From assembly GCF_001507555.1 (NCBI RefSeq), contig NZ_LQBO01000001.1, positions 1,178,001-1,242,000 on the forward strand: a stretch of 64,000 nt of DNA, written 5' to 3'. Source of the stretch: Thiomicrospira sp. XS5 (lineage in GTDB: Bacteria; Pseudomonadota; Gammaproteobacteria; Thiomicrospirales; Thiomicrospiraceae). Positions 1 to 64,000 of this stretch are shown here, in pieces; position 1 is the stretch's first letter; the number at the start of each line of letters is the position of its first letter. The position numbers were made by a program, and so were the translations under genes. The notes under the pieces were generated by a model that saw only the letters and a program-made list of their open reading frames with translations, was not told the origin of the DNA and made no database searches.

Positions 1-204
1 GGCGTTAGCCAGGTTCAGAATGGCAGTGCGGCGCAAAAAGCGGGTATTATGCCGGGTGATATTCTGGTCACGGTGAACTTCAAACCGATCAAATCGGCGG
101 ATGATTTGAACAAAATCATCGGTGCGGCTCCGAAGGGGCGTTCGATTCCGGTTCGGATTATTCGTGGAAATCGTTCGATTTTCCTACCGTTGATGTTGTC
201 TTGA
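1..204 (+). CDS. C-terminal end of a DegP/MucD-type periplasmic serine protease (partial)
   Basis: Reading from the first base gives 67 residues ending at a TGA. They form the second half of a PDZ domain: a GSAAQKAGIMPGDIL segment typical of the DegP/DegQ/MucD family, followed by the last strands. The protease domain lies upstream of the window. Proteins of this family degrade or refold misfolded envelope proteins in the periplasm. The next genes (lepA, lepB, rnc, era, recO, pdxJ) follow mucD in the same order in Pseudomonas, so MucD is the most likely identity. The exact subfamily cannot be decided from the PDZ remnant alone. Confidence 0.8.
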   Translation, partial: GVSQVQNGSAAQKAGIMPGDILVTVNFKPIKSADDLNKIIGAAPKGRSIPVRIIRGNRSIFLPLMLS

Positions 205-310
205 ATGGTAGAAAGGTAACTAAATCGGATAAACGAGTGAGATTTGAGACAAATTAGCGTAAAATACGCGAAATATTTGTTATCAAACGATTTAATGCCT
301 TGATATCGAA

Positions 311-348
311 AAGGGTGGCTAGCGTTATGCAACTAGACACCCTTTTTT
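311..348 (+). terminator. Rho-independent terminator after the protease gene
   Basis: Arms at 311-322 and 333-344 pair over 12 bases with one mismatch around a 10-base loop, followed by a run of T. It separates the protease gene from lepA. Confidence 0.8.
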
Positions 349-416
349 ATTATGTTGGACGGATTTTGAAGTCGTTTGGTTGAAACTCGTTTTATATCGT
401 TTTATTTGAGGCGTAG

Positions 417-2222
417 ATGTCAAACCAGCTTGATCATATTCGTAACTTTTCCATTATCGCGCACATCGACCACGGAAAGTCGACCATTGCCGACCGTTTT
501 ATTCAGCTCTGCGGCGGCCTCACCGAGCGGGAAATGGACGCCCAGGTGTTGGATTCCATGGACTTGGAGCGGGAAAGAGGCATTACGATCAAGGCGCAAA
601 GTGTGACGCTGCACTATCAAGCCGATGATGGCCAAACTTACCAATTGAATTTTATCGACACACCTGGGCACGTGGATTTCTCCTATGAAGTGTCGCGTTC
701 TTTAGCGGCGTGCGAAGGCGCATTGCTGGTTGTGGATGCGTCCCAGGGGGTGGAAGCGCAGACAGTGGCCAACTGTTACACGGCCATTGAGCAGGGGCTG
801 GAAGTGCTACCGGTGTTGAATAAAATCGATTTGCCGGCGGCCGAGCCGGAGCGTGTTGTCGATGAGATTGAAGAGATTATCGGAATCGAAGCGCATGAAG
901 CGGTTCAAGCCAGTGCGAAATCCGGCATTGGTGTCAAAGAAACGCTGGAAGAAATCGTGCATAAAATCCCCGCACCGGAAGGGAATCCGGATGGAGATCT
1001 AAAAGCCTTGATTATTGATTCCTGGTTCGATAATTACTTGGGGGTGGTCTCTTTAGTGCGCGTGATTGACGGTAAGATTGGTAAAAAGACCAAAATGAAA
1101 ATCGTCTCCACGAAGGAAGAGTATCAAGTCGATGATGTGGGGATTTTTACGCCGAAACGGACACCGCGTGATTCTCTCGCCGCCGGTGAGGTCGGGTATG
1201 TCATTGCCGGTATTAAGGACATTGACGGTGCCCCAGTTGGGGACACCATTACCACCGCTGACGCGGATATTGAACCTTTACCCGGCTTTAAACCGGTTCA
1301 ACCACGTGTTTTTGCCGGGCTCTTTCCAATCAGTTCTGAAGATTTCGAAGATTTGCGTGAGGCCTTGCGAAAACTGCGTCTGAATGATGCGGCCTTGCAT
1401 TTTGAACCGGAAAGTTCCGACGCGCTGGGGTTTGGTTTCCGTTGCGGTTTCCTTGGAATGCTGCACATGGAAATTATCCAGGAGCGGCTGGAGCGTGAAT
1501 ACAATCTGGATTTAATCACAACGGCGCCGACGGTGGTTTATGAGGTTCTGACCAAAAGCGGTGAACTGTTGAGTATCGACAATCCATCGAGTTTGCCGGA
1601 TCAAAGTTTGATTGAAGAAGTTCGCGAACCGATTATTCAAGCGAATATTCTGGTGCCGGATGAGTTTGTCGGAGCGGTCATGAAGCTTTGTGTGGAAAAG
1701 CGTGGCGTGCAAAAAGACATGCAATATGTCGGGAATCAAGTCTCGATTACCTATGATTTACCGTTGAATGAAGTGGTCCTGGATTTCTTCGATCGCTTGA
1801 AGTCGACCAGTCGTGGCTATGCGTCGATGGATTATGAATTCCGCCGCTTCCAGGCGGATGACTTGGTGAAGTTGGAATTCCTGGTGAATGGCGAAAAAGT
1901 AGATGCTTTGGCGTTGATCGTACACCGTTCAACTGCCGTTCAGCGTGGCAAAGTGTTGATTGAGAAGTTACGAAAAATCATTCCGCGTCAAATGTTCGAT
2001 GTCGCCATTCAGGCGGCGATTGGTGCTAAAATCATCGGCCGAACCAACGTGAAAGCACTTCGCAAGAACGTAACCGCCAAGTGTTACGGCGGGGATGTGT
2101 CGCGTAAGAAAAAATTGCTCCAAAAACAAAAAGAAGGGAAAAAACGCATGAAGTCCATCGGCAGTGTTGAGTTGCCGCAGGAAGCGTTTTTAGCCGTCTT
2201 GAATACATCCGAAGAGAACTGA
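417..2222 (+). CDS. lepA: Elongation factor 4 (LepA), ribosome back-translocating GTPase
   Basis: The 601-residue protein has the usual LepA length. A GTPase domain opens with the P-loop AHIDHGKST (residues 15-23) and the G3 motif DTPGH, followed by NKID. EF-G-like domains and the LepA-specific C-terminal domain ([24 protein letters not shown]) come after. LepA binds the ribosome and aids translation under ionic or cold stress. The ATG follows a short GAG-containing leader. lepB begins 12 bases downstream, so the two are probably co-transcribed. Identity is secure. Confidence 0.97.
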
Positions 2223-2234
2223 GAGAACTGAAAC

Positions 2235-3002
2235 ATGAGCTTTGAATTAATTTTGGTGATTATCACCGCCATCACCGGGGTAATCGTGTATGTGGACCGC
2301 GTGGTTTGGAAGCCGAAACGCGACCGTTCCGTGACCACAGAAAAAGAGCCGGTGCTGGTGGAGTATTCTCGCTCATTGTTTCCAGTTTTCTTGATTGTAC
2401 TGGTGTTGCGTTCTTTCGTGGTGGAACCTTTCCGCATTCCATCCGGGTCCATGTATCCAACATTGGAAATCGGCGATTTTATCGTGGTGAACAAGTTTGC
2501 TTACGGCGTGAAGTTACCGGTGACGCAAACCAAAATTTTACCGATTGGCGAGCCCGAAAGAGGCGATGTCGTGGTCTTTAAGTATCCGAAAGACCCGGAT
2601 GTGGATTATATTAAGCGCGTGATTGGTTTGCCGGGCGATGAAATTGCGTATTACGGTAAGACGCTGTACATCAATGGCAACCCGGTGAAGCAAAAGCTGT
2701 TGGGCGAATACGAAGGGACGGCATCCGGTAAGGTGATGGATGGCGCGTCTTTGTTGGAAGAGTTTTTGGAAGCACATTCGCACGACATTTTGCTGGACCC
2801 GGAAAAGAGCAGTCAAGATATGAATACCGTCGTGGTACCGGAAGGCCATTACTTTATGATGGGGGATAACCGAGATCACAGTAACGACAGTCGCTTCTGG
2901 GGCTTTGTACCGGAGAAGAACTTAAAAGGCAAGGCGTTCGCGATTTGGATGAACTGGGATGACGGTGTCCATTTTGACCGCATTGGTAAGGGAATTGAGT
3001 AA
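2235..3002 (+). CDS. lepB: Signal peptidase I (LepB)
   Basis: The 255-residue inner-membrane protein has hydrophobic segments at about residues 4-20 and 48-62. The catalytic serine is S72 in PSGSM and the general-base lysine is K127 in YIKR. The GDNRDHSNDSR box marks family S26. It removes signal peptides from exported proteins on the periplasmic face of the inner membrane. It lies between lepA and rnc, as in other gammaproteobacteria, and rnc starts one base after its stop codon. Confidence 0.97.
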   Translation: MSFELILVIITAITGVIVYVDRVVWKPKRDRSVTTEKEPVLVEYSRSLFPVFLIVLVLRSFVVEPFRIPSGSMYPTLEIGDFIVVNKFAYGVKLPVTQTKILPIGEPERGDVVVFKYPKDPDVDYIKRVIGLPGDEIAYYGKTLYINGNPVKQKLLGEYEGTASGKVMDGASLLEEFLEAHSHDILLDPEKSSQDMNTVVVPEGHYFMMGDNRDHSNDSRFWGFVPEKNLKGKAFAIWMNWDDGVHFDRIGKGIE

Positions 3003-3003
3003 G

Positions 3004-3702
3004 ATGTCAGAAGTTGAAAAGCGTGCTAAGTTAGAGCGACTTTCAAAACGGCTGGGGTACCAATACCAAAACCTTGATTTCCTGCAACGTGCCCTGACGC
3101 ACCGCAGCATGGGCGCCAAAAACAACGAGCGTTTGGAATTTCTAGGTGACAGCCTGGTTAATTTTATTATTGCCGATGCCCTGTTTCACCAGTTTCATAA
3201 AATTTCCGAAGGCGACTTGAGCCGTATTCGAGCCTTTTTGGTCAAGGGGGAAACCCTGGCGAAAATCGGCAAGGAATACCAGTTGTCAGAGTATCTGATG
3301 TTGGGGCCGGGCGAGTTGAAGAGTGGCGGTTATCGACGCGAATCGATTATTGCCGACTCCGTGGAAGCGATTATTGCCTCCGTTTATGAAGACGGCGGTT
3401 TGGAAGCCTGTCGTGATTTTGTTATGCGTTTATACCATCATCGCTTGAAAGAGCTTGACCCTTCCAAGGTCGGTAAAGACCCGAAAACGCGCTTGCAGGA
3501 ATTTTTACAATCCAATCATGAACAGTTGCCGGAGTACAGTGTGATTACGGTCAATGGTCCTGCGCATGCTCAGGAGTTCACCGTTTCCTGTTATGTTGCT
3601 AAACTGAATCGTAAATTTGAAGCCACCGCGACCAACCGCCGTAAAGCTGAGCAGATAGCGGCGGAAGAGGCGCTGGACATTCTGGAGAATGCCAATGACT
3701 GA
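3004..3702 (+). CDS. rnc: Ribonuclease III
   Basis: The start is placed at the ATG beginning MSEVEKRAK, giving 232 residues, close to the usual length. An upstream in-frame start would overlap lepB and add an atypical N-terminus. The catalytic signature NERLEFLGD is at residues 41-49. A double-stranded RNA-binding domain is in the last 70 residues (TRLQEFLQ to AEQIAAEEAL). The enzyme cleaves double-stranded RNA in rRNA processing and mRNA decay. Its 3' end overlaps era by eight bases, indicating translational coupling. Confidence 0.96.
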   Translation: MSEVEKRAKLERLSKRLGYQYQNLDFLQRALTHRSMGAKNNERLEFLGDSLVNFIIADALFHQFHKISEGDLSRIRAFLVKGETLAKIGKEYQLSEYLMLGPGELKSGGYRRESIIADSVEAIIASVYEDGGLEACRDFVMRLYHHRLKELDPSKVGKDPKTRLQEFLQSNHEQLPEYSVITVNGPAHAQEFTVSCYVAKLNRKFEATATNRRKAEQIAAEEALDILENAND

Positions 3703-4627
3703 TCAACCGACTGACGTGAGTGCCACAACCGACTATCAAGCCGGTTTTGTGGCGGTGATTGGGCGCCCGAATGTCGGGAAATCCACGATCATGAATAGCC
3801 TAATCGGGCAAAAACTCAGCATCACTTCCCCCAAACCGCAAACCACGCGTCACCGCATTCACGGTATTTTGACAAATGAGCGCTTTCAGTTGGTGTTTGT
3901 GGATACTCCGGGTATGCATTTGGGCGGGCAAAAATCGATTAACCGCTATATGAATCGCGCGGCCAACAGTGCATTTTCGGATGTGGATGTGGTGTTGTTT
4001 GTGGTGGAAGCCGGCCGCTGGACCAAGGAAGATCAGGCGGTGGCCGATAAATGCCAAAACCTGGATGTGCCGGTGGTGGTTTTGGTGAATAAGGTTGATA
4101 AGTTCAAGGACAAAACGGAACTGTTTCCGTTTTTGCAAAAAGTTGGCGAACAAGTGGATTTTGAGGCCTTGATTCCGGTTTCGGCCTATACTAAATCGGG
4201 CTTTGAGCAGGTACAGACCGAGGTTTTGAAGCACATCCCACAACAAGAAGCGATTTTTCCGGAAGACTACATTACCGACCGATCCACTCGCTTCCTCGCG
4301 ACGGAAATTGTTCGGGAAAAACTGATGCGTGCTCTGGGGGATGAAGTGCCCTACGGTGCGACCGTCGAGATCGAGCAGTTTGCCTTTAATGAAGAAGAAG
4401 GGCGTTGGCATATCAATGCGTTGATTCTGGTGGAACGTCCGGGCCAAAAACAAATTGTCATTGGCAAAAAAGGCGAACAGATCAAGCAAATGGGTATCCA
4501 GGCGCGTAAAGATTTGATGCACTTATTGGACAGTCGTGTGCACTTGGAATTGTGGGTCAAGGTCAAAGAAAACTGGTCGGATGATGATCGCGCCTTGGCC
4601 AGCTTGGGGTATACCGAAAACCCTTAA
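3695..4627 (+). CDS. era: GTPase Era, 16S rRNA maturation factor
   Basis: Two in-frame ATGs occur, at 3689 and 3695. A GGAG at 3684-3687 sits 7 bases before the second but only 1 before the first, so 3695 is chosen (310 residues). The P-loop GRPNVGKST is at residues 23-31, with the DTPG switch motif and NKVDK. A C-terminal KH domain carries IGKKGEQIKQMG. Era binds 16S rRNA during 30S assembly. Its neighbours rnc and recO are the standard ones. Confidence 0.96.
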   Translation: MTDQPTDVSATTDYQAGFVAVIGRPNVGKSTIMNSLIGQKLSITSPKPQTTRHRIHGILTNERFQLVFVDTPGMHLGGQKSINRYMNRAANSAFSDVDVVLFVVEAGRWTKEDQAVADKCQNLDVPVVVLVNKVDKFKDKTELFPFLQKVGEQVDFEALIPVSAYTKSGFEQVQTEVLKHIPQQEAIFPEDYITDRSTRFLATEIVREKLMRALGDEVPYGATVEIEQFAFNEEEGRWHINALILVERPGQKQIVIGKKGEQIKQMGIQARKDLMHLLDSRVHLELWVKVKENWSDDDRALASLGYTENP

Positions 4628-4677
4628 TCGTTTTCGCTGAAGCCTTCAGTTGGAGGATTTAAGAGCGCGAGAGCGTT

Positions 4678-5427
4678 GTGGAGGCGCGTTTGGCAAAAGA
4701 CATCGAACAACTGGCGTTTGTATTGCACCGCCGCCCTTATCGCGAAACCAGCTTGATGGTCACGTTCTTTACGCCGGATTACGGTAAGCAAAACGCCGTC
4801 ATCAAAGGGGTGCGCAGCGGCAGTAAAACCGCTCAGGCCAAGCAGGCTTGGTTACAACCGTTTCAAGGGGTGACCATTGGCTGGCGTGAACGCGCACATC
4901 GAACCTCGGATTTGATTTCTTTGCGACAGTTGGAGGCCAGCGCCGTCCGTTTTCCATTAATGGGTGAAAGCAACCTTTGCGGGTTGTATGTGAACGAATT
5001 ATTGTATCGCTTGCTTTATCCTGGACTGGAATCCGAACAGTTGTTTCAGGCGTATCAACAGACACTGTATGATTTAGCACGGGCTCATGAACGTTTTCAC
5101 CAGGCCTGGGTCTTACGACAGTTTGAGTTCGAGCTGTTGTCCGAACTCGGGGTCGCCTTTCAAACCGAAACAGATCGCTTTCATCGTCCGATTCTGGCAG
5201 GAGAAACCTATCTTTTTCATTTGGAACAAGGCTTGTTTCCGCGCTCTGATTTAAACGAACAGGAGCCATTGCAAGGGGTCTGGGTGTCGGGTGAGTGTCT
5301 GCTGAAGTTTGCCGAACGTACCTATTGCGAAAGCTGTTTGAAGGATTGGAAGCGGCTGTTCCGGTATGTCCTGTCCGCCCATTTAGGTGAAAAACCGATC
5401 CAAACCCGCGCTTTATTTCAAGATTGA
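4678..5427 (+). CDS. recO: DNA repair protein RecO
   Basis: The 249-residue protein has an N-terminal OB-fold (AFVLHRRPYRETSLMVTFFT) and the helical RecO C-terminal region ending near CLKDWKRLFRY. RecO helps load RecA on SSB-coated single strands with RecR. A GTG start at 4678 is used because no ATG lies in the usual range. A copy of the CCAGGCCTGG palindrome lies inside the gene at 5100-5109 and encodes Gln-Ala-Trp. Confidence 0.92.
   Translation: MEARLAKDIEQLAFVLHRRPYRETSLMVTFFTPDYGKQNAVIKGVRSGSKTAQAKQAWLQPFQGVTIGWRERAHRTSDLISLRQLEASAVRFPLMGESNLCGLYVNELLYRLLYPGLESEQLFQAYQQTLYDLARAHERFHQAWVLRQFEFELLSELGVAFQTETDRFHRPILAGETYLFHLEQGLFPRSDLNEQEPLQGVWVSGECLLKFAERTYCESCLKDWKRLFRYVLSAHLGEKPIQTRALFQD
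5100..5109. repeat. CCAGGCCTGG palindrome copy inside recO
   Basis: Exact 10-base copy read in frame as CAG GCC TGG (Gln-Ala-Trp). Confidence 0.85.
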
Positions 5428-5431
5428 CCCG

Positions 5432-5462
5432 GCCTGCCGAAGGTTTCGACAGGCGTTTTTTA
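5432..5462 (+). terminator. Rho-independent terminator after recO
   Basis: A ten-base arm at 5432-5441 pairs with 5445-5454 with one mismatch around a three-base loop, followed by GTTTTTT. It ends the lepA-recO run just before pdxJ. Read-through is possible because pdxJ starts only about 20 bases later. Confidence 0.7.
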
Positions 5463-5484
5463 ATGATGATTGTAAGGAACCGCT

Positions 5485-6231
5485 ATGAATCCGATTTACC
5501 TGGGATTGAATATTGACCATGTTGCCACCATTCGCCAAGCGCGAGGCACGCGTTATCCGGACCCGGTGAAAGCCGCTCTGGATGCCGAAATGGCCGGTGC
5601 CGACAGTATTACACTGCATTTGCGCGAAGACCGACGTCATATTCAGGATGCTGATGTTTATCGTTTGTCCGAGCTACGTCAAACCAAAGTGAATTTGGAA
5701 ATGGCGGCCACCCAGGAAATGTTGGAAATCGCTTTGAAATGTCGCCCGGAAGACGTGTGTCTGGTGCCGGAGAAGCGTGAAGAATTGACCACGGAAGGCG
5801 GGTTGGATGTGGCGTCGCAAAAGACTTGGTTGACGGATTATTGTGCACAGTTGGCCGAGAATAAAACTCGCGTGTCCTTGTTTATCGATGCCGACGAGAC
5901 GCAGATTCGCGCGGCTCAGGAAGTGGGCGCGCCAGTCATTGAATTGCATACCGGTACCTACGCTGAGTTGACGGACCCATCCGAAGTGGCGGCGGAATTG
6001 CAACGCATCCGCGAAGCCACGGAATTGGCGGTGTCTCTCGGCTTGACGGTGAATGCCGGTCACGGGTTGCACTATCATAATGTGCAGGCCATTGCCGGTA
6101 TTAAAATGATTGAAGAGTTGAATATTGGCCATGCCATTATTGCGCAAGCCATTTATTCCGGCTTGCCAGCCGCCGTTTCCGATATGAAACGTTTGATGGT
6201 GGAAGCGCGGCAGCAAGCGTATATGGTGTGA
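5485..6231 (+). CDS. pdxJ: Pyridoxine 5'-phosphate synthase PdxJ
   Basis: The 248-residue TIM-barrel protein starts with the family hallmark [17 protein letters not shown] and keeps HLREDRRHI, the [14 protein letters not shown] segments and [10 protein letters not shown]. It condenses 1-deoxyxylulose 5-phosphate with 3-amino-1-hydroxyacetone 1-phosphate to make vitamin B6. A TAAGGA ribosome site precedes the ATG. acpS follows 13 bases later, the usual pdxJ-acpS pair. Confidence 0.97.
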
Positions 6232-6244
6232 GGCATAAACGAGC

Positions 6245-6628
6245 ATGATTGTAGGCATCGGAACCGATATTGTCGAAATTCAGCGTATTGACCGCCTTTG
6301 GCAAAAACGCGGTGAGCGCTTTGCCACGCGGGTGCTTTCCGAGGCGGAAATGTCGGAGCTTCAAGGGCATGCTCACCCCGAAAGACTACTGGCCAAGCGT
6401 TGGGCGGCGAAAGAGGCGATTGCCAAGGCCTTGGGTACCGGTTTTACGCAAGGCGTCTCGTTTGACGATATGACCATTGGGCATACGGCTTCCGGGCAAC
6501 CGGAAGTGGTGTTAAAAGGGGCGGCCCACAAAGTTGCAACGGATTTGGGGGTCACCAGTTGGTCGATCAGTTTGAGTGATGAGAATCATTATGCCGTCGC
6601 TTTTGTGGTGGCGGAAAAATCGCTTTGA
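6245..6628 (+). CDS. acpS: Holo-[acyl-carrier-protein] synthase AcpS
   Basis: The 127-residue protein shows both metal/CoA-binding motifs: GIGTDIVEI with Asp8, and RWAAKEAIAKALGTG. It transfers 4'-phosphopantetheine from CoA to acyl carrier protein. It is paired with pdxJ. The region after it carries an inverted repeat and a promoter for the flagellar genes. Confidence 0.96.
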   Translation: MIVGIGTDIVEIQRIDRLWQKRGERFATRVLSEAEMSELQGHAHPERLLAKRWAAKEAIAKALGTGFTQGVSFDDMTIGHTASGQPEVVLKGAAHKVATDLGVTSWSISLSDENHYAVAFVVAEKSL

Positions 6629-6677
6629 TTCGATTCGAAAAATTCCCTAGCGGATTGGTCTGATCGTTCGCCGATAG

Positions 6678-6713
6678 AAAGTGTGAATTCTGAGCGATAA
6701 GTGCTTACACTTT
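6678..6713. repeat. Inverted repeat AAAGTGT...ACACTTT upstream of fliO
   Basis: Seven-base arms at 6678-6684 and 6707-6713 are separated by 22 bases. The right arm overlaps the -35 box of the predicted fliO promoter, so an operator role is possible. A weak terminator for acpS is the alternative, but no T-run follows. Confidence 0.4.
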
Positions 6714-6733
6714 AACGGGTTATCCATTACAAT
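6705..6733 (+). promoter_or_regulatory. Sigma-70-type promoter before fliO
   Basis: TTACAC at 6705-6710 and TACAAT at 6728-6733 are 17 bases apart. The predicted start of transcription is at about 6740, almost on the fliO ATG at 6742. Confidence 0.5.
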
Positions 6734-6741
6734 TAACTTCC

Positions 6742-7245
6742 ATGAAGCCATTATCTTTTCAAGCGCTTAAGCTCAGTCTTAGGCCAATTCACCAGGCCTG
6801 GTCGTTTTTGATCCTGGCGCTTTTCCAATTGCCGGCGCTTGCCGCGACGGCGGAATCCCCGTCTTTGACCACTTCGCTGGAACCCAGCAATTACATCGGC
6901 CAAATTCTGATGTCGTTGTTTTTCATCCTGTTGATTATTTTTGCGGCTGCTTGGATGTTGAAGCGTTTCGGCAAAATCAACGGTGTGGCCGGTAACCAAA
7001 TGAAAGTCTTGGGCGTGATGAGCTTAGGGCAACGTGAACGGGCGGTCCTGCTGGAAGTGGGCAAGGAGCAGTTGTTGATTGGGGTAACGTCCAGTCGCGT
7101 GTCTTTGTTGCATAAACTGGAGGAGCCGATTGAGGTGGTTACGGAAAAGCCGGTTAACAGTGCGTTTGCAAAGCGCTTACAGGAGGCGATACAGCAGCGA
7201 ACCGTGTCACCGTCCTCGCCTGCAAAAGGGAAGGCCGATGATTAA
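6742..7245 (+). CDS. fliO: Flagellar biosynthesis protein FliO
   Basis: The 167-residue protein has an N-terminal hydrophobic stretch, one strong transmembrane helix ([17 protein letters not shown]) and a FliO domain ([34 protein letters not shown]). FliO helps assemble the FliP/Q/R export gate. It overlaps fliP by eight bases. No Shine-Dalgarno is visible before the ATG and a sigma-70-like -10 box ends eight bases upstream, so a leaderless message is possible. The CCAGGCCTGG palindrome lies in its 5' part at 6792-6801. Confidence 0.9.
6791..6802. repeat. CCAGGCCTGG palindrome copy inside fliO
   Basis: 12-base perfect palindrome ACCAGGCCTGGT, read in frame as Gln-Ala-Trp. Confidence 0.85.
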
Positions 7246-8008
7246 ACGTTATGGCCCTTATGTCAAATGGTTGTTGGGCAGTGCCCTGATGTTATTGCCG
7301 TTGGTCGGGTGGACCGAGCCAGGCATTCCGGCGTTTACCGTGGAAACCGACGCACAGGGGAACCAGGATTACACCCTGACCATGCAGATTCTGCTGTTGA
7401 TGACCGGCTTGACGCTGCTGCCGGCGGCGTTGATTGCCATGACATCCTTTTTGCGAATTGTTGTGGTGTTGGCGTTGTTGCGACAGGCTTTGGGGACGCA
7501 AAGCACGCCGTCCAACCAGGTGTTGATTGGTTTGGCGCTGTTTCTCACCTTGTTCATTATGTCGCCGGTCTTGGATAAAATATACGATACGGCGGTCAGC
7601 CCTTACTTGGAAGAGCAAATTAAATTCAAGGAAGCCGTGGAAATCGGTGCGAAACCGTTGCATCAATTTATGATTCAGCAAACGCGTGCCGATGACCTCG
7701 GCATGTTTGCGGAAATGGCCGATGTGCAATTGACCGACCCGGAAAGCGTTCCGTTCAAGATCCTGATTCCTGCCTATATGACCAGTGAATTGAAAACCGC
7801 TTTTCAAATCGGTTTCATGATTTTCATTCCGTTTTTGATCATTGACTTGGTGGTGGCGACCCTATTGATGTCGATGGGGATGATGATGTTGTCGCCGATG
7901 ATTATTTCCTTGCCGTTTAAAATCATGCTGTTTGTGTTGATTGACGGTTGGGCGTTGATTATGGGAACCTTGGCGAATAGTTTCGTCGTAGCCGGAGGGA
8001 GTATCTGA
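7238..8008 (+). CDS. fliP: Flagellar type III export gate protein FliP
   Basis: The start is the ATG of [11 protein letters not shown] (256 residues), behind a GGGAAGG site. Longer in-frame extensions are arginine-rich out-of-phase fliO sequence. The N-terminal signal sequence (to about residue 25) and four hydrophobic helices fit FliP. Signature stretches are [20 protein letters not shown] and [15 protein letters not shown]. FliP pentamers form the core of the export gate in the flagellar basal body. The stop overlaps the fliQ start as TGATG. Confidence 0.96.
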
Positions 8009-8277
8009 TGACACCGGAATTCGTTTTGACCATCGGGCAAAAAATGCTTGAGGTGGTGACCATGTTGGCCGCTCCTTTGTTGTTACCCGCGCTGGCGGTT
8101 GGTTTGCTAGTGGGGATGTTTCAAGCGGCCACCCAAATCAACGAAATGACCTTGAGTTTTATCCCGAAAGTCGCCATCGTCGGCGTGGTGCTGGTGGTGG
8201 CCGGCCCCTGGATGCTGACGACCCTGATTTCCTTTTCACGCGAGTTGTTCGAAAATATTCCGGCCTTTATCGGTTAA
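8008..8277 (+). CDS. fliQ: Flagellar export gate protein FliQ
   Basis: The 89-residue protein has two transmembrane helices and the family pattern GLLVGMFQAATQINEMTLSFIPK. It is part of the FliP5Q4R1 export gate. It starts on the last base of the fliP stop, and fliR follows 45 bases later. Confidence 0.96.
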   Translation: MTPEFVLTIGQKMLEVVTMLAAPLLLPALAVGLLVGMFQAATQINEMTLSFIPKVAIVGVVLVVAGPWMLTTLISFSRELFENIPAFIG

Positions 8278-8322
8278 GCCATACGGCCTTCGGGATGCCG
8301 TTCACTCCAATGGAATGCGCTG

Positions 8323-9099
8323 ATGAGCTTTAGTTACACCGAATTTTTGCAATTGATGGGCCTCTACTTTTGGCCGTTCGTGCGCATTTCCGGCATGTTG
8401 TTGATGGTGCCGTTGCTGTCGGCCTCGTATGTGCCGGTTCGGGTGCGTTTGATCCTGGCCGTGTTTATCACCCTGGCCGTCGCGCCTTCTCTGGAATTGC
8501 CCCCGCCGATAGATCCGTTCACCTGGCATGGGGTGTTGTTAATCGTGCAGCAGTTAGGGATAGGGGTGGCCATCGGGCTGATTTTCCTTGTAATTTTTCA
8601 AGCGTTTGTGGTCGCCGGCCATTTGGCGTCCATGGCGATGGGGTTGGCCATGGCCACGATGGTGGATCCGGCCACCGGTGTGAATACACCGATTATCGGC
8701 CGTTATTTCACCATTGTGGCCACTTTGATCTTTTTGTTGATGAACGGGCATGTCCTGGTCTTTAAAGCGGTGCTGAGCAGCTTTGAAATGCTGCCGATTG
8801 GGTTGCATTTCTTTACCCAGGACAGTTTGAAGTTGATTTATAACTTTGGTGGTCAAATGTTTGAATACGGGGTGGCCATCGCCTTACCGCTCGTAACGGC
8901 TTTGCTGTTGGTGAATATCGCGTTTGGCGTGGTTTCTCGCGCCGCGCCTGCGCTGAACATCTTTGCGGTTGGTTTTCCGGTGACCTTGCTAGCCGGTCTC
9001 ATTATGTTGATCTTTACGACGCCTCTATTGTTACCCAATATACAAATATTGATGAATAATGCGATTGAAACCCTCTCCAAATTGACTTTGAACCAGTAG
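8323..9099 (+). CDS. fliR: Flagellar export gate protein FliR
   Basis: The 258-residue, highly hydrophobic protein has about six membrane helices and the FliR pattern VPVRVRLILAVFITLAVAP and MGLAMATMVDPATGVNTPI. It caps the FliP/FliQ assembly and is commonly followed by flhB, as here (26 bases). Confidence 0.96.
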   Translation: MSFSYTEFLQLMGLYFWPFVRISGMLLMVPLLSASYVPVRVRLILAVFITLAVAPSLELPPPIDPFTWHGVLLIVQQLGIGVAIGLIFLVIFQAFVVAGHLASMAMGLAMATMVDPATGVNTPIIGRYFTIVATLIFLLMNGHVLVFKAVLSSFEMLPIGLHFFTQDSLKLIYNFGGQMFEYGVAIALPLVTALLLVNIAFGVVSRAAPALNIFAVGFPVTLLAGLIMLIFTTPLLLPNIQILMNNAIETLSKLTLNQ

Positions 9100-9125
9100 T
9101 TCCACTGGAAGGCTGAAACGGAATT

Positions 9126-10262
9126 ATGGCTGAGAACGAAGACGGTACCGAAAAAACAGAAGAACCCTCCGAGAAAAAGCTTCGGGAAGCGCGGGAAAAA
9201 GGGCAGGTTGCGCGATCGCGTGAGCTCGCGACCCTGATGATGACGCTGGGGGCGGCATTGTTTTTGTATTTTTTCGGTGCCGGTATGGCGGAAGACATCC
9301 AGACCATTTTTATCGAAGGTTTGAGTTTCGATCGTTCCCATGCGTATGACATCCATATGCTGAATAACCGTATTTTCGCATTGGTGGAGTTGGCCATTTA
9401 TATGGTGTTGCCTTTTCTGATGCTGATGGTTTTAATTGCTCTGGTGTCCAACACCCTGCTTGGCGGATGGAACTTCAGTCTGCAAGCGATGTCCCCGAAA
9501 ATCAGCAAGATGAACCCTTTGTCCGGTATTAAACGGATGTTTTCCATGACGGCTTTGATGGAATTGTTGAAAGCGTTTGGTAAGTTTGTGTTGGTGTCGG
9601 TGGTGGCGACGTATTTTCTTTGGTACTCCTATGAAGAAATCCTCAGTATTGGGGTAGAACCGACCAAAATTGCGCTGGCGCATTCGGCCGAGTTGATTGT
9701 GGAAGCGTTTATTTTTGTCAGCCTGTCGTTGATTGTGATTGCGGCGATCGATGTGCCGTTTCAGGTGCATCAGCATATTTCACAGTTGAAAATGACCAAG
9801 CAGGAAGTGAAAGAGGAGTTTAAGCAGCAGGAAGGGAGTCCTGAGGTTAAAGCCCGTATTCGTCAACTGCAGCGCGAAATGTCACAGAAACGCATGATGC
9901 AAAAAGTGCCGGAGGCGGATGTGGTGATTACCAACCCGACACATTTTGCGGTGGCCCTGCAGTATGATCCTGATAGTATGGGGGAACCGATGGTGCTGGC
10001 AATGGGCAGTGACTTCATGGCGGCGCAGATTCGAACCTTGGCGAAGGAGCACGATATTCCGTTAATAGAAGCCCCACCTTTAGCCCGTGCTTTATACTAT
10101 AATGCGGAGGTTGATCGACCAATTCCGTTACAGCTCTTTAGAGCCGTTGCGACGATTCTGGCGTATGTCTATCAGTTACGAGATGGTAAAAAAGCCAATC
10201 AGGTCGATTTTGAAAACTTACCGATACCGGAAGAAATGCAAACAGACAGCCCGAACGCGTAA
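9126..10262 (+). CDS. flhB: Flagellar export switch protein FlhB
   Basis: The 378-residue protein begins with the charged segment ETEEPSEKKLREAREKGQ-like (TEKTEEPSEKKLREAREK). Four membrane helices and a cytoplasmic domain with the autocleavage motif NPTH at residues 270-273 follow. Cleavage between N270 and P271 switches export from rod/hook to filament substrates. A separate short protein at 19054-19383 resembles only the part of FlhB after this cleavage site. Confidence 0.96.
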   Translation: MAENEDGTEKTEEPSEKKLREAREKGQVARSRELATLMMTLGAALFLYFFGAGMAEDIQTIFIEGLSFDRSHAYDIHMLNNRIFALVELAIYMVLPFLMLMVLIALVSNTLLGGWNFSLQAMSPKISKMNPLSGIKRMFSMTALMELLKAFGKFVLVSVVATYFLWYSYEEILSIGVEPTKIALAHSAELIVEAFIFVSLSLIVIAAIDVPFQVHQHISQLKMTKQEVKEEFKQQEGSPEVKARIRQLQREMSQKRMMQKVPEADVVITNPTHFAVALQYDPDSMGEPMVLAMGSDFMAAQIRTLAKEHDIPLIEAPPLARALYYNAEVDRPIPLQLFRAVATILAYVYQLRDGKKANQVDFENLPIPEEMQTDSPNA

Positions 10263-10274
10263 AACTGAGACGGA

Positions 10275-12368
10275 ATGGACTTTAATCAAATACTCAACAA
10301 AATCAAAGAAGCCTTTCAAAACGGCTTAGGCATTCCGATTGCGGTGTTGGCTTTGTTGGCTATGGTGGTGGTGCCTTTACCGCCGTTTTTACTGGATGTG
10401 TTCTTCACCTTTAACATTGCGTTGTCGCTCGTGGTGTTGATGGTGACGCTTTACGCGAAACGACCGCTCGATTTTGCCGTTTTCCCTACCATTATTCTTT
10501 TAGCAACATTATTCCGCTTATCTCTGAATATTGCTTCCACACGTGTTATTTTGTTGGAGGGCCATAACGGTGCCAGTGCGGCTGGGCACGTTATCGAGGC
10601 CTTTGGTGAGTTTGTTATTGGCGGCAACTTCGCGGTCGGCCTCGTGGTGTTTGCGATTTTGGTGGTCATTAACTTCGTGGTGATCACCAAAGGCGCCGGG
10701 CGCGTGGCGGAAGTCAGCGCGCGTTTCACCCTGGACTCCATGCCGGGGAAGCAAATGGCGATTGACGCCGACCTGAATGCCGGTTTGATTACACAGGAAG
10801 AGGCGCAGGCGCGCCGGATTGAAATCACCACGGAAGCCGACTTCTACGGTTCCATGGATGGTGCCAGTAAGTTTGTCCGAGGGGATGCGGTTGCCGGGAT
10901 TGTGATCTTGTTCATTAACTTGATCGGCGGGTTCGCGATTGGGATGGGGCAGCACGATATGTCCTTTGGGGACGCTATTGAAGTGTATACCATTCTGACC
11001 TTAGGGGACGGTTTGGTCGCGCAGATTCCATCCCTGTTGCTGTCAACGGCGACGGCGATTATCGTCACGCGGGTGTCCGGCGATAAGGATGATATGAGCC
11101 AGCAAGTGCAGGCTCAAATGTTTGCTAACCCGAAAGCATTGGGAATGACGGCGGGTATTGTCGGGGTTTTCGGTGTGATTCCTGGGATGCCGAACTTGGC
11201 TTTTTTATCGTTTGCCGCCATTGCCGGTGCCGGTGCCTATTTGATTCATAAAAAGCAGCAAGAGAAACCCGCACCGGAAACCTTACTGAACGAAGAAGAG
11301 AGTTCGCCCGAGAATGCAGCGCCGGAGTTGAGTTGGGACGATGTTCAGACGGTGGATGTGCTCGGTTTGGAGGTTGGTTACCGTTTGATTCCGATGGTGG
11401 ATCAAGCCCAGAACGGCCAGTTGTTAGAGCGGGTTAAAGGTGTCAGGCGTAAGGTCTCTCAAGAGCTTGGCTTTTTAGTGCCGCCGGTGCACATTCGCGA
11501 TAATTTGGATTTAAAACCGAACCAATATAGAATTATGTTGATGGGCGTGTCGTCGGGTGAAGGCGAAGTTTACCCGGATAAAGAGCTGGCCATTAATCCC
11601 GGACAGGTGTTTGGTGAAGTGCGCGGTACGCCCACCAAGGACCCCACGTTTGGTTTGGATGCGGTGTGGATTGCGTCGGCGGATCGTGAACAAGCGCAGG
11701 CATTGGGTTACACGGTGGTGGATGCCAGTACTGTGGTGGCGACCCACATCAGCCAAGTGATTCAGGATTATGCATCGGAGTTATTGGGTCACGATGAAGC
11801 GCAGAAGTTACTCGACAAGCTAAAAGAGACGTCGCCCAAGCTGGTGGACGAGTTGGTGCCAGAAAGAATGCCTCTGGCCACCGTTGTCAAAGTACTGCAA
11901 AACCTGCTGACGGAAAAAGTGTCCATCCGGGATTTACGAACCATTCTGGAAGCCTTGACGGAAAAAGCTTCCCAGACACAGGATCCTTCGCAGCTGACGC
12001 AACAGGTTCGAGCAGCACTGGGGCGTTCGATTGTTCAGGCCATTGCCGGAACCGACGAAGAGTTAAAAGTGATTACATTGGAACCAGGATTGGAACAGTT
12101 GTTGCTACAAGCTTCTCAGGGAGCGCCTGAAGGGCAGTTGGCCATTGAACCAGGTCTGGCGGAAAGGTTGCATACGACATTGAAGGAAGAGGCTCAAAAG
12201 GTGGAGATGAACGGCCAGTCGGCGGTTCTGCTGGTGGCACCGCAGATTCGTGCCCAGCTGGCCAAGCTGTTCCGGTTCAGCCTGTCAAATTTACATGTAT
12301 TGGCCTATTCCGAGGTGCCAGAAAATCGACGCATCAGTGTCGTGGCAAGCGTCGGGCAAGGAAACTAG
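10275..12368 (+). CDS. flhA: Flagellar export protein FlhA
   Basis: The 697-residue FHIPEP-family protein has an N-terminal membrane half (about eight helices, with the FHIPEP signature around RFTLDSMPGKQMAIDADLNAG) and a cytoplasmic half that docks export chaperones. It forms the nonameric ring under the export gate. It ends one base before the flhF start codon, so flhA, flhF and flhG are an operon. Confidence 0.97.
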   Translation: MDFNQILNKIKEAFQNGLGIPIAVLALLAMVVVPLPPFLLDVFFTFNIALSLVVLMVTLYAKRPLDFAVFPTIILLATLFRLSLNIASTRVILLEGHNGASAAGHVIEAFGEFVIGGNFAVGLVVFAILVVINFVVITKGAGRVAEVSARFTLDSMPGKQMAIDADLNAGLITQEEAQARRIEITTEADFYGSMDGASKFVRGDAVAGIVILFINLIGGFAIGMGQHDMSFGDAIEVYTILTLGDGLVAQIPSLLLSTATAIIVTRVSGDKDDMSQQVQAQMFANPKALGMTAGIVGVFGVIPGMPNLAFLSFAAIAGAGAYLIHKKQQEKPAPETLLNEEESSPENAAPELSWDDVQTVDVLGLEVGYRLIPMVDQAQNGQLLERVKGVRRKVSQELGFLVPPVHIRDNLDLKPNQYRIMLMGVSSGEGEVYPDKELAINPGQVFGEVRGTPTKDPTFGLDAVWIASADREQAQALGYTVVDASTVVATHISQVIQDYASELLGHDEAQKLLDKLKETSPKLVDELVPERMPLATVVKVLQNLLTEKVSIRDLRTILEALTEKASQTQDPSQLTQQVRAALGRSIVQAIAGTDEELKVITLEPGLEQLLLQASQGAPEGQLAIEPGLAERLHTTLKEEAQKVEMNGQSAVLLVAPQIRAQLAKLFRFSLSNLHVLAYSEVPENRRISVVASVGQGN

Positions 12369-13544
12369 ATGAAATTAAAACGTTACTTAGCCCCCAATAT
12401 GCGACGAGCGATGCTTCTGGTTCGAGATGAACTGGGAGATGACGCGGTGATTATGTCGACCCGGCAAACGGATGAAGGGGTCGAAGTCGTGGCGGCCATT
12501 GATCCGGAGGCGAAACAGTATCAGCAGGCGGAAGCGGCTGGTGAAGCGCGTAGCAGCTATCAGTCCCCGGAAACCGCGATTCCACCGATGACGTCGGATG
12601 CGCCGTCGGTACCGAGTCCGGAAATCGCCAAAATGGCGGACGAATTAAAAGCGGTCAAGCAGATGTTGGAAAACCAACTGTCCGGTTTGGCCTGGCATCA
12701 AAGCGAAACACAAGACCCGAATAAAGTTGGGTTGATTAAACGATTGGTGCAGTTAGGAATCGGTTGGGATTTGGCGCAAAAACTGGTGATGGATGTGAAT
12801 GTTCATCATGACCAGGCCTGGTCGGAAATACTGGGCACGGTGGAGTCGATGATTCCGGTGGATGATAAAGATATTTTGGAATCCGGCGGCATTGTTGCGT
12901 TGGTGGGGCCGACCGGGGTGGGCAAAACCACGACCATTGCTAAGATGGCCAGTCGATTTGTGATGCGAAACAGCGCGAACCAAATCGCTTTAGTTACGAC
13001 GGATTGTTATAAAATTGGCGCTCAGGCGCAGTTAAAAACCTTTGCCGATTTGATGGGCGTGCCGGTGCATGTGGTCAGTTCGGAAGGGGAAATGTATAGC
13101 TTGTTGAGTTCGCTGGCATCGAAGAAGTTAATTCTGATCGATACTGCGGGCATCAGTCAAAAAGACATTTTGTTGACGCAGCAATTGACCAAAGCGCAGC
13201 CGGGTGTGGACCATATTCGAAACTATTTGGTCATGTCGGCGGCGACGCAGTTGAGTGTGATGAAAGACATTGTCCGTTCTTTCAGCCAGGTTGGGTTGAA
13301 AGGGTGTATTTTGACCAAGGTGGATGAAGCTCTGCAGTTGGGGAACATCATTACCGTGTTGATTGAACATCAGTTGTCGTTGTCGTATTTGTCCAATGGC
13401 CAGCGAGTGCCTGAGGACTTAGAGCCGATTAAGGTTAGGGATTTAATGGATAAAGCAATCGTGCTGGGGCAGCAACACCAGCATTTGAATCAAGAAGAAG
13501 CCTTCCGTATGGGAATGGGTAAGGAGATTTCCGATGCTCAATGA
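12369..13544 (+). CDS. flhF: Flagellar polar-placement GTPase FlhF
   Basis: The 391-residue SRP-type GTPase has the P-loop GPTGVGKT at residues 180-187, DTAG at about residue 258 and TKVDEA. The N-terminal region contains a B domain and a variable linker. FlhF recruits the first basal-body parts to the cell pole and works with FlhG to set flagellar number. The gene contains a CCAGGCCTGG copy at 12812-12821. It overlaps flhG by 11 bases. Confidence 0.95.
   Translation: MKLKRYLAPNMRRAMLLVRDELGDDAVIMSTRQTDEGVEVVAAIDPEAKQYQQAEAAGEARSSYQSPETAIPPMTSDAPSVPSPEIAKMADELKAVKQMLENQLSGLAWHQSETQDPNKVGLIKRLVQLGIGWDLAQKLVMDVNVHHDQAWSEILGTVESMIPVDDKDILESGGIVALVGPTGVGKTTTIAKMASRFVMRNSANQIALVTTDCYKIGAQAQLKTFADLMGVPVHVVSSEGEMYSLLSSLASKKLILIDTAGISQKDILLTQQLTKAQPGVDHIRNYLVMSAATQLSVMKDIVRSFSQVGLKGCILTKVDEALQLGNIITVLIEHQLSLSYLSNGQRVPEDLEPIKVRDLMDKAIVLGQQHQHLNQEEAFRMGMGKEISDAQ
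12810..12823. repeat. CCAGGCCTGG palindrome copy inside flhF
   Basis: 14-base perfect palindrome GACCAGGCCTGGTC, read in frame as Asp-Gln-Ala-Trp. Confidence 0.85.
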
Positions 13545-14427
13545 TCAGGCGGCGGGGCTAAGAGCGATGCAAACGAGCAATAACGGTGAACGGAAAGTGA
13601 CTTCTGAAAAGAAAAGTAAACCGGTTAGAGTGATCGCCGTTGCCAGCGGTAAAGGCGGCGTGGGTAAAACAAACGTATCCGTCAACCTGGGGATCAGCCT
13701 CAGTAAAATGGGCCACCGGGTTTTATTGATGGATGCCGATATGGGGCTGGCGAATGTCGATATTATGCTTGGCCTGCAGACGCAGTACAACCTGTCCCAT
13801 GTCCTGGACGGCGAAAAAACATTGCGTGAAGTCATGGTGGATGCACCGGGTGGCTTGAAAGTGATTCCGGCGGCTTCGGGTGTCAAGCGCATGGCTCAAT
13901 TGACCCCAATGGAAAATGCTGGAATAATTAACGCCTTTTCCGAGCTGGATGGCATTCTGGATGTGTTGATTATCGATACTGCCGCCGGGATTGCCGACAG
14001 TGTGGTCAGTTTTTGCCGGGCGTCTCAAGAAGTTGTGGTGGTGGTTAACGATGAACCGGCTTCCATGACGGATGCGTATGCGCTGATTAAGGTGTTGAGC
14101 CGGGATTATAAGTTGACGCGTTTCAAGTTGTTGGCGAACATGGTGCGGTCCGAAAAACACGGGCGGATTCTGTACGATAAGTTCGCCCAGGTGTGTGAAC
14201 AGTTTCTGGAGGTTTCGATTGATTACCTTGGCACCGTGCCGTTTGATCATGATTTGAGAGAAGCGATTCAGAAACAAAGTCCGGTAACCATTGCGAAACC
14301 GATGAGTGAGTCGGCACAGGCTTTCCGAAGCATTGCACAACGAATCGACAGTTGGCCGATTCCGACGGGTGTGACGGGGTATTTACAGTTTTTTGTTGAG
14401 AGTTTATTTCAGGCACCGTCTGAATAA
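13534..14427 (+). CDS. flhG: Flagellar number regulator FlhG (FleN), MinD-like ATPase
   Basis: The 297-residue protein has the deviant Walker A GKGGVGKT at residues 39-46. The N-terminal DQAAGLR segment (residues 4-10) matches the DQAxxLR motif that stimulates FlhF GTPase activity. A C-terminal amphipathic stretch probably binds the membrane. FlhG limits the number of polar flagella and in Pseudomonas also acts on FleQ. AAGGAG lies 8 bases before the ATG. Confidence 0.93.
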   Translation: MLNDQAAGLRAMQTSNNGERKVTSEKKSKPVRVIAVASGKGGVGKTNVSVNLGISLSKMGHRVLLMDADMGLANVDIMLGLQTQYNLSHVLDGEKTLREVMVDAPGGLKVIPAASGVKRMAQLTPMENAGIINAFSELDGILDVLIIDTAAGIADSVVSFCRASQEVVVVVNDEPASMTDAYALIKVLSRDYKLTRFKLLANMVRSEKHGRILYDKFAQVCEQFLEVSIDYLGTVPFDHDLREAIQKQSPVTIAKPMSESAQAFRSIAQRIDSWPIPTGVTGYLQFFVESLFQAPSE

Positions 14428-14443
14428 ATGAGGAATCGATTTC

Positions 14444-15169
14444 ATGACTGGCACTCAGGCCTACGCGAACATTCATAAACAGACGTCAAACGGGGTGATG
14501 GATATTGAGGCCTTTTTGCCTCTGGTGAAGCGAATTGCCTATCATTTGAAAGGGCGGTTGCCAGACAGTGTGATAGTCGATGATTTGATTCAATCCGGTA
14601 TTATCGGTTTGATCGAAGCGTCGCAAAAGTTCGATGCCGGCCAAGGGGCCAGCTTTGAAACCTATGCCGGGATTCGTATTCGCGGTGCCATGCTGGATGA
14701 GATTCGAAAAGGCGATTGGACACCGCGCTCGGTGTACCGAAAATCGCGTGAAGTCTCCGACGCCATCAACGCTGTTGAGTCGAAAAAAGGCCGTGAGTCG
14801 CGGGATGAAGAAGTGGCCGAAGAAATGGGGATTACTCTAGAAGAGTATTATCACATTCTTCAGGACACGAATTCCGCGCAGTTATTGTCGATTGATGAGC
14901 CGGACCATGATGAGTTGTCTGAAGAGCGTATGGTCAGCGGCGTGAAAACACCGATATCGGAGCTGGCGGAGTCCGGCTTTCAGTCGGCTTTGGCGGAACA
15001 CATCAATGAACTGCCGGAAAAAGAAAAACTCGTGATGGCACTGTATTACGACGAAGAGCTGAATTTGAAGGAAATTGGTGAAGTGCTGGAGGTCAGCGAA
15101 TCGCGCGTCAGCCAAATTCACAGTCAAGCGATTAAGCGCTTGAAATCAAGATTAAAAGATTGGATTTAA
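14444..15169 (+). CDS. fliA: Flagellar sigma factor FliA (sigma-28)
   Basis: The 241-residue protein has region 2 (DDLIQSGIIGLIEASQKFD), region 3 and a region 4 helix-turn-helix (LNLKEIGEVLEVSESRVSQIH). It directs transcription of late flagellar and chemotaxis genes. A sigma-28-like promoter is visible before the chemoreceptor gene at 24246. It is located between flhG and cheY, as in Pseudomonas and Vibrio. Confidence 0.95.
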   Translation: MTGTQAYANIHKQTSNGVMDIEAFLPLVKRIAYHLKGRLPDSVIVDDLIQSGIIGLIEASQKFDAGQGASFETYAGIRIRGAMLDEIRKGDWTPRSVYRKSREVSDAINAVESKKGRESRDEEVAEEMGITLEEYYHILQDTNSAQLLSIDEPDHDELSEERMVSGVKTPISELAESGFQSALAEHINELPEKEKLVMALYYDEELNLKEIGEVLEVSESRVSQIHSQAIKRLKSRLKDWI

Positions 15170-15189
15170 TAAAGGTTTGAGGGAATAGA

Positions 15190-15603
15190 ATGCAAATCGA
15201 TAGAGATATGAACATATTGGTAGTGGATGACTTTTCTACCATGAGACGCATCGTTAAGAACCTGTTAAAGGAGCTTGGGTTCAGTCGTTTTGATGAAGCC
15301 GATGATGGGGCGACGGCATGGCCCATGATTCAAGGTGGTAAATACGACTTTATCGTCAGCGACTGGAATATGCCGGAGATGACCGGGATTGATTTACTGA
15401 GACATGTCCGCGCCGATGCGAAATTAAAAGATACGCCGTTTCTGCTGATTACCGCGGAAGCCAAGCGAAGCCAGATTCTGGAAGCGGCGGAAGCCGGTGT
15501 GGATGGCTATATTGTTAAGCCATTCACCGCGGCCACCTTGAACGGTAAGATTCAAAAAATCTTCGAGCGAGTCGAAGAGCGCAAAAAGGCCGCAGGTGGT
15601 TAG
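15190..15603 (+). CDS. cheY: Chemotaxis response regulator CheY
   Basis: The 137-residue single receiver domain has acidic residues D13/D14, phosphoacceptor D58 (FIVSDWNMP), a threonine in LLITAEAK and the conserved lysine in IVKPF. Phospho-CheY binds the FliM switch to change rotation. It is followed by a strong terminator and then cheZ, its phosphatase, which makes it the motor-controlling CheY of this window. Confidence 0.95.
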   Translation: MQIDRDMNILVVDDFSTMRRIVKNLLKELGFSRFDEADDGATAWPMIQGGKYDFIVSDWNMPEMTGIDLLRHVRADAKLKDTPFLLITAEAKRSQILEAAEAGVDGYIVKPFTAATLNGKIQKIFERVEERKKAAGG

Positions 15604-15630
15604 GAGCGCACATAACAATAAGAAATGATT

Positions 15631-15672
15631 AAAAAGCCTTGTTCATCTGTTTGTGAATGAGGCTTTTTTTTT
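15631..15672 (+). terminator. Rho-independent terminator after cheY
   Basis: AAAAAGCC at 15631-15638 pairs with GGCTTTTT at 15661-15668, with additional inner TTCA/TGAA pairing, followed by T residues. It probably lowers expression of cheZ relative to cheY. Confidence 0.85.
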
Positions 15673-15689
15673 AAATAAAAGGAGGAACG

Positions 15690-16340
15690 ATGAAGAATAT
15701 CAATGTTGAGCAAGCCAGAGAGCTGCTGGAGGCGTTGGAAAGTGGCCAATATGACCAGGCCTCAAAGACCCTGGATAGCATTGTCGCGTCCCGCGATGAG
15801 AACTTGTTGGAGCAGGTGGAAGAAATTGCCCAAAACCTACACGATACGTTGGAATCCTTCGGCGCGGATGCCCAAATTTTACAGCACACCAAGCACGGTT
15901 TGCCGGATGCGACTGAGCGGTTGGAATACGTGATTCAAACCACGGAAGATGCCAGTAATAAAACACTGTCTGCGGCGGAAAACACCATTGCTTTGCTGGA
16001 AACGATGGAATCCAAAGCGGTGGATAATGAGATGAAAGAATGGATTGTGCAGGCTCAGGCCCAAGTGACGGACATTATGATGGCACAATCGTTTCAGGAT
16101 CTGACGGGGCAGGTATTGAACCGCGTGATTATGCTGGTCACGAGCCTGGAACAAAGTCTGGTGGAATTGATTGAAAAATCCGGCATTGAATTTGACAGTA
16201 TTCCTGAAATGACCACTGAGGAACAGCGCAAGGCAGAAGAAATGAAAGGCGTCGGGCCGAATGTGACGAAAAGCAGCCAGCAAAATGTGGCGCAATCGCA
16301 AGATGAAGTGGATGACTTGCTGGGTGACCTAGGCATTTAG
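15690..16340 (+). CDS. cheZ: CheY-P phosphatase CheZ
   Basis: The 216-residue, mostly helical protein keeps the catalytic segment MMAQSFQDLTGQV and the C-terminal CheY-binding tail DEVDDLLGDLGI. It speeds dephosphorylation of CheY-P. A GGAGG site sits just before the ATG. The gene contains a partial copy of the window's palindrome (GACCAGGCCT at 15755-15764). Confidence 0.94.
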   Translation: MKNINVEQARELLEALESGQYDQASKTLDSIVASRDENLLEQVEEIAQNLHDTLESFGADAQILQHTKHGLPDATERLEYVIQTTEDASNKTLSAAENTIALLETMESKAVDNEMKEWIVQAQAQVTDIMMAQSFQDLTGQVLNRVIMLVTSLEQSLVELIEKSGIEFDSIPEMTTEEQRKAEEMKGVGPNVTKSSQQNVAQSQDEVDDLLGDLGI

Positions 16341-16365
16341 AGGCCAGAACGTATTTGATAGCTGA

Positions 16366-16381
16366 TGGCATAGTGATTGCT
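16366..16381 (+). promoter_or_regulatory. Sigma-54-like promoter before cheA
   Basis: TGGCATAGTGATTGCT keeps the invariant GG and GC ten bases apart and matches the TGGCAC-N5-TTGC consensus at all but one fixed position. It lies 88 bases before the cheA start. RpoN control of chemotaxis genes is an inference. Confidence 0.5.
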
Positions 16382-16469
16382 TTAATTTTTTCATTGAAAA
16401 ATGAGAAGGATGAAGTGGCGGAATTTTGGCACTTCATCGAGTTCACACAGGCTCAAAGAGGAATACATC

Positions 16470-18464
16470 GTGGATGAAGATATTTTACAGGACTTTTTAG
16501 TTGAGGCATCTGAGCTGGTTGAGCAGCTGGATGAACAGCTGGTCGAGCTCGAGAACTCGCCGTCAGATGCAGACCTGTTGAATGCGATTTTTCGCGGCTT
16601 TCACACCATTAAAGGCGGTGCGGGCTTTTTAGGCGTGACGCCTTTGATTGAAGTGTGTCACCGTGCGGAAAATGTCTTCGATAAAATTCGTAACGGCGAT
16701 GTCGCTTATGATGCGAGCGCGGCGGATATCATTATGCGCGCATTTGATGCCATCAGCGACTATATACAGCAGTTAAATGACGGCGCACGTGAACTGGAAG
16801 ATGCGGATACCGGGTTGCTGGCGGAGCTGGATGGGCTTTGGAAAGGTGAAGCGGCGGCTGGGCCAGCAGCTGAAGAAGCCGACGCGGCGTCGGAAGAATC
16901 GGATGAAGCGCACGCTGTGAAGCTCGAGTTGCCGGAAGGCGTTGATCCGGATGGCGAAATTTCCGATGATGAATTTGAAGCGTTACTGAATCAACGCGAT
17001 GCTTTGGTCGGCGTGGATGAGGAAGTCCATGCTGCACAAGACGAGCAAGCACCGAAGTTGGAGTTGCCGGATGGCGTTGATCCGGATGGTGATATTACCG
17101 ACGAAGAGTTTGAAGCTCTGTTGAACCAACGAGACCTGATCGATAATTTACACGAAGCTGAAGGAGCGGACGCGGCCCAGCCGGAACCGATTCCCGAACC
17201 GGTGGTGGAAGCGCCCAAACCGGAACCTAAGCCGCCCGCGCCTAAGCCAAAAGCTTCTGCTTCAGGCGGAGACAAGGGGCCAGCGAAAGCCGCAGCGAAC
17301 ACTGAGTCCACCGTGCGTGTCGATACGCGCCGGTTGGATGAGATTATGAACTTGGTGGGCGAATTGGTCTTGGTTCGAAACCGCCTTTTGACATTACGTT
17401 CCGGCCAGGACTCGGAAGAAGAGTTGTCCAATGCCGTGGGGAATTTGGATCATGTGACGACGGACTTACAGGCGTCGGTGATGAAAACCCGTATGCAACC
17501 GGTTAAGAAAGTTTTCGGGCGTTTTCCGCGCGTGGTGCGCGACTTGGCGAGAAAGCTTGGTAAAGAAATTGAGCTGGAGCTGAAAGGCGAAGAAACCGAT
17601 TTGGATAAAAACCTGGTGGAAGCTTTGGCCGATCCGTTGGTGCATTTGGTGCGTAACTCCGTTGACCACGGGATTGAAATGCCTGATGTGCGTGAGCAAG
17701 CCAGCAAACCTCGTAAGGGAACGGTGATTCTTGCCGCCGAACAAGAGGGGGATCACATTCTGCTGTCCATTACGGACGATGGCAAAGGCATGGATCCCGA
17801 TGTTTTGCGCCGTAAAGCGGTGGAAAAGGGCATGATGGATGAGGTAACCGCCAATCAACTGGATGATAAGGCGGCGTTTGAGTTGATTATGTCGGCGGGC
17901 TTTTCAACGGCCGACCAGATCAGTGATATTTCCGGTCGTGGTGTGGGCATGGACGTGGTGAAGAATATGATCACCAAGTTGAACGGCAGCATCGACATTC
18001 ATTCCGTGCTGGGCGAAGGGACGCAAATCAGTATCCGTGTGCCATTGACGTTGGCGATTTTACCAACCTTAATGGTGGCGTTCGATGAAGACAGTTATGC
18101 GATTCCATTGACCAGCGTACAGGAAATTTTCGATTACGATGCGTCGCAGGTGAACCGAATTGACGGACAGGTCATGGTTCGATTGCGAGATAAAAGTGTG
18201 CCGTTGATGTTTTTGTCGGAGTGGTTGGCGCCCGAAAGTATTAAGGAAAACTATGAAGGCGATAAGGTGATTATCGTGTCCATCGGTAATCAACGTGCCG
18301 GTTTGGTGGTTGACCAGGTTAATGGGCAAGAAGAAGTCGTTATTAAGCCACTGGGCGTGATGATGAAGCACCTTGAGGGGTACGCCGGCGCGACGATTAC
18401 CGGCAACGGCAATATCGCACTTATTTTGGATTTACCGGGCGTGATTCAGCGCTTTCAATATTAA
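16470..18464 (+). CDS. cheA: Chemotaxis histidine kinase CheA
   Basis: The GTG at 16470 is chosen as start (664 residues). AAAGAGGA lies 7 bases upstream and the protein then begins with the usual DEDILQDFLVEA. The HPt domain carries the phosphorylated H45 in FHTIKGGAGFLG. A long acidic/proline-rich linker (about residues 125-285) contains two near-identical segments, each reading ELPxGVDPDG followed by xISDDEFEALLNQRD or a close variant (about residues 152-180 and 197-225). Dimerisation, ATPase (HLVRNSVDHGIE, DDGKGMD, GRGVGMDVV) and CheW-like domains follow. It passes receptor signals to CheY and CheB. Confidence 0.95.
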   Translation: MDEDILQDFLVEASELVEQLDEQLVELENSPSDADLLNAIFRGFHTIKGGAGFLGVTPLIEVCHRAENVFDKIRNGDVAYDASAADIIMRAFDAISDYIQQLNDGARELEDADTGLLAELDGLWKGEAAAGPAAEEADAASEESDEAHAVKLELPEGVDPDGEISDDEFEALLNQRDALVGVDEEVHAAQDEQAPKLELPDGVDPDGDITDEEFEALLNQRDLIDNLHEAEGADAAQPEPIPEPVVEAPKPEPKPPAPKPKASASGGDKGPAKAAANTESTVRVDTRRLDEIMNLVGELVLVRNRLLTLRSGQDSEEELSNAVGNLDHVTTDLQASVMKTRMQPVKKVFGRFPRVVRDLARKLGKEIELELKGEETDLDKNLVEALADPLVHLVRNSVDHGIEMPDVREQASKPRKGTVILAAEQEGDHILLSITDDGKGMDPDVLRRKAVEKGMMDEVTANQLDDKAAFELIMSAGFSTADQISDISGRGVGMDVVKNMITKLNGSIDIHSVLGEGTQISIRVPLTLAILPTLMVAFDEDSYAIPLTSVQEIFDYDASQVNRIDGQVMVRLRDKSVPLMFLSEWLAPESIKENYEGDKVIIVSIGNQRAGLVVDQVNGQEEVVIKPLGVMMKHLEGYAGATITGNGNIALILDLPGVIQRFQY

Positions 18465-18480
18465 ATAACGGAGACGTGTC

Positions 18481-18987
18481 ATGATGGAACAAGATATGAC
18501 ATCGACAAATCAATTGCTGGACGGCGTCATTGGCGACGAAGAAGAGGAGCAATATTCGGGGCCAAGCATCCGTTGTGTGATGTTCAATCTGGACTCGGAA
18601 GTGTATGGCATCAATGTCAAAAAGGTACGTGAAGTTTTACGCGTTGGTTCGATTCGTAAAGTGGAAGGAGCGGCTCACAATGTCCTGGGCATTATTAATG
18701 TCCGTGGGGTGATTGTCACGGTTGTGGATACGCGCGCCACTTATGGCCTCATGAGCAAGCCCGTTGATGAGTTGTCCCGTATTATCATTGTAGAGCTCGA
18801 CAGTGACAACATTGTGGGCATGATGGTGGACTGTGTGATGGAAGTGAAAGACATTCCAGAGAAGAAGTTTGAGCCGATGTCCGCGACCAAAGAAGGCGCT
18901 TCACGTTATCTGCAAGGCATTGCGCATTATAATGGCGATGTGATTATCTTAATTGATGTCGACAGTATGTTCTCCGGTCAAGCTTAA
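18481..18987 (+). CDS. cheW: Chemotaxis coupling protein CheW
   Basis: The 168-residue CheW domain protein has an extended acidic N-terminus of about 25 residues. Family features include VYGINVKKVREVLRV, VLGIINVRGVIVTVVD and a C-terminal GDVIILIDVDSMF. It links chemoreceptors to CheA. It lies directly after cheA. A second CheW is encoded on the other strand at 20154-20684. Confidence 0.93.
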   Translation: MMEQDMTSTNQLLDGVIGDEEEEQYSGPSIRCVMFNLDSEVYGINVKKVREVLRVGSIRKVEGAAHNVLGIINVRGVIVTVVDTRATYGLMSKPVDELSRIIIVELDSDNIVGMMVDCVMEVKDIPEKKFEPMSATKEGASRYLQGIAHYNGDVIILIDVDSMFSGQA

Positions 18988-19017
18988 AGCGGTAGCCGGC
19001 ATTTATTTGTATTTCTG

Positions 19018-19041
19018 AAAACGCCCAGGCCTGGGCGTTTT
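19018..19041. terminator. Bidirectional terminator built on the CCAGGCCTGG palindrome
   Basis: A 24-base perfect palindrome centred on AGGCCT, with A-runs on the left and T-runs on the right, separates two convergent genes, cheW (+) and the FlhB-like gene (-). It can end transcription from both sides. Confidence 0.88.
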
Positions 19042-19053
19042 TTATATTTAACG

Positions 19054-19383
19054 TTAAGGTTGTTGATTCGGTGCTTGAGGTGGCGTCGGTTGGCCCGGAA
19101 GGTCTTTTTCCGACAATTGATAGGCGAAAATCAACACTTGAACCACCGCTTCGTAGAGCAATTCCGGTATTTCTTGATCCAATTCCACTTGTGACAGAAG
19201 GGCGACCAGTTGATGGTCTTCTTTGATGGGGATATTGTGTTCTTTGGCCAGCTCGATGATTTGCTCCGCCAGGTAGCCGGTGCCTTTGGCCGACACCCGT
19301 GGGGCCGTTTCGCCGTCGTACTCCAATGAGATGGCGACCTTCTGGTCCAGGGTGACAGGGGCCTCCTGATCGTCCTTATCCAT
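19054..19383 (-). CDS. FlhB C-terminal domain-like protein
   Basis: The 109-residue protein aligns by eye with the part of FlhB after the NPTH cleavage site: AISLEYDGETAPRVSAKGTGYLAEQIIELAKEHNIPI against FAVALQYD...MAAQIRTLAKEHDIPL in the FlhB of this window. It then has a matching tail ending in AYQL. It lacks membrane helices and the NPTH motif. Such FlhB-like (FhlB/FlhX) proteins can stand in for the FlhB C-terminal fragment in some bacteria. That function is inferred here. The C-terminus is rich in Pro and Gln. Confidence 0.8.
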   Translation of the reverse strand: MDKDDQEAPVTLDQKVAISLEYDGETAPRVSAKGTGYLAEQIIELAKEHNIPIKEDHQLVALLSQVELDQEIPELLYEAVVQVLIFAYQLSEKDLPGQPTPPQAPNQQP

Positions 19384-19404
19384 ATGGTAGTCCTGAAGGG
19401 ATGA

Positions 19405-19433
19405 ATAAAAAAGCCGCAGAAGCTGCGGCTTTT
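19405..19433 (-). terminator. Rho-independent terminator after the STAS gene
   Basis: AAAAGCCGCAG at 19409-19419 pairs with CTGCGGCTTT at 19423-19432. On the minus strand the hairpin is followed by TTTTTT. It separates the STAS gene from the FlhB-like gene. Confidence 0.8.
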
Positions 19434-19437
19434 AGGA

Positions 19438-19716
19438 TTAGGCGAGGCGGAGTTTTTCCGTTAACCCCAGCTTGGAGGCCCCTGAAGTCAAGGCTTCGCT
19501 AGGCGAGTCCCAGAGAATTTCTTTCTGGTTCTGAAGGGCGTTTTTCACCAAGACCAGCAGGGCTTGAAGCCCCGAGGTGTCGATGGATTCGACACCGGCC
19601 GCAGAAATGGTGTAGGTTTCCGCATCGGATTGAAAGGCGATTTTCAGATTTCCATACTGCTCTTCAATGTGATGAATTGTTAAGCTGTCAGGGAGTTCGA
19701 TTTGATAGTCGCTCAT
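19438..19716 (-). CDS. STAS-domain protein (anti-sigma-antagonist-like)
   Basis: The 92-residue single STAS domain has a conserved SIDTSGLQALLVLVKNAL segment around the serine that is phosphorylated in SpoIIAA-type antagonists. A GGAGG ribosome site precedes the ATG. STAS proteins next to CheY/CheW genes occur in many alternative chemotaxis or signalling clusters. The partner is not visible here. MlaB-type lipid-transport STAS proteins are a less likely alternative because no mla genes are nearby. Confidence 0.8.
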   Translation of the reverse strand: MSDYQIELPDSLTIHHIEEQYGNLKIAFQSDAETYTISAAGVESIDTSGLQALLVLVKNALQNQKEILWDSPSEALTSGASKLGLTEKLRLA

Positions 19717-19743
19717 CGGATAACCTCCGGCCTAGGCCGTTAT

Positions 19744-20106
19744 TTATAGCACTCGGTTGATAACGGAAAGGAGTTTTTCAGGGCTGAAAGGTTTCACAAT
19801 CCAGCCTGTCGCACCTGCTTCTTTCCCTTTGGTTTTCATGTCGCCGGACGACTCGGTTGTCAAACACAAGATGGGCGTAAATTTGTAGTTGGGAAGTGTA
19901 CTGCGAACGGCCTGAATCAATTCGATGCCATTCATGTTCGGCATGTTGATGTCGGTTACGATTAAGTCGTATTGTTCTTTTTTGGCCATGTCGAGGGCGA
20001 CGACACCGTCTTCGGCTTCGGCGACATCGTGACCTGCTGATTTCAAAGACATGCTGACCATTTGACGCATAGATTTGGAATCATCAACCGCAAGGATTTT
20101 GGACAT
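19744..20106 (-). CDS. CheY-like single-domain response regulator
   Basis: The 120-residue receiver has DD near the N-terminus, a phosphoacceptor Asp in LIVTDINMP and the C-terminal IVKPFSPEKL. It differs from the CheY at 15190 and is co-oriented with a STAS gene and a CheW gene. It probably belongs to a second, array-associated signalling branch, possibly as a phosphate sink or adaptation regulator. There is no output domain. Confidence 0.9.
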   Translation of the reverse strand: MSKILAVDDSKSMRQMVSMSLKSAGHDVAEAEDGVVALDMAKKEQYDLIVTDINMPNMNGIELIQAVRSTLPNYKFTPILCLTTESSGDMKTKGKEAGATGWIVKPFSPEKLLSVINRVL

Positions 20107-20153
20107 TGTTACTTCTCACTTTCTTAATACTTAAACCTGATTGTAATTATACA

Positions 20154-20684
20154 TTATTCGTCAATATGAAGGCTCTTTTTGATCTCCGACAGAATGCCGG
20201 TTGAGACCAATTCATCGACATGTAAAACGATGACCATCTTTTCGCCAACGGTGGCGAGCCCTCTAACGTATTCGGTATGGATTGTGCCGTTGATTTCCGG
20301 TGCGCCTTGCAGGTTATGCAGGTCGATTCCATGTACATCCGATACGCCGTCAACCACCACGCCAATGATTTTTTGGGTGGCGCTCTGTTCGTCTGTGGCT
20401 CGCAAAATGATGACCACGGTGCTTTCGTCGTAGGTGATTTCGGACAGGCCAAAACGGACTCGTAAATCCACGACCGGTACAACGGCACCGCGCAGATTGA
20501 TGACCCCCATGACATACTCTGGAGCATTCGGAATGCTGGTGGTTCTTTCCCAGCCTTTAATTTCCTGAACGCGCAGGATGTCGACGCCGTATTCTTCTCC
20601 TCCGAGAATAAAACTGAGGATCTGATCGTCCGTTCCGTCGTTTTCTTCAATTTGATCTTGAATGGCTTCTACGTCAGCACCCAT
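20154..20684 (-). CDS. Second CheW-type coupling protein
   Basis: The 176-residue CheW domain protein has EEYGVDILRVQEIKGW, PEYVMGVINLRGAVVPVVDLR and VVVDGVSDVHGI. GAGG lies upstream of the ATG. It heads the minus-strand run with the CheY-like and STAS genes. Two CheW proteins with one CheA in the window suggest mixed arrays or a second kinase elsewhere in the genome. Confidence 0.92.
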   Translation of the reverse strand: MGADVEAIQDQIEENDGTDDQILSFILGGEEYGVDILRVQEIKGWERTTSIPNAPEYVMGVINLRGAVVPVVDLRVRFGLSEITYDESTVVIILRATDEQSATQKIIGVVVDGVSDVHGIDLHNLQGAPEINGTIHTEYVRGLATVGEKMVIVLHVDELVSTGILSEIKKSLHIDE

Positions 20685-20772
20685 TTGATTCTAGCCTCAT
20701 ATCCTCGAATATATCTTGTATGCTTATTTTGTAATGGTAACTTACCTTATTTGTCTGGAAAGGTCTAGTTTT

Positions 20773-20798
20773 AAAAAGGGTTTCTTACCGAAAAACCC
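20773..20798 (-). terminator. Possible terminator after the FliK-like gene
   Basis: On the minus strand GGGTTT...AAACCC (arms 20793-20798 and 20778-20783) is followed by TTTTTA. The stem is short. Confidence 0.5.
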
Positions 20799-20860
20799 CA
20801 TTGAAATTATAAAAAATTTACTCTCCGGTTTTAAGCAAGTTGCTCGCCAATTTTAACGTT

Positions 20861-21922
20861 TTAGACATGAAGGTCGATTAAAGCCACTTTTTGGGCGAGC
20901 GGGTGGCTTTCCGGTTTCTGTTGTGTGATGAAGATTTGTTTGAGCGGTAGGGCGGCTTGTTGAAAGCTTTCCTGTAACTTGGGGAGGTCTTCGCCAAGGC
21001 GCTGTGCGAGCGCGGAGTTGTCGGCCCAGAGGCTGAGTGATATTTCGTCATTCATGAGCATCAGCTTGCTGGAAAGTTCACCGGATGACAGGGTTAAATT
21101 GACGATGACTTCCCAAAAATCCAGGGTGTCCTTGGCTTGTCGTCGAATGTCGATTTCCACTTCTTCAAGGTAGGGATTGGGCTGTAAAGGGAGTTGAATG
21201 TTGAGCTGGTTGGGGTTTTCAATGGCTTGAATTTGTTGCAGGGTGATTCGGTTCAAGGTTTGGGATAACAGCTTGGCCAGTTTCGGCAATTCCGGCGATT
21301 CCGAGGGCTTGGCTTGTTGGGTCATTTGCAATAACTGCAAGAGCCGTCCCTTGAGATCGCCCGTTTGAGGTTTGTTGTTTTTAGCCAGTTGGTTTTCCAG
21401 GAATAAACCACTCGATAACAGCTGGTTTTTCAACTCTTTTGCACTGGTTTGGGTCGAGGGTTTGAATAATTGCTCCAATAAGGAAGAGAGGTGGGATTGA
21501 ATGTTCGCGGGCAATATGCCCGTTTGACTGAGTTGCACCAATTGTTGCAGACCCTGGTTGATCGGGACTTGGTTCGGCAGAAGTTGCCGATAAGCCGTTT
21601 GCAGGGTTTGCTGGGTGTTGGGTTGCGCCGTATTGGTCGCGGCACGGCCTTGTATTTGCAGAACAATATTCGGCTTGGTTTGGGTAACTTTGACGTTGAG
21701 TTGCTGGCCGGCTTCCAAAGATTGTTGGCTCGTGGCGGTCAGGCTGCGGCCGGCAAGGCTGAAGGTGACTTGGCTGCCTTCGGTTTTGGTGACGGTAACC
21801 GATAATAGCTGCCCCACAGCTAGTTTTAGCGCCTGGGGCGTGGTTTGTCCCAGGTTGAGATTGCCGCCAAGCGGGGTTGATGTCGGGCCGATTGCCATAG
21901 GGTTCCAGAGGCATGAAGCCAT
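20861..21922 (-). CDS. FliK-like flagellar hook-length control protein
   Basis: The 353-residue protein has a Gln/Thr/Ser-rich N-terminal two thirds and a C-terminal Flg_hook-type domain (about residues 230-335: EVEIDIRRQ...FWEVIVNLTLSSGELSSKLMLM...LAQRLGEDLPKLQESF). This is the layout of FliK, which measures hook length and triggers the FlhB switch. An alternative start at 21898 (MAIGPTST) gives 345 residues. Neither ATG has a strong ribosome site. It is divergent from cheR. Confidence 0.75.
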   Translation of the reverse strand: MASCLWNPMAIGPTSTPLGGNLNLGQTTPQALKLAVGQLLSVTVTKTEGSQVTFSLAGRSLTATSQQSLEAGQQLNVKVTQTKPNIVLQIQGRAATNTAQPNTQQTLQTAYRQLLPNQVPINQGLQQLVQLSQTGILPANIQSHLSSLLEQLFKPSTQTSAKELKNQLLSSGLFLENQLAKNNKPQTGDLKGRLLQLLQMTQQAKPSESPELPKLAKLLSQTLNRITLQQIQAIENPNQLNIQLPLQPNPYLEEVEIDIRRQAKDTLDFWEVIVNLTLSSGELSSKLMLMNDEISLSLWADNSALAQRLGEDLPKLQESFQQAALPLKQIFITQQKPESHPLAQKVALIDLHV

Positions 21923-22030
21923 TCAGTGTGAGAAATTGCCGATTAGATGAAATAATAAACTGCATTCCTCGCATCAAGCAACTATAATTGTATTCAATAA
22001 TAAGACCATTTAAATAATAAGGGCAAAGAC

Positions 22031-22858
22031 GTGAGTGAAAGGGAGTTTGACTTTACCGAAAAAGATTTTCTGAGAGTCAAAAAAGTTGTTTATGATTTTG
22101 CCGGAATTGACTTGAACGATTCCAAAAAAAATCTTGTCTATAATCGTTTGGCCAAGCGTATCCGCTTTTTGGATATGAATTCCTTTTCGGCCTATCTGGA
22201 TTATGTGGAAGAGCAGGGCGAAGCGGAATTTGTGCACCTGATTAACGCCATCACCACGAACCTGACGTTTTTCTTCCGCGAAAACCACCATTTCGAATAT
22301 CTGGCCAACCAAGTCATTCCGATGCTGTTGGAAAAAAATAAGGCCTCTAAAAAAATTCGGATTTGGTCGGCGGGCTGTTCCACCGGTGAAGAACCTTATT
22401 CCATTGCCATTGTTTTGAAAGAAGCGGTGCCGTCTGGTTGGGATGCTCGCGTACTGGCGACAGACTTGGATACCAATGTGGTCCAAACCGGTCAAACCGG
22501 TGTCTACAAGATTGATCGATTGAAAGGTGTTTCGGACGAACGTAAAAAACGCTGGTTTTTAAAAGGCTCCGGCGCGCGCGAGGGGTATGTTCGAGTCAAG
22601 CCGGAGTTGCAGCAAATCATCGATTTTGGCCAAATTAATTTAATGAACGAATGGCCGATTCGAGATGCTGTTGATGTGATTTTCTGCCGCAATGTGGTCA
22701 TTTACTTCGATAAAGAGACGCAAGCACGTTTGTTTGATCGTTACGCCAACTTGTTGCCGGACAACGGTCATTTGTTCATTGGGCATTCCGAATCATTATA
22801 TAAAGTGTGTGACCGTTTCGAGTTGCTCGGTCAAACCATTTACCGGAAAATTCGCTGA
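22031..22858 (+). CDS. cheR: Chemoreceptor methyltransferase CheR
   Basis: The 275-residue protein starts with GTG behind AAGGG. It has the N-terminal helical domain and the SAM-binding motif SAGCSTGEEPYSIA, followed by FCRNVVIYFDKE. It methylates glutamates on chemoreceptors. It is paired with cheB 65 bases downstream. Confidence 0.95.
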   Translation: MSEREFDFTEKDFLRVKKVVYDFAGIDLNDSKKNLVYNRLAKRIRFLDMNSFSAYLDYVEEQGEAEFVHLINAITTNLTFFFRENHHFEYLANQVIPMLLEKNKASKKIRIWSAGCSTGEEPYSIAIVLKEAVPSGWDARVLATDLDTNVVQTGQTGVYKIDRLKGVSDERKKRWFLKGSGAREGYVRVKPELQQIIDFGQINLMNEWPIRDAVDVIFCRNVVIYFDKETQARLFDRYANLLPDNGHLFIGHSESLYKVCDRFELLGQTIYRKIR

Positions 22859-22923
22859 GCAGATTGCGGTATAATCGTTGTTAAGAAATTCATAAAATCA
22901 TTAAACCCGTTCAGGTAAGCCAT

Positions 22924-24057
22924 ATGTCAAAGGTAAAAGCTCTCGTCGTCGATGATTCTGCATTGGTTCGATCCATGTTGCAGGAAATGTTGGGGGCCGA
23001 CCCCGATATTGAGGTGGTTGGCACGGCCTCCGATCCGTACGATGCCCGTCAGAAGGTGAAGGAGTTACACCCGGATGTGCTGACACTGGATGTGGAAATG
23101 CCAAAAATGGACGGCGTGACGTTTTTGAAAAACCTGATGCGTTTGCACCCGTTGCCAGTCGTGATGGTATCGACCTTGACCGAAAAGGGCGCGGACATTA
23201 CGTTTGAGGCGTTGGATTTAGGCGCGGTGGACTTTGTAACCAAGCCGAAAATCGATTTGGAGCATACGTTTGAGGATTATGCTCAAGAAATCCGCACCAA
23301 GGTCAAAACGGCGGCTAAGGTGTCGAGATGGCAGTTGGAGCGCCACTATGCGCGTTATGCTTCCAACCTGAAAGAAAAGCCGATTGTGTTGCCGAGTGTG
23401 CGTCCGGCCCCCTCGAAAAGTGTGGCGGAAAAATATTCGGCCGATGTCATTGTTCAGAAAAAATCGCCGTCTGCGACGTCTCGACTGTCAGATAAAATCA
23501 TTGCGTTAGGCGCTTCTACCGGTGGGACGGAAGCCATTAAAGAAGTGTTAATGCGTTTGCCGGCCAATACGCCGGGCATGGTCATTACCCAGCATATCCC
23601 GGCGACATTCAGTTTGCCGTTTGCACAGCGCATGGATACGGTGTCGGAAATGACGGTGGTGCAAGCAGAAGATCGTCAACCGATTCTGCCTGGGCACGTA
23701 TACATTGCGCCAGGCGACAAGCATTTATTGGTGGAAAAAGCCGGAGGCGGTTATATTTGCCGCTTGAATGACGGACCGCCGGTCAATCGCCATAAGCCTT
23801 CCGTGGATGTCATGTTTCGCACTGTGGTTCAGAACGTCGGCAAGAGCGCCATCGGGGTTCTGTTAACCGGCATGGGCGCGGACGGCGCCAAAGGTATGAA
23901 AGAGTTACAGGAAATCGGTGTGCCGACCGTTGCGCAGGATGAAAAAACCAGTGTTGTTTGGGGCATGCCGGGAGAAGCGGTTAAGCTGGGCGCGGCGGAT
24001 CATGTGCTTCCATTGGGACGGATTCCCGAGAAAATTCTGGAGCTGGTCAAAAAATAA
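22924..24057 (+). CDS. cheB: Chemoreceptor methylesterase/deamidase CheB
   Basis: The 377-residue protein has a receiver domain with phosphoacceptor D56 (LTLDVEMPKMDG), a linker and a CheB methylesterase domain. The catalytic Ser is in GASTGGTEAI, the His in TQHIPATFS and the Asp in TGMGADGAKGM. It removes methyl groups set by CheR once phosphorylated by CheA. Confidence 0.96.
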   Translation: MSKVKALVVDDSALVRSMLQEMLGADPDIEVVGTASDPYDARQKVKELHPDVLTLDVEMPKMDGVTFLKNLMRLHPLPVVMVSTLTEKGADITFEALDLGAVDFVTKPKIDLEHTFEDYAQEIRTKVKTAAKVSRWQLERHYARYASNLKEKPIVLPSVRPAPSKSVAEKYSADVIVQKKSPSATSRLSDKIIALGASTGGTEAIKEVLMRLPANTPGMVITQHIPATFSLPFAQRMDTVSEMTVVQAEDRQPILPGHVYIAPGDKHLLVEKAGGGYICRLNDGPPVNRHKPSVDVMFRTVVQNVGKSAIGVLLTGMGADGAKGMKELQEIGVPTVAQDEKTSVVWGMPGEAVKLGAADHVLPLGRIPEKILELVKK

Positions 24058-24065
24058 TGCATTTG

Positions 24066-24077
24066 ACCAGGCCTGGT
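24066..24077. repeat. CCAGGCCTGG palindrome copy after cheB
   Basis: 12-base perfect palindrome ACCAGGCCTGGT just after the cheB stop, followed by T-rich sequence. It may act as a weak terminator. Confidence 0.75.
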
Positions 24078-24150
24078 GTTTCTTCTTGTTTTTAAATCAA
24101 AAACTCGTCAGAAGCGAAATCACTGCTTCCGCATAAACAATTTTATCCAT

Positions 24151-24176
24151 TAAGAATTTATCATTCCCGCCGAGAA
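24151..24176 (+). promoter_or_regulatory. Sigma-28 (FliA)-like promoter before the chemoreceptor gene
   Basis: TAAG at 24151-24154 and GCCGAGAA at 24169-24176 are separated by 14 bases, close to the TAAA-N15-GCCGATAA consensus. The fliA gene is in the same window. Confidence 0.5.
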
Positions 24177-24245
24177 AACACTTAGTGCTGGCATATTAAC
24201 TGCTTTGCATGAGTTAACGTTACGGGTTTATTTAAGGAAAAACGC

Positions 24246-25487
24246 ATGTTGCATACTTTTAAGCAATACTGGCCAGCTTGGCTCTTAACTCTGCTAGGGG
24301 TGGTATTGACCTTTATAGACATTCCATTTATCGGTGCCATTGCACTGGTTTTGGTTTCCTTGATCTGGACATTGTCCGTGGCAAAATTTGCCAGGGAGAG
24401 TGGTGACGCCAGCGGAGCCGTGAAAGCGGTGCCTGCGTCAGTCGCACCAGTCAACGAGAGTCAATCAACGAACTTTGATGCCACGGTGATTGACGATTCC
24501 CTGCAAGTCATTATGAATGACATTGATGCCGTCGTGGATCAAGAAGTTGAAGTCGTGCGCGGAGAATTGCTGCAGGTTAAAGAGCTGGTCGCTGAGGCAA
24601 TTGAAACCTTGAATTCCAGCTTTATGGGGCTGCACGACCAAACTCAGGAAGAGTATAAGATGGTGGTTTCCCTGCTGGATAACTTAGGCGGCAGCGGCGA
24701 AGGGATGAGTATTCAGAAATTCTCAACCGAAATCAAAGATGTGTTGGAATTTTTGATTACCCTGTTGCGAAACTCCAGTCAGCGCAGTAACGAAACCGTC
24801 GATAAAATTGACGATATGGTCAGTCAGATCGAATCGATTTTTGCCCTGTTGGAAGATGTTAAGGGCATTGCCGATCAAACCAATCTGTTGGCTTTGAATG
24901 CGGCGATTGAAGCGGCGCGCGCCGGAGAAGCCGGTCGTGGCTTTGCGGTGGTGGCGGATGAAGTTCGCAAACTGTCGTTGAACTCCAACCAGTTGAACGA
25001 ACAGATTCGCAAGCAGGCGGAAAAAGCGAAACAAACCGTTGACCAAGTGCGCCGTCGAGTGATGGACACTGCCGAAAAAGACATGGAAGAGGCCAATTCT
25101 TCGCAGGATCAGGTCACGGTATTGGTCAGCGACCTCGAAGCGATGAACAGCGGTATTTCCAATAAGCTGGGCGATGTGTCCGGTATTATTTCCGAAATCG
25201 AAGTCAGTGTGTCCAATGCCATGCGTTCCTTGCAGTTCGAAGACATTGTGCGTCAGTTGGTCGAACAGGTCTTGAACCACTTGGAAAACCTGACCGGCTT
25301 TTCACACAAAATCAATCACTTCATTGAAGAGAGCAAGAACGATCCTGTGAAATCGGTCGCCGAGCATAAGCAGCGTTTGGAGGCCTTCCGGCACACCATT
25401 CACCAGGAGCGTGAAGAGATTGAAGCCAAGCGGATGCGACGCGTGTCTTCCGAATCGATGGAAGAGGGTGAAATCGACCTTTTCTAA
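24246..25487 (+). CDS. Methyl-accepting chemotaxis-type protein without a periplasmic sensor domain
   Basis: The 413-residue protein has two adjacent N-terminal membrane helices (about residues 9-28 and 30-46) and no periplasmic domain or HAMP. A long coiled-coil signalling domain follows, with the hairpin tip [20 protein letters not shown] and [15 protein letters not shown]. The C-terminus ([19 protein letters not shown]) resembles proteins that bind CheW or couple to other arrays. It may sense membrane state or redox rather than an external ligand. It is located after cheR-cheB behind a FliA-like promoter. Confidence 0.85.
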
Positions 25488-25505
25488 AAATGAAATCGAG
25501 AAACG

Positions 25506-25532
25506 AAAAAAGCACCGAAAGGTGCTTTTTTT
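25506..25532 (+). terminator. Rho-independent terminator after the chemoreceptor gene
   Basis: AAAAAGCACC (25507-25516), a GAAA tetraloop and GGTGCTTTTTTT. The A-run on the left also lets it serve the minus-strand gene that ends at 25563. Confidence 0.9.
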
Positions 25533-25562
25533 ATGGGCGCTTTTAAGCGGGTAAAGTTGTCA

Positions 25563-25847
25563 TTAAGACGCCATATTGCCCATTTCGCTATTCCAGAAGC
25601 TGCCGAAAATCAAACTGAAAATCAAGCCGGTGGCGAAGACAATGTACCAATAGGTGCGCATTTTAGCGGCTTGTTTGATTTCTTCTTCACTCAATGTGCT
25701 TTCGTCTGGTCGGTCTTTGAAAAAGATGACCATGAAGCCGACGGCGGAAATGAACCCGGCAATGTTCGCCAGATAATGATTATGCGTCAACATCGACGCG
25801 AATCCCAATGCCAGTATTATAAAATACGTAATCAATATGTTTTTCAT
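25563..25847 (-). CDS. Small membrane protein of unknown function
   Basis: The 94-residue protein has three predicted membrane helices (about residues 4-20, 24-43 and 66-84) and a charged loop (KDRPDESTLSEEEIKQAAKMR) between the second and third. I do not recognise the family. The predicted start has an AAGG-containing leader. It stands alone, convergent with the chemoreceptor gene and divergent from the NIF3-like gene. Confidence 0.65.
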   Translation of the reverse strand: MKNILITYFIILALGFASMLTHNHYLANIAGFISAVGFMVIFFKDRPDESTLSEEEIKQAAKMRTYWYIVFATGLIFSLIFGSFWNSEMGNMAS

Positions 25848-25911
25848 CTTGCTCTACCTTGAGTTGGGTGATTCTGAAACCCCAATTATTCTAGTCGGTT
25901 TAAGGAGAAAT

Positions 25912-26226
25912 ATGTATAAATTGTGCTTTTTTGTCCCGGAAACGCATTTGGAAACGGTTAAAACGGCGGTGTTTGACGCCGGTGCCGGACGCATCGGAGA
26001 TTATGACCAATGTTGTTGGCAAGTGAAGGGGGAAGGCCAGTTTCGTCCGTTGGCAGGCAGTCAACCTTTTTTGGGCGAGCAAGGGACTCTGGAAAAAGTG
26101 GCTGAGTATCGGGTGGAGATGGTCGTGGCAAAAAGCTGCGCTAAAACGGTTTTGAAAGCGTTGAAAGAATCGCACCCTTATGAAGAACCCGCTTACGATG
26201 TAATGGCGCTGGTAAAAGGGCTGTAG
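25912..26226 (+). CDS. NIF3/CutA-like domain protein (YqfO family)
   Basis: The start is the ATG of MYKLCFFVPE behind AAGGAG (104 residues). The pattern FVPETHLETVKTAVFDAGAGRIGDYDQCCW and the terminal SHPYEEPAYDV match the short NGG1-interacting factor/YqfO domain. This is usually inserted in larger NIF3 proteins and also found alone. Its biochemical role is not established. It is followed by a gene-free stretch with its own terminator. Confidence 0.85.
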   Translation: MYKLCFFVPETHLETVKTAVFDAGAGRIGDYDQCCWQVKGEGQFRPLAGSQPFLGEQGTLEKVAEYRVEMVVAKSCAKTVLKALKESHPYEEPAYDVMALVKGL

Positions 26227-26239
26227 GCTTAAGATAAAA

Positions 26240-26388
26240 TTTATCTATCGACATAGACAAACTTTATATTAGAAAAAAATAATGTAACTGTTACACTGAG
26301 AATAGTTGAAACTTCAACTAATCCTCCCTTTGTATTACATAACCGATAATACAGCCCGGACACAGGGATCGTGTTCGGGCTTTTTTCG
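26240..26388 (+). ncRNA. Candidate small RNA gene with its own terminator
   Basis: Between two genes lie a TATATT box (26265-26270), a dyad GTAACTGTTAC (26284-26294) and an 8-base-arm dyad at 26303-26320. An unpaired ATCCTCCC able to pair with Shine-Dalgarno sequences follows, then a strong terminator (arms 26353-26363 and 26371-26381 followed by TTTTTT). The upstream + gene ends at 26226 and the downstream gene is on the minus strand. A long 3' UTR of the NIF3-like gene is the main alternative. The -35 box is poor. Confidence 0.35.
26353..26387 (+). terminator. Strong Rho-independent terminator with no adjacent plus-strand gene
   Basis: Eleven-base arms AGCCCGGACAC/GTGTTCGGGCT with one G-T pair and a TTTTTT tail. 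It lies 127 bases past the NIF3-like stop. Confidence 0.85.
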
Positions 26389-26390
26389 TT

Positions 26391-27098
26391 TTAAGAGCCT
26401 GGTTTTTCGGCTTTAATCAGTTCAATGGTGAAAATCAGCGTTTCGTTTGGTCCGATGATGTCACCTGCGCCTTTGGAGCCATAACCCAATGACGGTGGCA
26501 CGAAAATTTCCCACTTCGCACCCGGCTTCATCATTTTCAAGGCTTCGCCCCAACCCGGAATGACATCGCCCATTTGGAATTCAATCGGCGTGCCGCGGCT
26601 GTAAGAGCTGTCGAATTCGGTGCCGTCAATCAAGGTACCTTTGTAGTTGGCGGTCAAGACATCGTCTTCTTTCGGCGTTGCGCCTTTGCCCGGCTCGATA
26701 ATGCGGTATTGCAAACCGCTTTTGGTGACTTTCACATCGTCACGTTTTTTGTTTTTCGCCAAAAAAGCTTCGCCTTTCTGAGCGTTGTCTTCCGCTAGTT
26801 TTTTACGGGCTTCGGCCTGCTTTTGCATGACCTGTTTTTTCACTTCATTGACTGCTTGTTGCATTTCAGCGTCGGTCAGGCGTAACGATTTGTTTTCCAT
26901 CACGTCCTGCATGCCCAGAACCAGTGCCGGAATGTCAATTTCAACGCCTTGTTGCTGGAAGTTCTTGGCCAGGTCGGAGCCCAGGGCATAACTGGCTTTC
27001 TTTTCAACGGAGTCCAATTTAGTGTCGTCGGCCAGCGCGGTGAGACCGGTGCTGGACAGCGTCGCAAGCAGAACCGTAGTGAGTAATTGTTTTTTCAT
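26391..27098 (-). CDS. FKBP-type peptidyl-prolyl isomerase, periplasmic (FkpA/Mip-like)
   Basis: The 235-residue protein has a signal peptide ending near ALA-DD (residue 23). An N-terminal helical dimerisation domain is followed by the FKBP domain (GLQYRIIEPGKGATPKEDDVLTA to TLIFTIELI). Active-site residues are present in YKGTLIDGTEFDSSY and VIPGWGEAL. It catalyses proline isomerisation and chaperones envelope proteins. It lies 23 bases downstream of trxB on the same strand, so co-transcription is likely. Confidence 0.93.
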   Translation of the reverse strand: MKKQLLTTVLLATLSSTGLTALADDTKLDSVEKKASYALGSDLAKNFQQQGVEIDIPALVLGMQDVMENKSLRLTDAEMQQAVNEVKKQVMQKQAEARKKLAEDNAQKGEAFLAKNKKRDDVKVTKSGLQYRIIEPGKGATPKEDDVLTANYKGTLIDGTEFDSSYSRGTPIEFQMGDVIPGWGEALKMMKPGAKWEIFVPPSLGYGSKGAGDIIGPNETLIFTIELIKAEKPGS

Positions 27099-27121
27099 AA
27101 ATGTCTCGAATAGTGATTGGA

Positions 27122-28419
<1,298 letters not shown>

Positions 28420-30918
28420 ATGGGATTTAAACAACCGAAATCAGCGGATATGGCGGACGACGTGCAAGACGCAGACGTTTCCGGCCGCCGTGTGCATTGG
28501 GTCGTGAAAGACGCCATTTTGCTGGCCTGCATCGGTTTGGCGTTTTTCCTGTTTATCGTCTTGTTCAGCTATCATCCGGGCGACCCGGGGTTCGACACTG
28601 TTAATGAAGGTCAAATGGCGGAAAATTACGGCGGCCGTACCGGGGCTTGGATTTCCTCGCTTATCTTGTACCTGTTTGGCATTTTCGGCTTTTTGATTCC
28701 GTTTGGCCTGCTGTTCGCCGGTATGGTGACCCTGAAAATCCGTGCCGGCTCGGAAATGGATTACGTGCATTTCGCCCTGAGTATGCTGGGGCTGGCGTTG
28801 TTGATTGTGTCCGGCGCAGGCCTGGCCGCTTTGTACCTGGAACCGCATAATGATTTGATTCAACTGCCTTACTCGGGCGGCGGGGTTCTGGGGTATGAGT
28901 TCAGCGCCTTTTTAGTCGACGGTATCGATTTATTGGGGGCCACCTTGGTCTTGCTGGTGATGTTTGCCATTGCCTTCAGTATGCTGACCAGTTTTTCCTG
29001 GATCACCATTATCGATTACACCGGGGTAATGGTCTGGAAGCTGTTGGATAAATTAAAACTGCAACTCGACGCTCTGCGTTCGGACTACGAAGATAAGCGT
29101 CAGTCTAAGCAAGAAGCGGCGGGAGCGGCAGAGTCGAAGGCCGCTAAATCACCGGCTATCTTAACGCCGCCTGCGCCGGCTAAACAAACCGAAAAAGCGG
29201 CTTTGGAACCGGTCAAGAAAAAACCGAAGGTCGTGGAAGCCCTGGCGGAAAAGGTTAAGTCGAAAAGCAAACAGATGCTGGAACACAAAGAGCCGGAATC
29301 CGATGCGCCGCGGGTGGAGCCGTCCATTGATATGGATAAACTGGATGACAGCGTGACCGAAACAGAAGGCGCGTCGGTTAAAGTGGGCAAAAAAGCCATT
29401 TCCAACAGTACCGTGCCGGAGGCACGTTCCGGCGAGTTGCCGAGTGTGGAATTACTGAATCCGGTGCCGGAGTATGACGAAGGCTTTTCCGAGGACGAGC
29501 TGACCAGCTTGTCGTTGTTGCTGGAAAAACGTTTGGAAGAATTCGGCGTGAAAGTGAAAGTCGAAGCGGTGCAACCGGGGCCGGTGGTCACGCGCTTTGA
29601 AGTCTTGCCGGCGGCCGGGGTCAAGGTCAGCCAAATCAATAATCTCGCCAAGGATTTGGCGCGGGTCTTGTCGGTCAAGTCTGTGCGTGTAGTCGACATC
29701 ATTCCGGGTAAATCCGTGGTTGGGATTGAAATTCCAAACGATGAACGTGAGGTGGTGAGCTTCCGTGAAGTGATTTCGTCCGATGAATTTCAGCACGCCA
29801 AGTCGCCATTGACGGTGGCGCTGGGGAAAGACATTGCCGGTAAAGCCGTGGTGGCCGACATCGCTAAGATGCCACACTTGTTGGTGGCGGGGACCACCGG
29901 TTCCGGTAAATCGGTCGGTGTGAACAGCATGATTTTGAGTATGCTCTATAAGAGCACGCCGGAAGAAGTGCGCCTGATTATGGTGGACCCGAAAATGCTG
30001 GAATTGTCGGTGTACGAAGACATTCCGCATTTGTTGACGCCGGTGGTCACGGATATGTCCGAAGCGGCTAATGCCTTGCGTTGGAGCGTGTATGAAATGG
30101 ACCGCCGTTATCAGTTGATGGCGAAGCTCGGGGTGCGCAATATTGCCGGGTACAATGCCAAAGTCAAAGGCGCGATTGAAAAGGGCGAACCGATTATCGA
30201 CCCGCTGTATCAGCAACCGGCCAACTTTGGACACGAAATGAGTGAGCCGCCACCGACCTTGGAACCCTTGCCCTACATTGTTGTGGTGGTGGACGAGTTC
30301 GCCGATATGATTATGGTGGTCGGTAAGGAAGTCGAGCAGTTGATTGCCCGTATCGCCCAGAAAGCGCGTGCCGCCGGGATTCACTTGATTTTGGCGACAC
30401 AACGGCCGTCGGTCAACGTCATCACCGGCTTGATCAAAGCCAACATCCCGACGCGGATTTCCTTTATGGTTAACACCAAAATCGATTCGCGTACCATTTT
30501 GGATCAAGGCGGCGCCGAGCAGTTGCTGGGCATGGGGGACATGTTATTCATGCCACCGGGCACCGGCAGCCCGAAACGGGTGCACGGCGCGTTTATGACG
30601 GATGAAGAAGTCCATAAGGTGGCGGAGTTCGTCAAATCGCAAGGCGAGCCGCAATACTTGGAAAGCGTGACTCAGGCCAATTCGGGGGAAAAGAACGACA
30701 GTCTGGCGGAAGATGCTGAACAGGATTTGCTTTACGACCAAGTGGTGGCGTTTGTGGTTGAGAACCAACGTGTGTCCGTGTCCTTGGTGCAACGTCAGTT
30801 CAAAATCGGCTATAACCGTGCGGCACGTATTGTCGAGGCGATGGAATCGGCCGGCGTGGTGTCGCCGATGAAAGCCAATGGCAATCGCGATGTGTTGGCG
30901 CCCAAACCGCAGGATTAA
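28420..30918 (+). CDS. ftsK: DNA translocase FtsK
   Basis: The 832-residue protein has four N-terminal membrane helices (up to about residue 190) and an acidic/lysine-rich linker. The motor domain has Walker A GTTGSGKS near residues 490-497 and Walker B VVVVDEFADM. A C-terminal gamma winged-helix domain (SVSLVQRQFKIGYNRAARIVEAM) reads KOPS. It moves chromosome ends and activates XerCD at the septum. The linker is short compared with E. coli FtsK. Confidence 0.96.
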   Translation: MGFKQPKSADMADDVQDADVSGRRVHWVVKDAILLACIGLAFFLFIVLFSYHPGDPGFDTVNEGQMAENYGGRTGAWISSLILYLFGIFGFLIPFGLLFAGMVTLKIRAGSEMDYVHFALSMLGLALLIVSGAGLAALYLEPHNDLIQLPYSGGGVLGYEFSAFLVDGIDLLGATLVLLVMFAIAFSMLTSFSWITIIDYTGVMVWKLLDKLKLQLDALRSDYEDKRQSKQEAAGAAESKAAKSPAILTPPAPAKQTEKAALEPVKKKPKVVEALAEKVKSKSKQMLEHKEPESDAPRVEPSIDMDKLDDSVTETEGASVKVGKKAISNSTVPEARSGELPSVELLNPVPEYDEGFSEDELTSLSLLLEKRLEEFGVKVKVEAVQPGPVVTRFEVLPAAGVKVSQINNLAKDLARVLSVKSVRVVDIIPGKSVVGIEIPNDEREVVSFREVISSDEFQHAKSPLTVALGKDIAGKAVVADIAKMPHLLVAGTTGSGKSVGVNSMILSMLYKSTPEEVRLIMVDPKMLELSVYEDIPHLLTPVVTDMSEAANALRWSVYEMDRRYQLMAKLGVRNIAGYNAKVKGAIEKGEPIIDPLYQQPANFGHEMSEPPPTLEPLPYIVVVVDEFADMIMVVGKEVEQLIARIAQKARAAGIHLILATQRPSVNVITGLIKANIPTRISFMVNTKIDSRTILDQGGAEQLLGMGDMLFMPPGTGSPKRVHGAFMTDEEVHKVAEFVKSQGEPQYLESVTQANSGEKNDSLAEDAEQDLLYDQVVAFVVENQRVSVSLVQRQFKIGYNRAARIVEAMESAGVVSPMKANGNRDVLAPKPQD

Positions 30919-31029
30919 TTTTTAACGAATCATAACTTTCTTGAAAACCGCCAGGCTTTTATACCCTTTAGGGTGTGGTGATTTCCGTTGGTGGGTTTTG
31001 AGAGCTTTTGTAGGAATATTGAATCGCTT

Positions 31030-31698
31030 ATGCAGTCGAATATGCAGTGTAATCCATTGAAGCGCCGCTCACGTGTGGCGCTGTTTTTCATCGGCCTCCT
31101 TTTGGTGTGGCCGATGCAGTTGGCCCTGGCGGCCAAAGCCCAAGTGGCGGACTTGAACCGTTTCGTGTCGAATCTGGAAACCTTCAGCGCCAGCTTCGAA
31201 CAAACTCAGCCGGAAGAAAACCTGTTTGAAATGAACCGTTCCAAAGGGTATTTCGTCATGCAGCGCCCGGGGCAACTGTTGTGGGTGTATGAAAAGCCGG
31301 ACCCGCAGAAAATCATTTCCGATGGCCGCAATGTCTGGGTGTACGACGTTGAGTTGGATCAAGCTACCGTGCGTCCGCTCAGCTCGGTGGAAGCGGATTT
31401 TCCGTTGAGTTGGCTGCTGTATAAAGAACCGCTGTCGGAACGTTTCAATATCATTCCCGGTGACGTGCGCAATGGGGAAAGCTGGTTCAACCTGACGCCG
31501 AAAGACGGCACCTTTTTCCAAAGTTTGGACGTGGCGATTGCTGACGGAAAGATGACGCAGATTTGGATGTACCAATCCACGGACAATATCACCAAAGTGA
31601 AGTTCAACCACATTCGTCAAAACCAGTCGGTGAACACCGCGGACTTCCACTTTACGCCGCCGAAAGGGGTGGACGTCATCGGTCAGCCGGTGCGATAA
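31030..31698 (+). CDS. lolA: Outer-membrane lipoprotein carrier LolA
   Basis: The ATG at 31030 gives 222 residues. An upstream TTG at 30988 is possible but adds a poor N-terminus. The signal peptide ends after QLALA. The mature part has the LolA pattern FVSNLETFSASFEQ, GYFVMQRPGQLLWVYEKPDPQ and ISDGRNVWVYD. It ferries lipoproteins across the periplasm. It is placed between ftsK and rarA, as in many gammaproteobacteria. Confidence 0.92.
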   Translation: MQSNMQCNPLKRRSRVALFFIGLLLVWPMQLALAAKAQVADLNRFVSNLETFSASFEQTQPEENLFEMNRSKGYFVMQRPGQLLWVYEKPDPQKIISDGRNVWVYDVELDQATVRPLSSVEADFPLSWLLYKEPLSERFNIIPGDVRNGESWFNLTPKDGTFFQSLDVAIADGKMTQIWMYQSTDNITKVKFNHIRQNQSVNTADFHFTPPKGVDVIGQPVR

Positions 31699-31713
31699 AG
31701 GCCAGATAAAACG

Positions 31714-33069
31714 ATGGAAACCCACGTTTATCAACCGCTTTCCGACCGCTTGCGACCGCAGGCGCTGGACGAGTTTGTCGGGCAGACGCACTTGCTGGGG
31801 CCGGGGCGCGCCTTGTCGAAAATGTTTGAATCCGGGCGCATGCATTCGATGATTTTTTGGGGGCCGCCGGGCACCGGAAAAACTACCTTGGCGCGGTTGA
31901 TTGCCAAACAGTCCGGTTTGCAGTTTTTAAGCTTGTCAGCGGTGTTGGACGGGGTTAAGGAAGTGCGGGCCGCCGTTGAGCAGGCCAAACTGCATCGTTC
32001 CCAGTTTCAGGAAGGTTCGCTGTTGTTTGTGGATGAGGTGCATCGTTTCAACAAAGCCCAGCAGGACGCCTTTTTACCCTTTGTGGAAGACGGCACTTTC
32101 GTGTTCATTGGTGCGACCACTGAGAACCCGTCGTTTGAATTGAATAACGCTTTGCTATCGCGGGCGCGAGTGTATGTCTTGCGCTCGCTGGACGACGAAG
32201 ATTTGGCGGAAGTCTTAGAGCGCGCCGTCCGCTTGATGAGCGATGAAATGGCGCAAACCTTGGTGTTGGAAGAGGACGCCAAGCAGTCGCTGATTCAGTT
32301 TTCCGACGGCGATGCGAGACGCTTGCTGAACTTGTTGGAACAGGCGGTGGACTTTGCCGAGTTCCGTGAGGAAGAGAATACACCACACCCTGAAGGGTAT
32401 AAAGGCCAGGTGGTTTTGACCGAAGCCAATTGTCGTGAGGTGGTGCTGGGCGGCGTGCGGCGTTTCGATAAAGGCGGCGAAGCCTTTTACGATCAGATTT
32501 CCGCCTTGCATAAGTCCGTGCGCGGTTCCGACCCGAATGCGGCCTTGTATTGGCTGACGCGCATGTTGGACGGCGGCGTGGATGCACGTTATTTATCGCG
32601 CCGTTTGGTTCGCATGGCCAGTGAAGACATTGGCAATGCCGATGTGCGTGCCTTGGAAGTCACGGTCAATGCCGCAGAGGCCTATGAACGACTCGGTTCG
32701 CCGGAAGGCGATTTGGCACTGGCGCAGGCGGCGGTTTATCTGGCGGTGGCCCCGAAATCCAATGCGGTGTACATGGGGTATAAAGCGGCTTTGAAAGACA
32801 TTAAAGAACACGGTTCCTACGATGTGCCGTTGCATTTGCGTAATGCACCGACCAAGCTGATGCAAAATATGGGCTACGGCGAGGGTTATCGTTACGCGCA
32901 TGACGAACCCGAGGCCTACGCCGCGGGTGAGAGTTATTTTCCGGAAGAAATGCTGGAGCGCGATTATTATCAACCGGTCAACCGCGGCCTGGAAATCAAA
33001 ATCGCCGATAAGATGCAGCGCCTCAGACAAATGGATGCGCAATCCCCAATCAAAAGGAGAGAGTCTTGA
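31714..33069 (+). CDS. rarA: Replication-associated recombination protein RarA (MgsA)
   Basis: The 451-residue AAA+ ATPase has Walker A GPPGTGKTTL, Walker B FVDEVHRF, sensor GATTENPSFELN and the C-terminal RarA tetramerisation domain (YLAVAPKSNAVYMGY, DVPLHLRNAPTKLMQ). It acts at stalled replication forks. Its stop overlaps the crcB start by four bases. Confidence 0.95.
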   Translation: METHVYQPLSDRLRPQALDEFVGQTHLLGPGRALSKMFESGRMHSMIFWGPPGTGKTTLARLIAKQSGLQFLSLSAVLDGVKEVRAAVEQAKLHRSQFQEGSLLFVDEVHRFNKAQQDAFLPFVEDGTFVFIGATTENPSFELNNALLSRARVYVLRSLDDEDLAEVLERAVRLMSDEMAQTLVLEEDAKQSLIQFSDGDARRLLNLLEQAVDFAEFREEENTPHPEGYKGQVVLTEANCREVVLGGVRRFDKGGEAFYDQISALHKSVRGSDPNAALYWLTRMLDGGVDARYLSRRLVRMASEDIGNADVRALEVTVNAAEAYERLGSPEGDLALAQAAVYLAVAPKSNAVYMGYKAALKDIKEHGSYDVPLHLRNAPTKLMQNMGYGEGYRYAHDEPEAYAAGESYFPEEMLERDYYQPVNRGLEIKIADKMQRLRQMDAQSPIKRRES

Positions 33070-33467
33070 TTCACTCGTTTCATATCTGGCAGTTGGTCGC
33101 CGTCGGGCTGGGTGGTTCCTTAGGCGCCATGGCGAGGTTTGTGGTGTCCAACCAAATGTATACCTGGTTGGGGCGGGATTTTGCCTGGGGCACCTTGACG
33201 GTCAATGTATTGGGGTCGTTCATTATCGGGCTGTTGACGATTCTGATGATCGACAAAGTACAATTGTCGGTGGAAATGCGTTCTTTTTTAATCGTCGGTT
33301 TTCTTGGGGCCTTTACGACGTTTTCGACGTTTTCGTTTGAAACCTACTCGTTTTTGCAAACCGGCGACGTGACCAAAGCCATGCTCAATATCGTGGTGAG
33401 CGTTCTGTCCGGTTTGGTGGCCGTGTGGCTCGGGATTTTAGCTGGCAAACATTTTTTCAGTCCGTAA
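33066..33467 (+). CDS. crcB: Fluoride ion channel CrcB/FluC
   Basis: The 133-residue protein has four membrane helices and the family motifs GGSLGAMARF, GTLTVNVLGSF and GFLGAFTTFSTFSFE, which line the Na+ and F- sites. It exports fluoride as a dimer. Start codon is TTG, in a TTGA overlap with the rarA stop. No fluoride riboswitch is expected or seen because the gene is translationally coupled. Confidence 0.95.
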   Translation: MIHSFHIWQLVAVGLGGSLGAMARFVVSNQMYTWLGRDFAWGTLTVNVLGSFIIGLLTILMIDKVQLSVEMRSFLIVGFLGAFTTFSTFSFETYSFLQTGDVTKAMLNIVVSVLSGLVAVWLGILAGKHFFSP

Positions 33468-33528
33468 AATAGTCACCTATTCTGTGTCCACGATTTAATA
33501 GCACAACACGTTATTCACTTTTAATTAA

Positions 33529-34833
<1,305 letters not shown>

Positions 34834-34864
34834 GTGCGCATCGGCACTTTCATCGTTTATATCG

Positions 34865-34893
34865 AAAACCACCAGGCCTGGTGGTTTTTTTAT
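34865..34893 (+). terminator. Terminator after serS built on the CCAGGCCTGG palindrome
   Basis: 24-base perfect palindrome at 34865-34888 centred on AGGCCT, followed by further T residues. Confidence 0.9.
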
Positions 34894-35030
34894 ATGAGCT
34901 AGAAGGCGGTTTTCTGGGTTTTGAAACGCTTTCGCTGTATTCGCTTTGCATTTGGCGACAGCGGGAAAAGGGCGAAGCCTTGGCGGCGGAAAAAGTTTTG
35001 TAAAAAAAGGGTAAAAAACGCCGGAAACGC

Positions 35031-35058
35031 TTGCAATTATCCGGCATCCCTCTATAAT
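35031..35058 (+). promoter_or_regulatory. Promoter of tRNA-Ser
   Basis: TTGCAA at 35031-35036 and TATAAT at 35053-35058 with a 16-base spacer, 13 bases before the tRNA. Confidence 0.75.
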
Positions 35059-35071
35059 ACGCACCTGATTT

Positions 35072-35162
35072 GGTGGACTGGCTGAGTGGTTGAAGGCGGC
35101 GGTCTTGAAAACCGTTGTAGGTTAGTAGCCTACCTGGGGTTCGAATCCCTAGTCCACCGCCA
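35072..35162 (+). tRNA. tRNA-Ser (anticodon UGA)
   Basis: 91 bases with a 7-bp acceptor stem (GGTGGAC/GTCCACC), GCTGAGTGG D-arm, anticodon loop CTTGAAA giving TGA, a long variable arm typical of serine tRNAs, T-loop GGTTCGAATCC and an encoded CCA end. Confidence 0.97.
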
Positions 35163-35239
35163 TTTAATTTCAAAGGTTGTGTTATTTGACAGCTTTTAAA
35201 ATTGCGATGGGAAAAGGCATTAAAAGCGCTGAAAATGGC

Positions 35240-35268
35240 TTGACAAGATGTTCTTAACTCCCTAGAAT
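35240..35268 (+). promoter_or_regulatory. Promoter of tRNA-Arg
   Basis: TTGACA at 35240-35245 and TAGAAT at 35263-35268 with a 17-base spacer, 19 bases before the tRNA. Confidence 0.8.
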
Positions 35269-35287
35269 ACGCACTTCATTTCGATAT

Positions 35288-35364
35288 GCGCCCGTAGCTC
35301 AACTGGATAGAGTACTCGGCTACGAACCGAGCGGTTAGGGGTTCGACTCCCTTCGGGCGCGCCA
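35288..35364 (+). tRNA. tRNA-Arg (anticodon ACG)
   Basis: 77 bases with a 7-bp acceptor stem GCGCCCG/CGGGCGC, anticodon loop CTACGAA giving ACG (read as ICG after deamination), T-loop GTTCGACTC and an encoded CCA. Confidence 0.97.
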
Positions 35365-35371
35365 TTATTCC

Positions 35372-35406
35372 AAAGCCCTGTCATGGTTTCATGACAGGGC
35401 TTTTTT
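35372..35406 (+). terminator. Rho-independent terminator after tRNA-Arg
   Basis: 14-base perfect arms (35372-35385 and 35390-35403) with a GTTT loop and a T-run. Confidence 0.95.
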
Positions 35407-35629
35407 GTTTTCGGCTTCCCGAAAAAGGGATGTCTGTTTTGATTCAATCATTTTTGTTTTCAGTAAGCTTGAGTGCTTTGTTGTTTAGGCCTTGCTGCCG
35501 GTCGTCTAATTAGTTGTATTTCCAAATAATTTGTTATTTCGCTAAATTCTTGAGGAAGTCTTGACGCTCAGGTGGGAGGTTGTTAGGCTTTTAAACCTGT
35601 ATATAAAAAATCCTTGTTAAAGGTTCACT

Positions 35630-38230
35630 ATGTTGCGCGTCTCCAAGATTCTATTCCCGTTTATTGCTATTGTGCTTGTCGCCTGTAACCTGCCATCCGA
35701 GACCAAACCGTCTGAAAATTCGGCTAAAGCGAGCAAGTCTAAAGCCTATACCGATCCGTTTTATGCGCCTCTGAATGGCGTGTCGTTGAGCCAATATGAA
35801 AACGAAGGTGGCGGTTTGTTGAAGGTGACGGAAAAGAACGATTTTGATTTGCTGCTGACGTCTCCGGGAACAACGACCGTGGTTGATACGCGTGGCATGG
35901 TGTCTTTGGGGTTGGAGAGGGGAACCTTGTATAAACAGCGTTTTGAAGGGTATTTGTGGCGCTGGCATAAACGAAGCGACCCGATGCCGTATCTTGGGCG
36001 ATTGACGATTCAACAAAAGAGTGGTCGAAAAACGGTGATTACAGGGTCTTTTTGGGCGCGTTTCTATGAAGGTAAGGTTTTTGGAAACAGTCCTGCCAAC
36101 CTGGGGACGTTGCGAGAAGGGTTTGTTGAGAAGTATGACCGGAAAGGTCGCCTGGTCAGTCGGGAGTACCATGTTTATCGTTACTCCTGGCGCTATTCAA
36201 GTTTAATGAAGCGCAGTAACGCGTCGAGTTATAAATATTACACTCAAAGAAGACTGCCCTTTATCGAAAAAGAAACCGGGCAGAAGCCCTATTATGGGTC
36301 GATGCTGCCGCAATACGAATTTGTTTTGCCAAAACCTCAGGTGCTTGTGAAAGCCTTTCCGGATGACCCGAAACGTTCGAGCTATATTCGTGAGGAATCT
36401 TTGGCCAAGGCGCTAAAAGCGAAGCAGATCTACCCTCGTCATTTATTGATTACCCCGCCTAAACCGGCTTACTTGGGTCGGTATGACTTATCGGGGCGGA
36501 CGACTAAACGCGATCCAAACCGGAAATATTACTCTTGGGAGTCGCCGTTTGTGCGTGACTTAATCACCGAGACGACTTATTTACAATCCTACAGTCGGAA
36601 CACCCCAGTGTTGACGTTGCCGTCGTATCAGAAAATGGTGGCGACAATCCAACAACCGGAAAATGCCGCTTGTATGGGGAAAACCCGAGGCGTGGCGGTG
36701 TTGACGGGGCGTTGCGATGCGAAAGCTCCGGTGTTTCCGTTAACGGTTTTGACGCAAATGCCCAATGATCAGTTTTTGATTAATGTCTGGACGGATGCGA
36801 ATAAGCGCTCGACCTATTTGTTGAGCGGAACGCGGGATCTGGAAAGGGGCTATTATAAGTGGTCCGTGGATGTCTTTATGATTGAGAAGCCTTTTTCAAC
36901 GAAAGAGACTCTGCAGGCGTTATCGACCGGCAAGGATTCGACGTCCGTGCAGTTGGCTGGGTTTGCGGAAACGAAACAAGACCAGTTGGCCTGTCGTAAG
37001 ATGGTTCAGTCTGTCCAAAGTGCGGAAAACGCTTTGCAAGGTTCGATGAGGCTAGAGGAGAAGTTGGACAGCTACGAAAGAAATGTGGATATTTGGGACA
37101 ATATGGGCTGGGCCGTCGAGAATATCAAGAGCGATTATTCGCCGTCCGCTTTATTCAAGAGTACGGTGTGGGACGATAGCGTTCAATTCGAAAAAGACTT
37201 CAAGCAGTCCGTCCGGCGTTTTACGCAAAACAAAAATGTTAATAACAGTGTGTGTCAGCCGGATAAGGCGCGAATGGATGAACTGACGGCGGCGCTTAAC
37301 GCGCGTTCCAAGCAGATATCCGATACCTTGGATTGGCTGGATGACACTTATTATGCTCAGGCTCAGAAAAAGACTCGCGAAATTTATGCTTGGCGCGGGC
37401 GACTTAAAGAAGCCAAGCAGCAAATGGCCATGAACCAACTCATTACCAAAATGAATCAATCCTTTGCAAGGGATGAGGCTTACCGTCGCAAGGAGCGGGC
37501 GGAAATGGATTTGGCCGTACGAAGATCAAAAGACTCCGTTAAAGCGCAAATCGCCGACGTGCAAGCCCGCAATAAAGCGTATTTTGATAATCACAAACCG
37601 GTCTATACCCAATCCATCCCGGTGGTGGTGCCGGTGAAGCTCCCGAATCGCAGTTTGGACACCACGGCGGTTGCCAAAGCACCTGAGCCAAAATCCAACT
37701 CACGCTTGTCCACGAAAGAGGCGATTGAGCAGGCAAAAGCGAAAACGGAAAGCCTTAACCAACCGGTTGATGTGGCCCAAGCCGGTAAGAATGGGGCGGG
37801 GGCGGATAAAGCTTCTGAGGCATCGGGCGCGGCTTCGGAGTCTTCCGTGCGTCGCGGTGATGGCGGTGCGGCCATGTGCGCGGTGGGTAACCGAAATAGC
37901 ACCAATACCGCGAGTGATGAAGCTTACTATTATCACTATGGCCGAACCATTTCCCCGTTGCAGGCCGATAAAGAGGTGCGGAAAAAACTTCCCGACCATT
38001 ACTCAGAAGTACCATCTTGTTGGCGTAATAAAGAGGGACAAGTGGGCGCGATGGTGGTGGTTGTCTATGGTGGAAAAGATTCTAAGGGCACCCCGTATCA
38101 GCGCTACGGCATGGGCTTTGGCCAATCGGTGGGGGCGGCGGAAGCCAATGCCGTCGCGAATTTGAAGATGCGCGACTGGAACTGGACGACAGCCAAAGGT
38201 TATAAAGTGGTTTTCTCTAAAAAGTATTAA
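35630..38230 (+). CDS. Large lipoprotein of unknown function
   Basis: The 866-residue protein has a lipoprotein signal with LVAC lipobox (Cys19). Asn at +2 suggests outer-membrane sorting. The first half is rich in Tyr, Lys and Arg. A Lys/Arg/Glu-rich helical, coiled-coil-like part spans about residues 460-660. A Lys/Ala/Ser-rich linker follows. The compact C-terminal domain (about residues 745-866) has two Cys (AMCAVG, VPSCW) and a GFGQSVGAAEANAVANL pattern. I do not recognise a family. The C-terminal pattern is vaguely like DUF4189-type domains. It stands alone after the tRNA pair, with its own upstream region. Confidence 0.75.
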   Translation: MLRVSKILFPFIAIVLVACNLPSETKPSENSAKASKSKAYTDPFYAPLNGVSLSQYENEGGGLLKVTEKNDFDLLLTSPGTTTVVDTRGMVSLGLERGTLYKQRFEGYLWRWHKRSDPMPYLGRLTIQQKSGRKTVITGSFWARFYEGKVFGNSPANLGTLREGFVEKYDRKGRLVSREYHVYRYSWRYSSLMKRSNASSYKYYTQRRLPFIEKETGQKPYYGSMLPQYEFVLPKPQVLVKAFPDDPKRSSYIREESLAKALKAKQIYPRHLLITPPKPAYLGRYDLSGRTTKRDPNRKYYSWESPFVRDLITETTYLQSYSRNTPVLTLPSYQKMVATIQQPENAACMGKTRGVAVLTGRCDAKAPVFPLTVLTQMPNDQFLINVWTDANKRSTYLLSGTRDLERGYYKWSVDVFMIEKPFSTKETLQALSTGKDSTSVQLAGFAETKQDQLACRKMVQSVQSAENALQGSMRLEEKLDSYERNVDIWDNMGWAVENIKSDYSPSALFKSTVWDDSVQFEKDFKQSVRRFTQNKNVNNSVCQPDKARMDELTAALNARSKQISDTLDWLDDTYYAQAQKKTREIYAWRGRLKEAKQQMAMNQLITKMNQSFARDEAYRRKERAEMDLAVRRSKDSVKAQIADVQARNKAYFDNHKPVYTQSIPVVVPVKLPNRSLDTTAVAKAPEPKSNSRLSTKEAIEQAKAKTESLNQPVDVAQAGKNGAGADKASEASGAASESSVRRGDGGAAMCAVGNRNSTNTASDEAYYYHYGRTISPLQADKEVRKKLPDHYSEVPSCWRNKEGQVGAMVVVVYGGKDSKGTPYQRYGMGFGQSVGAAEANAVANLKMRDWNWTTAKGYKVVFSKKY

Positions 38231-38497
38231 CCTTTCGTCCGGTTGTGGCATTGCATTTTGAGGGTGTTCTCTCTCAAAAAAACCATCCGGTTGGCCGTTG
38301 TTAACGCCAGCTGCTAACGCCAAGTGTTTTGGTAACTAATGATGCGTTTCCTGCACCAACTCAGTTCATATGGTGGTTTTTTTTACCTGTCAGTAAAAAA
38401 CGATTCCTATAACATTATGATTTAATAAAACTAATTTTTTTTGGTATGGCATATGTTTTACCAGTTTAAATTGGGTTTGATTATAGGAGGGGCGATT

Positions 38498-39163
38498 TTG
38501 GCAGAGCTTAAAGTGTTATTGGTCAGTGACGACGTTGACAATGCCGGAACATTGAAATCTGGCTTGAGTCAATCCGGGGCGAATTATGTTGACGTAATGT
38601 CGGTTTCGGAGGACTTATTGTCCAGACTATCGTCAGACGATTATGGTTTATTGGTGTTGGAGTGTAAATTTCCAACAGAGCGTTTCTTCGAAGCGTTTGC
38701 GGACATTTGCGGTTCCATTGAAATTCCGATTATCTGCTTCAGTAATGAGCGTGATTCCCGCGTGATTGCGAAGTCTGTGGAAGCTGGCGTGGTGTCTTAT
38801 ATTGTGGACGATAAAAGCATCAGTCGTATTCAGCCGATTGTCGACGTGGCCTTGGCGCGTTTCAATGAGCGTAAATCCTTGAAGAAAGAATTGGCGCAGT
38901 TGAAAGACAAACTGGCCAAGCGTGCTTTGATTGAAAAGGCAAAAGGCTTGTTGATTCAAGCGAAAAAAATGACCGAGGACGATGCGTATCACTATATGCG
39001 TAAGAAAGCGATGAACCAGGGGCGTCGCCTGACCGACGTGGCACAGGAAGTGTGTGATGGGTTCTCTTCTCCGGCTGTGGCGGCTTCTGATTATGCGGCG
39101 GGCAGTCACTTTATGACCTCTGGGGATGACGCGATGCGCCCAGTGGCCATGGGTCAAGATTAA
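38498..39163 (+). CDS. NasT/AmiR-type regulator with ANTAR RNA-binding domain
   Basis: The TTG at 38498 is chosen as start because AGGAGG sits exactly 7 bases before it and the protein then opens with AELKVLLVSDD (221 residues). An upstream in-frame ATG at 38441 lacks a good site. The N-terminal receiver-like domain keeps two acidic residues (SDD), but the phosphoacceptor Asp is replaced by Glu in LLVLECKFP. A coiled coil leads to an ANTAR domain (LIEKAKGLLIQAKKMTEDDAYHYMRKKAMNQGRRLTDVAQEV). Such proteins prevent transcription termination by binding paired RNA hairpins. No NasS/AmiC partner is nearby. Confidence 0.85.
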   Translation: MAELKVLLVSDDVDNAGTLKSGLSQSGANYVDVMSVSEDLLSRLSSDDYGLLVLECKFPTERFFEAFADICGSIEIPIICFSNERDSRVIAKSVEAGVVSYIVDDKSISRIQPIVDVALARFNERKSLKKELAQLKDKLAKRALIEKAKGLLIQAKKMTEDDAYHYMRKKAMNQGRRLTDVAQEVCDGFSSPAVAASDYAAGSHFMTSGDDAMRPVAMGQD

Positions 39164-39164
39164 C

Positions 39165-39174
39165 CCAGGCCTGG
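39165..39174. repeat. CCAGGCCTGG palindrome copy after the ANTAR gene
   Basis: Exact copy directly after the stop codon; no T-run follows. Confidence 0.8.
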
Positions 39175-39189
39175 TTAGATTCGAATTAA

Positions 39190-40452
39190 TTGAATGCAAT
39201 GAACAGTCGTAATTACCCTATGCAGAGCCGAGAACCCGTGGCTGGAAGCAAGACATTGAAGCTGGAGGATAAAAAACTGTTTTCGGTCTTTCAGCCGATT
39301 TACAGTTTTTCCAATCAAGCGTGCATTGGTGTAGAAGCCTTGGTGCGAGGTCGCTCTCTGGATACCGGTTTCCAAATTCCGGTGCCGGAGTGCTTGGCGG
39401 TGCCGGAAGAGATGGCGCAAGCTAAATTTAGCCACGCCTTGAATCGTTTGCATGTTGAAAACTGGCAGCAGTCGCGCTTGCCGGACAGTTGGTTGTTTTT
39501 GAATCTGGATTTTGAGGGCGTTAACGATTTAAGCGAAATCTGCATCGAGCAGGTTTTGAAAGATTTGCGTGTCAAAGGGCATGAGATTGTCATCGAGGTC
39601 GTGGAAAGCGAAATCACCGACGAAAAGCTGTTTGAAGAAATTATTGCGACCTTGCGCCGTTTGGGGTGTCTGATTGCGCTCGACGATTTCGGAGCGGGGC
39701 ATTCCAATGTGGACCGTATTTGGAAGGCGCAGCCGGATATTGTAAAGCTGGATCGCGGTGTGCTGTTGGAGGCCTCGAAAAGTCTGCGCAGCCAAAGTAT
39801 TTTGAAAAACCTGACGCGCTTGATTAAAGAAGCCGGCAGTGTGTGTTTGTTGGAAGGGATCGAAACCAAAGAACAAGCCCTGTTGGCAATGGACGTGGGT
39901 GTGGATTTGGTGCAAGGCTTTTATTTTGCCCGCCCAAGGCAGTTGTTGGATCAGGTGAAAAAAGGCCAGGCCTGCATTAAGGAAGTGGTGGACGAATACC
40001 CGCTTTACATTCAAGAGCAACAGTTCATAAAGAATATTCAGCGACGCGGTTACGAAACCTTGTTCGAAACGGTGGACGATATTAAAGGCTTTCGGTCGCT
40101 GGAAACTGAAATGGTGAACAAAGTCATGGATTTGTCGTTTGTGAAGCGCTATTTCATTCTGGATCAGGAAGGGTTTCAGGTGAGCGATGAATGTAACTCA
40201 CCGGATGTCACGGATCGCGTTGAGGTTTTGAAGAAGGGCAAAGGCTTGTGTTGGAAAAACCGCCGTTATTTTGTGAAAGCTTTTCAGAGCCCGGGGCGGG
40301 TCTATGTGTCTCAGCCGTATCGTTCGTTAATTGATATGCAGTTGTGCTTTACTATTTCAAAACAGATTACATTGGATGAAGGTGAGTTCGTCGCCTGTTT
40401 CGATGTGGTCTATCATGATAAATCGATGGAATCGGTCCAGATTTCCGTGTAG
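39190..40452 (+). CDS. EAL-domain c-di-GMP phosphodiesterase with C-terminal PDC-like domain
   Basis: The 420-residue cytoplasmic protein has an EAL domain (about residues 30-265) that keeps the catalytic motifs: GVEALVRG, NLDF, EVVESE, ALDDFGAGHS and EGIET. The C-terminal part (about residues 290-415) has a KRYFILDQEGFQVS...WKNRRYFVKAFQSPGRVYVSQPYRS layout, like the PDC/Cache-type domain of the next gene. It probably hydrolyses c-di-GMP in response to a cytoplasmic signal. No signal peptide or membrane helix is present. A 9-of-10 palindrome copy is at 39966-39975. Confidence 0.88.
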   Translation: MNAMNSRNYPMQSREPVAGSKTLKLEDKKLFSVFQPIYSFSNQACIGVEALVRGRSLDTGFQIPVPECLAVPEEMAQAKFSHALNRLHVENWQQSRLPDSWLFLNLDFEGVNDLSEICIEQVLKDLRVKGHEIVIEVVESEITDEKLFEEIIATLRRLGCLIALDDFGAGHSNVDRIWKAQPDIVKLDRGVLLEASKSLRSQSILKNLTRLIKEAGSVCLLEGIETKEQALLAMDVGVDLVQGFYFARPRQLLDQVKKGQACIKEVVDEYPLYIQEQQFIKNIQRRGYETLFETVDDIKGFRSLETEMVNKVMDLSFVKRYFILDQEGFQVSDECNSPDVTDRVEVLKKGKGLCWKNRRYFVKAFQSPGRVYVSQPYRSLIDMQLCFTISKQITLDEGEFVACFDVVYHDKSMESVQISV

Positions 40453-40617
40453 TCGCCGTTTCTCGGTGTTCGTTTTCTCTTTTAGAATCTTTCTGAATCA
40501 ATTTGGTGCATATTTGTTATGGATGAATGTGCCTAAATTTTAAGTCATTGATACAGAATAGAAAATTTATTTTGGCTTGTATGTCGCTAAAAACTTATAT
40601 AAGTAAGAGGTGATGCA

Positions 40618-41484
40618 ATGCAAGAGTTTATTAGCTTATACAATGATCATAAACCGGAAATTGAAAAATTTCTGGTGGAAACCATTTGTAACAATGCGCA
40701 GTTAATGAGCTTGGAAACAAAAGCCGCGCAGCAATTCTACACAATATTCTCGTGTCTGGAGCTGATTTACATCGCCGACTCCGAATACATCCAGACCTCT
40801 CCGAACATCTATAAAAATAAACAGACAGACACGGCCATCGGTAAGAACCGTTCTTACTTGGTGTCGCATGTCGATCATGAAGAGCAAGGCGTGTCGGTGA
40901 CCTCGCCTTACATCAGTTCTGCCACGGGCGAATCCTGTGTCACGGTGATTGTCAGTGCCAACGGAAAATACTTCTTTTTCGATTTTAATGTCGTGTCCTT
41001 GTTGATGCGCCTGGGGTTGCTGGAGCTGCACCCAACCTTCAATAAAGTGACCAAGGGTTTTTATCTGGCCATTGGCCTGTCATTAATGTTTTTCTCAATC
41101 ATGTCAATCGGTTATGCTTTCTATGACTATTTCCTACAGTGGCGTCATCCCGACACCTATACGTTGGAAAGTGTGTTTAAGCCGATTGTTGCTTTAACGA
41201 TGGGGTTGGCGATTTTCGACTTGGCCAAGACCCTGTTGGAACGGGAGGTGTTCTTCAAAGCCTATTCGGACAAGAAGGATGAATCCCGGCTGTTATCGAA
41301 ATTTTTGATCGCGATTATCATCGCACTGTCCATCGAAGCCTTGATGGTGGTGTTTAAAATCGCACTGAACGATCCGACATTGATGCTGCACGCGCTGTAT
41401 CTCATTATCGGTATCGCATTGATTATTCTGTCATTGGCGTTTTACTCACATTGGGTGAGAAAAGCGCCGGGGCAACAAGGTTAA
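40618..41484 (+). CDS. Membrane protein with N-terminal PDC/Cache-like domain
   Basis: The 288-residue protein has an N-terminal soluble domain (about 1-135) with YIADSEYIQTSPNIYKN, GKNRSYLVSHV and GVSVTSPYISSATGESCVTV, a PDC-like sensor layout. Four membrane helices follow (about 148-168, 190-207, 231-250 and 258-278). There is no signal peptide before the sensor domain, so it is probably cytoplasmic. It lies 15 bases before the phosphatase gene of the glucosylglycerate cluster and may be its sensor or regulator. The function is unknown. Confidence 0.75.
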   Translation: MQEFISLYNDHKPEIEKFLVETICNNAQLMSLETKAAQQFYTIFSCLELIYIADSEYIQTSPNIYKNKQTDTAIGKNRSYLVSHVDHEEQGVSVTSPYISSATGESCVTVIVSANGKYFFFDFNVVSLLMRLGLLELHPTFNKVTKGFYLAIGLSLMFFSIMSIGYAFYDYFLQWRHPDTYTLESVFKPIVALTMGLAIFDLAKTLLEREVFFKAYSDKKDESRLLSKFLIAIIIALSIEALMVVFKIALNDPTLMLHALYLIIGIALIILSLAFYSHWVRKAPGQQG

Positions 41485-41499
41485 TTTGAGGGGAAAGGT

Positions 41500-42312
41500 G
41501 TGTCAAAGCTGATCATCTTTACGGATTTGGACGGAACGTTGCTCAATCATAGTACCTATGATTATGAGGCGGTACTGCCGATGTTCGAACGTTTGAAACA
41601 ATTGGGAATACCGGTGGTGCTGAACTCCAGTAAAACCTTATCGGAGCTGGAAGAGTGGAAGTCGAAACTGAAACTCGACACCCCGGTCATTGCCGAAAAC
41701 GGCGGGGTTATGACGGTGCCGGATGCTTCCTTGAAGTCCGAAGAAAAAGTGTTGATCGGGCATCCTTATCAAGAGATTCGTTCCTATATTGAACATTTAC
41801 GCGACGTTCACGGTTGGCAGTTTGAAGGGTTTGGCGACTGGACGCTTTCGGAAGTGATGAACCATACCGGCTTGCATCACAAAGAAGCCTTGTTGGCCAC
41901 GGAGCGTGAAGTCACCGAACCGATTCTCTGGCACGATTCGGACGAGAACCTGCAACGCTTCAAAGACGCCTTGGAGCAAACCCAATTGACGTTGAAAAAA
42001 GGGGGGCGTTTTTATCATGTGATGGGCAAACATGATAAAGCGGATGCCATGCATTTTTTAGTGAACAAAGAATATTTTTCCTGCGGTCGAGATTGTGTGG
42101 TGATGGCGTTGGGCGACAGTGATAACGACATTGCCATGCTGAATTACGCCGACATTCCGATCGTGATTTCCAACCCGGCCGGAAAAGGCATTGAGATACC
42201 AAGTGCCGTCTATACCGATTCCGAAGCACCTGATGGCTGGATTGAAGCGGTGGAAGCCGTTTTGACCAAGCCGGAAACCGAATTAACCAAAAGCTCAAGG
42301 GGGAGCGTATGA
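41500..42312 (+). CDS. Glucosyl-3-phosphoglycerate (or mannosyl-3-phosphoglycerate) phosphatase
   Basis: The 270-residue HAD-IIB protein of the MpgP/GpgP family starts at a GTG behind GAGGGGAAAGG. HAD motif I is FTDLDGTLL (Asp9, Asp11), motif II is NSSK, and the late motif is GDSDND. It dephosphorylates the product of the synthase encoded next, giving glucosylglycerate, a compatible solute. Its stop overlaps the synthase start as ATGA. The glucosyl rather than mannosyl substrate is inferred from the synthase family. Confidence 0.85.
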   Translation: MSKLIIFTDLDGTLLNHSTYDYEAVLPMFERLKQLGIPVVLNSSKTLSELEEWKSKLKLDTPVIAENGGVMTVPDASLKSEEKVLIGHPYQEIRSYIEHLRDVHGWQFEGFGDWTLSEVMNHTGLHHKEALLATEREVTEPILWHDSDENLQRFKDALEQTQLTLKKGGRFYHVMGKHDKADAMHFLVNKEYFSCGRDCVVMALGDSDNDIAMLNYADIPIVISNPAGKGIEIPSAVYTDSEAPDGWIEAVEAVLTKPETELTKSSRGSV

Positions 42313-43520
42313 GTGATTTTTTTCAAAATGGAACCGTAACCACGTTTCACAACATTACCGACCGTCCGGTTGATGATATGGAAGCGGAATTGTGCCGCCA
42401 CGGCAACAAAAAACCGCTTGGGCTCATCCTGCCGTCTTTGTTCAGCGAACTGGAAGGCCCGGCGTTGGGCAATATTGTGGAAGAGCTGAAAGACGTACCG
42501 TATCTGAACCAAATTGTCATCGGCTTAGATCAGGCGGATGAAAAGCAGTTTGAATACGCCAAAGAATATTTTTCCGGGCTGCCGCAAGACGCCAAAATTA
42601 TTTGGAACGACGGTCCGCGCATGCAGGCCATTACCCAAAAACTGAAAGAAAAAGATCTGGCCCCGCGCGAACGTGGCAAGGGCAGTAATGTTTGGAACTG
42701 CTTCGGCTACATCCTTGCGTCCGGCAAGGCCGAAGCGGTGGCCTTGCACGATTGCGATGTCGTCACCTATGACCGCAGTTTGTTGGCGCGGCTGATTTAC
42801 CCGGTGGCGCATCCGACCTTCAACTTCGTGTTCTCTAAAGGCTATTACCCGCGTTATTCGGAAGGCAAGTTGAACGGGCGAGCCTCTCGCTTGTTGGTGA
42901 CGCCGTTGCTGCGCGCCTTAAAAGGCGTGCTGGGGAACGACGATTTGCTGACGTATTTGGACAGTTTCCGTTATCCATTGGCGGGCGAGTTCGCAATGGA
43001 TGTGCAGTGTTTGAAGGAAATCCGTATTCCTTCCGATTGGGGGCTGGAAATCGGGGTCATGTCCGAGGTCTTGAAAAACTACTCCAACCGTCGTGTCTGT
43101 CAGGTCGACATCGCTGACGTTTATGACCATAAGCACCAGGACGTTTCGTTTGAAGACAAGCAAAAAGGTTTGTCACGCATGAGTCAGGACATCGCCAAGT
43201 CGTTGTTCCGAAAACTGGCGGTGCGTGGCCATGAATTCTCGCAAAGTACTTTACGCACCATCCGCGCCAAGTATTACCGTACGGCGTTGGATCAGCTTGA
43301 ATCCTATGCGTTCGATGCGGAAATGAACGGTTTGAAAATCGATTTGCACAGTGAAGAACAGGTCATTGAACTCTTCGCGCAGAACATTCTTGATGCCGGT
43401 AAAGCCTTTATCGAATCCCCAAGCGAGATTCCGTTCATGCCGAACTGGAACCGTGTAATGAGTGCCTGCCCGGATATTCTGGAGAACATCTACGAGGCGG
43501 TCGAAGAGGATAATAAATAG
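42309..43520 (+). CDS. gpgS: Glucosyl-3-phosphoglycerate synthase (GT81)
   Basis: The 403-residue GT-A glycosyltransferase has its metal-binding motif HDCDVV at residues 147-152 (Asp148, Asp150). It also has family stretches RGKGSNVWNCFGYIL, NGRASRLLVTPLLRAL, YPLAGEFAMDVQCLKEIRIPSDWGLEIGV and DVYDHKHQ. GpgS joins glucose from an NDP-glucose to 3-phosphoglycerate. It is translationally coupled to the phosphatase. In an autotroph its acceptor is the direct product of carbon fixation. Confidence 0.9.
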   Translation: MSDFFQNGTVTTFHNITDRPVDDMEAELCRHGNKKPLGLILPSLFSELEGPALGNIVEELKDVPYLNQIVIGLDQADEKQFEYAKEYFSGLPQDAKIIWNDGPRMQAITQKLKEKDLAPRERGKGSNVWNCFGYILASGKAEAVALHDCDVVTYDRSLLARLIYPVAHPTFNFVFSKGYYPRYSEGKLNGRASRLLVTPLLRALKGVLGNDDLLTYLDSFRYPLAGEFAMDVQCLKEIRIPSDWGLEIGVMSEVLKNYSNRRVCQVDIADVYDHKHQDVSFEDKQKGLSRMSQDIAKSLFRKLAVRGHEFSQSTLRTIRAKYYRTALDQLESYAFDAEMNGLKIDLHSEEQVIELFAQNILDAGKAFIESPSEIPFMPNWNRVMSACPDILENIYEAVEEDNK

Positions 43521-43564
43521 TCGACACTGAATAAGCCTGGCACAGGCAAACAAAAGGCAAAACG

Positions 43565-45331
43565 ATGAAACAAGCGATTCTGAATCAGATAAAAGACCGA
43601 TTGGTATTCTGTTACGGCGATACCGTCGGACAGGAAACCTTCGAGCGTGTCAGCGAGTTGCTGGCGGGCTCGGCAGACGGTGACTTCAACGACTCGCGCT
43701 GGTCGCAGGAAGATGTGTTGCTCATCACCTATGGCGATACCTTTTTGCGTGATGGCGAAAAACCGTTGGAAACCCTGCACGATTTCTTGAAAACCCATGT
43801 CAAGAAAGCCATCAATAACGTGCATATTCTGCCGTTTTTTCCATACAGCTCGGACGACGGCTTTTCGGTCATCGATTATCAACAGGTCAACCCCGATTTA
43901 GGCGATTGGCCGGATGTTGAAAAAATCGGTGAAGACTACCATCTGATGTTCGATTTCGTCGTCAACCATATTTCGCGTGAAAGCCTTTGGTTTACCCATT
44001 ACAAGGCGGATAACCCGCCGTACAACAAATTCTTCATTGAAATGAAAGGCGACGAGGACGTGTCTCAGGTCACACGCCCAAGAAACACGCCTCTGTTGGT
44101 TCCGGCTTATACCCACCACGGTCGAACGCTGGTGTGGGCAACCTTCAGTGCCGACCAAATCGATTTAAATTTTGAAAACCCCGATGTCTTAATCAAGATG
44201 CTGGAAGTGCTGTTGCTGTATTTGCAAAAGGGCGCGCGCATTATCCGGCTGGATGCCATCGCCTTTTTGTGGAAGGAACTGGGCACCAAGTGTATCCACT
44301 TGCCGCAAACCCATGAGATGGTGAAACTGTTCCGAGACGTGATGAGTTTCGTCAAACCGGAAAGCATTTTGTTGACCGAGACCAATGTGCCACACGCCGA
44401 AAACCTGTCGTACTTCGGTCATCAGGACGAAGCGCACATGGTGTATCAGTTCGCGTTGGCACCGTTGGTGTTGCACGCCTTACACCGTGGCGAAGGGAAC
44501 TATCTGACCGATTGGGCCATGTCGTTGGAACCGCCTCCGGAAGGCTGTACTTTCCTGAACTTCACCGCTTCGCACGACGGCATTGGGGTGCGTCCGGTGG
44601 AAGGCATTCTGCCCGAACGTGAGGTGGAAGATTTAATCACCAGTATGCACCGTTTAGGCGGTTTCGTAACCACCAAGTCCAATCCGGACGGCTCGGAAAG
44701 CCCTTATGAAATCAATATCGCTTTGTTCAGCGCTTGTCGGGAAACCTATCATTCCAATGGACCGGACCAATGGCAGGTGGACCGCTTCATCTGTTCCCAG
44801 AACATTATGATGACGTTGCAGGGGATTCCGGCCTTTTACATTCACAGTCTGGTGGCGACGCCGAACGATCTAAAAGGCGTGGAACAAACCGGGCGGACGC
44901 GTTCCATCAACCGCCGTCGCTGGGATTACGAATATCTGTTGGCGCTGGTGGACAGCGGGCGAACCTCCAATGCCGAGGTTTTGAAGCGGATTACCAATAT
45001 CCTGCAACGCCGTAAAAAACACAAGGCATTCCATCCGGACACGCCGCAGAAGGTCTTGAATTTGGGCAGCGACTTTTTCGCGCTTTGGCGGGATGCCGAG
45101 GATTTGCGCTTCCCGTTGTTGGCGATTCATAACCTCACTAATGACATCAAATTGATTAATCTCAGCGAAATCGAGGGGATGGATCGTTTCTCCTATTGGG
45201 TAAATCTTCTCGATAACGGTGGGGTGTCTCATGCGGAAACCAAGTACGTTTTGCAGCCGTATCAGTCGGTGTGGCTGATGCCGGAAACAGTGGATGACGT
45301 CTCGGCCTTGTGGGCGCCTTATACCGACTAG
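43565..45331 (+). CDS. GH13_18 sucrose phosphorylase-family enzyme, probably glucosylglycerate phosphorylase
   Basis: The 588-residue GH13 subfamily 18 protein has a nucleophile Asp230 in IRLDAIAF, acid/base Glu272 in LLTETNVPH and FTASHDGIG with the stabilising Asp. Known members phosphorolyse sucrose, glucosylglycerol or glucosylglycerate. The adjacent gpgS, phosphatase and glycerate kinase favour glucosylglycerate as the substrate, giving glucose 1-phosphate and glycerate. Sucrose phosphorylase is the main alternative, but no sucrose genes are in the window. Confidence 0.85.
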   Translation: MKQAILNQIKDRLVFCYGDTVGQETFERVSELLAGSADGDFNDSRWSQEDVLLITYGDTFLRDGEKPLETLHDFLKTHVKKAINNVHILPFFPYSSDDGFSVIDYQQVNPDLGDWPDVEKIGEDYHLMFDFVVNHISRESLWFTHYKADNPPYNKFFIEMKGDEDVSQVTRPRNTPLLVPAYTHHGRTLVWATFSADQIDLNFENPDVLIKMLEVLLLYLQKGARIIRLDAIAFLWKELGTKCIHLPQTHEMVKLFRDVMSFVKPESILLTETNVPHAENLSYFGHQDEAHMVYQFALAPLVLHALHRGEGNYLTDWAMSLEPPPEGCTFLNFTASHDGIGVRPVEGILPEREVEDLITSMHRLGGFVTTKSNPDGSESPYEINIALFSACRETYHSNGPDQWQVDRFICSQNIMMTLQGIPAFYIHSLVATPNDLKGVEQTGRTRSINRRRWDYEYLLALVDSGRTSNAEVLKRITNILQRRKKHKAFHPDTPQKVLNLGSDFFALWRDAEDLRFPLLAIHNLTNDIKLINLSEIEGMDRFSYWVNLLDNGGVSHAETKYVLQPYQSVWLMPETVDDVSALWAPYTD

Positions 45332-45348
45332 GCGGATCAGAGAAACTC

Positions 45349-45360
45349 GCCAGGCCTGGC
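45349..45360. repeat. CCAGGCCTGG palindrome copy, first of two after the GH13_18 gene
   Basis: 12-base perfect palindrome GCCAGGCCTGGC; 17 bases after the stop codon. Confidence 0.8.
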
Positions 45361-45377
45361 CGGAATGTGGTTTTTGA

Positions 45378-45387
45378 CCAGGCCTGG
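45378..45387. repeat. CCAGGCCTGG palindrome copy, second of two after the GH13_18 gene
   Basis: Exact copy only 28 bases from the previous one, followed by TTTTC. The pair could act as a double terminator or one could fold onto the other. Confidence 0.8.
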
Positions 45388-45466
45388 ACGTTTTCATTGT
45401 TTGACGGTGTCAAACGAAGTTGCACTTAAACGACTCGCATTTAAATGAAGAAGGTGGATAGAACAG

Positions 45467-46918
45467 ATGAATAAACCGCTTTTGAACTACCCGATCAACA
45501 GTTTCTACGATGAAACCATGGAAGCGCCGGACACCCCGCGTGCCTGCGCCCGTCAGTTCATCGACCAGTTGCAGGATTACAGCATCAAGGATTTTGTGGA
45601 GCTGCAGAGCAACGCCAACACCACCATCGCGGAAATGGGCATTTCCTTCACCGTCTACAGCGACAAGGGCAATATCGACCGCCTTTGGCCGTTTGACGTC
45701 TTCCCGCGCATCATCGATGCCGATGAATGGGAAACGGTTTCCAAGGGGTTGAAGCAACGTTTGACTGCCTTGAATATGTTCATCGAAGACCTGTATAACG
45801 ACCAACGCATCATCAAAGCGGGCATCGTGCCGGAAGAGGTGGTGTTGTCCTCCAAGGATTACCGTCCGGAATGCAAAGGCATGAAGCTCAAGCATGGCGC
45901 CTGGGCGAGCATTTGCGGCTCCGATCTGGTGCGCGGTGGCGACGGCACCATTTATGTGTTGGAAGATAATTTGCGGGTGCCGTCCGGCGTGTCTTACATG
46001 CTGGAAAACCGGGCGGTGATGAAGCAGGTGATGCCGGAAGTCTTTCATGACATCAACATCATGCCGATTGACCACTATCCGACCAATCTGTTGTCGATGT
46101 TGAGTTCGTTGTCGCCGAACGAATCGCCGATTCCGGAAGTGGTGGTCTTGACGCCGGGCATTTTCAATTCCGCTTATTACGAACACGCGTATCTGGCCCA
46201 CGAAATGGGCGCGGAGCTGGTGGAAGGCAGCGATTTGGTGGTGTTGGAAGACGACTGTGTTTACATGAAAAACATCGACGGCTTGAAAAAAGTGGATGTG
46301 ATTTATCGCCGCATCGACGACGCCTTCCTGGATCCAGAAGTGTTCCGTGAAGATTCCGCTCTGGGCGTGCGCGGTTTGATGCGCGCCTGGAAAGCCGGAA
46401 ACGTCGCCATCGCCAATGCGCCGGGCTGTGGCGTGGCGGACGATAAGGTGGTGTATTCCTACGTGCCGGACATCATTCGCTTCTATCTGGACGAGGAACC
46501 GCTGGTGCAGAATGTTCCCAGCTATCTGTGCAGTGTGGAAAAAGACAGACAGTATGTACTGGAGCACCTGAATGAACTGGTGGTCAAACCGGCCAACGAA
46601 TCCGGCGGTTACGGATTGTTGATTGGGCCGAAAGCGTCGGAAGAAGAAATCGAACAATTCCGTCAACTGATTCAGGAAAACCCGCGCAATTACATCGCTC
46701 AGCCGACCTTGAGTCTGTCGACGGTACCGACCTTGTGCGACGATGCGGTGGAACCGCGTCATGTCGATTTACGACCGTTCATTTTGCAAGGACAGAAAAG
46801 TTATGTAACGGCCGGCGGTTTGACGCGTGTGGCCTTGACCAAAGGGTCGTTGGTGGTGAATTCTTCCCAAGGTGGCGGCAGTAAAGACACTTGGATTGTC
46901 AAATCGGAGGAAGGCTAA
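45467..46918 (+). CDS. Circularly permuted ATP-grasp protein (type 2, DUF404/DUF407-like)
   Basis: The 483-residue protein has features of the permuted ATP-grasp family often paired with alpha-E proteins: an N-terminal FYDETMEAPDTPRACARQ, the conserved LEDNLRVPSGVSYMLENR segment, HELNELVVKPANESGGYGLLIGP-like (LNELVVKPANESGGYG) and RPFILQG. Such enzymes are predicted amidoligases that join carboxylates to amines with ATP, perhaps making peptides or peptide tags. The stop TAA touches the next ATG. The substrate is unknown. Confidence 0.88.
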   Translation: MNKPLLNYPINSFYDETMEAPDTPRACARQFIDQLQDYSIKDFVELQSNANTTIAEMGISFTVYSDKGNIDRLWPFDVFPRIIDADEWETVSKGLKQRLTALNMFIEDLYNDQRIIKAGIVPEEVVLSSKDYRPECKGMKLKHGAWASICGSDLVRGGDGTIYVLEDNLRVPSGVSYMLENRAVMKQVMPEVFHDINIMPIDHYPTNLLSMLSSLSPNESPIPEVVVLTPGIFNSAYYEHAYLAHEMGAELVEGSDLVVLEDDCVYMKNIDGLKKVDVIYRRIDDAFLDPEVFREDSALGVRGLMRAWKAGNVAIANAPGCGVADDKVVYSYVPDIIRFYLDEEPLVQNVPSYLCSVEKDRQYVLEHLNELVVKPANESGGYGLLIGPKASEEEIEQFRQLIQENPRNYIAQPTLSLSTVPTLCDDAVEPRHVDLRPFILQGQKSYVTAGGLTRVALTKGSLVVNSSQGGGSKDTWIVKSEEG

Positions 46919-47860
46919 ATGTTGTCGAGAGTGGCGGAAAGAGTTTATTGGTCGGCGCGTTACATTGAGCGTGTCGAAAACACCGCGCGCTTGGCGCGAG
47001 TGCATTCCCAATTGATGTTCGACTTGCCCAAAGCGGTGAAGTTGAACTGGTACACGCTGGTGCAGATCACCAGCAACGAAGCCTATTTTGAAGAAAATTA
47101 TGACGGACGCAACGAAAAAAACTGCATGACTATGTTGCTCAGCGATCGGAATAATCCGACCTCGTTGATTTCATCGCTCTGGTGGGCGCGAGAGAATATG
47201 CGCACCACCCGTGACATCCTGCCGCGTGAAGCGTGGATTCACATCAATGAACTGTATTTGATGGTGAAGGAAAACCAGGAAGATTTTCAGTCCCGCAGTA
47301 AGCGTAATCAACTGTTGGCGAAAATCATCAAAGCCTGCCAGGCCTGGTCGGGCATGATGTCCAGTACCATGAGTCAGAACACCACCTACCGATTCCTGAA
47401 ACTGGGTATGGGCATTGAACGGGCAGACATGACCACGCGGATGCTGGATGTCGGCGGCTTTTTCGTGGCGCAGGCCAGCGACGAAACCGAAGAGCAGCCT
47501 TATGACAGTATTCTGTGGGTGAACCTGTTGAAATCGGTCAGCGCTTATTTCATGTATCGTCAAAAGGTGCAGGTGGACATTCAGGGCCAGCAGGTGGTGG
47601 ACTTTTTGATTCACGACCCGGAGTTCGCCCGTTCGGTGAACTATTGCATCGACATGGTTAAAGGCATTGTCAACAAGCTGCCGAACACCGACGGGTTGAT
47701 TGCGGATTTGGAGGCGCTGGAAGCCTTTACCCGTGAAAACGAGTCTTTTGAAGTCGGTTCAATGGCCTTACACGATTATCTGGATGCAGTACAATTGAAG
47801 CTTTCGTCCATTCACACGAAATTCTATGAGATTTGGTTCAACCCCAAAGAAGTCGCTTAG
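46919..47860 (+). CDS. Alpha-E domain protein (DUF403)
   Basis: The 313-residue, all-helical protein begins MLSRVAERVYWSARYIERVENTARL, the hallmark of the alpha-E family, and has ARENMRTTRDILPREAWI. It is almost always encoded next to the permuted ATP-grasp protein and is predicted to work with it. It begins directly after the previous stop codon. A palindrome copy at 47338-47347 is read as Gln-Ala-Trp. Confidence 0.9.
   Translation: MLSRVAERVYWSARYIERVENTARLARVHSQLMFDLPKAVKLNWYTLVQITSNEAYFEENYDGRNEKNCMTMLLSDRNNPTSLISSLWWARENMRTTRDILPREAWIHINELYLMVKENQEDFQSRSKRNQLLAKIIKACQAWSGMMSSTMSQNTTYRFLKLGMGIERADMTTRMLDVGGFFVAQASDETEEQPYDSILWVNLLKSVSAYFMYRQKVQVDIQGQQVVDFLIHDPEFARSVNYCIDMVKGIVNKLPNTDGLIADLEALEAFTRENESFEVGSMALHDYLDAVQLKLSSIHTKFYEIWFNPKEVA
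47338..47347. repeat. CCAGGCCTGG palindrome copy inside the alpha-E gene
   Basis: Exact copy, read in frame as CAG GCC TGG. Confidence 0.85.
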
Positions 47861-47896
47861 AATCGTGCGCACCAATAAGGATTTGGAAGCAATTTA

Positions 47897-48997
47897 ATGA
47901 AACGCATGTTTTGCAAATGCGGGCAGGAGATATTTTTCGATAATCTCTATTGCGCCGCTTGTGGTCGTGATTTGGCCTATGACCCGACCATTGGCACCAT
48001 GTGGAGTGGTGAGGTGCGGAGCGATTCGCGCTTTTACCCGCATCCCTCCGACGGTACCAAGTTGCCGAGTTTTAAGATTTGCAATCACCGCTATTCGGTG
48101 GTCAATTGCAATTGGCTTATCAGTCCGGAAGACGAAGGCAGTTGTCAGTGTGTGTCCTGTCGCACCACGCGGACGATTCCAGATTTGAGTTTGCCGAAAA
48201 ACCCCAAGCGCTGGCGGATTCTGGAAAGAGCCAAGCGGCAATTGATGTACACCTTATTGGATTTGAAGTTGGTGGATCCGCAAGGCGCACCGGGGCATAA
48301 CGTCTTGCGCTTCGACTTTCTGGAAGACCAACGCAGTAACCCGAATGTCGCGCTGGAACATGTGTTGACCGGCCACAGCAATGGTTTGATTACCTTGAAT
48401 GTTGCGGAAGCCGATGAAGGCTTTTTGCATGTGATGAAAGAACAGATGGGTGAACGCTATCGCACTTTGCTGGGGCACTTTCGTCATGAGGTCGCGCATT
48501 ATTTTTGGCATGAAATCATTGAACAGGAAGGATTGCTAGAGGCCTTTCGTGAGGTGTTCGGCGATGAACGCGCCGATTACGACGAATCCCTCAAAGCCTA
48601 TTATGAAAAAGGCTCAGTGTCACACTGGAAAAGCCGTTATATCACCCCTTATGCCAGCAGTCACCCGCATGAAGACTGGGCGGAAACCTGGGCGCATTAT
48701 CTGCATATGGTGGATACGCTGGAAACGGCGGTCAGTTATAGCTTGAGTGTGTATGAGCCGCGCCGCAACGATTTCGACGACTGGTTCAGCGAATGGAAAC
48801 GGGTGTCGCAGGTGATGAACGCCCTGAACCGCAGCATGGGACTGGCCGACCCGTACCCATTTATTTTATCGCCGGTCGTACAAGGCAAACTCCGTTTCAT
48901 CGATGAAGTGGTGGACGCTCATTTTTACAGACAATCGTTAGAGGAGAATGCTCGTGAAAACCAAACCAGTCGACAACATTCACTGGACGGGATTTAA
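47897..48997 (+). CDS. Zinc-binding metallopeptidase (Peptidase_Mx-like) with zinc ribbon
   Basis: The 366-residue protein has an N-terminal zinc ribbon (CKCGQ...CAACGR) and a second Cys pair (CQCVSC). The protease motif HEVAHYFWH has His197, Glu198, His201 and His205. A conserved HPHEDWAETWAHYLHMVDTLE region follows. It is probably cytoplasmic because no signal peptide is seen. It lies between the alpha-E gene (36 bases) and glycerate kinase (3 bases). Whether it cleaves a product of the ATP-grasp enzyme is a hypothesis. Confidence 0.82.
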   Translation: MKRMFCKCGQEIFFDNLYCAACGRDLAYDPTIGTMWSGEVRSDSRFYPHPSDGTKLPSFKICNHRYSVVNCNWLISPEDEGSCQCVSCRTTRTIPDLSLPKNPKRWRILERAKRQLMYTLLDLKLVDPQGAPGHNVLRFDFLEDQRSNPNVALEHVLTGHSNGLITLNVAEADEGFLHVMKEQMGERYRTLLGHFRHEVAHYFWHEIIEQEGLLEAFREVFGDERADYDESLKAYYEKGSVSHWKSRYITPYASSHPHEDWAETWAHYLHMVDTLETAVSYSLSVYEPRRNDFDDWFSEWKRVSQVMNALNRSMGLADPYPFILSPVVQGKLRFIDEVVDAHFYRQSLEENARENQTSRQHSLDGI

Positions 48998-49000
48998 GCT

Positions 49001-50146
49001 GTGAAGACCGTTCTTGTTGCGCCCGATTCGTTTAAAGGCTCTTTATCCGCGGTGGACTTCTGCCGCATCGTCGAACGCGCCGGTCAGGGGGTGGCCGATG
49101 GCTTGAATTTTATTTCCCGCCCGATGTCCGACGGCGGGGAAGGTTTTGTCGAATCCATTACCTATGCCGGGTTGGCCGAGTCGCATGAAGTGATTGTTCA
49201 AGACCCATTAGGCCGTCCGGTGGCCGCCAAATTCGGTTGGCAGCCGGGCTCAAAAACCGCCATTGTCGAGATGGCACAGGCGTCCGGATTGCCGAGATTG
49301 GCAGAGCATGAATTGAACCCGATGACCGCCTCCACCTACGGCACCGGCCAGGTCTTGGCGGCGGCGATTCGGCTGGGTGCGGAAAAAATTATTCTCGGGC
49401 TGGGTGGCAGTGCTACCAATGACGGCGGGGCCGGCGCCTTGCAGGCGTTGGGGTTTGATTTCCGGAATGCACAAGGCGACTCGCTGGCGTTTGGGGGCGG
49501 GGCCTTGGTTGAGCTGGATCATATTGAACGAAATGCACCAGGCCTGGTGAAAAGTGATTTAAACCAGATTGAATGGGTCATTGCCTGCGACGTGTCCAAC
49601 CCGTTGTTGGGTGAGCAGGGTGCGACAGCGGTGTTTGGGCCGCAAAAAGGCGTGGATGAAACCACTGCACCGATTCTGGAAGCGGGTTTGAAACAGTTGG
49701 CCAAGGTGATTGAAGCCGACTGGGGCAAACGCATCGAGCATTTGCCGGGCGCCGGTGCCGCCGGTGGAATGGCCGGCACCTTTGTCGGTTTGTTGGATGC
49801 CCGCTTGGCGTCCGGCTTCGATTTGCTGGCGGAACTGTTGTCGTTGACGGAAGTCCTTCGAGACGGCGACGTACATCTGGTGATTACCGGCGAAGGCAAA
49901 ATGGACGAGCAAACCCGCTTCGGAAAACTGCCGAACCGCATTGCCGAACTGGCCGGGGACTATGATATTCCAACCGTCGGTCTCTGCGGCAAACTGGAGG
50001 CCTCGACACAGGACTTACCGGCATTTTTTGAACTGCGTTCCATTCACGAACAGGTTTCGTCCGAAGCGGATTTAACGAGCTTGTTACAACAGTCTGAACA
50101 GAATCTGGAAAAGACCATTCAAAGCCATTTGAAGAATTGGTTGTGA
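49001..50146 (+). CDS. Glycerate kinase (GK-I family)
   Basis: The 381-residue protein starts with GTG and MKTVLVAPDSFKGSLSA. It has the family stretches PMSDGGEGFVES, ILGLGGSATNDGGAGALQALG, LPGAGAAGGMAG and VITGEGKMDEQT. It phosphorylates D-glycerate, here most likely that released from glucosylglycerate, returning it to glycolysis or the Calvin cycle. It is co-directional with and nearly touching the metallopeptidase gene. A palindrome copy lies inside (49536-49549). 2- or 3-phosphoglycerate specificity cannot be read from sequence. Confidence 0.92.
   Translation: MKTVLVAPDSFKGSLSAVDFCRIVERAGQGVADGLNFISRPMSDGGEGFVESITYAGLAESHEVIVQDPLGRPVAAKFGWQPGSKTAIVEMAQASGLPRLAEHELNPMTASTYGTGQVLAAAIRLGAEKIILGLGGSATNDGGAGALQALGFDFRNAQGDSLAFGGGALVELDHIERNAPGLVKSDLNQIEWVIACDVSNPLLGEQGATAVFGPQKGVDETTAPILEAGLKQLAKVIEADWGKRIEHLPGAGAAGGMAGTFVGLLDARLASGFDLLAELLSLTEVLRDGDVHLVITGEGKMDEQTRFGKLPNRIAELAGDYDIPTVGLCGKLEASTQDLPAFFELRSIHEQVSSEADLTSLLQQSEQNLEKTIQSHLKNWL
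49536..49549. repeat. CCAGGCCTGG palindrome copy inside the glycerate kinase gene
   Basis: 14-base perfect palindrome CACCAGGCCTGGTG, read in a different frame from the other genic copies (Pro-Gly-Leu). Confidence 0.85.
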
Positions 50147-50162
50147 TGGGCGAGAACTCGGA

Positions 50163-50198
50163 AAATAAAAAGCCCGCGCCAGACAGAAACGACGCGGG
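50163..50198 (-). terminator. Rho-independent terminator after soxB
   Basis: On the minus strand CCCGCG-type arms (50191-50198 and 50173-50180) are followed by CTTTTTATTTT. It lies in the gap between convergent glycerate kinase and soxB. Confidence 0.8.
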
Positions 50199-50256
50199 AA
50201 ACAACGGTATCTTGAATCCAGTCTTGGAGGCCATCGTTGAAAATGGCGACGGGTGA

Positions 50257-52161
50257 TTAAATCAGTTTGCCGGCATAATCTTCGATGCCCGGATTATCGG
50301 CAATGCCTTTCAACGTCGGATGATTGATTTTTTTAAGCTTCATGTCCGAACGCTGGCCGCGTAAGTGGTCGGCGACCACATCCCAAATCAAACGACCGTC
50401 ACCGACTTCCTCCACTTGCCCCCAGCCGGCGACGGTGTAGGTTTTGTTCGGTTCAATCGGTGTGCCGTCGTCCAGTTGCATATGAGTAATACGCTGGCCG
50501 AGCGAGGCTTTCGGTTCGCAGGTGTAATCCATGCCGCCGAGTCGAACCATGTCACCGCCGGATTGCAGGTAAGGGTCTTTCTGGAAAATGTTCTCGCATA
50601 CGCCTTCCAAAGTGTCTTTGATTTGCGCACCGGTTAATTCGGCTTTGTAGGTTTCCCCATAGGTCATGGAGGTTTCATCCATCACGCGTTCCATGGTGAT
50701 GGTTTCGCCCGCCAGCACCGAGGTGCCCCAGCGCACACCTGCAGACATGGCGATTTGGGTGTCGTGTTCTTCGCGCAGGGCGTTGACGATGATTTGGTCC
50801 CAAGTGCCCATAAAGTTACCACGACGGTACAAGGTGTCTTCGGCCACAGCCAGTTCTTCACTGAGAATCTGTTCGTAGGTTTTGCCCAGGCGTTCCGGGT
50901 TATAGGCGTATTTCGGATTACGCGATTCGACAATCGACTTGGTGTACTGCGTTTGACGCAGATTGGTGATGAACTGGTCCACACCGGCGTCGGCGGCCAA
51001 TTCGTTGGAGAAGACCGGCAGCAAGCGATAATGCATGCCGCGCAACTTGCCGTTTTGGATGTCCAAGTCCATACAGCCGACGAACTTGCCGTTGGAACCG
51101 GCATTGGTGACTTGGCAGACATGGCCATCCGGGGCTTTCACCGGAATGGCTTTTGGAATGCCGTCGTGCGTGTGGCCGCCGAAAATGGCGTCGATGCCGT
51201 TGACGCGTGATGCCATCTTGATGTCCACGTCCATGCCGTTATGGGAAATCATAATGACCGCCGCGACTTTTTCGTTTTCACGGATGTGGTTGACGGTTTC
51301 CTGCATGGAGTCCTCCCGCAAACCGAAGGACCAATCCGGGAAGTTGGCGCGTGGGTTGGCGTTGGCGGTTCTCGGGAAGGCTTGGCCGATGACGGCGATA
51401 CGTTCGCCGTTTACCACCTTGACGGTGTAAGGCTTAAACGGCAGAGCGCTGTCTTCGTCGTATAACCCGATGCCACCGTGTTTTTCGGTCATATCGCGGT
51501 AGGCATCGCCGAACAGGGAATCTTCTTTGATGCGCATGTTCTGGGCCAGAAATTCGCCTTTGAATTTCTGAATATTGGTCAACACCTCGTCTTCATGGTA
51601 GGTGAACTCCCAATGCCCGGTCATGATGTCCACGCCGATCAGGTTTGACGCTTCCACCATGTCTTGACCGCGTGTCCAAAGCGCCGTGCCCGAACCGTGC
51701 CATAAATCTCCTCCATCCATTGTCAGGGTATTTTGCTGGCCACCCGCTTGCTCTCTGAGTTTGTCAAGTAGGGTTTTGAGATGGGCGAAGCCGCCCACCT
51801 TGCCATATTGTTCCGCCGCATCCTGAAAGTTCAGGAACGAAAACGCATGGGCCAACGGTGTGTTGTCGGCAATGTTCAGTTCTTTCAGGAGTTTGTGCCC
51901 GACCACGTGTGGCAGTTGGCCGTAAGCCGGACCGACGCCGAGATTGACGTTGGGTTCGCGGAAATAAACCGGTTTCAATTGCGCATGGGAGTCGGTGATG
52001 TGCAGAATACGAGCCGTGCCTTGCATGGGCACCTGATAGATGTCTTTTGAAATGGCCGTTCCTTTGGGTTGGGAAGACATCGCCAGGCCGGTGCCGGGTA
52101 ATAGGCCCGCGGCGGCGGCCATGGACATAACGTGTAAAAACTCGCGTCGATTCAGAGACAT
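50257..52161 (-). CDS. soxB: Thiosulfohydrolase SoxB
   Basis: The ATG at 52161 (634 residues) has AAGGAGAG 8 bases upstream. The protein then begins SLNRREFLHV, a twin-arginine signal. Metallophosphatase-type metal motifs include ITDSHAQL, MDGGDLWHGSG, SHNGMDVD and GGHTHDG, and a 5'-nucleotidase-like C-terminal domain follows. SoxB hydrolyses sulfate from SoxYZ-bound thiosulfate in the periplasm with two Mn ions. It stands alone without other sox genes. Its upstream region is filled by an inverted-repeat element. Confidence 0.97.
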   Translation of the reverse strand: MSLNRREFLHVMSMAAAAGLLPGTGLAMSSQPKGTAISKDIYQVPMQGTARILHITDSHAQLKPVYFREPNVNLGVGPAYGQLPHVVGHKLLKELNIADNTPLAHAFSFLNFQDAAEQYGKVGGFAHLKTLLDKLREQAGGQQNTLTMDGGDLWHGSGTALWTRGQDMVEASNLIGVDIMTGHWEFTYHEDEVLTNIQKFKGEFLAQNMRIKEDSLFGDAYRDMTEKHGGIGLYDEDSALPFKPYTVKVVNGERIAVIGQAFPRTANANPRANFPDWSFGLREDSMQETVNHIRENEKVAAVIMISHNGMDVDIKMASRVNGIDAIFGGHTHDGIPKAIPVKAPDGHVCQVTNAGSNGKFVGCMDLDIQNGKLRGMHYRLLPVFSNELAADAGVDQFITNLRQTQYTKSIVESRNPKYAYNPERLGKTYEQILSEELAVAEDTLYRRGNFMGTWDQIIVNALREEHDTQIAMSAGVRWGTSVLAGETITMERVMDETSMTYGETYKAELTGAQIKDTLEGVCENIFQKDPYLQSGGDMVRLGGMDYTCEPKASLGQRITHMQLDDGTPIEPNKTYTVAGWGQVEEVGDGRLIWDVVADHLRGQRSDMKLKKINHPTLKGIADNPGIEDYAGKLI

Positions 52162-52181
52162 GGATTGACTCTCCTTTGTTG

Positions 52182-52447
52182 AGGGCAATTCGGTTAACCT
52201 TTAGTCGATTCTGGCAACGCCAAATTCGTCAGATCAAGGCGTGAAGCTGCAGGAATGTCTAGACCTTGCAAGACTTCACAACGTGGAGCTGACCGAATTT
52301 GGCTAAGCCCCTTCGGGCGGAACTAGAAGACTACATCTTCGTTGTTGTGACTCTTGTCCTTAGGGTAACTAAGGTCAGCGAGCCACGCCTAGAATATGCA
52401 GTCTTTTAGTTCCGCAGAATTTCACTAAAGATTAATCGAGTTGCCCT
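52182..52447. mobile_element. MITE-like element with 23-24 bp terminal inverted repeats in the soxB upstream region
   Basis: The ends 52183-52205 and 52424-52446 are inverted repeats matching at 20 of 23 positions, extendable by one base each side. Inside are three further inverted repeats: 52219-52232 with 52289-52303 (one inserted base), the GCCC-CTTC-GGGC hairpin at 52307-52318, and 52317-52332 with 52400-52415 (one mismatch). The last encloses CCTTAG-GGTAA-CTAAGG. There is no ORF for a transposase. The left end starts only 5 bases beyond the soxB Shine-Dalgarno. No clear target duplication is visible. A conserved structured RNA or regulatory leader is the alternative. Confidence 0.65.
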
Positions 52448-52584
52448 TTAATATTCACTTATTGGGTTTGAAACTCAAAACCAGTTTACGAATTTCTCGT
52501 GAAAACCATATTGGGACGGTTCCTAAATCGATTAGGGTTTTCCCTAAGTTTTTGAAGATTGAGCCATTTTGGGTGGGAAAACGA
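52448..52584. other. AT-rich spacer between the inverted-repeat element and the response regulator gene
   Basis: No gene is seen here. A soxB promoter could lie in this stretch or inside the element, but I cannot assign boxes confidently. Confidence 0.4.
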
Positions 52585-53214
52585 TTAGCTTTCCGATGAT
52601 GGGACGGGGTGGTCTTTACCGGCTTCGATGGCGAGTCGAACCAGTTCGGTGACGGTTTTGACGCCGAGTTTCGACATCAGGTTCGCACGATGCACTTCGA
52701 TGGTTTTGATGCTCAGGCACAGTTGGTCGGCGATGATTTTATTGGGGTGACCTTGCAGGACGCCGGTCAATACTTGGGATTCGCGTTTGGAGAGCTGTTC
52801 GAAGCGGTTTTGCAAGGCATCGGTCTTTTCCTGATGTTTCTGCAAATCGTCGTAATGGTGAATCGCCAGTTGGATACGTTCCAGCATGTGTTGGTCGTTA
52901 TAGGGTTTTTCGATGAAGTCGAAGGCGCCTTCTTTCATGGCGCGAATCGCCATCGGCACGTCGGCGTGGCCGGTGACGATGATGACCGGAAAATCCGGAT
53001 CGATGTGTTTGATGGATTGATGCAGTTCCATGCCGTTCAGGCCGGGCATTCGTACGTCGAGCACCACGCAACCGGGCAGGCCTGGTGAAAATGCGTCTAA
53101 AAAAGCCTGACCGTTTTCATACAGGCGGGTTTGCAGGTTGACCGATTCCAGCAACCATTCCAACGACTCCCGTACCAGACGGTCGTCGTCCACAACATAC
53201 ACGCAAGGTTCCAT
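52585..53214 (-). CDS. FixJ/TtrR-type response regulator
   Basis: The ATG at 53214 (209 residues) overlaps the kinase stop as ATGA, and the protein starts MEPCVYVVDDD. The receiver domain has phosphoacceptor D53 (CVVLDVRMPG), with TGHADVPMAIRAMKEGAFDFIEKP. A LuxR-type helix-turn-helix follows (LSKRESQVLTGVLQGHPNKIIADQLCLSIKTIEVHRANLMSKL). It is encoded with a sensor kinase of the PhnD-like periplasmic type and next to soxB. Control of thiosulfate or tetrathionate genes is inferred. The gene contains a 9-of-10 palindrome copy at 53076-53085. Confidence 0.9.
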   Translation of the reverse strand: MEPCVYVVDDDRLVRESLEWLLESVNLQTRLYENGQAFLDAFSPGLPGCVVLDVRMPGLNGMELHQSIKHIDPDFPVIIVTGHADVPMAIRAMKEGAFDFIEKPYNDQHMLERIQLAIHHYDDLQKHQEKTDALQNRFEQLSKRESQVLTGVLQGHPNKIIADQLCLSIKTIEVHRANLMSKLGVKTVTELVRLAIEAGKDHPVPSSES

Positions 53215-55571
53215 CACGCGTTTTCCTCCGAAGTGTTTTTGTGAGCCTTCCCGGCTTCGCACAAGGGTAATTCAAACATAAATTGCGCGCCTTCATGGGT
53301 GTTGCAGACGTGCAATTGGCCGTGGTGCGCCTCGACAATGCTGCGGCAAATCGCCAGCCCCAGACCCATGCCGTCGGATTTCGAGGAATGGAAGGCATCG
53401 AAAACATGGGGCAACTCCTTTTCCGGAATACCGGGGCCGGTGTCGGACACCAGAATGCGCGCGGTATCGGTTTGAGGATGAATGTCAACCGATACGCAGC
53501 CGCTTTCGTCGCACGCATCAATGGCGTTGCGAATCAAATTCAGCAAGACCTGTTCGATTTGAACCGGGTCCCCGACGACACAGACATCGCCCTGCAAGGA
53601 CGGCGGAATCAATGTCACGGCATGTTGCTTGGCTTCCGAGTCCAGCAGTGACAACACGCGTTTCAAAGTGGCATTGAGTTGGAAAGCTTCTTGGCGCCGT
53701 GCGCCGGTTTGCACGAATTCGCGCAGACGACGGATGATGTTGGTGGCGCGATCAAGGCTTTCCAAAGACCGGGTCAGGCCGGTTTTGAGGTGTGACGGTT
53801 GGCTGTCATCCAAGCGTCTCAGGCTACCGCTGATGTAATTGGTGGCGGCGGTCAGCGGTTGGTTGATTTCATGCGCCAGACCGGAAGCCATTTCACCGAC
53901 GGTGAACAGGCGGGTGACTTTGCCGAGTTGGGTGCGATATTTGTCATGCTCGGTTTCGATGTCCTGACGCTCGATGCTGGAGCCGATCCATTGGGTGATG
54001 AGGCGCAATAACTCTTCGTCCACTTCGGTCAGTTGCCATTGTGCGATGTTTTGCCCCACGAACACCAGCACGCAGTGCGGTTGACCGTTGACCTGTACGG
54101 TGAAAGTGACGACCTGGCCGGCGCAAGGCGTGTCGGAAAATTGCAGAATGGCTTGGCTTTTGAATTCCGACAAGTGACTTTCCAGACATTGTTTCAGTTT
54201 GGATTCTTCGGGCATATCCCCATCGGAAACGCACAACGACAGCGCCGGGTGTGGGCCGTCGGGCAGCTTGTACAAAAACGCGGCGTCCATGCGGAAATGG
54301 CGACGTGCTAATTGAATCAAGCGCAACAGTTTTTCCGATTGGGGGAGACGAGTGTCGACGGAAATTTCGTACACCCCTTGCAGCGCGGCGCGGCTGCGAC
54401 GTAATGTATCTTCCGCCTTTTCCCGGGCTTCGATGTCTTGTTCCAGCGCCTGGTTGACTTGCGAGAGTTCCACGGTGCGCTCGGCGACTTCTTTTTCCAG
54501 GTTGTCGCGGTGTTTGGCGAGTTCGGACTGGGAAACCGCCAGTTTCCGGTTGATGCGGCTCATGCGCGCGGAAAAGGCCGACAACATCAGAATCAACACC
54601 ACAATCAAGCCGACGGCGAGGCCATGTTCCTGCAAGATGGCCTTGAGACTGATCTGTTTGCTCGGTTCGTAAGGTGGCAGTTTCAGGGCGCGAAGCAAGC
54701 CATGCACGGTGGTGAAGTCTTCGGCGCGGGTCCAGCCGTAGTGCGGGTTATAGGTACCGGGCGCGGTGCTTTTCGGCATGGCTTGCAGGGTACGGGAAAC
54801 CTGGCGAGCCAGCGCAATGTCGGTGTGTGCCAATCGAATCATCGACCATTCCGGATAGAGAATGCTGCTGTGCAGCAACGGGTAAGGGCCGGTGTGCTGT
54901 GGGTGGATGACTTTGATTTGGTTGGCGGGCAGTTGGTTTTGGTCCAACAGCGACTCGATCAAACCGGAACGGATAATGCCGATATCGGCTTCTTCATTGA
55001 TGATAGCGCGAATAATCGCTTCCTGAGACCCGTTGGTGAACAGCAGGTTGAAAAAGTCTTTTTTGGGCGCGATGCCGGCCAGTTGCAGTTCTCGCCAGAT
55101 CATTTGATAGCCGCCGAATTCGGACGGCGACACCGCCATCACGCTTTGGCCTTTCAGGTCGGATAGGCGTTTCAGATCATTGCGGTCGGCGCGGGTGATG
55201 AGTGCCGCACCGAAATGACTGTAAGGCCGGGTCTCGTAGCGGGTTTGCAGCGTGGCGATGGGGTGGACATCCTCGGTTTTCTCCAGTGCGACGATTTGCG
55301 ACGGATTGGTGATGGCGAAATCGAGCTGTTGTTTGTTAATGGCATGGGTCAGGCATTCCGGCCCCATGGGTTTGATGACGAATTGGTGGCTGGGAATTTC
55401 TTTGGAAAGCCATTGTGCGGTTTTCGCCCAAAAGGCTTTGTCGGCTTCGGTATGGCGCAAATTCAACACGCCGATGTCGACGATGTTGGCCCGCACGGCA
55501 GACAACGGCATCAACAGGGTGATGACGAATAACCCGATTGAAATACGTAATGGAAAGGGAGACTGGAGCAA
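53214..55571 (-). CDS. Sensor histidine kinase with periplasmic PhnD-like binding domain (TtrS/ThsS-like)
   Basis: The 785-residue protein has a signal/anchor at the N-terminus. A periplasmic substrate-binding-type domain (about 30-310: IGVLNLRH..., FAITNPSQIVALE, KGQSVMAVSPSEFGGYQMIWREL, ADIGIIRSGLIESLL) is followed by a membrane helix near 325-345, a coiled coil and a GAF-like region (about 420-540). The HisKA domain has His567 (ASGLAHEINQPLTAATNYI), and a HATPase_c domain follows. This layout matches tetrathionate (TtrS) and thiosulfate (ThsS) sensors. The neighbouring soxB makes a sulfur oxyanion the likely ligand. Confidence 0.9.
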   Translation of the reverse strand: MLQSPFPLRISIGLFVITLLMPLSAVRANIVDIGVLNLRHTEADKAFWAKTAQWLSKEIPSHQFVIKPMGPECLTHAINKQQLDFAITNPSQIVALEKTEDVHPIATLQTRYETRPYSHFGAALITRADRNDLKRLSDLKGQSVMAVSPSEFGGYQMIWRELQLAGIAPKKDFFNLLFTNGSQEAIIRAIINEEADIGIIRSGLIESLLDQNQLPANQIKVIHPQHTGPYPLLHSSILYPEWSMIRLAHTDIALARQVSRTLQAMPKSTAPGTYNPHYGWTRAEDFTTVHGLLRALKLPPYEPSKQISLKAILQEHGLAVGLIVVLILMLSAFSARMSRINRKLAVSQSELAKHRDNLEKEVAERTVELSQVNQALEQDIEAREKAEDTLRRSRAALQGVYEISVDTRLPQSEKLLRLIQLARRHFRMDAAFLYKLPDGPHPALSLCVSDGDMPEESKLKQCLESHLSEFKSQAILQFSDTPCAGQVVTFTVQVNGQPHCVLVFVGQNIAQWQLTEVDEELLRLITQWIGSSIERQDIETEHDKYRTQLGKVTRLFTVGEMASGLAHEINQPLTAATNYISGSLRRLDDSQPSHLKTGLTRSLESLDRATNIIRRLREFVQTGARRQEAFQLNATLKRVLSLLDSEAKQHAVTLIPPSLQGDVCVVGDPVQIEQVLLNLIRNAIDACDESGCVSVDIHPQTDTARILVSDTGPGIPEKELPHVFDAFHSSKSDGMGLGLAICRSIVEAHHGQLHVCNTHEGAQFMFELPLCEAGKAHKNTSEENA

Positions 55572-55652
55572 GAGGTTGGCCTTTTAAAAATGGTTCAATG
55601 TCGTCGTGTTTGCTTTTTTTAGCATAGCGATTTTTTCCAGGACGGCAAGATG

Positions 55653-55678
55653 GATTTTGACCAGGCCTGGTCAAAATC
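55653..55678. repeat. 26-base perfect palindrome centred on CCAGGCCTGG
   Basis: The longest copy of the palindrome in the window: arms GATTTTGA and TCAAAATC flank the 10-base core. It lies between two divergently transcribed genes, where a terminator would not be expected. Confidence 0.9.
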
Positions 55679-55844
55679 TTGATTGCGGATGATCTCAATT
55701 CAAGGATGGAGCCCGTTTGAGTTCCTCTTAAAAATAATTGATTTGGCTTAAGTTTTATTTGATCACCCGTGCATCTCTATTGCGTTATACTCGTTGCAAA
55801 ATATACTACGTAATTTTTATAGAGCAACATGAAACAGGTCTGAC

Positions 55845-58463
55845 GTGAACCCACAGTCTTCAAATAAAACCCAGCACAAAAAAAATCTGAAGCAGACCAT
55901 GTTGGTCGGGGCCTTGATTACCGCTTTGGCGGTTTTCATTATCACGCTGGTGGCCGCGTCACAGATTTTCACTCAGCGTTTCAGTGAGCAAAGTGTGAAG
56001 AATGCCGAGACGTTGAGTCGCTTGTCGTTCGACAACATGTATCAGCTGATGAGCAAAGGCTGGAATCGTGACCAACTGCTTAAATTCCGAGCGGATTTGA
56101 AGCAGACCTATCAAGATCATGACATGACGTTTTCCATTTACCGTTCGGAGATAGTGAACCATCAATTCGGTTTTTTGGCGTCGGATGTGTCGGACAGCAT
56201 GCAGCCGTTTTTTCAGGAAGTGTTGAAATCCAAAAAACCGATGGAAATTAAGCAAGATGAGTGGGTGCGCAGTTTTCGGCCTTTGGTGGCGCAGGATGCC
56301 TGTCTGAAATGCCACACTCAGGCGAAAGTCGGGGATGTGCTCGGGGTTATGGGAATTGAACAGGATATTGAACAGGTATTGAAACCGGCCCGTAATGAGT
56401 TTTTGGTGTGGATGCTGTTACTGATGCCGATCCCGGTGTTGTTGGCGCTGTGGGTTGGGCGACGTTTTTCGAAAAGCCTGTTGCGCAGTGTGCATGACTT
56501 GAACCAGCAGGTGGTGTCCATCAACCAGATTGACGACTTGAAAAACCTGGCGCATGGTCAGTCGGTGTTCGATTACACCGAGTTCGATCAGTTGAATGAC
56601 AGTCTGAACCAATTGGGCGACAAAATTAAAAACATCGCCATTGACCGCGACATTCTGGATTTTGAAATTCAGTTACTTGATAAGTTGGTGTTGTCGTCGG
56701 ATATCGTCAAGGATTGGAAGCAGCATATTTGCCTGTTGATGAAGGAAATCAACCAGATTCTGCCGCTGTACACGCTGTTTGTGGTGTTCCGAACCGATGA
56801 CATTGAGCAATATGTCATTGAAGTCTTTTGGTTGGGCAAGCCGGATAGGGCGACCGAAAAAGAGCTGGAAGTGCACGCTAAGGAAATTCTCAGCGAAGTG
56901 TCGATTTTTGAAAAAGGCTCGGTGTTTAAGGTCAACCACAGTTACGCTTCCCAAGACCCCTTGACCATTGAAAACCAGATTCAAACGCAAAGCAAAAGTT
57001 TGATTCTGGACACGCCGAAAATCGGTGGGGTGGTCGGTTTGGGGGTTGAAACCTTCCCGCCGAAGGACTCTTCGCGTTCCGTGGTGGTGGAAAGTATTTT
57101 GACGACTTTGGTCAACGTCATTGGTTCCATCAAGGCCATCAATAAATTCACCAAGGAGCTGGAATATTACGCTACGCGTGACCCTTTGACGCATCTGTTC
57201 AATCAGCGGGTGTTTCATGAGTTGCTGGCTTATGAGGTGGGACGGGGCCACCGACGTCATTACGATTTCGGTTTGATGTTGATGGATTTCGATAACTTCA
57301 AGCTGATTAACGACCAGTACGGTCATGCGTTTGGCGATGAGGTTTTGCAGCAATTCGCCTTGGCGACGAAAAAAACGTTACGGGAAGGGGACATTTTCGC
57401 GCGTTACGGTGGGGATGAATTCTGTGTGATTTTCCCCGAAACCGACTTTGCCGAAGTGCATGAACTGGCGCACAAAGTGTTGAAAGCCACGCAGGGTATT
57501 GAGTTGGTGGCCCCGAACGGCCAGCCGGTGCACATTACCTGTTCCATTGGTATCAGCATGTATCCGGATCATGCGCATGACAAGGAAGACTTGTTCATGG
57601 TGGCGGATAATATGCTGTACCGCGCTAAAGGCAGTGGCAAAAACGCCATTTCGTATCCTCAGGAAACCGACCTGGTGGAAGTGTATAAGGAATCCAACGA
57701 CCAGAGTTTATTCATTATCAAGGCGCTGGAAACCGGCGAGCCGATTGAACCGAATTATCAACCGATTGTCAGCATGGAAACCGGCGAAATCGAAGTACAC
57801 GAACTCTTGATGCGATTGCGTCAGGACGGCGAACTCATCAGCGCCGGGCGCTTTATCGAAACCGCTGAACACATGGGCTTAGTGAATCAGATGGACATGA
57901 TTCTGATCGATAAAGCTTTGGCGGATGCCAACCGTTCCGGTTATGAGGGCGTGCTGTTTATTAACCTGTCGCCGAAAGCAATTGTGGCCAGTGAGTTCAT
58001 TCAACGGATTCAAGGCTTGACCGAAACCTATCAGATCGACCACGAACGCATTGTGTTTGAAATCACCGAACGTGAAACGGTGCACAATGTGGCCTTGTTG
58101 GAAAAATTCGTCCGTGAATTACGCTCGGAAGGTTTCCGTTTCGCCATCGACGATTTCGGTTCCGGCTTTTCGTCTTTCCAATATTTGAAGCGCTTCCCGG
58201 TGGATTTCATCAAAATCGAAGGCGAATTCATCAACAATATGTCCAAAAACGAGATTGACTTGGCGTTTGTGGAAAGCGCGGTGTCGATGGCCAAATCGTT
58301 GGGCATTCAGACCATTGCAGAATTCATTGAAAATGAGGAAACCTTGGACTTGGTTAACAGCCTGGGCATCGATTATGCGCAAGGTTATTTACTGGCCACG
58401 CCACAGCCGGATTTCTCCAAGCAATTGGATGCAAACCTTAAAACACGAATTCAAACCCTTTAA
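55845..58463 (+). CDS. GGDEF-EAL c-di-GMP protein with periplasmic c-type-heme (DUF3365/Tll0287-like) domain
   Basis: The 872-residue protein has a membrane helix at about 18-40, a periplasmic domain with CLKCH (Cys153, Cys156, His157), and a second helix at about 188-205. A cytoplasmic linker and possible GAF-like region follow. The GGDEF motif is intact at residues 522-526 with an RxxD inhibitory site at 513-516. The EAL domain has ELL in place of EAL, plus NLSPKAI, FEITERE and IDDFGSGFSSFQYL. The heme may sense redox state or gases. Start codon is GTG. An 82-residue membrane protein gene follows after 14 bases. Confidence 0.88.
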   Translation: MNPQSSNKTQHKKNLKQTMLVGALITALAVFIITLVAASQIFTQRFSEQSVKNAETLSRLSFDNMYQLMSKGWNRDQLLKFRADLKQTYQDHDMTFSIYRSEIVNHQFGFLASDVSDSMQPFFQEVLKSKKPMEIKQDEWVRSFRPLVAQDACLKCHTQAKVGDVLGVMGIEQDIEQVLKPARNEFLVWMLLLMPIPVLLALWVGRRFSKSLLRSVHDLNQQVVSINQIDDLKNLAHGQSVFDYTEFDQLNDSLNQLGDKIKNIAIDRDILDFEIQLLDKLVLSSDIVKDWKQHICLLMKEINQILPLYTLFVVFRTDDIEQYVIEVFWLGKPDRATEKELEVHAKEILSEVSIFEKGSVFKVNHSYASQDPLTIENQIQTQSKSLILDTPKIGGVVGLGVETFPPKDSSRSVVVESILTTLVNVIGSIKAINKFTKELEYYATRDPLTHLFNQRVFHELLAYEVGRGHRRHYDFGLMLMDFDNFKLINDQYGHAFGDEVLQQFALATKKTLREGDIFARYGGDEFCVIFPETDFAEVHELAHKVLKATQGIELVAPNGQPVHITCSIGISMYPDHAHDKEDLFMVADNMLYRAKGSGKNAISYPQETDLVEVYKESNDQSLFIIKALETGEPIEPNYQPIVSMETGEIEVHELLMRLRQDGELISAGRFIETAEHMGLVNQMDMILIDKALADANRSGYEGVLFINLSPKAIVASEFIQRIQGLTETYQIDHERIVFEITERETVHNVALLEKFVRELRSEGFRFAIDDFGSGFSSFQYLKRFPVDFIKIEGEFINNMSKNEIDLAFVESAVSMAKSLGIQTIAEFIENEETLDLVNSLGIDYAQGYLLATPQPDFSKQLDANLKTRIQTL

Positions 58464-58477
58464 AGAGGAGAGACGTG

Positions 58478-58726
58478 ATGGAATTGGCAACGATACAAGC
58501 GTTTTTAGGCTGGAGTGTGCTGTTGAATTGGGCGGTGTTAATTGTGTGGGCAGCGATGTTTATTGGCGCGCATGATGTGATTTACCGCTTGCATACCCGT
58601 TGGTTTGAGTTGGATCGGGCTGCGTTTGACCGCATTCACTATATCGGGATGGCGATTTATAAACTGGCGATTATTTTGTTCTGTCTGGTGCCGTATTTAT
58701 CGCTGTTGATTTTGCAAAGCCGTTAA
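58478..58726 (+). CDS. Small membrane protein (DUF6868-like)
   Basis: The 82-residue protein has two membrane helices (about 10-30 and 57-78). Between them lies an HDVIYRLHTRWFELDRAAFDRIHYIGMAIYK segment that recurs in small proteins of marine gammaproteobacteria, as I recall. AGGAG lies 8 bases before the ATG. A GTG directly before it is an alternative start. It is close behind the GGDEF-EAL gene and followed by a palindromic terminator, so the two genes form a unit. Its function is unknown. Confidence 0.75.
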   Translation: MELATIQAFLGWSVLLNWAVLIVWAAMFIGAHDVIYRLHTRWFELDRAAFDRIHYIGMAIYKLAIILFCLVPYLSLLILQSR

Positions 58727-58732
58727 TGGCCA

Positions 58733-58754
58733 AAACCGCCAGGCCTGGCGGTTT
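58733..58754. terminator. Palindromic terminator built on CCAGGCCTGG
   Basis: 22-base perfect palindrome between convergent genes (small membrane protein on +, chemoreceptor on -). The T-runs on either side are short (AAA/TTT), so it may work inefficiently. Confidence 0.7.
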
Positions 58755-58782
58755 CGGTTTGAGTGGTCACTCGGTGTAAGGT

Positions 58783-60915
58783 TTAACCGATTTTTTTGTC
58801 GTTGTCGCTTTCGTCATGCAGGCGTGGCACCGAATCACCGCTGACTTTGAAAAAGTCCACTTGGCGGCTCATTTGGTGAGCCGCTTCTTTCATCTGCTGC
58901 GCGTTCTGCGCGGTTTGTTCCACAATCAAGGCATTTTGCTGGGTGTCCTTGTCCAGGCTGACAATGGCCTGGTTGATATGCTCTACCGCCTTGGCCTGTT
59001 CTTCGGACGAGGTGGTGATTTCCGAAATAATGCTGGTGACCTGGGTGATGACTTCGTTGATTTCACTCAGAGAGTCTTTGGATTGATTAACGTAATCCGC
59101 CCCTTCGTGGATTTTTTGCACGCTGTCTTCAATCAAGGTTTTAATTTGACGGGCGGCATCGGCCGATTTTTGCGCCAGGTTGCGCACCTCACCGGCGACC
59201 ACCGCAAACCCACGGCCGTGCTCGCCAGCTCGTGCCGCTTCTACGGCCGCGTTCAAGGCTAAGAGATTGGTCTGGAAAGCAATGCTGTCAATCAGGGTAA
59301 TGATGTCGGCAATCTGGTTACTGGATTCGGTGATCTGGTCCATCGACTGAACGGCGATTTCATTGATCTGGGCGCCTTTATGAGCTTTATCCTGCGCTTG
59401 CCGCGCCAGGGTATTGGCGTTGCGCGCCGAATCGGTGTTTTGGCGGACGGTGGCGGTGATTTCTTCCGTCGAAGCGGAGGTTTCTTCCAACGTCGCCGCT
59501 TGGTTTTGTGTTTTCTCCGAGAACGCCATGGCACTTTGAGCCAGTTCTTCCGACATTTGGGAAACGCTTTCGGCACTGTGGTTGATTTGCAAAATCGTGG
59601 TGCCGACTTTGTCACACGTGGTGTGGAGCGCCAAATCGAGACGTTTGAGGTCGCCGGTTAATTGAATGTCATTCTTCGGGTCGTAGTTCCCGGAGGCCTG
59701 ACGGCTCAAGGCATCGGAAATATGGGTGATGGCTTCCTCGACCGAATCCAATGATTGGTTGATGTTGTGTTCCAGTTTTTCGAACTCGCCTTTGACGTCG
59801 ATGCTGATGCGGCGGTCGAATTTCCCGGTGCTCATTTCCGACATGACTTGATTGATTTCTTCAAAGGACAGTTTTAATGAATTCACCACCGATTCGGTGT
59901 TTTCCAAAATGTGTTTAAAGCGGCCTTCCAGTCCGCCGATGGTTTGGACATTGAATTCACCTTTCGAGAGTGATGAAAGGGTGGTGTCCAGAAAGACGAT
60001 GGTCTGGTTAATGTTTTGCACCGATTGATTGACGTCCTGTTTCAGTTCATCGAACACGCCTTTCATTTCGGAGTGAATCGAGACGTCGGTGTTCCCGCGA
60101 GCGACCTTGGCCATGACCGACTGTATTTCCTCTATGGTACTGGCCAGAAATTGAATGTGATGGTTGAAGTCGGCAGAAATGCGACCGATTTCATCGTTTC
60201 CGCGGATGGTAATGGTCTGCGATAAATCACCATCGTTACTGACCCGTTGCATGATTGAGGACATTTCTTTCAACGGACGGTTAATGGCGTTGAAGACCCA
60301 ATAGGCGACCCCGATACTGATGGCGATTAAAAACGCTAGAATGGCGAAATGGCTGATGAGTGTGGCGTAGAAAGCTTCATTGACGTCGTCGATGTAAATT
60401 CCCGTGCCGAGAATCCAATTCCAGCCTGGGATTTTTTTTACGAATGACATTTTTGGTACTGGCACGGTTTGGTTGGGCTTGGTCCAGAAGTATTCCACAT
60501 AGCCCTGACCGGATTTTTCGGCGGTTTTCGCCATATTGACGAACAGCAAATTGCCTTTCTTATCTTTGTATTCACTCAGGTCGGAACCGTCTAGGCTGGG
60601 TTTTAACGGGTGCATGATCATTTTGGGGTGAAAGTCGTTGATCCAAACGTAGTTGTTGCCGTCGTAACGAAATGAGCTGACGATCTGCTTGGCTTCACTC
60701 TGGGCGGCTTCCATCGTGAGTTTGCCTTCCTTGACCTGGTTCTGCAGGGCGTGTATTTGCGTTGAAATCCCGGTGATGATGGTTTCCACGCGCTCCTTCT
60801 TGGCATCCATCATGATTTGTTTTTCGGTGATGCTGTCGTAAATGGTGATGAATGACATCCCGATCAAGGTGACTAAGATCAGTAAGATCAATTTTGCTTT
60901 GATTGTCAGATTCAT
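58783..60915 (-). CDS. Chemoreceptor with sCache_2 sensor and repeated HAMP modules
   Basis: The 710-residue protein has a first helix (about 6-25) and a periplasmic sCache_2-type domain ([36 protein letters not shown]). A second helix lies at about 188-208. A HAMP domain is followed by three or four HAMP-like repeats (motifs [40 protein letters not shown] at about 50-residue steps), then an MA domain with [39 protein letters not shown]. It probably binds a small carboxylate or similar ligand. No CheR-docking pentapeptide is present. Confidence 0.9.
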
Positions 60916-61207
60916 GAATCCGTTCCTCTGCCTGCTGTTGTTGCTCTGTCTTGGGTGTGCGTACTTTTTAGTATTTGTTTTTATTAGGTTTTTTTGGGTT
61001 GTTGATAGTTTAATTTATGAGTATTGATAAGTTTTCTTTTCACTTTCTTTATAGCGCATTTGTTTTTGGAAAACAAAGCCTTTCCGGAGTTTTTGAATAA
61101 AAAAGTCCTTTTAAGTCAAAATGTTACAGTCATGTCATCTTTTTGTTTCGAGTTTAAAGGTAACGGTAAAAATAAAAGTAAAAACGGTTTTTATTCAGAA
61201 GGAAAGA
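60916..61207. other. AT-rich region between the chemoreceptor and helicase genes
   Basis: About 290 bases hold no convincing gene. GAGGAA precedes the chemoreceptor ATG on the minus strand. Short plus-strand ORFs here have no ribosome site or family match that I can see. Confidence 0.5.
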
Positions 61208-61231
61208 AAAACGCCCAGGCCAGGGCGTTTT
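61207..61231 (-). terminator. Rho-independent terminator after the RhlE-type gene
   Basis: AAAACGCCC (61208-61216) pairs with GGGCGTTTT (61223-61231). On the minus strand it is followed by TTTCTTTCC. The centre is CCAGGCCAGG, a one-base variant of the window's palindrome. Confidence 0.8.
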
Positions 61232-61249
61232 GGAAAGAGCATTGAGCGA

Positions 61250-62632
61250 TTAATGCTGGGGTTTTTTCGGCGAACGGTTTGGCCGTTTTCCAGAAGGGGT
61301 TTGGCCGGAACGATTTTGAGACGGCTTACGGTTGGACGCGGGTTTGCGTCTTCGGGAAGGTGCCGGTTTTTTGTTGGACGGGCGACCATTCGCGTCACTT
61401 TCGTCTGATGTTTGGCCTTGAGGGGCCTTGGGCTTTTTTGGCTTCTTGGGTTTTTTCGGCTTTTTCGGGCGGTGGTTCAACCGGGTTTCCGGCAAGTCGG
61501 TTTCGGGTTCAAAACCGTCTTCAATATGACGCGGAATCTGTTTTTGAATCAGGTTCTCGATGTCGGAGAGTTGTTTGATTTCGTCGGCACTGACCAGTGA
61601 AATCGCTTCACCGGTGGCACCGGCGCGACCGGTACGCCCAATGCGGTGAACATAATCTTCGGCCACATTGGGCAAATCGAAGTTAATGACTTGCGGCAAT
61701 TGATCAATGTCCAACCCGCGCGCGGCAATGTCGGTGGCGACCAGTACCTGGATTTTGCCGTCTTTGAACTCGCTCAAGGCCCGTGTTCGGGCGGCTTGGC
61801 TTTTGTTGCCGTGAATGGCGGCGGCGCGGATGCCTTTGGTTTCCAGCTGACGCGTCAGGCGGTTGGCGCCGTGTTTGGTGCGAGAGAACACCAACACCTG
61901 AAACCATTTATGTTCTTGGATTAAGTGAATCAACAGCGCGGATTTGCGGTTTTTGTCGACCGGGTAAACTTGCTGAGCCACGGTTTCGGCGGTGGAGTTG
62001 CGGGGTGTCACGGAAATTTCCACCGGGTCTTGAACGAAGCTTTGCGCCAGCTTGCGAATGTCGTTGGAGAAGGTCGCCGAAAATAATAGATTCTGGCGGT
62101 CTTTTGGTAACAGGCGGGCAATGCGTTTTAGATCGTGAATGAAGCCCATGTCGAGCATCCGGTCGGCTTCGTCCAATACCAGTATTTCCAGTTGATCAAA
62201 TTTCACCGCATTTTGGCTGTGTAAATCCAGCAGACGGCCGGGCGTGGCAATTAGAATATCCACGCCACCGCGCAGGCGCATCATTTGTGGATTGATTTTG
62301 ACGCCGCCGAATACCACGGTGGATTTGAGCGGTAAATGTTGGCCGTAAGTGGCCACACTGTCGGCGACTTGCGCCGCCAGTTCGCGTGTGGGGGTCAAAA
62401 TCAAAGCGCGCGCTTGGTTGGCTTTAGGAGACGGCCCTTTTGATAAGCGTTCCAATATCGGCAACGTAAAACCGGCGGTTTTGCCGGTGCCGGTTTGCGC
62501 CGCAGCCATGACATCGCGGCCTTCCAATACGGCGGGAATCGCTTGTTGCTGAATTGGAGAAGGGGTTTCATAGCCTTGCTGTTGAATGGCGTCAAGAATG
62601 GGGGTGGATAAACCAAGGGCGTTAAAGCTCAT
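61250..62632 (-). CDS. rhlE: DEAD-box RNA helicase, RhlE type
   Basis: The start at the ATG of MSFNALGLS gives 460 residues; a longer ORF has an atypical N-terminus. All helicase motifs are present: Q motif, [36 protein letters not shown] and [11 protein letters not shown] low-complexity basic tail has repeated PKKPKK units (about residues 380-460). RhlE remodels RNA, for example in ribosome assembly and in the cold. The tail probably binds RNA. Confidence 0.92.
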
Positions 62633-62823
62633 AAAAGATGGATCTCGTAAAGGGTTGCGTAAGGCGTTGCTTCGGTCAAACAGAGTCAAACAGAAATGAA
62701 TCGAGGCATCTGCATCGAAAGGGAACCTAGCTTACCTTAATTTGAGCAATAAAGCGATGTTTAGTTCTATTAAGGTTTAATTGAGAGGGCATTAAGTCAT
62801 TGATTATCGAGAAGATACAAAAG

Positions 62824-62839
62824 CCACCAGGCCTGGTGG
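62824..62839. repeat. CCAGGCCTGG palindrome copy upstream of rhlE
   Basis: 16-base perfect palindrome CCACCAGGCCTGGTGG. Confidence 0.85.
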
Positions 62840-62878
62840 AACGGTTAAGTGTTTCGGTGATGGGTTTCTGGCAGGCAT

Positions 62879-62910
62879 AAAAAAACCGCTGGTTCGGGGG
62901 AAGCCAGCGG
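62879..62910 (-). terminator. Rho-independent terminator after the YceI gene
   Basis: On the minus strand CCGCTGG and CCAGCGG (62904-62910 and 62886-62892) flank an 11-base loop and are followed by a run of seven T. Confidence 0.9.
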
Positions 62911-62962
62911 TAACGTCTTAGGAGACTCGGTATCGTTGTTTTGAGTATGGTTTTCGGGGTGC

Positions 62963-63565
62963 TTACTGACGAACGCCTTCCAGATTCAACTGGAAGTAGA
63001 CTTCCGTGGACGCCGGCCCCAGGTTATACGTAATGCCGTAATCCGCCAGTTTGATTAAGGTGGTTCCGGTGAACCCGGCACGGTAGCCGCCCCAAGGATC
63101 TTTACCTTCGCCGACTTTGCTGGCTTGGATTTCAATCGGTTTGGTGACACCGTGCAATGTGAGGTCACCTTTAACGGTCAGGGTTTTGTCGGCGTTTTCG
63201 GTGATGTCCGTACTGACGAAGGTCGCTTTCGGGAATTTCTTCACGTCCAGAAAGTCACCGCTGCGCAAGTGCTTGTCGCGCTCGGCATGGTTGGTGTTGA
63301 CACTGTCGGTGTCGATGCTGACATCCACTTTACTGTTGGATGGCTTTTCGGAATCGTACACGAAAGTGCCGCCAAACTGGTCGAAACGACCGGTCAACCA
63401 GCTGTAGCCCAAGTGCTGGATTTTAAAATTCACCGAGGCGTGCATGCCTTTGGTGTCGATTTGATAATTGGCCGGTGCAGCGACAGCCGTGGCCGATACT
63501 CCCAGAGCGGCAATGGAAAGGCCGGTGGCCAGGAAAGTGCGTTTAAGCCAAGTGAGGGTGTTCAT
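62963..63565 (-). CDS. YceI family periplasmic lipid-binding protein
   Basis: The 200-residue protein has a signal peptide ending at VAA-PA (about residue 30). A YceI-type lipocalin-like barrel follows: IDTKGMHASVNFKIQHLGYSWLTGRFDQFGGTFVYD, DVSIDTDSVNTNHAERDKHLRS and GDLTLHGVTKPIEI. YceI proteins bind long isoprenoids. It is paired with a cytochrome b561 gene directly upstream on the same strand, an arrangement common in proteobacteria. Confidence 0.94.
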   Translation of the reverse strand: MNTLTWLKRTFLATGLSIAALGVSATAVAAPANYQIDTKGMHASVNFKIQHLGYSWLTGRFDQFGGTFVYDSEKPSNSKVDVSIDTDSVNTNHAERDKHLRSGDFLDVKKFPKATFVSTDITENADKTLTVKGDLTLHGVTKPIEIQASKVGEGKDPWGGYRAGFTGTTLIKLADYGITYNLGPASTEVYFQLNLEGVRQ

Positions 63566-63625
63566 AAGGATTCTCCTTTCAATAGTGTTTTAAGATAACG
63601 TTGTGTTTGATGGTTCATAAAGTCG

Positions 63626-64000
63626 TTATTCGTCGGTGGCTTTCAGCATGCGTTTCAAGGTGACGTCTTTGTCGATGAAATGATGCTTCAGCGCCGCCAG
63701 CATGTGTACGCCTGCCAGTGCGATTAAGGTAACGGCAATCCAATAATGGAATTCGCCGGCGATATCGGCCTGGCTTTCAATGCCCAGCGGATAGGCCGGC
63801 ACGGTAAACCAGTTGAATACCTCAATGCCGTGGCCTTCCGCGGTGGAAATGAAATACCCGCTCACGCCCAAGGCAAACACCAGCAGGTACAACAATGCGT
63901 GGGCACTGTGAGCTGCGAAGGTGACGAACCGGGAATGATTGGCCGGTGGTTTTGGGGTTGGATTGCTCCAGCGCCACACCAGACGTAATACCATCAAGCC
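63626..64000 (-). CDS. Cytochrome b561 family protein (partial, N-terminus beyond the window)
   Basis: At least 124 residues run to the window edge and stay open. They include His-containing membrane helices (HSAHALLYLLVFALGVSGYFIS and GEFHYWIAVTLIALAGVHMLAALKHHFIDKD) that match the di-heme cytochrome b561. Such proteins move electrons between quinol and acceptors in the inner membrane. The gene is upstream of yceI by 60 bases and probably co-transcribed. Confidence 0.9.
   Translation of the reverse strand, partial: GLMVLRLVWRWSNPTPKPPANHSRFVTFAAHSAHALLYLLVFALGVSGYFISTAEGHGIEVFNWFTVPAYPLGIESQADIAGEFHYWIAVTLIALAGVHMLAALKHHFIDKDVTLKRMLKATDE

Follow-up and report, generated by a model that had tools for sequence, protein, structure and literature searches.

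MITEs are usually regarded as decayed transposons whose interior is of no importance. The transcripts of the Correia (NEMIS) elements of Neisseria fold and are cut by RNase III (PMC10969869, PMC2229807), and from their description in these sources they can be likened, as MITEs with folding RNAs, to the element treated here; their folding arms, however, are the terminal inverted repeats (TIRs), where they are cut, whereas the element upstream of soxB contains an internal hairpin with fixed loops that is common to elements with different TIRs. The CIR repeats of Caulobacter likewise consist of two long inverted-repeat arms and a linker and have a phylogenetically conserved structure, but they are alphaproteobacterial, about 110 bp long and carry a conserved GANTC in the terminal loop, and where PMC2229807 deals with them an exchange of TIRs is not described. 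QMITE1 and QMITE2 of Coxiella burnetii, which are 150-400 bp long, are MITEs from the Gammaproteobacteria and a source of small RNAs; according to the parts of PMC5896051 that concern them, QMITE1 is reportedly without orthologues elsewhere and has 2-4 bp repeats, and the repeats of QMITE2 measure 7-11 nt and are accompanied by a GTAG REP. REPINs, as they have been described, likewise form an inverted hairpin pair with many dispersed copies; REPs, however, are 20-40 bp long with GTAG or CGTC tags in the account of PMC3733652, whereas the hairpins of the module described below measure about 67-95 nt and lie between TIRs. Folded MITEs, RNase III-cut Correia transcripts and MITE-derived small RNAs are thus on record in the consulted parts of PMC5896051, PMC4853749, PMC10969869 and PMC2229807, and in the mainly open literature we found no description of a module common to several MITE families; an earlier one is possible.

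The window, i.e. the whole stretch of 64,000 nucleotides of Thiomicrospira sp. XS5 that was analysed, contains upstream of soxB an element of 264 nt with 24-nt TIRs and three internal hairpins (H1, H2 and H3; Table 1). The arms of the outer repeat (52182-52205 and 52424-52447) are 24 nt long and 88% complementary, and the GGG...CCC limits of the element lie one base inside the ends noted earlier on either side. The foot of H1 (52219-52228/52294-52303) is 100% complementary, H2 has the form GCCC-loop-GGGC, is visible in the letters and is paired in the predicted fold, and the arms of H3 (52317-52340/52392-52415) are 88% complementary. Folding energies lay far below those of shuffled sequences (z of -11.7 on the + strand and -10.5 on the - strand), and 0 of 200 shuffles were as low on either strand. 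According to the ORF list of the window, no ORF of at least 60 aa lies within the element, the left end of which is 5 nt from the soxB Shine-Dalgarno sequence as we read it. The terminal inverted repeats, the three inner inverted repeats, the lack of coding capacity and the left end abutting the ribosome-binding site of soxB, all of which had been described in an earlier reading of the sequence only, could thus be confirmed.

Table 1 Features in and around the MITE upstream of soxB. Positions refer to the window; the + orientation of the MITE is defined by H1 on the + strand.
Feature	Position	Strand	Basis
soxB	50257..52161	-	ORF list; TIGR04486
soxB Shine-Dalgarno-like AAAGGAGA	52170..52177	-	seen in letters
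Left flank TTGA	52179..52182	.	duplication table
MITE, 264 nt	52183..52446	+	TIRs, fold, genome copies, empty orthologous sites
Left TIR, type A, GGGCACCTCGATTAACC-like, diverged	52183..52206	+	TIR comparison
Hairpin 1 (H1), module in + sense	52219..52303	+	R3 match 52228-52294, 71.0 bits, E 9.4e-17
Hairpin 2 (H2), GC hairpin joining both modules	52307..52318	.	sequence and fold
Hairpin 3 (H3), module in - sense	52319..52413	-	R3 match 52399-52332, 64.8 bits, E 4.4e-15
Right TIR	52424..52446	-	TIR comparison
Right flank TTTA	52447..52450	.	duplication table
Palindrome TTAGGGTTTTCCCTAA	52532..52547	.	half-sites kept in five genomes; weak terminator-like score on +
Response regulator, receiver and LuxR-type domain	52585..53262	-	TtrR/FixJ-like, under curated cut-offs
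Sensor kinase, phosphonate-binding-type sensor domain	53214..55571	-	TtrS-like, under curated cut-off

Among the Rfam 15 covariance models, no family overlaps the module in the window, where two tRNA genes (35072-35159 and 35288-35361) are the sole Rfam matches. Elsewhere, the module was unmatched in 10 copies and 20 loci at the gathering level and in 5 loci at E values up to 1; the weak matches in L198 (Phe_leader and RNAI, E 0.22-0.84) are under the gathering scores and at least about 900 nt away from the module. A group II intron, a HEARO/omega RNA and other catalogued RNAs were dropped as identities since Rfam is blank at the module, and that of an integron attC site was set aside solely on the basis of the R-box rule.

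The element upstream of soxB is a MITE. Its own genome (G000, 2.63 Mb) holds 12 full copies, of which BLAST, besides one fragment, identified 10 as near-full and covariance models added two diverged ones (L198 and L199); the copies elsewhere in G000 are 83-77% identical to the one at soxB. The covariance models also revealed single-hairpin elements (L200, L201 and L218) and a degenerate copy (L202) in this genome. BLAST matches were present in 6 of the 11 genomes of the genus and in 25 of the 62 genomes of the order, which belong to 5 of its 7 genera. Six copies in relatives (L072, L074, L102, L113, L115 and L118) match the core in its left half only, ending at 119-124 near the GC hairpin, which could represent either a truncation or another right half. 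A recognisable TIR was found at both ends in 74 of 77 distinct full copies, and the other three, which have one end without a recognisable TIR, were left out of the analysis of target sites. An exact 4-bp target duplication flanks 35 of the 74 copies, compared with a mean of 4.7 and a maximum of 10 for shuffled pairs, and duplications of 2, 3 and 5 bp were found in 5, 4 and 1 copies, respectively, which is near the shuffled means. Shifting both ends by one base gave 18 and 13 exact duplications, because the base adjoining the TIR often pairs too. The sequence TTAN accounts for 21 of the 35 exact duplications and resembles YTAR, the target of IS5. At soxB itself (L001), the flanks form an imperfect 4-bp duplication with 3 of 4 bases in common and no exact one. 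Near another copy (L003:1503-1765), a c-di-GMP-I-GGC riboswitch (L003:1837-1911, 61.9 bits) is located at a distance of about 70 nt.

The ends point to the family of the transposon partner. An IS5-family element in another genome of the order (G059) encodes a transposase that matches NF033581 with 271.5 bits (cut-off 140), and its right end GGGAACCTCGAATAACCC and left end GGGAACCTCGAATAACTT share 17 and 15 of 18 bases, respectively, with the best MITE end, whereas 0 of the 1199 18-mers in its interior reach 14 of 18. Its flanks, TTAT and ATAA, form no exact 4-bp duplication. Relatives of this transposase occur in 9 of the 62 genomes of the order, and G000 gave no match to PF01609, PF05598 or the G059-type transposase. 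Paired ends of type A or D with up to 4 mismatches were found at just 6 of the 30 transposase loci scanned, most of which have other ends. The G059 element, with its ends nearly those of the MITE, differs from the MITE in coding for a transposase. An R3 search (R3 is the covariance model introduced below) detected the module inside an insertion sequence at 0 of 43 transposase loci and gave two weak matches of 29.1 bits, which represent one place in two overlapping loci and sit about 1.2 kb from the transposase gene. It follows that the module goes with the MITEs and not with the IS5-type transposons examined. These family-level facts show the element to be a non-autonomous IS5-type MITE, and an IS5-family transposase, now undetected in G000, would have acted in trans to mobilise the copy at the soxB site. 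The description as MITE-like in the sequence-only reading is borne out by the dispersed copies, the target duplications, the IS5-family ends and the orthologous sites lacking an insertion (see below); the search for other copies that it proposed found them both in the genome and in relatives, and neither of the two outcomes it had set against a mobile element, i.e. absence of a second copy or conservation only upstream of soxB in distant species, was observed.

We then asked how the interior of the element changes between copies, using an alignment (A1) of 48 of the 74 copies with TIRs, for which 21 of the 74 (more than 93% alike) and subsequently 5 of the remaining 53 (long insertions) were left out; before A2 and A3, 8 of the 48 were left out (some for indels, one as a near-duplicate of the copy in the window, and two more). 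Changes on both sides were seen in 58 of the 80 predicted pairs, the proportion of paired cells was 94.1% compared with 77.5% after shuffling and no more than 50.6% when the partners were slid, and covariation scored 0.460 vs 0.163. The outer helix of A1 is the TIR, where covariation partly reflects TIR subtypes; within the core, both partners have changed in 35 of 45 pairs of the inner helices (2-6 and 9) and in 0 of 4 pairs of H2. These data show that the core folds under selection.

When a Watson-Crick pair turns into G.T on the + strand, the - strand shows A.C in its place, and changes to G.T and to A.C are distributed differently over the hairpins. Reconstructed by parsimony on the tree of A1, the changes to G.T and A.C amount to 34:8 in H1, 24:56 in H3 and 40:29 in the TIR (Fisher p 1.1e-7 for the difference between H1 and H3). 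Cell counts in the 42 rows of types A and B, from which columns with a common wobble were excluded, agree (43:6 in H1, 21:65 in H3). Most of the H1 and H3 pairs were taken from the fold of the + strand, a bias that favours the result for H1 and opposes that for H3. H1 thus appears to be kept as a fold of the + strand and H3 as one of the - strand, and the opposite asymmetry indicates that selection acts on each hairpin in its own sense as a single-stranded fold.

Read in their own senses, H1 and H3 both have the form UC-WAGGC-stem-loop-stem-AAC..GA. Covariance models of H1 (R1) and H3 (R2) were run on the 10 BLAST copies of G000: R1 matches H3 on the - strand only (5 of 5 cross-matches, in 5 of 10 elements, 23.6-29.8 bits), and R2 matches H1 on the + strand only (7 of 7 cross-matches, in 7 of 10 elements, 27.5-41.6 bits). 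R1 and R2 also match the reverse strands of their own hairpins with similar scores, as hairpins may, and it is therefore the rule of orientation, and not the score, that carries the argument. As judged from this rule, H1 and H3 are one hairpin in opposite orientation.

The single-stranded form is probably RNA, which is the simplest candidate. Alternatively, the hairpins could act as single-stranded DNA or as extruded cruciforms that are bound by protein during replication or transposition, as in REPINs, which the inverted hairpin pair resembles in the available description. On each DNA strand, one hairpin would be in sense, the wobble asymmetry fits single-stranded DNA as well as RNA, and the context is mobile. 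TIRs with 4-bp duplications, however, are expected of a DDE and not of a tyrosine transposase, and neither a GTAG nor a CGTC tag is conserved at the feet of the consensus H1 and H3 hairpins; we therefore consider a function as DNA unlikely.

To define the hairpin module, 46 hairpins were aligned with a structure drawn by hand (A4). The module reads 5' UC-WAGGC-stem-GCAGG ... CAAG-stem-AAC..GA 3', and two asymmetric internal loops flank a covarying stem of about 6 bp in it. Both partners change in 17 of 17 pairs, 90.1% of the cells are paired compared with 58.6% after shuffling, and the covariation is 0.795 vs 0.221; pairs 32-43 and 8-67 fail in 22 and 15 of the 46 rows, respectively. Closely related copies make up about half of A4. 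Loop 1 is near-invariant (1.74-2.0 bits in the AGGC columns and 1.85-2.0 bits in AAC, compared with a mean of 0.47 bits in stem A), and although 7 rows had been found with a fixed-loop pattern and so are biased towards loop conservation, the 31 H1 and H3 rows, which are copies from A1, had not been found in this way. The second loop is weakly conserved (0.72 and 0.99 bits), partly because the register shifts between types of hairpin. By eye, both loops appear as one 2x3 loop (CAAG / CGCAG) that occurs twice in opposite directions on either side of stem A, and the approximate dyad symmetry of this stem would fit a dimeric binding protein.

A pattern with fixed loops matched 6 of 369 genomes of the class, with no match of the reversed control among the matches listed, and gave no match in the own genome; it was thus too strict, and the covariance model R3 took its place. 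At E <=0.001, R3 detected the module in 123 of the 369 gammaproteobacterial genomes, representing 97 of 272 genera, or in 116 genomes of the class if the 7 that supplied rows of the model are left aside. Across the phylum, 93 of 398 genomes had a match, i.e. 47 of the own class and 46 others, of which 42 are small genomes of one family (f207); the class and phylum samples overlap. Copy numbers per genome are lower bounds, as the best 13-14 candidates were scored. Similarity searches of plasmids, phages and E. coli genomes and pattern scans of viral contigs found nothing. Within the window, the third-best R3 match (267-309, - strand, 18.9 bits, E 0.0086) is perhaps due to chance.

R3 was further applied to 54 loci, which are the best-scoring ones of the earlier searches and not a random sample, and in which a few places are represented twice. 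A pair of matches separated by about 100 nt was present in 19 of the 54 loci, which correspond to 18 places (L222/L246, which are one place, L225, L226, L236, L240, L241, L248, L250, L252, L253, L255, L259, L260, L266, L270, L281, L282 and L283), and in 19 of 19 the second match is found on the opposite strand, downstream of the first. Most elements in which one hairpin was detected measure 160-185 nt, compared with 257-283 nt for most of those with two; five loci with one detected match (L238, L256, L262, L277 and L280) are 251-285 nt long and may contain a second, unrecognised hairpin. In the genome of L236, a distance of about 700 nt separates a single-hairpin element from a double-hairpin one whose ends are different. 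Terminal repeats were read in 47 rows, with none in L268, L274 and L276 and repeats that are implausible by eye in L226, L254, L258, L267 and L282; the ends of L226 and L254 were taken from other outputs. At a threshold of 66%, compared with a 99% point of 57% and a maximum of 74% for shuffled TIR pairs, the 32 TIR strings, most of them taken from these rows, fall into 19 clusters, six with at least two members and 13 single. About 19 kinds of TIR thus enclose the module, which often occurs as an inverted pair.

These observations also bear on the possibility that the element is an ordinary MITE without a specific partner, in which gene conversion, or selection against arms that do not pair, maintains the pairing. 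Bacterial MITEs generally fold into stable stem-loops, as is stated in the consulted parts of PMC10969869 and PMC2229807, but here the changes in the stems are compensatory and loop 1 is near-invariant, H1 and H3 prefer wobble on opposite strands, and the same hairpin lies between many kinds of TIR; this explanation appears to us improbable, and slightly more so than a function as DNA.

The explanation that we favour, with moderate confidence, is an orientation-independent RNA module within an IS5-type MITE, which is carried by many MITE families and recruits a host factor. The core is a conserved module and not the remnant of a transposon, consisting of one hairpin present twice in inverted orientation with a GC hairpin in between. 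If RNA is the active form, each read-through transcript, whichever strand it is made from, would carry exactly one hairpin in sense, so that the orientation of the element would be indifferent and the inverted pair would let it work either way. The loops could be read by a common host protein, putatively an RNA-binding protein or a ribonuclease, which would process or shield the transcripts that run through the insertion and thereby make insertions tolerated. The same module is present in many MITEs with different ends. In G000, 14 of 15 elements overlap no ORF predicted by a crude ORF finder, and of the nine located between co-directional genes (L001-L006, L009, L199 and L200, counted without divergent-gene sites) five have the same sense as the genes and four the opposite one, a split that fits orientation independence and is no proof of it. 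More tentatively, and as a possibility that we rate below the former, the module could be a selfish RNA device exchanged among MITE families independently of the transposase by way of a common host RNA-binding factor, in the Gammaproteobacteria and one further proteobacterial family.

With regard to the soxB locus, SoxB was identified by TIGR04486 (738.6 bits, cut-off 550); its ATG at 52161 is our choice, the listed ORF beginning with TTG at 52188. The palindrome that adjoins the regulator gene is a possible binding site of this response regulator, and the element separates it from soxB. The comparison of soxB upstream regions that had been proposed revealed the insertion in G000 and in G010 of the same genus and its absence from the intergenic region between soxB and the regulator in G003, G004 and G008, i.e. 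at 3 of 3 comparable sites; within the stretch compared, no such site was seen in the other six genomes of the genus. The copies of the element in G000 and G010 are identical at 246 of 253 positions with 11 gap positions, the right flanks at 134 of 138, and stretches of the regulator and of soxB at 601 of 616 and 467 of 478, respectively; the element thus changes as fast as its flanks, which gives no sign of extra constraint at soxB. In the copy of G010, an 11-nt deletion takes one arm of the apical stem of H3, the hairpin in the sense of soxB. A cis-regulatory RNA belonging to soxB, which the position next to the Shine-Dalgarno sequence and the retention in two genomes might suggest, is refuted as the origin of the element and very unlikely, given the three soxB loci without it, the copies beside other genes, the blank in Rfam and the lack of extra constraint. 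A second soxB with about 80% identity is located at G000:C1:2320245-2322158 and likewise in G003, G004, G008 and G010, and in the matches seen the regulator pair is not alongside it.

The expected influence of the element on thiosulfate oxidation lacks support: we found no sigma-70-like site in 52100-52700, and to this are added the change at the rate of the flanks and the deletion in H3 of G010; an effect of the element on soxB is thus unproven. As the insertion is located between the palindrome and the Shine-Dalgarno sequence, the mRNA of soxB may carry the element as a leader, which would hold H3 in sense.

In this group of MITEs, it is the interior that is conserved and the ends that vary. 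If the module binds a host factor, this would explain the persistence of such MITEs in transcribed intergenic DNA.
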